Position numbers and translations under genes: made by a program
The notes under the pieces: model-generated
Databases searched by the model: none
What the model was told of the DNA's origin: nothing
What the model saw: the letters and a program-made list of their open reading frames with translations, nothing else
Virus record (IMG/VR): IMGVR_UViG_3300030104_001234
Span: 1 to 35,036 of that record
Strand: one strand, 5' to 3'
Source: a virus
DNA: 35,036 nucleotides
Shown here: positions 1 through 35,036 of the stretch, piece after piece
Numbering within the stretch: position 1 is the stretch's first letter
Layout: every line of letters begins with the position of its first letter

Positions 1-2
1 GG

Positions 3-638
3 AAAGTCCGCAAGGGTTCGACGGCTACCAAGATCGTATTCTTCAAACCCCTCAAGATCGAAGACAAGGTGACGAAGGAAGAGAAGAGCATCCCCTTGCT
101 CCGCACCTACAACGTCTTCAATGCCGAGCAGATCGAAGGGCTGCCCGAGCGGTTCTATCCTGTCGAGGAGGAGCGCAACCAAGGCGAGCGCATCGAAGCT
201 GCCGAGGCTTTCTTTGCTGGCAGGACGAACCTTGTTCACGAGGGTGGGCAAGCGTACTACCGTCCGTCTCTCGACCAGATCGTCATGCCTTCGTTTGAGA
301 AGTTCAATGACCCCGAGGCATACTACTCCACCCTTGCTCACGAGTTCATTCATTGGACGGGTCACAAGTCCAGACTGGACCGTGACCTGAAGACGAGCTA
401 CGGCACAAAAGACTATGCTCGCGAGGAGTTGGTTGCCGAGCTGGGGTCAGCCTTTGTCATGCACACCCTCGGCCTGAGCGCCGAGCCACGCGAAGACCAT
501 GCCGAGTACCTAGCCGAATGGCTGAAGGTATTGAAGGAAGACAAACGAGCAATCTTCCGCGCTTCGGCAGCGGCTCAGAAAGCCTGTGATTTTCTGGTCG
601 CCAATGCAAACCCTGAAACCAAGAAGGAGGCAGCGTAA
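3..638 (+). CDS. ArdC-like antirestriction protein, C-terminal part (5' end outside window)
   Basis: The reading frame is open from base 3, and its first visible residues (VRKGSTATKIVFFKPL) match the end of the N-terminal ssDNA-binding domain of ArdC-type proteins. The GTG at 69 is therefore an internal codon, not the start. The rest is the zincin-like metallopeptidase half: PLLRTYNVFNAEQIEGL, then the zinc motif HEFIH at bases 339-353, followed by TGHKSRLDRD and EELVAELGSAF, where a downstream glutamate would be the third zinc ligand. Family knowledge: ArdC proteins protect incoming DNA from host restriction and several are carried in virions or expressed first on entry. The stop overlaps the next start (TAATG), so the two genes are probably coupled. 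The plus-strand early location fits an anti-defence role. No frameshift is seen in the visible part. Confidence 0.88.
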   Translation, partial: KVRKGSTATKIVFFKPLKIEDKVTKEEKSIPLLRTYNVFNAEQIEGLPERFYPVEEERNQGERIEAAEAFFAGRTNLVHEGGQAYYRPSLDQIVMPSFEKFNDPEAYYSTLAHEFIHWTGHKSRLDRDLKTSYGTKDYAREELVAELGSAFVMHTLGLSAEPREDHAEYLAEWLKVLKEDKRAIFRASAAAQKACDFLVANANPETKKEAA

Positions 639-838
639 TGCTAGAGGACGACATCATGGCGGCTGATGAATTGAAAGGCGGCGAAGTAGCCGCCGCCGTC
701 CGCAAGAACATTATTGAACACAAGATTAGTCTGGAGGATGGGTTTCAATTTTTAAGATCACACGGCTGCCATCCTCGGATTGCATGTCAGCTCCTTAAGG
801 CTGCAGTAGAAAAATTGAATTACGAGGTGGGGGCTTGA
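638..838 (+). CDS. small hypothetical protein, 66 aa
   Basis: The ATG at 638 overlaps the ArdC stop, and the ArdC tail supplies the ribosome site (AAGGAGG about 7 bases upstream). The protein is short and mixed in charge, with an acidic start (LEDDIMAADELKGGE) and two probable helices. The second half (GFQFLRSHGCHPRIACQLL) contains two cysteines and looks like a small helical domain. A second ATG at 655 with no clear ribosome site is the less likely start. I do not recognise the family. The stop codon lies in the loop of the intrinsic terminator that ends this transcription unit, so the gene is the last of the ArdC unit. Confidence 0.6.
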   Translation: MLEDDIMAADELKGGEVAAAVRKNIIEHKISLEDGFQFLRSHGCHPRIACQLLKAAVEKLNYEVGA

Positions 839-853
839 CCCCCATCTTTTTTT
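826..853 (+). terminator. intrinsic terminator
   Basis: An 8-bp stem pairs 826-833 (GGTGGGGG) with 839-846 (CCCCCATC), with one G-T pair and a 5-base loop that contains the stop codon of the upstream gene. It is followed by seven T at 847-853. This has all parts of a rho-independent terminator and separates the ArdC unit from the helicase. Confidence 0.85.
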
Positions 854-870
854 AATTTACAAGGCACTTA

Positions 871-886
871 CATTTTGGAGGTCGCT
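871..886 (+). promoter_or_regulatory. ribosome site that sets the helicase start
   Basis: GGAGGT at 877-882 sits 4 bases before the ATG at 887. The element CAT-TTTGGAGGTCGCT closely matches the sites before the DNA polymerase (4434) and the zinc-finger gene (7308). It argues against the upstream in-frame TTG at 875, which lies inside the ribosome site itself. Confidence 0.75.
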
Positions 887-2251
887 ATGAGAAAAACACT
901 TCTCCCGCATCAGATTGAGGACGCCGAGTTTCTCGCGAGCAGATCGTTCGCCGGGAATTTTTCTGGCATGGGCAGCGGCAAGACGCTGACCGCTTTGAAG
1001 GCTTGCCAGACTGTAAAGGCGCATCACAAACACCTGAACACGATTATCGTTGGGCCGCCGATCAGCCTGCCTATGTGGAAGGAAGAGGCTGAAGAGTACC
1101 TCCCCTGCGAGGACGCTCCCTGCACCCGCGCTCAAATTTTGAAGACTGGGACGACCAAGATCGACAGGGACGCACACGTCATCATCATGTCTTACGAGAT
1201 CGCAACTAAGCGGGTTGTTGAGCTAAAGGCATTGAGGGCTACGGTCCTGATCTGCGACGAGAGCCATGCGCTCAAGAACATTAAAGCCAAGCGGACCAAA
1301 GCCATTTTGGGCAAAGACGGACTGGCGTCTTACGTTGACCATGCTTGGATGTTGACGGGGACGCCGGTCACCCGTTGGAACGACGACCTTTACAGTTTCC
1401 TATGCCGTGCTGACCTCAACGGCATCGGGGAGCGTTGTGGTGGCGTCAGTATGGAGAGGTTCCGTCTCCAATACTGCGTCACCCAACGCAAGCAATGGCC
1501 GGGTGCTAGTTTCCCGACAACGGTCACCGTTGGCAGCCGCAACACCGACAAGCTACACAGGTGGATTTTTGACAGCGGCCTAGCCGTTCGCCGTGATCTT
1601 GCTGACGTGTGGAAGCAAATGCCCCCTTTTACTTCTAACCGTCTGCGAGTTAGCCAGACCCGTGACCCTGAGCTGACTGCCATGATGAAGATATTGGATC
1701 AGAAGACACTCCGTCAGATTGAGGAGGAGCTGAGTAGTAACGACGAGCATATCGCGACGATGCGTCGTAAGCTCGGCCTTTCCAAAGTGATCGCCGCCGT
1801 CAACATCATTGCTGACAGAATAGAAAGCGGGAGCGGGCCATTGCTTATTGGTGTCTGGCATCGCGAGGTGATTGACCAGCTTGTTAACGAGCTGAAGCAC
1901 CTTGGCATAAGCCAGCGGGTTATCGACGGACGCACGTCCGCCGCGCAGAAGCAGTCAGCGCAGGAGCTATTCAACGCCAAAGAGATCAGCGTACTTGTCG
2001 GTCAAATTGCTTCGATGGGCGTTTCGATGAACCTCCAGCATGGCGGTAACCGCATAGTGGTAGTGGAGGAGGACTGGTCGCCCAGTATCATGGATCAGTT
2101 CTACGCTCGGCTGTATCGCATGGGGCAGAAGGATCATGTCCATGTAGACGTGCTGGTCACCGACACTAAGCTCGACAAGGTTGTTGGGAAGATTAGCAGC
2201 CGCAAGCGTAGCGAACATGGTATCCTCCTGAAGCAGGAGGAGGCAGCATGA
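887..2251 (+). CDS. SNF2-family (SF2) DNA helicase / translocase
   Basis: This is a 454-residue two-domain SF2 ATPase. The Walker A motif GMGSGKT lies near residues 27-33. The Walker B box is DESH at about residue 124, followed by motif III LTGTP. In the second RecA domain, GQIASMGVSMNLQ and the arginine-finger motif QFYARLYRMGQ (from about residue 404) are the marks of the SNF2 group. The length is that of a compact phage helicase with no extra DNA-binding domain. It probably remodels or unwinds DNA during phage replication or recombination. It lies in one operon with a Cas4-like nuclease and a family A polymerase, a common phage replication neighbourhood. Its last codons form a hairpin over the ribosome site of the next gene. 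I chose ATG 887 because of the GGAGGT before it. Confidence 0.9.
   Translation: MRKTLLPHQIEDAEFLASRSFAGNFSGMGSGKTLTALKACQTVKAHHKHLNTIIVGPPISLPMWKEEAEEYLPCEDAPCTRAQILKTGTTKIDRDAHVIIMSYEIATKRVVELKALRATVLICDESHALKNIKAKRTKAILGKDGLASYVDHAWMLTGTPVTRWNDDLYSFLCRADLNGIGERCGGVSMERFRLQYCVTQRKQWPGASFPTTVTVGSRNTDKLHRWIFDSGLAVRRDLADVWKQMPPFTSNRLRVSQTRDPELTAMMKILDQKTLRQIEEELSSNDEHIATMRRKLGLSKVIAAVNIIADRIESGSGPLLIGVWHREVIDQLVNELKHLGISQRVIDGRTSAAQKQSAQELFNAKEISVLVGQIASMGVSMNLQHGGNRIVVVEEDWSPSIMDQFYARLYRMGQKDHVHVDVLVTDTKLDKVVGKISSRKRSEHGILLKQEEAA
2223..2241 (+). promoter_or_regulatory. hairpin masking the ribosome site of the membrane peptide gene
   Basis: TCCTCCTG (2223-2230) and CAGGAGGA (2234-2241) form a perfect 8-bp stem with loop AAG. 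The 3' arm contains the AGGAGG ribosome site (2235-2240) for the start at 2248. The stem lies in the last helicase codons, so a ribosome finishing the helicase would open it. This is read as a translational coupling device. The structure is seen and the function is inferred. Confidence 0.6.
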
Positions 2252-2364
2252 TGTGGCACTTTGAAAATATTCTCGCGCTTGTAGTTCTAGTCGCGTTCGT
2301 TTTTCTCGTCGTCTGGCAAATGATGCTGTCGATAGACGATATGATGGCGCTGAAAGGATTTTAG
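2248..2364 (+). CDS. small single-pass membrane protein, 38 aa
   Basis: The start ATG overlaps the helicase stop (ATGA), with AGGAGG 7 bases upstream. The product begins MMWHFENI and has a strongly hydrophobic stretch from about residue 8 to 23, rich in V, L and F and ending with a tryptophan at the interface. A short acidic and polar tail (SIDDMMALKG) follows. This pattern fits a one-helix inner-membrane peptide. The stop at 2362-2364 is one base before the nuclease ATG, so the reading frame fills the whole gap between two clear genes. I know no family for it. Roles could be membrane anchoring of the replication complex or host-membrane interference, but nothing in the sequence decides this. 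Confidence 0.65.
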   Translation: MMWHFENILALVVLVAFVFLVVWQMMLSIDDMMALKGF

Positions 2365-2365
2365 C

Positions 2366-3352
2366 ATGGAGCTGAGAGACGTTGTCATTGGGGGTCAGAG
2401 AATACTCGACAGCCAGAAAGAATGGGGCTTTGACCGTAGCCAATTCCTGAACGCCAGCGAGGCGGAGGATTGCATCCGCCGCATCTGGTATTCCAAGCAC
2501 CAGCCTGAGCTGGCGGAGGAACAGGAGTGGGGCTTCGCCCATCGGGGGCACGCTTGCGAGGCGTATGTCGTCCGCTGCTTGCAGGCGAGAAACGACGTTA
2601 AGCTGGAGTACGCTGGCGAGGAGCAGGAGAGCTTTCAAGACGATAAGCTCCGCCTGTCGGCTACACCTGACGGGATCATATCATTTGAGGACGGACCCTT
2701 TGAGGGTTTGGAAATTAAGAGCATTGATCCCCGGACCAACAGGAACAACCTCCCCCGCATCGGCCACGTCGTTCAGCTCAAGATAGGTATGGCGCTCTTT
2801 AATAAGCGCCTCGCTGGGCAGCAAACTTTTCGATTGAAGCGGGGGCGCATCCTTTACATTGACGCGAGCAACTACAACGACATTATTGAATTCGAGGTGC
2901 AGGCGGACGACACCATACTGGATCGCTACGCAGCGAAGGCCGCCAAAGTTTTCCGTACCAAATCTGTAGACGGCCTAGATCGCGAGGGAAAAAGGCTAGG
3001 TACATGCACCTACTGCAGTTTCAAACTTGCGTGTGGAGTAGACGTAGCTAAACCGTCTAGTCGGAAAACACCTTCTAGCGTATCCAAAGCCGCCAAAAGG
3101 TATATGGAGGTCAGGGACAGCGAGGAGGCGATCAAGCTGGAGAAGGCTGCTTTGAGCGAGGAGCTGAAGGCTTTGCTTGGCAGCATGAACATGAACAACA
3201 CTGTAGTCGATGGCGTCGAAGTCAAGATGACTACAGTCAAGGGACGTGAGAGCCTAGATAAGAAGGCTGTCGCGAAGGCGGGGATAGACTTGTCTCCGTT
3301 TACTACAGTGGGCGCACCGAGCGTGCGCCTGAACGTGAAACGTGCGACTTAA
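2366..3352 (+). CDS. Cas4/RecB-like PD-(D/E)XK nuclease with iron-sulfur cysteines
   Basis: The 328-residue protein shows the order typical of Cas4/AddB-type nucleases. There is a first cysteine at C36 in DCIRRIWYS, then a histidine in RGHACE (H62), the acidic ATPDG (D102), the ExK core GLEIKS (E116, K118) and a glutamine in VVQLKIG (Q137). The cluster C-x2-C-x5-C at C214, C217 and C223 completes a likely 4Fe-4S site with C36. A charged helical tail of about 100 residues follows (from about residue 230) and may bind a partner. Family members are single-strand exonucleases or flap nucleases in recombination and repair. Placement between an SNF2 helicase and DNA polymerase suggests host DNA breakdown, recombination or end processing. 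It is not near a CRISPR array. The start follows the membrane peptide by one base, with only a weak AAGG site, so coupling is likely. Confidence 0.85.
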   Translation: MELRDVVIGGQRILDSQKEWGFDRSQFLNASEAEDCIRRIWYSKHQPELAEEQEWGFAHRGHACEAYVVRCLQARNDVKLEYAGEEQESFQDDKLRLSATPDGIISFEDGPFEGLEIKSIDPRTNRNNLPRIGHVVQLKIGMALFNKRLAGQQTFRLKRGRILYIDASNYNDIIEFEVQADDTILDRYAAKAAKVFRTKSVDGLDREGKRLGTCTYCSFKLACGVDVAKPSSRKTPSSVSKAAKRYMEVRDSEEAIKLEKAALSEELKALLGSMNMNNTVVDGVEVKMTTVKGRESLDKKAVAKAGIDLSPFTTVGAPSVRLNVKRAT

Positions 3353-3368
3353 AAAGGAGCTGTGTAAC

Positions 3369-4061
3369 ATGGCAAACGCACTTGATACTTTTGTGAAAGG
3401 GGCGAGCGATCTCCCCGCAATGACGGACGACCAGTTAGCGGATGCGCTGGACCGTGCGAACGAAGCGTATGGAGTAGCCGACACGTCGGGTATTCAATAC
3501 GTAACTTTCTCCGGTAAGAACGGAGAGTACACCATAGGTAAATCGAATGCGCGAGACGAGGACGCGCTTTACCTGATCGAACCTCAATCCTTCATCGCCG
3601 GTTGGAAGTGCTGGAAAGGAGGCAAACCCGTAGGGGTTATAGAGTGGAGCTACTTCACGCCAGACCGTGCCGTCGCTGTAGACGATCTGGAAGACCACGG
3701 ACCCTACGACGAGCGAAGAGGTGAAGGCTGGAAGCCGCTACTTGGTTTTGGCCTCGTATCGACGAATGGTGAGAACACCAGCTTGAAGTATACGACGACA
3801 ACGGTGTCGGCGTGCAACGCAGTCAAAGACCTCATCATGGAGGTGGGCAGCCGCGCTCGCAATAAAGAGCCGTCTCTCCCGCTGGTCTATCTTGGGTCTG
3901 AGCAGTTCACGTCACGCGACGGTGACACTAACTGGAAGCCTACCTTCCATGCCGAGACGTGGGTGACCCGCCCAGCCTTCGCTGCGTTCTTCGCAAGCGA
4001 TATGTCCTTGGACGCTCTCGTCGATGGAGAGCAGCCTAAGAAGAAGCGAGGCCGCAAATAA
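3369..4061 (+). CDS. conserved-looking phage protein of unknown function, 230 aa (possible DNA-binding partner)
   Basis: ATG 3369 is preceded by AAGGAG at 3354-3359. The longer frame from 3342 would run through this site and is less likely. The protein is mixed alpha/beta with many aromatic residues in its middle (FIAGWKCWKGGKPVGVIEWSYF) and a lysine/arginine tail ending KKKRGRK. It has no signal peptide or membrane segment. Its position between the nuclease and the polymerase, its size and its aromatic-rich core are what one expects of a single-strand DNA-binding or annealing protein. However, there is no acidic C-terminal tail as in gp2.5 or SSB, and I see no diagnostic motif. The basic tail would fit direct nucleic-acid contact. 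The function is inferred from context only. Confidence 0.75.
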   Translation: MANALDTFVKGASDLPAMTDDQLADALDRANEAYGVADTSGIQYVTFSGKNGEYTIGKSNARDEDALYLIEPQSFIAGWKCWKGGKPVGVIEWSYFTPDRAVAVDDLEDHGPYDERRGEGWKPLLGFGLVSTNGENTSLKYTTTTVSACNAVKDLIMEVGSRARNKEPSLPLVYLGSEQFTSRDGDTNWKPTFHAETWVTRPAFAAFFASDMSLDALVDGEQPKKKRGRK

Positions 4062-4363
4062 TGGAGGGGGCCGGTAGACGTGACGCCGGTGTCGCTTCTG
4101 TTATGCGGTCAGAAGGCGAGGACTGGAAAGCAGCAGCAGTATCAGTTGCTCTCCGGGTACGGGACAGCCGCGAGGACTTTACTGGAGAGGACATACGCCT
4201 AGCCTGTGTTAAGGAAGGCATATCTCCCTCCCACCCCAACGCATGGGGTGGCCTCGTCCACGGGCTGGTTCGTTCAGGTGTCATTGTTGAAACAGGGGAG
4301 TGGCAGGCTGCAAGAAGCCCTCGCTCACATGCCCGAAGGATACCTGTCTATACACGTCCTTAA
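4061..4363 (+). CDS. small winged-helix-like phage protein, 100 aa
   Basis: The start overlaps the previous stop (TAATG). The central part (DFTGEDIRLACVKEGISP, then PNAWGGLVHGLVRSGVI) reads as helix-turn-helix followed by a wing. The C-terminal end (RSPRSHARRIPVYTR) is the recurrent ending of small phage winged-helix proteins found beside replication genes. Such proteins bind DNA, but their exact job is not known to me. The gene ends at the base of a strong hairpin, so it is the last of this operon segment. Confidence 0.7.
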   Translation: MEGAGRRDAGVASVMRSEGEDWKAAAVSVALRVRDSREDFTGEDIRLACVKEGISPSHPNAWGGLVHGLVRSGVIVETGEWQAARSPRSHARRIPVYTRP

Positions 4364-4364
4364 A

Positions 4365-4401
4365 AGAATTGCCCCCCAGCGATATGCTGGGGGGCAGTTC
4401 T
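4365..4401 (+). terminator. strong hairpin without a T run
   Basis: A stem of about 16 bp with a 5-base loop pairs 4365-4380 with 4386-4401. Its core is the perfect pair GCCCCCCAGC / GCTGGGGGGC, extended by AGAATT against AGTTCT. There is no following T tract. It may be a weak or phage-polymerase terminator, a transcript-stabilising end, or an RNase III processing site before the polymerase gene. Confidence 0.7.
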
Positions 4402-4433
4402 GGAGTTGAAAACAGGAAAGAGTTAACGCTAAG

Positions 4434-4447
4434 CATTGGAGGTCGCC
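4434..4447 (+). promoter_or_regulatory. ribosome site that sets the DNA polymerase start
   Basis: CATTGGAGGTCGCC has GGAGGT at 4438-4443, ten bases before ATG 4454. It is near-identical to the element before 7322 and similar to the one before 887. The TTG at 4436 falls inside it and is rejected as a start. Confidence 0.75.
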
Positions 4448-4453
4448 AATACT

Positions 4454-6277
4454 ATGTCTCTAAATACCCCCAGATATAAGAAGGTGTCAACCCTTGAGGC
4501 GCTCAAGGTTGTACTGGATAGCGTCGGCACTGCCGACTGCGCCCTCGATTTTGAGACGACATCCCTCCGTCCGAAGGAGGGCAGGGTCCGCCTTGTTTCA
4601 CTTTGTAACAGCCGGGTAAAGGCCGTCGTAGACTTCGATCAGATCAAGGGCGGGTTCAAGGCCGTAGCCAAGCTATTCAACCGAGGGCAGTGGGTTGTCT
4701 TCAACGCCGGGTTTGAGCTTCGCTGGTTCATCGACGCCGGTTGCCCCGATACGACGTGCTTGGACGTTGGCTATTTGCGACGGGCCATCCTTGGCGGGGG
4801 AACCTTCAGGCTGCTGGACATGGTCGCTTGGGACTTGAACGAGACGATGTCGAAGGAGCAGCAGACGAGCAACTGGGCAGCCGCCAAGCTGTCGAAGGAA
4901 CAACTCGACTACGCCTTCCTTGACGCCTACAAAACTTTCCAGCTATGGCAGCACTGGAGTAGCCGTGCTTCCGATCACCACTGGGGCGGTTTTTCTATGC
5001 TGAACGACATGGTCCCGGCAGTCATCGAAATGGAAGACGCCGGTATGAAGCTGGACGTTAAGAGGCATCGCGAGCTTTGCTTGCGCTGGGAGAAGGTGCA
5101 GGCTCAGCAGTACAAGGAAATCAGAAACAGCGTCAGCGCTTCGGATGTCGCCAACATACAGAGCGACAGTCAGTGGTCAGATTTTCTGAGCGCCCTCCTA
5201 CCTGACGCTTTGTTGTCGAGCTGGCCGCGAACCGAGAAGACGGGGCAGCTCAAGATGTCAACGGACGTTCTCCGTCAGGTGGCAGCGCACGTCGAAGCAT
5301 CGACGGGGGAGAACCCGCTTAGCGATTTGCTCGACGCCTTGGCCGACTACAAAAAGATTACGAAGTACCTCAGCTCGTTTGGGGAGACGCTTATCACTAA
5401 GGCGGAGCTGTCTAATGACAAGCGCGTTCATGCCCGGTTCAACATTGGTGCGGCGAAGACGTGCCGCTTCAGCTCTAGCAATCCTAACCTCCAACAGATA
5501 CCCCGAGACAAGGAGATCATGGGGGAGGAGACGAGCGTCCGAAGCTCCTTCGTCGCCGGCCTTGGCCGCAAGCTGGTCACGCTCGACTACAGCGGCATTG
5601 AGCTTAGGGTGCTGGCGCTGCTGGCAGAAGACGACCAGCTCCTTTCAGACGTTGTCGAGGGGGACGTCCACGCCGAGGTCGCTGCAGTTGTAGCCGGTAA
5701 GAAGATCAACAAGAAGACCAAGGCGGGAGCCGCCGCTCGTAACAAAGCCAAGGGCGTGTCCTTCGGAATTATCTACGGCAGCGGTGCAGGTGGGTTATCG
5801 ACAACCATGAGGACGACGGTGGAGAACGCGCAGCGGTACATCGACTTCTGGGCGGAGCGCTACAAAAACGCTTTCAACTACCGGCACAAAATTATGGACG
5901 AAGCCACGCGCACCAGATACATCCGGGTCATTGACGGCGGGACGATCTACATGGGTAAGAAACCTGAGCTGCCCCGTTGCGCTAACTACCCTGTCCAAAG
6001 AGCAGCGCTTTCGATTATGGCAAACGCCATCGTCCGCCATAAGCGCACGCTGGACGCCGAGAGAGCTGCCGGTAGGCAGCGTATGACCCGTATGCTCAGC
6101 ACCATCCATGACGCCATTATAGACGAAGCGTCTAGTCGCACTGCTAAGGATTGTTACGCCCTTATGGAGGCGGACATGATTGCAGCGTACCTCGACTACT
6201 TCCCTGACGCCCCGACAGAGAACCTTGTTGAGGGCGGTATCGGCAGCGGATGGGGGTCAATAAAACCTATTGAATAG
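4454..6277 (+). CDS. family A DNA polymerase with 3'-5' exonuclease domain
   Basis: The 607-residue protein copies the phage genome. The N-terminal proofreading domain has Exo I ALDFETTSL (D32, E34), a variant Exo II FNAGFEL (N84, E88 where the family usually has aspartate) and Exo III YAFLDAYKT (Y153, D157). The polymerase domain has motif A TLDYSGIELRVL (D378), motif B RNKAKGVSFGIIYG (R429, K433) and motif C IHDAIIDEAS (H552, D553). No 5'-3' exonuclease domain is present, as in T7-type polymerases, and I see no zinc-finger insertion. The length suits a T7-like or mitochondrial-type pol A. The gene has its own ribosome site and follows a hairpin, so it may begin a transcript. The E88 change may alter proofreading. 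Confidence 0.95.
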   Translation: MSLNTPRYKKVSTLEALKVVLDSVGTADCALDFETTSLRPKEGRVRLVSLCNSRVKAVVDFDQIKGGFKAVAKLFNRGQWVVFNAGFELRWFIDAGCPDTTCLDVGYLRRAILGGGTFRLLDMVAWDLNETMSKEQQTSNWAAAKLSKEQLDYAFLDAYKTFQLWQHWSSRASDHHWGGFSMLNDMVPAVIEMEDAGMKLDVKRHRELCLRWEKVQAQQYKEIRNSVSASDVANIQSDSQWSDFLSALLPDALLSSWPRTEKTGQLKMSTDVLRQVAAHVEASTGENPLSDLLDALADYKKITKYLSSFGETLITKAELSNDKRVHARFNIGAAKTCRFSSSNPNLQQIPRDKEIMGEETSVRSSFVAGLGRKLVTLDYSGIELRVLALLAEDDQLLSDVVEGDVHAEVAAVVAGKKINKKTKAGAAARNKAKGVSFGIIYGSGAGGLSTTMRTTVENAQRYIDFWAERYKNAFNYRHKIMDEATRTRYIRVIDGGTIYMGKKPELPRCANYPVQRAALSIMANAIVRHKRTLDAERAAGRQRMTRMLSTIHDAIIDEASSRTAKDCYALMEADMIAAYLDYFPDAPTENLVEGGIGSGWGSIKPIE

Positions 6278-6280
6278 GTG

Positions 6281-6325
6281 TTGACGTAAGTGACTTATTG
6301 CTATACCCACTTTAAATCAGTCACT
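6281..6325 (+). promoter_or_regulatory. possible promoter and inverted repeat after polymerase
   Basis: TTGACG at 6281-6286 lies 15 bases before TATACC at 6302-6307, a poorly spaced sigma-70-like pair. A perfect 7-base inverted repeat, AGTGACT at 6289-6295 and AGTCACT at 6319-6325, brackets the -10 candidate and could be an operator. Both signals are modest. Confidence 0.25.
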
Positions 6326-6344
6326 AACTTGGAAAGGAAAGAGT

Positions 6345-6527
6345 ATGAAGTGCGTATTGTGTCGAAAGGAGATCGACGCGCAGCTTAGCCCGTTTGGGGA
6401 AGTTGTGTGGACTGGGGGTCACAGCGCCGAGCCTATTAGATCAGGACGGTGCTGCTCGACCTGTAATGCAACACGGGTGATCCCAGCGAGATTGGAGAAC
6501 CACCTGTCTATAAGAATAACCGTTTAG
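6345..6527 (+). CDS. small zinc-ribbon protein, 60 aa
   Basis: ATG 6345 follows a purine-rich GGAAAGGAAAG site. The product has C-x2-C near its start (KCVLCRK) and CCSTC further on, a plausible four-cysteine zinc site. The ending NATRVIPARL is a form I associate with small phage zinc-ribbon proteins. It has no membrane segment. The function is unknown; nucleic-acid binding or modulation of a host enzyme is typical for this size class. It opens a run of five small genes with tight spacing (6345-7250). Confidence 0.65.
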   Translation: MKCVLCRKEIDAQLSPFGEVVWTGGHSAEPIRSGRCCSTCNATRVIPARLENHLSIRITV

Positions 6528-6536
6528 GAGGTAACA

Positions 6537-6773
6537 ATGTCTATACCAAGAGTGCGAGGCCGAAGCGATCTAAAGCGGCTGATCAAGGAGATGCAGGACG
6601 GCGTAGGTCGCAGCAAAGTGTCATTAGGAAGGAAGCGGAAGATTGCACAGTCCGCGAAGACAATGACGCTTGTCGATCTGGACAACAAACTTGCTGCGCT
6701 CAGATGGGCGGAGCAGATGGCGGACACTATGCCAGAAGGCATAGAGCTAAACGAGAATGGAGAAAAGTTATGA
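6537..6773 (+). CDS. small basic helical protein, 78 aa
   Basis: A clear GGAGGT site at 6527-6532 precedes ATG 6537 and overlaps the end of the previous gene. The N-terminal half is rich in R and K (RVRGRSDLKRLIKEM, then SLGRKRKIAQ). The C-terminal half is a helix (LDNKLAALRWAEQMADTM) ending in acidic residues. The stop overlaps the next start as ATGA. I do not recognise the family. The basic half suggests nucleic-acid contact. Confidence 0.65.
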   Translation: MSIPRVRGRSDLKRLIKEMQDGVGRSKVSLGRKRKIAQSAKTMTLVDLDNKLAALRWAEQMADTMPEGIELNENGEKL

Positions 6774-7132
6774 GCAACGAAGAGCAACTTGAGCTGCCCG
6801 GTATGGAAGGGGTTAGCTACATCAACCGAACTGCAGAGTTCGACGCAGAGCTGGTGGATATTGTTAAAGACCGGGGGGAAAGTTACGGACACCCCTTGGA
6901 TGACTTCGAGACAGCGTGCAAGATCAAGGACGCTTTGAGGGCTTGCCCTGATCCTGTGATCCGCCACGCCCTCACCATGATAGGTGTGAAGATGGCTCGG
7001 CTATGTACCAGCCCCGATCATCTGGACAGCATCAAAGACATCGCTGGCTACGCTCGCACCATCGCCATGATCTTAGACGAGAGAGAACGGAGGAACAGCT
7101 ATGCCGCGATCAAGCGCCGAACGACAACGTGA
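6770..7132 (+). CDS. DUF6378-like protein, 120 aa
   Basis: The ATG at 6770 overlaps the upstream stop. The longer in-frame reading from 6704 lies inside the previous gene and lacks a ribosome site. The core (VKDRGESYGHPLDDFETA, then IGVKMARLCTSPDHLDSIKD, then AGYARTIAMIL) matches the DUF6378 pattern of small phage proteins, in which YGHP and the K-A-R-L helix are repeated features. The predicted fold is all-helical. This arrangement recalls MazG-like all-alpha nucleotide pyrophosphohydrolases, but the E-x2-E motif is not obvious, so I do not assign an enzyme activity. It is cotranscribed with neighbouring small genes. Confidence 0.7.
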   Translation: MSNEEQLELPGMEGVSYINRTAEFDAELVDIVKDRGESYGHPLDDFETACKIKDALRACPDPVIRHALTMIGVKMARLCTSPDHLDSIKDIAGYARTIAMILDERERRNSYAAIKRRTTT

Positions 7133-7250
7133 GTATGAGGAGAGGAAGAAGGAAGCTGGCTGGTCACGCATTGCCGTATGGGTGGCCCCGAAAGTTGATA
7201 GGGAGCAAATCAAGAAGTACGTCAGCAAGCTAAATAAAAAAGCGTCTTAA
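7101..7250 (+). CDS. small ribbon-helix-helix-like protein, 49 aa
   Basis: ATG 7101 has GGAGG at 7089-7093 and lies inside the 3' end of the previous gene in another frame. The product begins with a basic helix (SSAERQREYEERKKEAGW), then a beta-like strand (RIAVWVAP) and an amphipathic helix (VDREQIKKYVSKLNKK). Strand-then-helix with this spacing is the ribbon-helix-helix outline seen in small phage and antitoxin repressors. If so, it is a candidate binder of the palindrome that begins 9 bases after its stop. That link is inference. Confidence 0.6.
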   Translation: MPRSSAERQREYEERKKEAGWSRIAVWVAPKVDREQIKKYVSKLNKKAS

Positions 7251-7258
7251 TTAAAATA

Positions 7259-7288
7259 GGGGGTTGTCAGGCACTGACAATCCCCTTT
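7259..7288 (+). terminator. hairpin terminator after the small-gene run
   Basis: A 12-bp stem pairs 7259-7270 with 7274-7285, with a GCA loop and one G-T pair, followed by TTT. It overlaps the -35 element of the next promoter, so the same bases can end one transcript and start another. Confidence 0.65.
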
Positions 7289-7293
7289 ATAAT
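7264..7293 (+). promoter_or_regulatory. sigma-70-type promoter with palindromic operator candidate
   Basis: TTGTCA at 7264-7269 and the consensus TATAAT at 7288-7293 are 18 bases apart. The -35 box is one arm of the perfect palindrome TTGTCAG-GCA-CTGACAA (7264-7280). A start of transcription near 7300 would give a leader of about 20 bases before the gene at 7322. Confidence 0.6.
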
Positions 7294-7307
7294 CCGACTA
7301 GACGCAA

Positions 7308-7321
7308 CATTGGAGGTCACC
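7308..7321 (+). promoter_or_regulatory. ribosome site that sets the 7322 start
   Basis: CATTGGAGGTCACC has GGAGGT at 7312-7317, four bases before ATG 7322. It shares all but one base with the DNA polymerase site at 4434. Confidence 0.75.
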
Positions 7322-7684
7322 ATGAATAAGCCAAATAGCAATCGCGTGTGTAGAGAGTGCGGCGAGCCTTTCTTAGGCCGTAAGGCGCACGCAGCGTTCT
7401 GCAGCACCACCTGCCGCAAGACGTGGAACAACCGTCGCGCCACCCGAGGCGCACAGCTCTATGACGCCGTCATGGCTATGCGCTATGATCGTGAGAAGGC
7501 TAAGGAGCTGGGCATCGACTGGACGTTCGTTTGCCGTATGGCTGAAATGTGGAACGGCGAAGACAAAGGCAACGACGCCCCCCACGGCAAGTCTTACAAG
7601 AACCCGCACGACCTGAAGGAGGAGCTTGGCGCAATCGTCAACGGACGTTATGTTTGCACAGATAAGACTGGGAGACGGGCCTAA
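7322..7684 (+). CDS. zinc-finger phage protein, 120 aa
   Basis: The N-terminal 35 residues hold C-x2-C (CREC) and C-x3-C (FCSTTCRK), a treble-clef or zinc-ribbon type site. The following NNRRATRGAQLYDAVMAMRY is a conserved block in a family of small proteins of alphaproteobacterial phages and prophages. After it come a helical region (REKAKELGIDW) and a polar tail. It is probably a nucleic-acid-binding protein of unknown function. It stands alone between its own promoter and the two-way terminator, so it may be expressed separately from the other early genes. Confidence 0.75.
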   Translation: MNKPNSNRVCRECGEPFLGRKAHAAFCSTTCRKTWNNRRATRGAQLYDAVMAMRYDREKAKELGIDWTFVCRMAEMWNGEDKGNDAPHGKSYKNPHDLKEELGAIVNGRYVCTDKTGRRA

Positions 7685-7715
7685 CCTCACCCGTCCCGAC
7701 AGCCCAGTCAAAAAG

Positions 7716-7743
7716 AAGCCCCGCTGATCTCTCAGCGGGGCTT
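7716..7743. terminator. two-way terminator between converging gene blocks
   Basis: A perfect 12-bp stem (7716-7727 with 7732-7743) has a TCTC loop. On the minus strand it is followed by the T run complementary to AAAAAG at 7710-7715. On the plus strand it is followed by TTTAGTTT. The minus-strand Rz1 stop codon begins at the base of the stem. It ends both the plus early block and the minus late block. Confidence 0.88.
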
Positions 7744-8129
7744 TAGTTTGGGGAGGTATTCGATGGAGCTACGTTTCGTTTCTCGTGATAATCCAAAGCA
7801 GCGTTGGCTTGCTTCATCCAGAAGCTGACCTCTTTGTTAAACACCCTCATGCTGACATAGTGGTCGCTCTGCATACAGACCAGCTTACCTTGCGGAATTT
7901 TTTTCTGTACCCAATACGGCAGGGGGCCGACTTCCACCCTTGGGGGGATTACGGGGCTTGGCCTTGGGGGATTTAGGTAAGTGTATTTTACAGTCGGAGG
8001 CGGAGCCTCCACCAGCTCGGCAAATGTCGCGCAACCCCCTAGCCCAGAGATAAGTAGTGGCGCGGCCAGCGCGGACAGGATTTTCTGCCAGCGCCTTTTG
8101 TAATGTGGTCGAGGTCGATCTAATCGCAT
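7743..8129 (-). CDS. Rz1-like outer-membrane spanin lipoprotein
   Basis: The 128-residue protein has a basic N-terminus, a hydrophobic stretch (ILSALAAPLLISG) and the lipobox LGGC with the lipidated cysteine at residue 33, followed by a proline-rich mature segment (NPPRPSPVIPPRVEVGPLP). These are the marks of o-spanins. The start lies inside the i-spanin gene in a different frame, and the gene runs past its end, so this is an overlapping rather than fully nested Rz/Rz1 pair. With the i-spanin it would span the periplasm and fuse the two membranes in the last step of lysis, which indicates a Gram-negative host. The C-terminal extension beyond the proline region is longer than in the lambda Rz1. 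Confidence 0.82.
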   Translation of the reverse strand: MRLDRPRPHYKRRWQKILSALAAPLLISGLGGCATFAELVEAPPPTVKYTYLNPPRPSPVIPPRVEVGPLPYWVQKKIPQGKLVCMQSDHYVSMRVFNKEVSFWMKQANAALDYHEKRNVAPSNTSPN

Positions 8130-8388
8130 TGCTCTGCTTTCTCAACGCCGCCATCTCTCGGTTGCGGTCCTTCAGTTGGTTGTCCATAGCGTGCATCTGT
8201 CGCTGGTGTTCCATCTTCAGATCGCTGATTTGCTTGATGGCCTTTTGTGTTTCCGCCTGCTGCTGAGCGTACTTCGCTTCCAGCTCCGCCACTTCCTGCC
8301 ACGCCGATTTGAGCAGCGCCCCAGAAGCTGTGAGAGCGGCCAACGCTACTACCAGCAATATTCCAAGGATAACTGTTGGCGACGGCAT
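7885..8388 (-). CDS. Rz-like inner-membrane spanin
   Basis: The 167-residue protein has an N-terminal membrane anchor (residues about 5-24, VILGILLVVALAALTASGAL). A long coiled coil (residues about 28-100, rich in A, E, Q and K heptads) follows, then a globular part with two cysteines (DICRAGGGSASDC) and a basic proline-rich end. This is the i-spanin layout. Its partner Rz1 starts at 8129 within this gene. It lies 3 bases downstream of the holin candidate, consistent with a lysis cassette. Confidence 0.85.
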   Translation of the reverse strand: MPSPTVILGILLVVALAALTASGALLKSAWQEVAELEAKYAQQQAETQKAIKQISDLKMEHQRQMHAMDNQLKDRNREMAALRKQSNAIRSTSTTLQKALAENPVRAGRATTYLWARGLRDICRAGGGSASDCKIHLPKSPKAKPRNPPKGGSRPPAVLGTEKNSAR

Positions 8389-8391
8389 CCA

Positions 8392-8619
8392 TCATTTCCC
8401 CGTGTTCTTCATGTTCATGGCAACGGCTCCACCCATGTAAACAATAACTACACCGATAAGTGCGCCGACTACAGAGATAATAATAGCATTAACTTGGCTT
8501 GCTCTCTCAGGCATTGCTAGAGCGGCAATGCCGTAACCAATTACGCAACCAATAGACAGCCACGCCATACGACGGCGGTTCGTCATTTTGATTTCAGGTA
8601 CTGGTGCTTTCTCAGCCAT
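8392..8619 (-). CDS. two-helix holin candidate, 75 aa
   Basis: A short polar, basic N-terminus (to RRRM) is followed by two hydrophobic segments. The first is at about residues 19-36 (WLSIGCVIGYGIAALAM) and the second at about residues 46-68 (IIISVVGALIGVVIVYMGG). The C-terminus is short. Size and topology fit class II holins, which make the inner-membrane hole that starts lysis. Placement directly before the spanins supports this. Other small two-helix phage membrane proteins would look alike, so the call rests on context. The gene overlaps the end of the DUF5675 gene by 8 bases. Confidence 0.65.
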   Translation of the reverse strand: MAEKAPVPEIKMTNRRRMAWLSIGCVIGYGIAALAMPERASQVNAIIISVVGALIGVVIVYMGGAVAMNMKNTGK

Positions 8620-9061
8620 CGTCCATGTCCTCGTCTATGTATTCAATCTGTAAGTCCTCTTCTCTAGCCGCCTCGACTATAGCTTGATACAGGTCTGAAT
8701 AAGCAGCACGAGAATTACCAATAGTAAAAGTATCTTCGTTGCGAGTGTGGCCCACAAGAAGACAGCCAGATGTATGGTCGTCAGTGTTGCCAGTGTGGAT
8801 ATAAATCCACTCAAACCCCGGAACATTTTGTACATGCAACATCCCTTCATGGAAGTCGTACCGCTCGGCGTATTTCTTCGTCATGCCCCCTTCGTCGCGC
8901 AGCTTGATGTCGTAGGTTCCTGCAGGGATGCGCGTCTCGTGCATCACCTTCTCTTCTTGGGGTTGGTCCTCCAACCCGTAGCAGAACTCCTCGTCGTCAA
9001 GGTACACCCGAGAAAGGGTTGCCTCATCGTTGTGGGCATAACGCCGAACGGTAATCATCAT
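8612..9061 (-). CDS. DUF5675-like protein, lysis-enzyme candidate
   Basis: The 149-residue protein matches the DUF5675 pattern: a beta-rich fold with RIPAGTYDIKLR, then MLHVQNVPGFEWIYIHTGN and SGCLLVG. The conserved H76, H89, G91-N92 and S98-G99-C100 form a possible catalytic set that resembles the His...Gly-Cys layout of L,D-transpeptidase-type enzymes. That likeness is by motif only. No other endolysin is visible near the holin and spanins, so this is the best candidate for the cell-wall enzyme of the lysis cassette. The C-terminus is strongly acidic (YIDEDMDDG). There is no signal peptide, so export would need the holin. Start at 9061, or the adjacent ATG at 9058. Confidence 0.7.
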   Translation of the reverse strand: MMITVRRYAHNDEATLSRVYLDDEEFCYGLEDQPQEEKVMHETRIPAGTYDIKLRDEGGMTKKYAERYDFHEGMLHVQNVPGFEWIYIHTGNTDDHTSGCLLVGHTRNEDTFTIGNSRAAYSDLYQAIVEAAREEDLQIEYIDEDMDDG

Positions 9062-9063
9062 TG

Positions 9064-9264
9064 TTAAGTTTCCTTCTTAGTAGGAGCTGTAAAGTCAACG
9101 GTAGTGCAAACTGCAGCCCACTGCTTAAAAGCCCCTAGCTGCTGGTGGTGATTGTAATACTGCTCCGTCAAATCCCTTGGAGGACATTCAGATACGGGCA
9201 TAGACGTTACGTCGTAAGCGCCGTCGTTTGTAATTATAAAAACGACTAGCACCAAAACTTTCAT
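9064..9264 (-). CDS. small exported two-cysteine protein, 66 aa
   Basis: A hydrophobic N-terminus (KVLVLVVFIITN) is followed by a short strand, a cysteine in PVSECPP, an amphipathic helix and a second cysteine in WAAVC. The layout suggests a small secreted or membrane-tethered protein with one disulfide. The start overlaps the previous stop (ATGA). Its plan resembles that of the gene at 9623 (hydrophobic start, SEC, helix, W-x2/3-C), which suggests a duplicated pair. The function is unknown. Confidence 0.55.
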   Translation of the reverse strand: MKVLVLVVFIITNDGAYDVTSMPVSECPPRDLTEQYYNHHQQLGAFKQWAAVCTTVDFTAPTKKET

Positions 9265-9620
9265 TCTTTTACCCCTGTCGGAGGATGCTCTCCGTTGTGT
9301 TGCTTATTTAAGTGCGCCACTTGCGACTGCAGCACTTCGATCTGTGCTTGCATCGTTGCCATCTCCCGGTTCCTATGCTCCAGCGCAGCGACACTATTGA
9401 TATCGGCCAGCACAGCGAGCCTTGAGCCGAATACTGCTCGCTGTGACTCGGCTTCATCAAGGCGAGCATCGAATGTAGCTTTCGATTTTTCGTAACGCTT
9501 GATAAACGCTTCCAAATCTTCCATGACCCTACTGAGGTTAGACTTGACGACAGCATAGCCTCCTATGACAGTGGAGGCCATGATGGCGATCTGAAGAGCG
9601 TGAGATGCAGTTAGTTCCAT
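9261..9620 (-). CDS. membrane-anchored coiled-coil protein, 119 aa
   Basis: One N-terminal hydrophobic segment (residues about 7-25, HALQIAIMASTVIGGYAVV) is followed by a nearly continuous coiled coil to residue 105 with heptad-spaced L, A and M, then a polar end. The topology would be N-in with the coil in the periplasm, or the reverse. It is like an i-spanin in outline but lacks the globular end and an Rz1 partner. The gene is between two small two-cysteine genes. A role in lysis control or superinfection exclusion is possible. Nothing here decides. Confidence 0.6.
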   Translation of the reverse strand: MELTASHALQIAIMASTVIGGYAVVKSNLSRVMEDLEAFIKRYEKSKATFDARLDEAESQRAVFGSRLAVLADINSVAALEHRNREMATMQAQIEVLQSQVAHLNKQHNGEHPPTGVKE

Positions 9621-9622
9621 AG

Positions 9623-9847
9623 CTACTCGTCCATTATGATCTTAACAGGGTACTTCTTCCCGTCGATAGTTTTCAACAACAGCTTTCCTTTGCGGCAAAT
9701 CCACCGTTCTTTTCCTTTTGGAGGATCGCTTCGTTCGATGACCCGCTTGGCCTTTAAGCACTCGCTCAGACTATCCCTCGGTGTAAACTCTAAAAGCGAT
9801 CCTGCCGTCGTATACAGGTGAAGGACAAACCCAACAAAAGTTTCCAT
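9623..9847 (-). CDS. small two-cysteine protein, 74 aa
   Basis: A moderately hydrophobic N-terminus (FVGFVLHLYTTAGSLLEF) leads to DSLSEC, a helix (LKAKRVIERSD) and a second cysteine in RWICRKG, then two strand-like stretches (KLLLKTIDG, YPVKIIM). It has two cysteines in the same plan as the 66-residue protein at 9064. It may be a periplasmic disulfide-bonded miniprotein. I do not recognise a family. It is separated by 1 to 2 bases from its neighbours, so it is translated as part of the same unit. Confidence 0.55.
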   Translation of the reverse strand: METFVGFVLHLYTTAGSLLEFTPRDSLSECLKAKRVIERSDPPKGKERWICRKGKLLLKTIDGKKYPVKIIMDE

Positions 9848-9848
9848 A

Positions 9849-10277
9849 TCACTTTCCGTTAATCTGAAGCGTTCTCTGCGCGTCCTTCAATTTTTCGACA
9901 GCGCTCCGCACTTCCATCATGTCGGTCTGCAAGCGCGTAATGTTGACGCTATTATTTGACCTGTCTTCGACTTTCGCCGTCAGTTTTTCTAACTGACCGC
10001 TGATATGTTCAATTAGCATAAACGCCTCTTTCACCGCTGGCGATTGTGGGCGTTCGATGCGGAAGGTTGTGTTCTTGTCAATGTCAAGTTTTAAGGATGC
10101 AACGCTAGTTTCCAAATCCTTCTTTACTAACTGCTCAGAAGTCTCCAGCCGATTGAGCCGCTCTTGGATAATGAAGTACGAATAGACGCCCATGCCGACC
10201 AGCGCAATCAGACTGATGACAGTCTTCATAGGCATCTGGACGTTTGTGCTGTCGCTGATCTTTGTTGTCATCGACAC
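9849..10277 (-). CDS. membrane-anchored coiled-coil protein, 142 aa
   Basis: After a polar 16-residue start comes a transmembrane segment (MKTVISLIALVGMGVYSYF) and then coiled coil (IQERLNRLETSEQL onward) interrupted near residue 70-82 by a proline-containing stretch, followed by a second coil. It resembles the 119-residue protein at 9261 in size and order. It overlaps the upstream gene by 10 bases. An internal ATG (MPMKTV) could give a shorter form beginning right at the membrane segment. The function is unknown. Confidence 0.6.
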   Translation of the reverse strand: MSMTTKISDSTNVQMPMKTVISLIALVGMGVYSYFIIQERLNRLETSEQLVKKDLETSVASLKLDIDKNTTFRIERPQSPAVKEAFMLIEHISGQLEKLTAKVEDRSNNSVNITRLQTDMMEVRSAVEKLKDAQRTLQINGK

Positions 10278-10804
10278 ACTGCCTCAACGCAGCGGTTAGC
10301 CCAAATGTAATATCCTACCACCGCCGCAAAAATCGCAATGCCTGCCAGTTGAGCAAAAATTATTGCCCATCTCTTGATTGTCTCTCGACGTGCCTCCGCC
10401 TCTTCTCGCTCCTTCTTGAGGCGCTCCTCCTTCTCCTTCTTCCGCTGATCGCGGGTTTCAAGGATCACGTCCCAAGTTTTCTTCTCGCCGTGCGGCACCG
10501 GCCAGCGGCGATTGATCTCATCAGCAAGGTCTTGGATGTTTCGCTCTAAGCGCTTCTGGGCGTCTATCTCATTAACAATGGTAGAGAGGTCGTCCTCTCC
10601 CCCGCCATCCGATGTCCGCTTCTGCAGGATGCTTTGGTTCTTCGCAGCGACGGCGTCCGTAGGCTTCGATGCAATATTTTTCTCGTGCGCTTCCTTATGG
10701 TGCAACAAGTCGTCAATGGAATGTGCGATTGAGGCAACATCCTTGGCACCCTTTAAGACGACCTTCGCAGCACTTAATGAAGCAGCTATCGTGAGTGGGT
10801 CCAT
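10268..10804 (-). CDS. tail-anchored coiled-coil membrane protein, 178 aa
   Basis: The N-terminus (MDPLTIAASLSAAKVVLKGA) is amphipathic. It is followed by a charged coil (VNEIDAQKRLERNIQDL; KKEKEERLKKEREEAEAR) and one C-terminal hydrophobic segment (WAIIFAQLAGIAIFAAVVGYYIW), then a short tail with two cysteines. The topology is opposite to the two N-anchored coiled-coil proteins next to it. Similar MDP-starting proteins occur near tail and lysis genes of marine podoviruses, by memory. Start at 10804, preceded closely by GAGGT. Confidence 0.6.
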   Translation of the reverse strand: MDPLTIAASLSAAKVVLKGAKDVASIAHSIDDLLHHKEAHEKNIASKPTDAVAAKNQSILQKRTSDGGGEDDLSTIVNEIDAQKRLERNIQDLADEINRRWPVPHGEKKTWDVILETRDQRKKEKEERLKKEREEAEARRETIKRWAIIFAQLAGIAIFAAVVGYYIWANRCVEAVCR

Positions 10805-10807
10805 ACA

Positions 10808-11284
10808 TTACCTCGCTCTTGCCTGTGCTGCGCCGCCGCCAGGAGGACGGATACCCCACGCCCAAACCAACATAGGATCATCAGCGCCGATGCCGAAAGC
10901 GCCCCCCGCACTAGGCCGCATCTTAAATCCATTGGCAGTGACATCTCCAATCGTAATCCCGCTGTAACCTTTTTCTTGATTGTTCCAGTTGTAACGAATG
11001 TCCGCAGGATTGCCGTTTCCGTTCGTGGAGTACGTTGGAAATGTCGGAAAGAAATCGTTGGAATTAGAAGAATCAATGTTGCGCCATGCGATTAGGGACG
11101 CTGCTCCACCAAGATGAATATAAGGACCATCAGTTGTCGAACCGTTATGGGAGTAGCCTGTGAACGCGCTGAACCCTTCGATTTGCTCCCACACAATGAC
11201 CCGATAAGTGCCAGACGGGAAACTAGTGCTTAGTGTTATGTTCGTTCCATCTACCGTTACAAGACATATTCGGATGAGAAACAT
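10808..11284 (-). CDS. out-of-frame C-terminal part of the LamG/SPRY adhesin
   Basis: This frame carries what looks like the missing end of the adhesin to its right. It runs ITLSTSFPSGTYRVIVWEQI, EGFSAFTGYSHNGSTTDGPY, IHLGGAASLIAWRN, and finally DDPMLVWAWGIRPPGG. The strand-rich segments of the type VIVWEQIEGFSAFTGY continue the same repeat style as HGLGSGAKSAVAKRSDSTGDW in the upstream frame. The frame is +1 to the upstream one and the two overlap at 11223-11284. The ATG at 11284 has no good ribosome site, so separate translation is doubtful. The end abuts the next gene by 3 bases, as a real coding end would. It could be a natural truncation, a programmed shift or a sequence error. Confidence 0.75.
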   Translation of the reverse strand: MFLIRICLVTVDGTNITLSTSFPSGTYRVIVWEQIEGFSAFTGYSHNGSTTDGPYIHLGGAASLIAWRNIDSSNSNDFFPTFPTYSTNGNGNPADIRYNWNNQEKGYSGITIGDVTANGFKMRPSAGGAFGIGADDPMLVWAWGIRPPGGGAAQARAR

Positions 11285-13091
11285 ACCAGTCGCCCGTGCT
11301 ATCGGACCTTTTCGCTACAGCTGATTTTGCACCACTCCCTAGGCCATGAGCTTGATTTGTCGCCGAACTGTTATCATGGCTAATCTCTGCCGTGTAACAC
11401 CCGTAAGCTGCACCTACGCGCCACGACCATGCGGAGTAGTTCACGCTTGACGCTAGGGTTAACTCTGAACCTGCGGCGGCGTCTGTGTTGAAGTGCATCG
11501 AATTGCCGCTATCATCAGAAAACCGAACATCGTAATCTTCATCGTCAGCCTCTTTCTTAAAGACGTCGATGTAGCTGCTCCATCCTGAACGTGCGGTGGC
11601 TAGGCTGGCCTCGATGGTATCTCCGTCTTCCAGTGTAATGAACACAAACCCATCATCAGGGTTCTTCACTGTGGGAGCCGTAATATTGGCGGTGTTAAGG
11701 GAGGTATAATTTGCCGGTGCGCTATACGACCAATCTGCGTTGCGGAACCTAGCAGTATGCGTATTTTCAGCATTGTAGCCGTGACAAATTAAGAAGAGAG
11801 GGCCAGCAGTCTTTGATAGCGTGTCATCCCATATGGTGCCGGGGCCGGTTCCTCCGCTAAAGGCCGATCCGTTCCACCATTGACCATCCTTCGAGAGATA
11901 TAAATCTTGGTTGTCAAAATCAACAGCAAACCCCCAGACAGTTCCGGTGGTCACACCAAGTGTACGGCTGGAAGTTGAGCCGTCGAATTTTTCCCAAGTG
12001 TTCCCTGCCGGTTGAATGACACTGGCAACGCCGTTCGTCGCGCCGGGTGCCGCCGTAAGGCTTACTTCTCCTGTACCAACTGATATTGCGTAATTGGCAC
12101 TTGACTCGTCGGCACGAACTTCAAAATAAACTTTTCCACCTGTACTAACGCCTTGCGTTGACCTTATGGCTTGCCAGCCGCTGGAACCGGAAGATGCCCA
12201 AGTGACATTTCCGTTTGAAAGTGTAGTCGTTGCGGCATCCAACGGGTTTAATGTTGCGTAATTTCCAATATTATTATCAGAATCATCAGTCGGCGTGTCG
12301 GTGACTTGATTGGTTTGCACCGCGCCCCCGCCGACGGCCCAATGGTTATCTTTTTCAGAAGTGTCAGCGCCAATTCCGTTTGCATCTTGGCCGCTTCCAT
12401 TTTCCTTAAACTGAAGAAGAAAACCGTTATTTCCATAATCATCTATATTTGTACTAGGGTCTTTTGGCACCCATACACCGTTACTGTCAAATTCTCCAAA
12501 GTCCGTGTGGGCTAGATTATTGCCGTCCACAAAGACCATTTCGGCAATGTAACCATTCCACAGATTATTATTTGATAACGCATATCGACCAACCTCATGG
12601 TCAAAAGCGTTTCCTAAAGAAAATTCAAAGTCTTCATCTGGGTAGGTATGAGTCGATAAGTCGGCGTCTGGTATTTGGACGCCGTTGAGATAGAGCTTAA
12701 TGGTTGAGGCACTTGGTGTAACGCTGTCAGTATTTGCTGATAAGATGAGGTGATACCACGCTGTCGGATCACGCAATAATCGCTCTGAAATTAAACTTAA
12801 TTCGTTTGTGCCGCCGACGTAATTAGAAATGCGAATTGTTCCGTCGGATTGCACCCAGAACATAAACTCGGCATCACTACTAGTATCATCGCAGCTTAAC
12901 AAAGTACCAGTTGCGCCTAACGCGCCTAACTTAAACCAGCACGAAAAAGTAAATTTCATACGGTTAGTTCCGGTGCCGCTGAAGGTTTTATTTAGATAAT
13001 CTGCGCCGCCATCTAGCCAGATCGCGTTTTCGATGGTGTAACCGCTGTCCCCTGCCGGGATCAGTGCGGGAAAGATAATGGACGCGACCAT
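11223..13091 (-). CDS. LamG/SPRY-type tail adhesin, truncated by apparent frameshift
   Basis: The 622-residue frame has a short N-terminal lead. A concanavalin/LamG-like domain covers about residues 25-205 (FTFSCWFKLG, WYHLILSANT, IKLYLNGVQI, GYIAEMVFVDG). A SPRY-like domain covers about residues 245-455 (GGKVYFEVRADES, WGFAVDFDNQDLYLSKDGQW). Beta repeats then run to residue 600. Such proteins decorate the tail fibres of marine phages and bind host surface sugars or proteins. After GDWYVSH the frame ends in a short unrelated tail (CNGRWNEHNTKH). The natural continuation is in the +1 frame. The start overlaps the tail fibre stop (TAATG). Confidence 0.82.
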   Translation of the reverse strand: MVASIIFPALIPAGDSGYTIENAIWLDGGADYLNKTFSGTGTNRMKFTFSCWFKLGALGATGTLLSCDDTSSDAEFMFWVQSDGTIRISNYVGGTNELSLISERLLRDPTAWYHLILSANTDSVTPSASTIKLYLNGVQIPDADLSTHTYPDEDFEFSLGNAFDHEVGRYALSNNNLWNGYIAEMVFVDGNNLAHTDFGEFDSNGVWVPKDPSTNIDDYGNNGFLLQFKENGSGQDANGIGADTSEKDNHWAVGGGAVQTNQVTDTPTDDSDNNIGNYATLNPLDAATTTLSNGNVTWASSGSSGWQAIRSTQGVSTGGKVYFEVRADESSANYAISVGTGEVSLTAAPGATNGVASVIQPAGNTWEKFDGSTSSRTLGVTTGTVWGFAVDFDNQDLYLSKDGQWWNGSAFSGGTGPGTIWDDTLSKTAGPLFLICHGYNAENTHTARFRNADWSYSAPANYTSLNTANITAPTVKNPDDGFVFITLEDGDTIEASLATARSGWSSYIDVFKKEADDEDYDVRFSDDSGNSMHFNTDAAAGSELTLASSVNYSAWSWRVGAAYGCYTAEISHDNSSATNQAHGLGSGAKSAVAKRSDSTGDWYVSHPNMSCNGRWNEHNTKH

Positions 13092-14938
13092 TAGCTGACC
13101 GCCAGCGTGTTCGCTACCACCACGCTTGTTCCGTCAAAGGAATAATAACTTATCAGATAATTCCCCGCCGTTGATACAGTAGCCAAGAAGTTCGCATCGC
13201 ATTTGACTTCGGAGCCTTTTGTGATTGTGTGGCCGCTTCCATTTACCAAGTAAATTAAACCGCCCTGACCCGCAGTTTCATTGGTAAACTCAATTACGTC
13301 AGCGCCAGATGGCGTCCAGTTAAAGTTGTTACCGGCGTTCATATCGAATGACCCGTCATTATCGGTAACAGGAGTTGAGCGTTGTGATCCTGTCCAGCTT
13401 TGGTCTTTAGTAAGGTCAAGCGTAATCGTTGTGCCTGTCTGCGTCAGCCCTGCGCCATAATCGTTGCAAGACATGATGGTCGCCAACCAGTTGTCGGTTT
13501 CCGTGGCAGCAACCTCGTCAGCTATAAAGTGAACGACGTGTCCGACTGCCGTTAGCCCTGTGTAATTCGACGCCGCTCCATTGATGGTGTCTCCGTCTCT
13601 CACAATGGTGATGGCGTTATCGACGTTGGTGACTTCAAAGCCAAACATCTGACCGTCAAGTGCATCACTTGCCCCTGTCCCAATCGTCGGCAAGTTGATC
13701 GTAATAGTGCCGCCAGAGGCATTAAGGACGTAATAAGTACCGACGTTAGCACGTTCTAGGTTGTGCGTTCCTGCGGTTAGCGTTGTTACAGCCGTCCACT
13801 TTTTATTGTAGGCAGTTGCTGCCGCTGCTTCAGTCGCCGCATCAGTGGCATACTTTCTTGCACTGTAAAGCCCCCCTGCGACAGCCGTCCCTTCAGTGAA
13901 AGAACCGCCGCCACCTAACGCCCACTCTTTTGCTGATCCAGCGGCTACCGTACTACCAACGGCATACTCTTTTGCGGAATATTCAGAAGTATCTACAGCA
14001 CCACCTGTAGTGGTTGCCCACTCCTTGGCTGCACCGCGAGAGGCCGTTGTCGTAACATTTGTCCCGCCAACGGCCCAGGCTTTTGCACTGAAGTCTGATC
14101 CTGTAACCGCACCGTCTACCTTAGTTGCGTAGTTGGTTGCTTCGGTTGCCTTAGTAGTTGCCGTGTCCTTATGGTCTTCCGCTTTCGCGGCCCAGTGGAG
14201 AGCGGAGTACCCCGATCCGTCAACGGTGTTGTCTTCAGCTTCCGTTGCCCACTCCTTCGCTGCTCCTTTCCCAGCGGTGTCCGTTACCCCAGTTCCGCCA
14301 ATGGCCCACGCCTTGGAACTGAAATCCGTACCCGTGACAGCGCCGTCTACTTTTGTTGCGTAATTAGTGGCGAGAGTAGCCTGCGTTGTTGCTGTTGCCG
14401 CGCTGGCAGTGGCAGAGGTTGCAGAAGCGGAAGGCTCGTCTACTAACTCAAACCCGTTGTTAGAAGAGTTAATAATGATCGCCTTACTGGCTACGGGAGC
14501 GGGGACAGAAGTGTTAAAGCTGGAGAGGTCAGCACTAACAGCAAATTTTAGACTGCGATCAATCTCGCCTTGCTGGTCTTGGTCGATCTGGGTGAGCTTG
14601 TCGTAACCTGTCTCTAAAGTTTCAGGCTGAACGCCGCCTCGGTTCTGTAAATCCGTAGTCTGTGTCATCGGAACAGAGCGGGTAATCGTAACCGTTGTTC
14701 CGCTGGGAGCGTGCGTACTGGCGGAGGTAAACACAATGTTACCACCGCTTGCCGTTCCCACGCCGGTCACCGAATAATGTGTGGTCAGCGTCTTAACAAC
14801 TTCCACGCCAGTAGAGGTTGTCTTCACGGTGACAACAAGGTGAGCCTGATCCAGCACGAGGAAGTCATAAGCGAAGGTTGTAGTGCTTCCGTTTCCGTCG
14901 TAGGGGCCAGTGCGTGCGTCTGTAGAAGCCACAGTCAT
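13091..14938 (-). CDS. tail fibre protein with T7 gp17-like N-terminus
   Basis: The 615-residue protein attaches to the tail by its first 150 residues, which follow the T7 fibre N-terminal pattern (YDGNGSTTTFAYDF, then TQTTDLQNRGGVQPETLETG, then DKLTQIDQDQQGEIDRSLK). A thin alanine/threonine-rich shaft follows (about 165-380) with two long repeats at residues 192-231 and 269-308 (NYATKVDGAVTG..., GAAKEWAT). A beta-rich head then closes it (TITINLPTIG, ITIVRDGDTING). It would form the trimeric fibre that the LamG/SPRY adhesin downstream may extend. A strong GGAAGGAAGGAG site precedes the ATG at 14938. Confidence 0.88.
   Translation of the reverse strand: MTVASTDARTGPYDGNGSTTTFAYDFLVLDQAHLVVTVKTTSTGVEVVKTLTTHYSVTGVGTASGGNIVFTSASTHAPSGTTVTITRSVPMTQTTDLQNRGGVQPETLETGYDKLTQIDQDQQGEIDRSLKFAVSADLSSFNTSVPAPVASKAIIINSSNNGFELVDEPSASATSATASAATATTQATLATNYATKVDGAVTGTDFSSKAWAIGGTGVTDTAGKGAAKEWATEAEDNTVDGSGYSALHWAAKAEDHKDTATTKATEATNYATKVDGAVTGSDFSAKAWAVGGTNVTTTASRGAAKEWATTTGGAVDTSEYSAKEYAVGSTVAAGSAKEWALGGGGSFTEGTAVAGGLYSARKYATDAATEAAAATAYNKKWTAVTTLTAGTHNLERANVGTYYVLNASGGTITINLPTIGTGASDALDGQMFGFEVTNVDNAITIVRDGDTINGAASNYTGLTAVGHVVHFIADEVAATETDNWLATIMSCNDYGAGLTQTGTTITLDLTKDQSWTGSQRSTPVTDNDGSFDMNAGNNFNWTPSGADVIEFTNETAGQGGLIYLVNGSGHTITKGSEVKCDANFLATVSTAGNYLISYYSFDGTSVVVANTLAVS
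14012..14365 (-). repeat. diverged 231-bp-period direct repeat in the fibre shaft
   Basis: Two segments of about 123 bp (14243-14365 and 14012-14134) encode near-identical 41-residue blocks one 77-residue period apart. The DNA differs mainly at third codon positions, so the duplication is old and kept at protein level. It is not an adenine-directed diversification pattern. Confidence 0.75.
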
Positions 14939-14990
14939 GGGGCCGCTCCTTCCTTCCGTCTAGTCGTATACAGTAGAACAGTCATAAAAT

Positions 14991-17900
14991 CTAGTCCCTC
15001 TTCGCTGCTATGTCGGCGTCGTACCCACTAAGAAGGTCATGCCACTCCCACCCCGGTTGCTCTTCGTAAAGCGCTTCCAGCCCGTCTATGAAACGGTTAA
15101 CTTGAATAGCAGGAACCTTCCCTGTAGCCACCGCACCAACAATAACAGCAGGCTTAACAACTTCTACCCAAGACGTTTCGTCACCGTCTTCTAGTTTGCG
15201 AGCAGAGTTTTTCAAAAGTTTTTCTATAGCCTCACCAAACATCCCTGCAGGGCTGCCGCCATAACCATAGTCACTAACCACCCCCACAGCCACGTCTCTT
15301 ACAAGAGGAATACCAGAGAGTAACCCGGTTGCTGTTCTTGTTGCTAAAAACTCGCCTAGACTTTCGTCCTCTTCATCTTCAGGTTCCCACTCAGGAAGTT
15401 TCCCTTTAATAAAAGCGGACGCTGCCTCTTGTAAGGTTACAAGGATAAATATCCGTGTGGCTGCCTTCATGCTTGCGCCGACAGGGTTTCTAACTACCCC
15501 CTCCCCAAACTCTTTTCCTACACTACGCAAAATGCCGTACAAAGCAGAAAAGAAAGAGTAGAACATGGTAGCAGCTTTGGTTATTCCTCGGCTTCTCTGA
15601 ATAGCTGCAAGGTCTTTAGCCCCTCCCCCAGACTGGCTCATGCGGACTACCCTATCTGCATAGGCAACGGCGTTTGCGCCGTCTATATCTCCGGGGTCTT
15701 GCTGTAAAGCGTAATTATAAGCTGCGGTCCATACAGGTATATCCACTGAATATAACTGCATGGCAGCAATAGAGCGCATGGAAAACTCTAACCCTCTATC
15801 AATTCTCCCGTCCTTACCTTTCAATCTTTTAATGTTTTCGCGCAGATCGCGGTCAGTGTTTTCAATACGAAACCGCATCTCTGGAGACGCTTCAAAAACA
15901 AAGTTTCTATGATCTCCTGAAAAGGTCTTCCTAATACCTTCTGCAAGATACCCGGCCATTCTAGCTGCGTTGACAGGGCCGTATCCGTTATCCGTTAACA
16001 GGCGGTCATACGCAGTAGTAAGTCCAAATGTCTGGGCAACTAGAGTAGTGTAAGAGAAACCTAGCGCAGCTACAGTTGTGTTTCTTATTGCCTTTTCGCC
16101 CAAGGTTTCAATATCAGTTAGCCTTGCCATATCCTGATTATTTGAAGCGATAGACCCAACCCATGCGTCTAGTAGTCTAGCGTATTTGACCCCGGCCTTT
16201 CGCTCTAGCTCCGCCCGAAGGCCGGTATCATTCAGTATCTTCTTTGCATTACGGACGGCGTCGTAATGAGTAATATAATGGATGGTCGTCTCAAGGCCGT
16301 GGGTCAGGCGAGTTATCTGCAAATTAACAGGCGCACTAAAGCCAGTACGCCCTTTTGTCATAGAGCTGTTAACAGAGGCCTGACCTGCCCTGCCCTGCAT
16401 CTCCTCTAACGCTGTTCTTTTTTCACTAGCGGACGACCCTTTTACGCCAGCATGATCGTAGTCATAAACCATAGGGAAGTACCCGCCAGCGTACTCCCCA
16501 TGTTTTGTGCTAACAGTCCTGCGTTCTACACGGTCAGGAGACACCCCAAACTCTGCGCGGTAGATGCGCTCTACTTCGGGCCACAGCTTTTCAGCCTCGT
16601 CCCAGATGGACTGTACTAAATCCCATTCCTCCTTAGAGAGCTGGTCAAGCACCTCCGCTAGCAGCTCTTCGTTTATGTTCCAACCAATGTCGGCGTACCC
16701 CTGTATTGTCTTTTCGAGGTTGCTCTCGTTGCCCGTGTTCAACGCGAGCATAATCAAACTTTCTCGCGTTAACCTTGTTGTTTCCTTGCCCAGCCCTTTC
16801 TTGTCTACCCGCTTCCCCCATCCCTTCCTAGTCTTAGGATCAACTTGGTTGATCCGATCCTGTATCATCTTTGACACGTCCGCCGTGAGCTGGTTCTTCA
16901 GACCGTAGGCATCAGCAAACGGCTGGTATATGGTCTGATGCCATATGCCTAAAGGAGCGCCGTCTAATGCTTCTAAAAGGAATTCGGCTTTTAACAGGGA
17001 AGCGTCTAATCCCGCCGCTCCAGAAGAGATGCGGGAAAAAACATCTTCCCCTCCTAAAGCGCGGTCTTTAAGGCGGGTAGCAATGGCGTCTTTTCTTCCT
17101 CCAAGCGCCGCCTTCATTTCTCCTATGACTTTATTCCGATCTCTAGTCTCTTGGCCCACTTTAAGTTTTTTAGCAAGGCGGCCTTGCTTCTCTAGGGTTT
17201 TTACACTGTCGTACAGCTCTATAAATTCGCCATACGTCATATCATTCAAATTTTCCTTAGTGTCTTTAACTGTCAGCCATTGCGGAAGCTGTAAGATCGC
17301 GCCGTCGTTTTCCTCCGCCTCTTGGATAAATTGGTTTATTGCCTGCAGCTCTACTAAAGCTCGGCGGCGGTCAGAAACCTCTGCGCTAAAATCAACAATC
17401 TCAAGATGGGCCTTTATGGCATCGACGTATCTCGCATCTATGTTAGGAAATTTCTTTTTAGGGTTTTGGTAAACCTTCATGCTTCTGCGCTGAGTATTTA
17501 ACTTCTTCTCTGCTCGCAGAGCCTCCAAAGCAAGGTAGTGGTTAACAAGGCGTTGAAACTGATGCTGATAAGCAGCTACGCGATCTCCCTTTTTTACCGC
17601 CGCAGCGGCTTCTTTAGCGTGCCGCTTTTCTGCTGCCAAAAATTTATAAGGACGAACCTCGGACACTTTCATTCGGTTCAGCTTGCCTTTTGCGTATGCG
17701 CGAATGAATTTAATTTTAAAAGCGGGTTGCGTAGTCCTTAAAGCGGTTAACTCAGCAGCAAGCACTTTAGCGACGTGGTCCCCATGCACACTTGCAGTAG
17801 CCTCCTCCTGTCCCTGCACATCCATAGAGCCGTGCAGCTCCTGCATTTTTCTATCTAAGGCCTGGTTAACGGCAACATCAAATTTCGGCAGGTCTTTTAG

Positions 17901-20900
17901 CGCTTGTAACATTTCATGCACGTCTTCAAACCCAAACATACGAGCAGCAGTGCCGGGGTCTACGAGGTTTTTGCCTTTAGCATAGACTGCCTTGTTTCCA
18001 ATTCTAGGAAGGTCTGACAAGGACATTCCGTTTTCAGCTAGGTACGTTTCTAAAAGGGCGCGGTCTATCGGGCCTAGCCTTTCATGCGCTTCTGGCTGAG
18101 AACCGTCCGCATACCCCCCTGTAATAAGAGTGTGGAGCAAACGGTAAGCAGGCTGCATTTTTATCTCGTCAGTAACCTCGTCTTTGTATGTATCGCGTTC
18201 TTCCTGCCACCACTTCCTGCGGCTGTCTTGCAACTCAGAGATATGCTTTGCTCTTTGGTTAGCCTGTGATTGATTTTTTGCTCTCTGCATTTTTTGCTGA
18301 TAAGCGTTGAACTGCTCATCTGTCATACCTGCTCGGTCTGCAGTGTCAAAGATACTAGCAAGATCATATTGGCCTTGAGCAACAGCAATTTCTTCATCGG
18401 CAGCAAGCATACGATCAAGGACAGCGGTTACCTCGTCACTCATTTGAATGTCTGTGCCTATAAGGCGTCGGTACACCGATTGTATCCATGCAGCAAAACT
18501 GGCAAAGGCGTCTGCTAGAGCTAAGCTAGGGGCGTTGCCTGTAGCAAAGTAGCTTTCTACTCCTCTGGCAAAGTTTTCATGCATGGCAATACTTAGCCAA
18601 CTAAACTCATTAGAGGGATCGTTTACGCCTTTCCCTCTCAAGTCCCCTTGTCGTATGTACGCCTTTACTTGAGCGTCCGTCATCTTTTGAAGGGCGGCTA
18701 CAGAGGCTTTATCCTTTTTCTTCTTCGCACGGCGAATTGCCTCTTCCTTAATCTCCAAGGAACGGCTGCCCCACCATTTTGTAACGATGTCAAAGTCCCG
18801 CTGAAACTGACCACCTACAGCAGCAGCATCCGACTTGAGCTGCTCCAACCAGAAATGTCCACTTTCATGCAGGAAAGTAGACTGGTCAGCCTTTTCAAAT
18901 ATTTGGATAAGGTTTACAGGATTGTCGTCCTGATCTGTAATCAGGTCGCTGGGGGTGAAACCTCCTCTTGGGTCGGCTTGCGCTCCTGTCTGCTCAAGCG
19001 CTGCTTCTCTAGGGCGGCCTGTGCCAGTTTGCCCAACCCCTGTAACACCTTCGGGTTCGACAGGTCTAGCATCTTGTCCAGAGACGGCTCCTGCTCCATC
19101 TCTTCCTTCTGTAAGTCCTTCAATTCCTTCGACGGCATACCCCTGCTCCCTCAAGATATTTGCAAACGTAGTGTCATAGCTTGCATTAAGTGGGTTAGGC
19201 GGAACTATCGCAACTCCGTCTTCGTCGGTAGCCAGCTCGGTAGTTAACGCACCCCACAATTCTTTTTCAGGATACCATAGCACAGCTTGCAAGTCAGCGA
19301 CAGTTAATTCTATCCCTCTCTGCTGTAGTACTTCTTTTGCTTTTGCTCCAGCAGCTTCAATTTGTTTGCGTTGCGTACCGTTTGCAACCTGATCTAACGG
19401 CTTAGACAAGTTAGTGATAATCGTCTTAGCTGCTCTGGCCCACGTCGGTTGTAATTCTTTAGGTACTGGTCCCGATTCTCGTAAGCGGTTATATTCTACG
19501 TTCCAAGCGCTCAGGAGACGCTTAGCGTAACCAAGAAGCTCGGCATCATTGTTTGCGTAAGCGTCGGACCACGGCTCAGGTACTTGTAGCCCTTCTAGAT
19601 CGGGTACAACGTCTTCCATTATTTTTAAACGGGCTTTAAGGCGTTTTTTCTCCGCATTAAAATCTTTCTTACGAGAAAACTTAACAGGGTTCAGGCTATC
19701 GATCTGTTCCTGCATCCCAGCCATTATTTGCTTCAGAGCTGCAACATGGTCTTGATCACCCCCTCGTTTTGATAGCGAGCGAGCCGCTGCTCTTCTGAGA
19801 CGGTCCCGCTGAGCAGGCAAGGCTTCAGGGTTACCAATGCTCTTCCCTGTCATCCGCCCCCAAGTACGGCGCAGCCACAGATCAATAGTTAAGGGGTCAA
19901 AGTTTCCGTTAAGGTTCTGCCAAAAACCATTGCCGATTTTAGGACCAAGGGTTGAAGACCCGTAGACTACAGCGTCTTTGGCGGTCTGACCCGGAGGGCT
20001 GTAGGGTATCCCTGCAGCCTTCATCTCTACTTCCCATTCACGCACTGTCTTACTTTCACGAAACAGAGCGTCTAAGGCGGTTAGCTTCTCAGCAAAGCTG
20101 TCTCCCGGCATAGCGTTAACCATCGGGAGAAACTTATCAAAGTTATCCCCCATAGCTTCTTGTTTGTCCCCCGTACCCCACTCTCGCAGCATAGGTATTT
20201 GCCCGTGGTTGTGGCCTTTCTTAACCATCTCAACCATCTGACCAAAGGCTTCGTCTGTTGCCTTACTATTAGCGGCGACATCAAGGTTCTGAGAAGTAAC
20301 CGCCATAATGTACGTCAGCACAAATCGCGCATTTGAAGCAGTTCCAAAACCGCCTTCGGCAGCAGCAGCGTCGTCGGTTATCATGGGGTACTTAAAAGCT
20401 AGAACATCAAGCGCACGCAGTATAGCGGATGAATACCAGTCACTAGCGTTACCAGTATTCTCCATAGCAAGCTGCGCTTCCGCTGCCATAACAAGCGCAA
20501 TCTCTTCTATCTGCTGAGACGTTAAAGGCTCTGTAAAATCAGTTATAGGCGTGCCGGGGAACTGCTCTTCCAACCACAGAGCTGCTTCCATATTACTTGG
20601 AAGGCGCTCTACGGGAAGCGCCTCCGGGCGATATATTGGGCTGACCCTTTGAAGGTTGGCAGCGTCTACTCCATATGCAGCAGGATCATCCTTTAAATTT
20701 TGAGCAGCGTCTACAAGAGAGCCGTCTTGGAAAAGAAAAGTTTCAGCGTCCCCATACTGGACATTTTTTGCGAGGACTAACGGACCTACTTGGATAACCT
20801 CTTCCGCACTTACGACAGGGCGCTGGTCAGACCTGTCATAAAAGAAAGAGTGGCGTTCTGGATCGTATCCTACCTGCGTCCACTCAGGATCATTGATAAC

Positions 20901-23648
20901 GTCCTGCGCCCTTGCAGCAAGTGCCTCTACATCTGCACTTTGAAAATCCCCGTCCATCCTCGCAAACGGGGATTTCTTTGTTCTGTCAGGGTCATCAAAA
21001 ACCTGTGCCGCTTTTCTCTGCTCTCCCTCAGTGGGCATAAGATCGACGTTAGTTATCTGAGCAGCGGCCTCATGCACATTACCTACTGGGGTGTTGTGGA
21101 TAGTTGGAACCCATACGCCATGATCCCTATAAGCAGGGATGTCTAAGCGAAGACCTACACGTTGTCCCACGGGAATCTGATCCGCTTTACCGAGCTTCTC
21201 TTTTTTTCTTTTGTCTAAAGCGCCTCGCATTTCTTCTGTCGTTGCAGGCTCAGGAACAGCTTCAAAAGGAAGAACCGTTTTTAACTTATCGACCTCCTTA
21301 GCATACTCTTCCGCCGTTATCTCTCCTGCTCGTCTGCGTCGAGCTGCCTCGTTCAGAGCAGGGGTGCGTTCTGTTACGTCTTTATAATTCAACTTGATGC
21401 GGTCTACCTGCTCAAAGGTGGGGGCTTCTACTCGCGCCTGCTCGCCTTCAATACGGAGGTTGTCCGCTTCAAACAATGCCAGCGCATCAACAGGCTGCCC
21501 TGTTTCTTCTGTTAGCCTGATAGCTCTGGCAGCGTAACGCTGGGCAGTTAGTTGCCCCAACAGATCGGCCCTACGATCATTATGAGTGCCTGTAGCAATA
21601 ATCTGCTCCGCTACAGTGGAGCGAATTTTGTTGGTGTCCTCCACTAGCTTGTTAAGGGTGGCCTTACCTACCCCCGGAGCAATGCGATCTAACGCCCTTG
21701 CTTGAAGCTGTTGCTCTATGTTGTCCGCCTCTTCCGCAATCCCGCTAGTTTCATAGTCGGCGGCTTCTCTTGCTGTCATGCCTTCTATGTCAAAGCGAGT
21801 ATGTTCAAGAAGCTGTTCAAACCCCTGCTTACCAAGTATGTGTCTTATATAAGTTGCCGTGTCGATCTCAACGTCATTTCCTTCAACGGCAGCCTCCTGC
21901 AAAGAAGCGCTTTCTAAACCTAGCGTCTCCGCTAGGCTGCCGTCCTGATCGAACCGCATAACTTCTTCAGCGGGGATGTAGACGGTGTCTATTCCGTCTT
22001 CCTTTAATTTATCGGACATTACATCCGCCGCTGTGGACAATTTTTCAGTAGGGATGCCTTGGAGGTTCCCTTGTAAATCTTGTTGCCCTTTCAACCATGC
22101 TTTTGCCTTTTTTGCGTCGGCGCGTCTCTTGATATCTCCAGCGCCAGCGATCACTCCTTCAACAGCAACGCTTGACGGGTTCGACCCCCCAAGCATCTCC
22201 AGCATAATCTCTGCGCTGTCTAAGCTCTGACCGCTGAGCGTTTGAGCAAGCCACTCTCCCAGACCCTCCGTCCCCAGCTCGCTCATTGTAGCTAAGCCAA
22301 ATTTTGTTAGGGAACTCTTATCTAAACGGCCTATACGCCCTAAGAACGCATATCCTAGGGCTTGCCCTGTGCCTACCCCTAGACCCCGGCCTTTATCAAA
22401 CTTGGCAGCAGCGCTTTTTACAGCAGGGTTGCTAATTAAAGCCCTCACACCTTCCGGTGTAGTGATATCGACGCCCGTTTCTTCTTTAATTGTCTCAATT
22501 TTTTCTGGGCTAAAATTAAAAAACTCGCTCGCCATTCCTCCTGCTGTGCTAACAACGCCGCCTAACCCTACACGGCTAGCTAAAAGCCCAGAAGCTACAA
22601 CTGGCCCCTGCTGTATCATCTGCCCCGTAGCAAAAGAGGTAACGTCATCAGGCCGAGTAGCAAGAACATCCAGAAAGCCAAGTATCTTGTCTGGCAAAGA
22701 AGCGTCTTTAAGAGCAACAATTTCGTCTATGACTGCCTTCTCACCCTCGCTACGAGGAAGCCCTGAAAAGGTTTCAACAAGGTCTATTATTTTGAAAAGG
22801 TCTTGTTCCGCTTCTTGCCGCAACCTCTCCGCATCTTCTTCACTGGTAAACAGACGAGCGCCTACTTTTGCCAGCCCTTCAAAACTTCCGCTAATAAGCT
22901 CGCTGGGAGTGCGTAGGATGTTACGGGCTAAAGGGGGCATCCAAGATAACAAAGGGTCGGTTTCTTCGTCCTCGTAGAACCCCTCAAAGAAAAGGTCGGA
23001 AACAGGTCTGCCAGCAGTGTCTGCTCTTGCCAAGGCAGATTTAGCTAAAAAAGAATAATAATTTATCTTTGAACGAAACCGCATAAGGTTGGCGTTTATC
23101 TCTAACCAAGGAGCTGGTTCAGCCTCTAACATTGCTCCCCGCATAGCCTCTGTTGCTTTTTCAGAAGCATACATAAGAGGGATTTCATTTCGTAAGATGG
23201 CTGCTACTTCTCTATTGACTGCCATCTTCTCCCTAGTGGCCGTGGTCTTTGCCAAGATAGCCCGGTGATCTTGCCAGCCTGCCATTTGGACAATCTTGTT
23301 AGGGGATGCTTTTTGAATAAGCCCTAGGGGCATGTTCGTAGCCTCGGCCAGCGCTTTCTGTTTAGCCAGCGCGCCCCCATCAATGTCAAAAGCGGAATTG
23401 TAATTTCTCATAGCCTCAACTGTGAGAGGGTGCGCTCTTCGCTTTTGACGAGCGGCTTCTGTACCCGGAAGGGCGGAGCCAAACACAGAAAACTGAGGCT
23501 GCCGGTCAGCGTTAAGAAGGTTGTTTACAGGCGCGGCGTCTGCAGTGGCGTCCATAAAAGGGGACGTGTTCGATTCTTGTAAAGACGCTCCCAAAATACC
23601 TTGGGAAATTGTAATTGAAGTCTTTGGGCTGATAGGCTCCCTAGCCAT
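14991..23648 (-). CDS. giant internal virion (ejection) polyvalent protein, 2885 aa
   Basis: This fills the place of T7 gp16 but is over twice its size. Many segments are typical of phage polyvalent proteins. There is a long helical N-terminal part with hydrophobic helices (EGLGEWLAQTLSGQSLDSAE). A YDPERHSFFYDR block lies near residue 926. A WQNLNGNFDPLTIDLWLRR block lies near residue 1241. A zinc-protease-like FLHESGHFWLE (HESGH at bases 18855-18869) is near residue 1594. The C-terminal region from about residue 2470 (ADRVVRMSQSGGGAKDLAAI) resembles the large polyvalent protein domain LPD38. I see no transglycosylase motif. It is probably ejected into the host, forming or loading the DNA conduit and delivering a protease. 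ATG 23648 comes 2 bases after the upstream stop; ATG 23672 overlaps that gene and has no ribosome site. Confidence 0.82.
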   Translation of the reverse strand: MAREPISPKTSITISQGILGASLQESNTSPFMDATADAAPVNNLLNADRQPQFSVFGSALPGTEAARQKRRAHPLTVEAMRNYNSAFDIDGGALAKQKALAEATNMPLGLIQKASPNKIVQMAGWQDHRAILAKTTATREKMAVNREVAAILRNEIPLMYASEKATEAMRGAMLEAEPAPWLEINANLMRFRSKINYYSFLAKSALARADTAGRPVSDLFFEGFYEDEETDPLLSWMPPLARNILRTPSELISGSFEGLAKVGARLFTSEEDAERLRQEAEQDLFKIIDLVETFSGLPRSEGEKAVIDEIVALKDASLPDKILGFLDVLATRPDDVTSFATGQMIQQGPVVASGLLASRVGLGGVVSTAGGMASEFFNFSPEKIETIKEETGVDITTPEGVRALISNPAVKSAAAKFDKGRGLGVGTGQALGYAFLGRIGRLDKSSLTKFGLATMSELGTEGLGEWLAQTLSGQSLDSAEIMLEMLGGSNPSSVAVEGVIAGAGDIKRRADAKKAKAWLKGQQDLQGNLQGIPTEKLSTAADVMSDKLKEDGIDTVYIPAEEVMRFDQDGSLAETLGLESASLQEAAVEGNDVEIDTATYIRHILGKQGFEQLLEHTRFDIEGMTAREAADYETSGIAEEADNIEQQLQARALDRIAPGVGKATLNKLVEDTNKIRSTVAEQIIATGTHNDRRADLLGQLTAQRYAARAIRLTEETGQPVDALALFEADNLRIEGEQARVEAPTFEQVDRIKLNYKDVTERTPALNEAARRRRAGEITAEEYAKEVDKLKTVLPFEAVPEPATTEEMRGALDKRKKEKLGKADQIPVGQRVGLRLDIPAYRDHGVWVPTIHNTPVGNVHEAAAQITNVDLMPTEGEQRKAAQVFDDPDRTKKSPFARMDGDFQSADVEALAARAQDVINDPEWTQVGYDPERHSFFYDRSDQRPVVSAEEVIQVGPLVLAKNVQYGDAETFLFQDGSLVDAAQNLKDDPAAYGVDAANLQRVSPIYRPEALPVERLPSNMEAALWLEEQFPGTPITDFTEPLTSQQIEEIALVMAAEAQLAMENTGNASDWYSSAILRALDVLAFKYPMITDDAAAAEGGFGTASNARFVLTYIMAVTSQNLDVAANSKATDEAFGQMVEMVKKGHNHGQIPMLREWGTGDKQEAMGDNFDKFLPMVNAMPGDSFAEKLTALDALFRESKTVREWEVEMKAAGIPYSPPGQTAKDAVVYGSSTLGPKIGNGFWQNLNGNFDPLTIDLWLRRTWGRMTGKSIGNPEALPAQRDRLRRAAARSLSKRGGDQDHVAALKQIMAGMQEQIDSLNPVKFSRKKDFNAEKKRLKARLKIMEDVVPDLEGLQVPEPWSDAYANNDAELLGYAKRLLSAWNVEYNRLRESGPVPKELQPTWARAAKTIITNLSKPLDQVANGTQRKQIEAAGAKAKEVLQQRGIELTVADLQAVLWYPEKELWGALTTELATDEDGVAIVPPNPLNASYDTTFANILREQGYAVEGIEGLTEGRDGAGAVSGQDARPVEPEGVTGVGQTGTGRPREAALEQTGAQADPRGGFTPSDLITDQDDNPVNLIQIFEKADQSTFLHESGHFWLEQLKSDAAAVGGQFQRDFDIVTKWWGSRSLEIKEEAIRRAKKKKDKASVAALQKMTDAQVKAYIRQGDLRGKGVNDPSNEFSWLSIAMHENFARGVESYFATGNAPSLALADAFASFAAWIQSVYRRLIGTDIQMSDEVTAVLDRMLAADEEIAVAQGQYDLASIFDTADRAGMTDEQFNAYQQKMQRAKNQSQANQRAKHISELQDSRRKWWQEERDTYKDEVTDEIKMQPAYRLLHTLITGGYADGSQPEAHERLGPIDRALLETYLAENGMSLSDLPRIGNKAVYAKGKNLVDPGTAARMFGFEDVHEMLQALKDLPKFDVAVNQALDRKMQELHGSMDVQGQEEATASVHGDHVAKVLAAELTALRTTQPAFKIKFIRAYAKGKLNRMKVSEVRPYKFLAAEKRHAKEAAAAVKKGDRVAAYQHQFQRLVNHYLALEALRAEKKLNTQRRSMKVYQNPKKKFPNIDARYVDAIKAHLEIVDFSAEVSDRRRALVELQAINQFIQEAEENDGAILQLPQWLTVKDTKENLNDMTYGEFIELYDSVKTLEKQGRLAKKLKVGQETRDRNKVIGEMKAALGGRKDAIATRLKDRALGGEDVFSRISSGAAGLDASLLKAEFLLEALDGAPLGIWHQTIYQPFADAYGLKNQLTADVSKMIQDRINQVDPKTRKGWGKRVDKKGLGKETTRLTRESLIMLALNTGNESNLEKTIQGYADIGWNINEELLAEVLDQLSKEEWDLVQSIWDEAEKLWPEVERIYRAEFGVSPDRVERRTVSTKHGEYAGGYFPMVYDYDHAGVKGSSASEKRTALEEMQGRAGQASVNSSMTKGRTGFSAPVNLQITRLTHGLETTIHYITHYDAVRNAKKILNDTGLRAELERKAGVKYARLLDAWVGSIASNNQDMARLTDIETLGEKAIRNTTVAALGFSYTTLVAQTFGLTTAYDRLLTDNGYGPVNAARMAGYLAEGIRKTFSGDHRNFVFEASPEMRFRIENTDRDLRENIKRLKGKDGRIDRGLEFSMRSIAAMQLYSVDIPVWTAAYNYALQQDPGDIDGANAVAYADRVVRMSQSGGGAKDLAAIQRSRGITKAATMFYSFFSALYGILRSVGKEFGEGVVRNPVGASMKAATRIFILVTLQEAASAFIKGKLPEWEPEDEEDESLGEFLATRTATGLLSGIPLVRDVAVGVVSDYGYGGSPAGMFGEAIEKLLKNSARKLEDGDETSWVEVVKPAVIVGAVATGKVPAIQVNRFIDGLEALYEEQPGWEWHDLLSGYDADIAAKRD

Positions 23649-23650
23649 AT

Positions 23651-25801
23651 TTAGGGTGTCCCCTTCAACCATTTCTCAAAGTCAGATTTAACTTGAGCAA
23701 CGCCTCTAGCGGTTCCTGCAAGAGCGGTTAGGCTCATAATCTCTTGTGCAAAACTTGCCTTTGTTAACGGCTTGTTTGCCGCTGCAAGCCTGCTCTCTAT
23801 AAACTCGTAAGGGTAACCACTATTAGTTGCCATGTCGTCCATGTCATCTAAAGCATCAGCAGCAGCCTTCAGATTACGGAGGTCCGTAAGCGGAGGCTGT
23901 TGTTTATAATCGGGAGGCTTAGGAGATGGTACTGTAGCGCGGTTTTTATTTATAGCATCTGCGACTGCTTTAAGAGTTGGCCCCTCCTTAGTCCAAAAAG
24001 CAGCCTTATCTTTCATAACTGCATCTACTTCTGCAGGAGCAGCGCCTAGAGCAGTTGCGATTACTCTTCTATTCACCTTGCTGTCTTCAAGAGGAATAGT
24101 GTCTTTCACTAACCCGGCTGCAATAGCAACCTGATAGTCGTACTTATACTCACCCATTGGCCCAGTCTCAGCCATCTTTCTTGCGATTAAAAGGTTGGCG
24201 ACAGCCTGCTCTACAACAAGGTTGTCAGCAACTTTTCCTGTGCGCCCAAAAACCTCTTTTCGTACTCTAACAACCTCTTCCGCAATAGCGACAGAATGAT
24301 CTCGGATAACATTTTCTACTTCGGACCCCGGAAAGCCCATACGCTTTAGCGCTGTGGGCAGGCTAAAGTTACTCTTGATGTCCCCTAGCTTCTGTTCCAA
24401 GACAGTTGCTTTAGCCTGAAAAGCGGTAAGCTGTTCTCTGCTGACAAAACGACCAACTCCCCGCGCTTGGCCGTTTGGGCCTGTAGCAGAATTGTTTATT
24501 AGTTGAATGTAGTCTTCAGGGCTTGTTCTAGCCAAACGGGTCATATACCGGTCTACAGGATCGTTCTGTAGGCCTCCGCCGTTCTGTACATGCTCCATCT
24601 CTTGTCGGTTCTGACGGACACTTGCAACCCTGTCGATGCTCTGCAGAAGAAAAGCCTGAGCAACCTTGGGGTTTTGAGTAATAAGGTTGGGAATGTCCCT
24701 CATCGTAATAGGTATACCAGACGCCTCTTTAGCAAACGCAGCTTGTAACTCTGCATCTGTAACAGAAGTAAGCTCAGCAGCCCTAATCTTTAAGTGCCGA
24801 GTTAACTGGGTGGTCAGCCTAGCAATCTTATTTACATCTTTTTTACCTGCAGCTTGCACTGCCTTTAGCAGGTCTGCAGTTTTGTAGTTGGGGGGCAACC
24901 CCGCAAGAACCGTACCGAAATCAGCCTGCCCTCTAATTTCTTCTTGGAAGGGAAGAACCTTAGCTTGCAGCGTTGCGGCAGTCGGGGTGCCTGCAAGGAT
25001 ACCTTTATCTTTTGTATACGTATCAACAAGCTCAGCCGCCTTGGCAAAGTTGCCTCTAGAGATAAGCTCGTCAAAAACTTTTGAGATAACGAGTGTCTGC
25101 TGCTCCTGAACTAGAAGAGCAATTTGCTTAGGGTCAGTAATTCCTCCCTGCTTAGCCATGCCTATGGTACGGTCTGTAACAGAAGTGGTAACTTTTCCTA
25201 GCGCAGTGTCAAGAACCCCTTTGTTAAATCCAGCATCCGTTACCCCTTGAACAGCGCTAAGAGTAGCAGCACCAATAGTTGCCGCGACAGTTTGCTTCTG
25301 GACGAGCTTCCGCGCCTCTAACCCTTGAACAAAAGCGTCTTTAGTAAATTTTGTCTGGCTGGCTGCTATGGCAATGTCCGCAACCTCGCCTCCTGTAGCG
25401 GTGGCAAACTGGTAGTTGGAACGAATGTTTTTTAAGTCTTGCTGATACTGCTGCTCTAAACTGTAGCCGCCTCCCATCTGGCTGGAGTGCGTACCAGAGA
25501 GCATGTCTAAGCGTTCCTGCCCTTCGACACCCTTTATTTGTTTCTGGTAGTCAGCAGTACGCGCATCAATCTCTGCCTGCATTTTGAGACTGGAAACCTT
25601 GTCGTCTGCTTTGTTCATGGCGTCAAGGTCAGCGCCTAAAGTAGAAAGCGCTTGTCCAAGCTGAGCGGGAGTGTTAGCAGCCCCGCCGCCAAACATCTCA
25701 ATAGAGGTACTTAACCGCTGGAAAGGTTGAGGTGTAAAACCTGTCTTGACTGTTCCTACGGCCTGCCCCGGTGCTGCTACTGTTGTAATACGACTAGCCA
25801 T
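23651..25801 (-). CDS. internal virion protein, T7 gp15-like position, 716 aa
   Basis: The soluble, helix-rich protein has many Q, A and K residues and long coiled stretches (DDKVSSLKMQAEIDARTADY; TKFTKDAFVQGLEARKLVQK). It lies between the gp14-like and giant proteins, the order of T7 genes 14-15-16. Its length is near that of T7 gp15. No signal peptide or membrane segment is evident. It is expected to form part of the core inside the head and then the ejected tube across the periplasm. ATG 25801 overlaps the upstream stop (TAATG). The longer reading from 25813 starts with TTG inside the previous gene and is less likely. Confidence 0.78.
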   Translation of the reverse strand: MASRITTVAAPGQAVGTVKTGFTPQPFQRLSTSIEMFGGGAANTPAQLGQALSTLGADLDAMNKADDKVSSLKMQAEIDARTADYQKQIKGVEGQERLDMLSGTHSSQMGGGYSLEQQYQQDLKNIRSNYQFATATGGEVADIAIAASQTKFTKDAFVQGLEARKLVQKQTVAATIGAATLSAVQGVTDAGFNKGVLDTALGKVTTSVTDRTIGMAKQGGITDPKQIALLVQEQQTLVISKVFDELISRGNFAKAAELVDTYTKDKGILAGTPTAATLQAKVLPFQEEIRGQADFGTVLAGLPPNYKTADLLKAVQAAGKKDVNKIARLTTQLTRHLKIRAAELTSVTDAELQAAFAKEASGIPITMRDIPNLITQNPKVAQAFLLQSIDRVASVRQNRQEMEHVQNGGGLQNDPVDRYMTRLARTSPEDYIQLINNSATGPNGQARGVGRFVSREQLTAFQAKATVLEQKLGDIKSNFSLPTALKRMGFPGSEVENVIRDHSVAIAEEVVRVRKEVFGRTGKVADNLVVEQAVANLLIARKMAETGPMGEYKYDYQVAIAAGLVKDTIPLEDSKVNRRVIATALGAAPAEVDAVMKDKAAFWTKEGPTLKAVADAINKNRATVPSPKPPDYKQQPPLTDLRNLKAAADALDDMDDMATNSGYPYEFIESRLAAANKPLTKASFAQEIMSLTALAGTARGVAQVKSDFEKWLKGTP

Positions 25802-26316
25802 TATGACCACCAATTCGCTTCTTTACCCGCTGACGCAATTTTACCTGCGCTACCAAGCAAAGTGCCAGCGGCAGCCATAAACGGGCTATAGCTGCTTGCC
25901 TCTAGACGGTTAAGCCCCGCTTGGGCTTGATAGTTAATCCCTTGTATTTCGGCAGAGCGCGCTTCTTGCTCGTAATTATCGCTCAACTTTAAGATGTCGT
26001 ACTCGCCTATTTCCATGATGTCCTGCTGAATAAGGGAGTAGGTGCTGTCTGCCGTATCGTCTACAAGAAGGCCTCTCCCACCCATAGTAGCGCGTGCAGA
26101 ACTCTTTGTGTCCCCAACCCGACGACGCTGCTCACTTAGCGCTTGCTCTTTGTTCTGGCGGATACGATCTGCGTTCTGCTGAGCGATGACTGCGTTGTTC
26201 TCGGCTACCTGCGCCTGATACCGCGCCTGAGCCTGAGCAGCTTGGGCCTGCTGGTACGCCCCCATAACGCTTACGGCGGTACTGGCCACAGTAGCTACAG
26301 CGGTTGTAACAGCCAT
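25801..26316 (-). CDS. internal virion protein, T7 gp14-like, 171 aa
   Basis: It begins with a hydrophobic alanine/valine-rich helix (VATVASTAVSVMGAYQQA), then a long Q/A coil (QARYQAQVAENNAVIAQQ) and the block RRRVGDTKSSARATMGGRGL. Helices and a small glycine/alanine-rich C-terminal segment (AAAGTLLGSAGKIASAG) follow. This layout is standard for gp14-type ejection proteins, which insert into the outer membrane of the host. The gene order supports it. The stop and the next start share one base. Confidence 0.82.
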   Translation of the reverse strand: MAVTTAVATVASTAVSVMGAYQQAQAAQAQARYQAQVAENNAVIAQQNADRIRQNKEQALSEQRRRVGDTKSSARATMGGRGLLVDDTADSTYSLIQQDIMEIGEYDILKLSDNYEQEARSAEIQGINYQAQAGLNRLEASSYSPFMAAAGTLLGSAGKIASAGKEANWWS

Positions 26317-26765
26317 TACCTCAGCCCCTTTGCGTAAACACGTTCAATAGGTTGATACCCCATTCTTTCAAAAATTTTACCAACATCAAAATGTAATTTT
26401 ACTTTGTTAATTACCTTAGTCACCCCTTTGCCCCGCAAGGCTGCCTCAGCGTGTTTAAACATCTTTAAACCAGCGCTTCCTTTTCTATGTTGAGGAGAAA
26501 GCCAGAATAAATCCCCTTCAGCAAAAACTTCGTCAACGTAATGCAAGGAGCGGGAAATAAGGTACACAACATATCCTACTAGCTCCCCCTCTTGCCGAAC
26601 GGTAGTAATGTGTAACTTGTCGTGGTCCTGCATAAATTTGTAGACATCCCAATCGGGGCTCAATTTTACAGTATCCTTGTCTAGAGCTATCTGCTCCCAA
26701 TGCTCGCAGAGCAACGGGGCAACTTCTCCCATAACGTCGTATAGACTTTCTGTTGCAAATTGCAT
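26316..26765 (-). CDS. GNAT-family N-acetyltransferase, 149 aa
   Basis: The fold order is clear: an N-terminal helix pair, then the strand ELVGYVVYLIS. The acetyl-CoA loop region (DLFWLSPQHRKGSAGLKMFK), helix, and the closing strand with FERMGYQPIERVYAKGL follow. The pyrophosphate-binding segment HRKGSAG fits the R/Q-x2-G-x-G/A rule. The enzyme would acetylate an unknown amine or protein. Acetyltransferases in this exact place between tail tube and ejection genes are recurrent in podoviruses, by memory. Local base composition is AT-rich (17 of 60 G or C at 26341-26400), unlike most of the window, hinting at later gain. It shares one base with each neighbour. Confidence 0.82.
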   Translation of the reverse strand: MQFATESLYDVMGEVAPLLCEHWEQIALDKDTVKLSPDWDVYKFMQDHDKLHITTVRQEGELVGYVVYLISRSLHYVDEVFAEGDLFWLSPQHRKGSAGLKMFKHAEAALRGKGVTKVINKVKLHFDVGKIFERMGYQPIERVYAKGLR

Positions 26766-29551
26766 CAGTTCCCCCCTACGACAACGTCAGGGACAAGAGC
26801 GAGCAGGGTCATCGGCAGTGGGTCACGCTGCTGAACGACAATCTGACCGTCCTTGTTCCAGCTAGGGCTAAGGGTGATCGCCTTGTCGTCTGTAATGAAC
26901 TCAGGCGGCTGTCCGTATAAGGCAACAAGGCCGTACTTCATTTCGCGCATATGATCGCGATCTGGCCCTACCCATCCGCCTAATGTTCTTTCAAATCTTA
27001 GCGTCAATTTGCTAATCTTCTTATTGCGCCCCTGAATGGTGTCAGCAGTGTTGCCGTTGTCCAGTCTAAGGCTCTCTACTTCTGCCGTGTAGGGAAGCCC
27101 TATGTGTATGCGACTAGACGCATCAGACAAAGTAACCTTGCCGCTGGCTACCGTCAAATCTCTGACCACATACCCGTTAGCAAGCGCAACGACGCTCTCC
27201 CCCTCAAGATGCCACAGTCCGCTGATCTCGCTAACTTGCTTACGGACTTGGCCGCCAGAGTGATAAACTTTGAAAGATGAGCCGTTGACGTTGGCGCTGT
27301 TGTTCTGAAGCTCAAAAGTATGGGTAGTCTTGTTGGCAACAGTGTATCCCGTGCCTTCAATCTCAGTGTCGTAAGCCCAGCCCCTTGTCTCGGTGCTGTC
27401 TACAACCTTGATCCCGGTTATGTCTACCTTGTCCCCGTTTTCAAACCCGTGACTTGAAGCGGTTACGACAATCGGGCTGGCGTTCGTAAATCCTGTGATT
27501 GTAACAGGGGTGTCATACGTCAGCCCACTATCTACAAAGAACGCATCTTGAACGTCCGTAAAGTCTCTGGAGGACATGCGCTCAACGTACTGGGTTGTGC
27601 GCGTGCCAATTTTTCTCTCCACAACAAAATAACTAAAATCGTCGTCCCCCTCTCGAACAGAAGCTACGCTTTTAAAATCACCTTTTGTTACATGACGGGT
27701 CCACCCAAACACCTGCTGCTCCCGAGAGTAGGTTAGGCAAAGCATGACGCCGTCGTCTCTCGTCGTCCAGATCAGGCTGTAAGGGGCTTGGGCAAAACTC
27801 CAGTCTGTAATTGTGTTATAGTCAAGAAGGTGGCGAGCCAGTATCGAAACGTCGTTACCTTTATAACTGTCAGTGGAAAACTCGTAACCAAGATCGCGAA
27901 CGGTCTGACCCGGCTGTACAAACAACACAATGTCGCCAGCTACAATCGGCTGGACTTCTGTAGCGCCAAAGTACGATTGGGGTTTGGCCTGAATACCTGA
28001 AGGCGTGATAACATCGTCCACGCCTGAAATAATCCATTCTCCCCCTGACGTTAACACAATCAAATCCGACAGGCTGACGAAATGGCGTATCTCGTTTACC
28101 TGTCTAGAGGATAGGGTCACCGTTATAGCGTCGTCGTCACGCGCAGGGCTAGAGACAGACAAGTTTGAAAAGTGTCCTGTCTGTGTCATGTATATTCGTT
28201 GGGGGTGCGTGTTAGAATTTCCAAACAGCTTCCGTTGCTGATAATACCCTGCAGTGCTTGGATATGTGTCGGTCCCGGTAAAAGGGTTACGGGTTCTCGG
28301 AGGCGTGTCTGTGGTATCGGGAGCGACGTTGCTGTCCGTAAATGACGTGTCCTCCGTCCTTCCAATAAAACCAAACAACCCATTTTTTTCTCGGTAAACA
28401 TTGTAACTCTCTGCGTCTGCCGCTGCTGTCCAAGCAACAGTGTTGTCCCTAGTCTCGTGAGAGTTAGTCACTTTGACAAACATCTGGTTTGCCGTCCCGC
28501 CAGAAGTGTACGTTGTGAAGTTTGTTGTGTTGACGTTAGCTCCAGTCGTGTCGGTCAAATTAAATGTGTTTGTCGTCACACCTGCAGCCTTATAAACCTC
28601 GTTATTAACCTCAACCATGCCTCCAACAGATTGAATGTAGACTTCATCTCCATCCGAAAATCCATGCGAGCTGCTCGTTACCACACCCGGATCAGCTTTG
28701 GTAATTGCCGTAATGCTTTTCGCTGTACTGTTCAGCCCTCGCAAGCTCTCCTCAGCAGTGTCCCTATTAACAGCCGTAACGACGTAACGATCCGTTTCGC
28801 TGCCCGTGCTGTTAACGGTCACGCCTATCCCTGTAGGGAACGCCTGTTCAGGCTGGAACTCAATAACCGACAACGTCCAAGCGTCGTGATTTGTACGAGC
28901 TAGATTGCGCTGCTCATAGGTTGGGTGTGTGAGCGTCATCACATCTGCTGTCTGGACATACTTTATATCAAACAGATCAGCAGCGGCATAAGGGGTGACA
29001 ATCTCAAACACTTTGGACACCGTGCCGCCAGAGGAGTAGGCCGTGTAAGCAGCGCTACTAATCGCAGTGCCATCAAAATCGGTAAGCTGGAAAGTGTTTG
29101 TTGTTTTGTTAGATACGCGAAATGTCCGCTGGTTAAGCTGGGTCATACCAACAATACCGCTTATGAAAACGTCATCCCCGTCAGAAAATGGATGCCCCGT
29201 ACAAGTCAAGACCGCCGGGGCGGCAACAGTGATGCCATTGACACTATCCGTCACTGACGTGGACAGCACCTGTCCCCCGTCCTTATAGACCCTCATGTAC
29301 TGGTGACCGAACTCCAGTATGTAAGTTTGCGTCGTATTGAACTCGAAAGGGATTAGCCTAACTGTGTTCGCCGGGGTTTTCGCCTCTGCAATGAATTGCA
29401 GACCAGTCCGACTGCTCAGGCCGCCATGAACCTGTACAAACATATTCTCCGCTTTAGCAACGGATGTCTTATACTTGTCAATGTCAACGCGAGCGGATAC
29501 GGCGTCTGATACCTCCCCGCCTGCGAAATTGGCCTGAATAACCTTGGTCAT
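26765..29551 (-). CDS. tail tubular protein B (T7 gp12-like nozzle), 928 aa
   Basis: The start (VIQANFAGGEVSDAVSARVD, KYKTSVAKAENM, QVHGGLSSRTGLQF) is the usual beginning of podovirus gp12-like nozzle proteins. The protein holds three beta repeats of the FCCH/Ig-like sort at about residues 105-180, 280-355 and 685-765 (HPFSDGDDVFISG, SHGFSDGDEVYIQ, SHGFENGDKVDITG; each ends with SGG). One fibronectin-III-like stretch lies at about 361-420 (VAWTAAADAESYNVYREKNG). The C-terminal end (RFERTLGGWVG, IVVQQRDPLPMTLLALVPDV) is also standard. It is longer than T7 gp12 because of the inserts. It forms the tail tip through which DNA passes. Confidence 0.9.
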   Translation of the reverse strand: MTKVIQANFAGGEVSDAVSARVDIDKYKTSVAKAENMFVQVHGGLSSRTGLQFIAEAKTPANTVRLIPFEFNTTQTYILEFGHQYMRVYKDGGQVLSTSVTDSVNGITVAAPAVLTCTGHPFSDGDDVFISGIVGMTQLNQRTFRVSNKTTNTFQLTDFDGTAISSAAYTAYSSGGTVSKVFEIVTPYAAADLFDIKYVQTADVMTLTHPTYEQRNLARTNHDAWTLSVIEFQPEQAFPTGIGVTVNSTGSETDRYVVTAVNRDTAEESLRGLNSTAKSITAITKADPGVVTSSSHGFSDGDEVYIQSVGGMVEVNNEVYKAAGVTTNTFNLTDTTGANVNTTNFTTYTSGGTANQMFVKVTNSHETRDNTVAWTAAADAESYNVYREKNGLFGFIGRTEDTSFTDSNVAPDTTDTPPRTRNPFTGTDTYPSTAGYYQQRKLFGNSNTHPQRIYMTQTGHFSNLSVSSPARDDDAITVTLSSRQVNEIRHFVSLSDLIVLTSGGEWIISGVDDVITPSGIQAKPQSYFGATEVQPIVAGDIVLFVQPGQTVRDLGYEFSTDSYKGNDVSILARHLLDYNTITDWSFAQAPYSLIWTTRDDGVMLCLTYSREQQVFGWTRHVTKGDFKSVASVREGDDDFSYFVVERKIGTRTTQYVERMSSRDFTDVQDAFFVDSGLTYDTPVTITGFTNASPIVVTASSHGFENGDKVDITGIKVVDSTETRGWAYDTEIEGTGYTVANKTTHTFELQNNSANVNGSSFKVYHSGGQVRKQVSEISGLWHLEGESVVALANGYVVRDLTVASGKVTLSDASSRIHIGLPYTAEVESLRLDNGNTADTIQGRNKKISKLTLRFERTLGGWVGPDRDHMREMKYGLVALYGQPPEFITDDKAITLSPSWNKDGQIVVQQRDPLPMTLLALVPDVVVGGN

Positions 29552-30195
29552 GTATTGGTTGCCGTAAATGTATTGACGTTAGTAACCACCCCTGTCCGCG
29601 CTCTAATCCAGTCAGCATCTGGGGCGCTTTCTTCAACGCCTTCGTTGCTATCAGTTTCCCAAGCGCTGTTAATATGGTTCCGCGCCTCTGCCATAAGGTC
29701 ACCCGCAATAGACCTCTCCCCTGTCAGGGGCATAGCCATCTTAGATGCCAGCGCGTAACTGAACGCCATTGTAAACTCAGGATCAAAATCCGTAGGGTCA
29801 GTAATCCGAGCGGTGTAAAAAATTTCTGCGTCTTCCACGCTGCATAAAATTACCCTCTCATCACTGGCGTTCCTTGCAACCTCAAACTTGATTGCAGGTT
29901 GATCGTCCCCAAGAGGATTGATAATGCCGCCCATGCGAAGGGCATCTGGCGGATACAGATACATGCGTTCCCAGTTACCGGGGACAGCAGTAGTACCGCT
30001 TCCTGTCAACTCAGCAGGGGTTGCGTACTTCTTGGCAAAGTTCCACGGGTGCTGACGCAGCAACCAGTCTCTTGTGTCTTCAAAGATCAGGTTGACCTGC
30101 TCTGCCTCAACAGTTGCCTCGCTGAGGTCACTAATATCGTAGCGGTCCCCAAGGTGCTGAAGGGCCAGCTTGGCAATCTGTACTTGGCTTGCCAT
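29548..30195 (-). CDS. tail tubular protein A (T7 gp11-like adaptor), 215 aa
   Basis: MASQVQIAKLALQHLGDRY at the N-terminus, the DTRDWLLRQHPWNFA block and WERMYLYPPDALRM are signature segments of the gp11-type head-to-tail gatekeeper ring. Length is as in the family. The end overlaps tail tubular protein B by 4 bases (ATGA). The protein binds the portal and carries the nozzle and fibres. Confidence 0.92.
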   Translation of the reverse strand: MASQVQIAKLALQHLGDRYDISDLSEATVEAEQVNLIFEDTRDWLLRQHPWNFAKKYATPAELTGSGTTAVPGNWERMYLYPPDALRMGGIINPLGDDQPAIKFEVARNASDERVILCSVEDAEIFYTARITDPTDFDPEFTMAFSYALASKMAMPLTGERSIAGDLMAEARNHINSAWETDSNEGVEESAPDADWIRARTGVVTNVNTFTATNT

Positions 30196-30477
30196 TTAGC
30201 TGGCTTTCTTTTTGGCCGTCTTGCGTTTGGCCCTTGGCTTCTTGCCGCCCTCCCACGCCTCATTGACATCTGGTGTAGCGGGGTCATCGCCTTTGAGAGT
30301 GCCGTCCTCATTACGAGCGCGAACGGCTGCTGTTGGGGCAGCTACAAAGGGCTTCCCGTCAATACTGATAATGTCCTGAGTGGGCAATACAACTGTGTCC
30401 GCAATGTCGTAAGTTTCATGCGCTTTGTAGCGACGACTTCCATCGAAGAAGTCCTCTCTAAAAATAACTTGAGGCAT
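30196..30477 (-). CDS. small virion-region protein with basic tail, 93 aa
   Basis: The beta-like N-terminal half (MPQVIFREDFFDGSRRY, IISIDGKPFVAAP) leads to a lysine/arginine-rich end (KKPRAKRKTAKKKA). A good AGGAGGAA site precedes it. The gene stands between the cement protein hairpin and the adaptor gene, a place often taken by head-closure or small structural proteins. The basic tail could touch DNA in the head. I do not know a family name. Confidence 0.65.
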   Translation of the reverse strand: MPQVIFREDFFDGSRRYKAHETYDIADTVVLPTQDIISIDGKPFVAAPTAAVRARNEDGTLKGDDPATPDVNEAWEGGKKPRAKRKTAKKKAS

Positions 30478-30497
30478 GTGTTCCTCCTAGCAAAGTA

Positions 30498-30520
30498 GGG
30501 GAAGGCACAAGTGCCTCCCC
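30498..30520 (-). terminator. hairpin after the capsid and cement genes
   Basis: GGGGAAGGCAC and GTGCCTCCCC (30498-30508, 30511-30520) pair over 10 bp with a one-base bulge and a 2-base AA gap as loop. No T run follows on the minus strand. Its place just after the highly expressed head genes recalls the late T7 terminator after gene 10. It may be an attenuator or mRNA end protector. Confidence 0.45.
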
Positions 30521-30533
30521 CTGTTTGGGCCAC

Positions 30534-30980
30534 TTAGTTAGTGGCGTCCGGGTATGACTTCCAACCCTTCGGATCAAGCGTCAGGAAGGCGTTAATTTTT
30601 CCTGCCGTAAGAGCCGCTGTGCCAGTTGTGGTCAAAATTCCGAGATACCGCTCATAAGTGCCAAGCGGTACTGGAGTAATGATTTCGTAACCAGCTACGA
30701 GGGTGGCTTTCGCGATGGCGGAAGACGAGTAATGGTAGCTCGCAGAACCGTCCGTTGCTATAGCCGCCGCCGCATCAGATGCGAGGTGGAATTGAACCGT
30801 AGCAGAGCCGCCTGAAGTAACAGTCGTGTCCACTTGGATCACGAGGTACACAGGTTGACCATTGCCAAGGTCGGGTGTCGTTGCGCCAAGGTCTATCACG
30901 TCCCCAATTAGGTCGGTGTCAGTCCCTGACGTGTCGAGTGCAGTAGCGTCTGCAAACTCATTAAATTCGTCCAAAATCAT
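30534..30980 (-). CDS. Bbp16-family capsid cement (decoration) protein, 148 aa
   Basis: The N-terminal MILDEFNEFADATALDTSG, then LIGDVIDLGATTPDLGNGQP, the VTSGGSATVQFHLASD strand and the closing GTYERYLGILTTTGTAALTA and KINAFLTLDP match the Bbp16 cement family along the full length. In phage BPP-1 this jelly-roll-type protein forms trimers that lock the capsid. The gene lies directly downstream of the major capsid gene as in BPP-1. Length is as expected. Confidence 0.9.
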   Translation of the reverse strand: MILDEFNEFADATALDTSGTDTDLIGDVIDLGATTPDLGNGQPVYLVIQVDTTVTSGGSATVQFHLASDAAAAIATDGSASYHYSSSAIAKATLVAGYEIITPVPLGTYERYLGILTTTGTAALTAGKINAFLTLDPKGWKSYPDATN

Positions 30981-31018
30981 AGCTATCTCCTATATCTGGA
31001 CAGTTAAAGGGACGCCGA

Positions 31019-32020
31019 TTAAGTGATACGGGCTTCGTTAGTACGCAACGCATCACAACGACGGATGGGTAACCCGCCCCATGATGTTTGCATCGTACCA
31101 CCAACCATATCGACTGACAGTGTCGAGTTCTTGACACCATCCGAAGATTGACGACGCAAGAAGGACATGACCTGCTTGTCCATGTACCAAGCGCAACGTC
31201 CTGCCGAAGTGCTTGGCAGTTCCGTCCATGCTTGGTGCATAATGTCGTTCAGATCGGCAGAACTACCCGACTTGTCGGCGGTTAGTTCAGAGCGATCAAT
31301 GTTGCAAACGCGAACGAGGTAGCGCCAATCGCGAACCGTGAGGCCCACGTCCCAGCGATAGTGCGTCCGATACGCTTGCATACGACCATTCGAGCCATCA
31401 ATATTTTCGATGGTTACTTCACCAAGGTCACGCTGTTGAACACCGGCTTTGGAGCCTTTGGGAATAATACCGTGACAGGTATTTGGTCCCCAGCAGATCA
31501 GCCAAATTGAAGCGTTGTCCGAGCCAGTGCCGCCAGCGTCAACAATGTTGTCTGCATTAGAAGAAGACAAGCTGTTGTAGCGTGCAGCCAGACCCGTGAA
31601 CTCTTCAGGTGCGGTGCTTTCATCGCCGTAGAACAGAGTAGACGCGAACTCTTGGTTCATGCCTTCAATGTGGGGGCGATCTTCTTGAAGACGGAAGGCA
31701 GCGGGGTCACCCGCCATGTCTACGAGAGCCTTATCGACTTCCGCATAGTCTTCCATCATTCCACAGTTGTCCGTCACCTGTACGGCGCGGCTCTTCGTCG
31801 GCTGGACGCCGCCGTAGAGTTTACGCCAAGTTGGTGTCGGCAGACCTGAACGGATTGAAGTTCTATGGCCTGTAGTCAAGTTGCCTTCAAGAAAAGTCAT
31901 GTCTTGAAGAATTTCGTTCGTGGAGTTGAGGATTTCCACAACGTCCGCGATAGACCCGTCTGGGTCCGTAACCTTCGCCAGATCGGCTAGGGTCGGGTTC
32001 TTCACACTGAGGGTTGCCAT
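31019..32020 (-). CDS. major capsid protein, BPP-1 (Bbp17) type, 333 aa
   Basis: Key segments are SVKNPTLADLAKVTDPDGSI near the start, LPTPTWRKLYGGVQPTKS, DRPHIEGMNQEFASTLFYGD, and the end GGLPIRRCDALRTNEARI. These fit the BPP-1-type capsid protein, an HK97-like fold with changed topology. Size agrees (about 330 residues). It follows the scaffold and precedes the cement gene. A strong AAGGAGAG site before ATG 32020 suggests high translation. There is no separate head protease or N-terminal delta domain, so assembly relies on the separate scaffold. Confidence 0.9.
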   Translation of the reverse strand: MATLSVKNPTLADLAKVTDPDGSIADVVEILNSTNEILQDMTFLEGNLTTGHRTSIRSGLPTPTWRKLYGGVQPTKSRAVQVTDNCGMMEDYAEVDKALVDMAGDPAAFRLQEDRPHIEGMNQEFASTLFYGDESTAPEEFTGLAARYNSLSSSNADNIVDAGGTGSDNASIWLICWGPNTCHGIIPKGSKAGVQQRDLGEVTIENIDGSNGRMQAYRTHYRWDVGLTVRDWRYLVRVCNIDRSELTADKSGSSADLNDIMHQAWTELPSTSAGRCAWYMDKQVMSFLRRQSSDGVKNSTLSVDMVGGTMQTSWGGLPIRRCDALRTNEARIT

Positions 32021-32033
32021 TTCCTAGCTCTCC

Positions 32034-32669
32034 TTACCCTGCTTGTTGAAACATGCTGGGATACATACGCTCCAGAGCGGACGGACCTTCGACTTTACTG
32101 TCGCCGGTCACTAGGCTGCTTTCGCTTATAGATTTCCCAACTCTATAGAATAACCGTATCATTGCTGGATGGTTACCAAGCCCAAGTCCATCAGGGTTCT
32201 CCACTGAAGGGGCAGCCATGATCTGTGCAAGATCATCATCCCCAAAAGTTTCAATTGCCCGTTTGGCTAATCCAAGATTTTCGTCCAACGCTTCGCCGCC
32301 GATAGTCTTGTCTGCCTTAGCCTCAGTGGCCCACTCAGCCACACGGTTGTTGTATTGATCGGACATAGCTTTGGCGGCGTCTGCCTGCCTCTGCAAGTCG
32401 TACTCAATTAGGGATTGGTATTGTGCTTGAGACAACTGCAACTCTTTTGCCGTGTCGGCAAATTGAGTTAGAGCCTCCTCATTCACTTCCATCCCTTCGG
32501 GAGCTTCAAACTTATATTCGTCTGGAACTCCGTCCTTCTCCTCACCCTCGTCACCCGACAGCAGGGTATCTGGAGCTTCTTCACCTGCAGCCGCTTCTGT
32601 AGCAGCCTCCACCAACGTCTCTTCGACAGGTGTCTCGGTAATCTCTTCGGTTACAGCTTCTTCAGCCAT
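32034..32669 (-). CDS. capsid scaffolding protein, 211 aa
   Basis: It is a very acidic protein: the first 60 residues are mostly E, T, A and D (EEAVTEEITETPVEETLVEA). A helical and coiled middle follows (ALTQFADTAKELQLSQAQY) and the end is LERMYPSMFQQAG. Acidic, helix-rich composition, absence of cysteine, and a place directly upstream of the capsid gene are the marks of scaffolds. It would guide procapsid assembly and then leave. ATG 32669 lies inside the end of the small zinc-ribbon gene. Confidence 0.85.
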   Translation of the reverse strand: MAEEAVTEEITETPVEETLVEAATEAAAGEEAPDTLLSGDEGEEKDGVPDEYKFEAPEGMEVNEEALTQFADTAKELQLSQAQYQSLIEYDLQRQADAAKAMSDQYNNRVAEWATEAKADKTIGGEALDENLGLAKRAIETFGDDDLAQIMAAPSVENPDGLGLGNHPAMIRLFYRVGKSISESSLVTGDSKVEGPSALERMYPSMFQQAG

Positions 32670-32823
32670 CGTTCTCTCCTTCGTTGCTTGGCACTGCTAC
32701 CTCTCCCGAGCAGCAGTCTCCGTCTGCTACGCATTTGCAATCTACGCATTGGTAATGCCCATGCACAAAAACCTTCGGCTTGTCGCATCCGCATACTAAA
32801 CAGGTTCCCGCCACATCACTCAT
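32662..32823 (-). CDS. small cysteine-rich zinc-ribbon protein, 53 aa
   Basis: The frame fills the gap between the Bbp19-like and scaffold genes and overlaps both by a few bases. An AGGAG site lies about 9 bases before the ATG at 32823. The product has eight or more cysteines in TCLVCGCDKPK, QCVDCKC and GDCC, plus HGH, giving room for one or two zinc sites. A protein of this type recurs in Bbp-like head modules, by memory. It could be a small structural or assembly factor. Confidence 0.7.
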   Translation of the reverse strand: MSDVAGTCLVCGCDKPKVFVHGHYQCVDCKCVADGDCCSGEVAVPSNEGENDG

Positions 32824-33124
32824 CGAAGGCGTTCTCCTCTAGCATCCGCATGTACAGCTTAGGTTGCCTTTTGACCTCGTCTAGAACTCTAGTACCCACT
32901 GACCGAGCGCCCTCGTTAAAAGCGGTTGCGTCAGATGACCCCGGTACAAAACTTTGGTTTTCAATGTGCGATAGCGTCGGCTCAAAGAGCAGGCGATACA
33001 CCCAACGGCGGCCTCGCGGTTGAGACATGATGAAGTCAATGTCCTTCTCCACGTCCTCTTCTTCAAGCCGAGCCTGTCGGATTTGCTCCTTGTCAGACGC
33101 ATCGTATACCTTTTGCGCGATCAT
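32816..33124 (-). CDS. Bbp19-family protein, 102 aa
   Basis: The central motif QPRGRRWVYRLLFEPTLSHI, followed by NEGARSVGTRVLDEVKRQP and LYMRMLEENA, matches the Bbp19 family of small helical proteins found next to the portal in BPP-1-like phages. The function is unknown, possibly head assembly. The start overlaps the portal stop (ATGA) and the end overlaps the zinc-ribbon gene. Confidence 0.82.
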   Translation of the reverse strand: MIAQKVYDASDKEQIRQARLEEEDVEKDIDFIMSQPRGRRWVYRLLFEPTLSHIENQSFVPGSSDATAFNEGARSVGTRVLDEVKRQPKLYMRMLEENAFDE

Positions 33125-34854
33125 ACTATTGACTGCCCTGTACCTAGAAGATCAGTCAGAGCGTTGGGGTTCTGCGTGTCCGTCTCGCTAAGCACCTTGG
33201 CGCTTTGAGCCATTGGAGCCATCTGCTCCATTGCTTGTGCCTGCTGCTGCGCCTGCTCGCGAGCCTCACGCATTTGGGCAACCTCTTCTTCGTCCCTCAT
33301 TATGTCGGGAGATATACCCAAGATGTCGCCGTACTGCCGAAGCGCCTCGTCCGAGTTGATGTTGTCTGTAACCTCGGGGAACACGGCAACCATATTCCCT
33401 GCAAAGCCAAGCGTGCGTTCCATAGAACTAGCAGCGACTGCCTGCTGGGCCTGTGCGAGCAGGCTTACATAGTTCACCTCCAGCTCTTCGCCAGCAAGAG
33501 CCTCGGGAGGCTCTGGGAGGATACCGGCATCTAGAGCGAAGTCGAACACGTCGTCCAGCAAGGGGTCAAGCAGCTCGACGTTCAGCCGCTGCAGCACAGG
33601 CCCAAGCAGCACCAGTTTTTCTTCATGCCTTTCCACCACCTCCGTCGCCGTCATCTGACGACGGTCTGAGTTGATCATCATGGCAAACAGGTCAGCATAA
33701 AACCCGCGCTGTATCCGGTTCTGCACTTCCTGTATGTCCATCATCAGCTCTTGGATGCGAGGCTGCACGAGGTAGGCAGGAGTGAAGCCTTGTGTTCCCT
33801 GCATGGGGTCAACGTAAGTTGTCTGCCCCGGCAGTACAGTGGACGGCTTGCCCTTCAGACTAGTCGGAGCTGTCATCGGCGGGTTGACCATCTTGTCAAT
33901 GGCCTGCGCTTTGCGTTTCTGCTGGTGCTGCAACTGACGAACATCGGGTAAGTGATCCTGCCCCGGTGACCTGCCATAAATATCGCCACTCAGAACATCC
34001 CATCGCGGCACATAGGCAGGAAATTTTTTATACCCGCTTTCCATCAGCAGCTCGTCGCCCTCAGCGCCGTACTCAAAGTAACAGCTCTTGAAGGGCATGT
34101 TGAGGCTGTCCTTCTTACCCATGTCGCGATCAGCTAGCAGTCTCGGCTCTATGACATGAACAACCTCGACCAGTTCATCGTAGTTGTGGTTCTCCCAATT
34201 TTTCTTAGTTGCCTTCGACGTACCCGTCCAATCCATCTTTTCGGTAAACGGATCAAAGACGAACTTCTGTACGATCTGGGCAACAGTCATTGTGAAGCGT
34301 CGGCCTAGAGTGTCGATAACACCCTGCTCGTTCTCTGCAATAACATACTCGCCAGCCGTGAACGGGCGGAACCGTATGACGCTATCAAAAGAGGGTTGCC
34401 GGTAAAGAGGCGCAGTACCGAAGCCACCAAGCTCAGTGTAGATCGTAGACATGGAGTTGTAGAAGTTGGAACGGTTCAGAATAGCACGCTCAATCTTCTC
34501 AACCTGACCGAGCCATTGACGGACCTCGCCGTCGTCCATCAGTTCGTCGCGTACCTTACGCCTATGCCAAGGGCGAGCCGGTGAGGTCATGCCACTCATC
34601 ATCCCTGCAGACATTGTCCGCAAAGCCTGAGTGCCAGTGCTGTCGATGATCTTGGTGTTCCTTGCCCTGCCCCTGTTGTTCTGACTGTCCATCAGGTAGC
34701 GCCCACGCCGGGGGAGGATGTAGTCAGTAATCTCCATCCAATGACTGCGCCAAGATTGCCTGTCGTTCTCCAACTTGACGTATCGGCGAAGCAAGGCGCT
34801 CTTCTTACCCTTGAGCGGAAGGGTAGTGTGCAGGTTGTCCAACGTCGGCAGCAT
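33121..34854 (-). CDS. portal (head-tail connector) protein, 577 aa
   Basis: The N-terminal NDRQSWRSHWMEITDYILPR, then STGTQALRTMSAGMMSGMTS, SPARPWHRRKV, the wing-like FRPFTAGEYVIAENEQG and the C-terminal Q/M-rich coil (REQAQQQAQAMEQMAPMA) are the pattern of podovirus head-tail connectors (Head-tail_con family). Length is near the family norm. It forms the 12-fold ring through which DNA is packed and ejected, and binds tail tubular protein A. Confidence 0.94.
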   Translation of the reverse strand: MLPTLDNLHTTLPLKGKKSALLRRYVKLENDRQSWRSHWMEITDYILPRRGRYLMDSQNNRGRARNTKIIDSTGTQALRTMSAGMMSGMTSPARPWHRRKVRDELMDDGEVRQWLGQVEKIERAILNRSNFYNSMSTIYTELGGFGTAPLYRQPSFDSVIRFRPFTAGEYVIAENEQGVIDTLGRRFTMTVAQIVQKFVFDPFTEKMDWTGTSKATKKNWENHNYDELVEVVHVIEPRLLADRDMGKKDSLNMPFKSCYFEYGAEGDELLMESGYKKFPAYVPRWDVLSGDIYGRSPGQDHLPDVRQLQHQQKRKAQAIDKMVNPPMTAPTSLKGKPSTVLPGQTTYVDPMQGTQGFTPAYLVQPRIQELMMDIQEVQNRIQRGFYADLFAMMINSDRRQMTATEVVERHEEKLVLLGPVLQRLNVELLDPLLDDVFDFALDAGILPEPPEALAGEELEVNYVSLLAQAQQAVAASSMERTLGFAGNMVAVFPEVTDNINSDEALRQYGDILGISPDIMRDEEEVAQMREAREQAQQQAQAMEQMAPMAQSAKVLSETDTQNPNALTDLLGTGQSIV

Positions 34855-34855
34855 G

Positions 34856-35036
34856 TTAGTTTCCTAACAGAGTGCGTTGTGCCGTCGATGCTTGAGACGT
34901 TGTACCGAGCGGTCCCGTCCTTACAGCGCCTGCTGCGCCTGACTGCATCTTTGCCCTCTTCCGCTCGTCGCGGCGAGCCTGTCTAACAGCAGGGTCAGCT
35001 TTTGAGGGAGGCTCGGGCGGGGGCGGGGGCGGGGGC
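34856..35036 (-). CDS. proline-rich small protein, C-terminal part (5' end outside window)
   Basis: The frame is open to the window edge and shows 59 residues. These are a polyproline run coded by GGGGGC repeats on the plus strand, then EPPSKADPAVRQARRDER, basic residues, and the end VRTGPLGTTSQASTAQRTLL. Proteins with a polyproline stretch and a TGPLG...LLG end sit just upstream of the portal in Bbp-like phages, by memory. The stop is one base from the portal ATG. The function is unknown. Confidence 0.7.
   Translation of the reverse strand, partial: PPPPPPPEPPSKADPAVRQARRDERKRAKMQSGAAGAVRTGPLGTTSQASTAQRTLLGN
35019..35036. repeat. GGGGGC hexamer repeat at the window edge
   Basis: Three full tandem copies of GGGGGC run to the last base and encode a proline run on the minus strand. 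The array may continue outside the window. Confidence 0.7.

Follow-up and report, generated by a model that had tools for sequence, protein, structure and literature searches.

A podovirus tail adhesin gene in a viral contig, almost certainly disrupted by a single out-of-frame 50-bp deletion

A locus on which one phage tail adhesin domain is spread over two frames raises the question of whether it encodes two proteins, one protein made by ribosomal frameshifting, or one gene that has been broken. Such a locus lies in IMG/VR record IMGVR_UViG_3300030104_001234, in a stretch of 35,036 nucleotides that was analysed as a whole and is called the window below. As a preliminary description had reported, a 622-aa frame on the minus strand is followed by a second frame of 158 aa (10808 to 11284, minus strand) that is offset by +1. 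Our comparisons make it almost certain that the two are parts of a single podovirus tail adhesin gene, disrupted in this record by one deletion, which removes 50 bp between two CTT copies and breaks the frame. The features concerned are the following.

11223 to 13091, minus strand: tail adhesin frame, cut short at 622 aa; residues 1–610 are native (LamG domain and first half of a DUF7483-like domain) and are followed by 12 residues read out of frame and a stop
10808 to 11263, minus strand: rest of the adhesin gene, out of frame; the final 151 residues of the DUF7483-like domain, closing with ...AQARAR and a stop
11261 to 11263, minus strand: junction of the 50-bp absence; a single CTT copy, where two flank the 50 bp in the intact relative
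11264 to 11284, minus strand: portion of the 158-aa frame that precedes the junction and contains its ATG (11284)
13091 to 14938, minus strand: upstream neighbour, a 615-aa tail fibre with a T7-type N-terminal region (phrog_1640 tail protein, E 1.1e-32)
10268 to 10804, minus strand: downstream neighbour, a 178-aa protein; gene order kept in relatives L001, L002, L004, and L007

The adhesin start overlaps the stop of the tail fibre gene (TAATG), an arrangement from which the two are probably co-translated. The tail fibre gene itself contains diverged internal repeats (14013 to 14395, ~70% identical, with YATKVDGAVTG-like units). Elsewhere in the window, a 2,893-aa open frame between structural genes (14991 to 23672) matches no Pfam family with confidence (the best is SHOCT, E 0.006) and perhaps encodes a large internal virion protein, and an Rz-like spanin (phrog_812, E 3.7e-7) at 7743 to 8129 overlaps a 167-aa ORF (7885 to 8388) in a different frame.

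One adhesin domain in two frames

Pfam searches place Laminin_G_3 (PF13385, E 1.8e-14) in the 622-aa frame and the end of DUF7483 (PF24299, E 2.5e-9; 37.1 bits against a gathering cut-off of 27) in the 158-aa frame, and both frames match, in order, the phrog_19943 family of structural proteins. Of the LamG/SPRY label first given to the protein, only LamG was recovered; SPRY had no match in the window protein and was seen only in relatives L002 (weakly) and L004. In these same two relatives the PF24299 match crosses the break site with 46–49 bits, whereas the full-length protein of the intact relative L001 gave no PF24299 match at E 0.1, although its C-terminal piece is identical to that of the window. 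In a tblastn search, a 305-residue domain from a relative aligned with residues 1–148 in one window frame and residues 155–305 in the other, the latter identical at 151/151 positions; because the domain aligns in order to both frames, the split is well beyond chance. The protein is thus a tail adhesin that combines LamG with DUF7483, and it belongs to a podovirus with an epsilon15-like portal. The break had been placed after GDWYVSH, at about base 11274, and the pattern is indeed lost nearby, but the native sequence continues slightly further, to HPNMS (base 11262); the roughly 150 residues said to resume in the second frame do so as exactly 151, from base 11263.

A 50-bp segment absent from the window

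The record IMGVR_UViG_3300030372_002142 (G001, with the adhesin locus L001), a viral contig of 43,728 bp, covers all 35,036 bases of the window with 0 substitutions. It is the one other record of the same phage available for comparison, and it differs from the window in a single respect, a 50-bp stretch that is absent from the window at 11261 to 11263 (minus strand). In G001 this stretch is flanked by a 3-bp direct repeat, CTT, one copy of which is left in the window (11263–11261), and the adhesin is a single ORF of 777 aa. The window copy of this protein is native to residue 610 and continues with 12 foreign residues, with residues 627–777 out of frame; it is split in this way because 50 is not a multiple of three, and the truncated form lacks 167 of the 777 residues. 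The split had been described as a +1 frameshift, but what is missing is 50 bp, not one base; a sequencing slip in a homopolymer is likewise rejected. The ends of G001 overlap by 98 bp (compare window 23676 to 23773), after which the last base differs, and the record looks like a circularly closed assembly of ~43.6 kb that includes the window.

The alignment of close relatives, which the preliminary description had recommended, settled the question of a disrupted gene in its favour. In seven further relatives (L002, L004, L007/L019, L015, L016, L017, and L018), whose C-terminal domains are ~82–91% identical, a single frame crosses the site and the SSAN segment is present. A single frame also passes through the site in the more distant L020. 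L007, which comes from a second metagenome, is locally an exact match to the version that contains the 50 bp, and the 30-mer spanning the window junction occurs in no other viral contig searched. An insertion in G001 is excluded solely by the fact that the segment is present in every other relative found; the window is the odd one out, and the event is therefore read as a deletion there. Lost with the deleted stretch is N145, an Asn; across 18 diverse relatives only three positions are invariant, and this is one of them.

Two observations on the relatives stand apart from the break. The C-terminal domain of the adhesin is ~80% identical at the DNA level among the window, L002, and L004 phages while their middle or N-terminal parts differ, a pattern that suggests swapping of tip modules between phages. 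In addition, L019 (G002:21766–22446) has a mosaic C-terminal domain: it matches the window-type phage (G001) perfectly for its first 278 nt, its mismatches to L016 are all confined to the first 200 nt (98.6% identity over 2,500 nt), and its contig, G002, ends inside the DUF7483-like domain. This locus may be recombinant, or it may be the chimeric edge of a contig.

Modelled with 18 sequences, the intact domain gave a beta-rich structure of moderate confidence (mean pLDDT 62.5, pTM 0.69), with the break in its middle. It resembles viral DUF7483-type proteins such as A0A6J5QL19 of an uncultured Caudovirales phage (E 4.3e-9), and a fold search of this moderate model (pLDDT 62.5) against the PDB returned nothing below E 0.001. 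The disrupted gene's product would lose the C-terminal half of the tip domain; it probably cannot fold its tip and would probably be a poor or dead adhesin, and the 158-aa frame would not be made as a separate protein.

Origin of the deletion and other readings of the locus

The deletion could have arisen in the phage or in the data, and from near parity we lean slightly toward the latter. An assembly or library artefact, in which the virions keep the whole gene and the contig lost 50 bp at a tangled graph or through thin coverage, is marginally the better bet. The absence of substitutions over 35 kb indicates that the window and G001 come from the same population and that the deletion is either very recent or artefactual, and a frame-breaking deletion as the sole change from an intact record is suspicious. 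The domain is, moreover, a branching place in another assembly, for G002 ends there, shares 278 nt with G001, and past 200 nt has 0 mismatches to L016. Against such an origin, the sequence common to the two breakpoints is just 3 bp long and no 11-mer of the 50-bp segment recurs elsewhere in the phage genome, so ordinary repeat collapse does not account for the loss.

A real, recent deletion by replication slippage at CTT, leaving a truncated adhesin in a subpopulation as a defective or host-range variant, falls somewhat short of an even chance. As slippage would have it, a direct repeat stands at both ends and one copy is left, but at 3 bp the repeat is short and the sign a weak one: of the 50-bp deletions that could be made in the adhesin gene, only 1.1% have a repeat of at least 3 bp at their ends, a figure that fits slippage while allowing for chance. 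A DNA hairpin linking the breakpoints is only weak. The flanks are otherwise perfect, and tail adhesins are known targets of selection, a general consideration that also favours a real event. Set against this are its occurrence in one contig only, the removal of conserved residues and of half of a beta-rich domain, and the lack of any sign of selection; the escape mutation once proposed has no positive evidence. We regard it as improbable that the deletion is both real and frequent in the population and that selection favours the truncated DUF7483 tip as a host-range or phase-like variant.

The readings that do without a deletion fare far worse. Two separate genes, the second starting from the ATG at 11284, are very improbable: the 158-aa ORF exists, but L004 and L016 lack its ATG, there is no Shine-Dalgarno-like sequence ahead of it, and every intact close relative closes the frame before 35 codons have passed. 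The 11264 to 11284 stretch is a chance frame. A programmed +1 (or −2) ribosomal frameshift giving two fibre-tip forms, which had also been suggested, is least likely of all, for although the second frame carries on the same domain without a stop, it has no conserved start, the relatives each need only a single frame and their other frame closes early, the junction is unique to the window record, and 16 conserved residues, among them the invariant Asn, are absent from the DNA and would not be restored by a fusion.

A single gene with an internal out-of-frame deletion is thus the best annotation of the adhesin in this record, and what looked temptingly like programmed frameshifting in a phage tail tip is no longer a case of it. 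If the deletion is real, a marine adhesin domain that has been little studied would be truncated in nature.

Comparison with known adhesins

Close counterparts of the adhesin come from viral contigs. No relative was found in the bacterial and archaeal genomes searched or, by sequence, among solved structures, and a literature search on DUF7483 found no papers. Among named phages, tblastn with the 158-aa frame gave no match and the 305-aa intact domain gave distant matches only (24–31%). The phage resembles epsilon15-type podoviruses in its podovirus-like structural genes and in its portal, 44% identical to those of Salmonella phage epsilon15 and Limnohabitans phage DC33; the relationship is distant, and a DNA search of phage records with the adhesin gene found no match in named phages. 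The likeness to the marine-phage virion structural proteins of DUF7483 (PF24299)/phrog_19943 comprises the C-terminal domain across the break, the LamG domain upstream, and the C-terminal ARAR, to which the domain runs uninterrupted in L001 and seven other close relatives, whereas the window copy is broken in mid-domain. L001 itself matches the window at every base over the 35,036 window positions and in gene order, and differs in having the 50 bp and one 777-aa frame. By these comparisons, the gene is an ordinary phage adhesin gene whose copy in the window has been broken.
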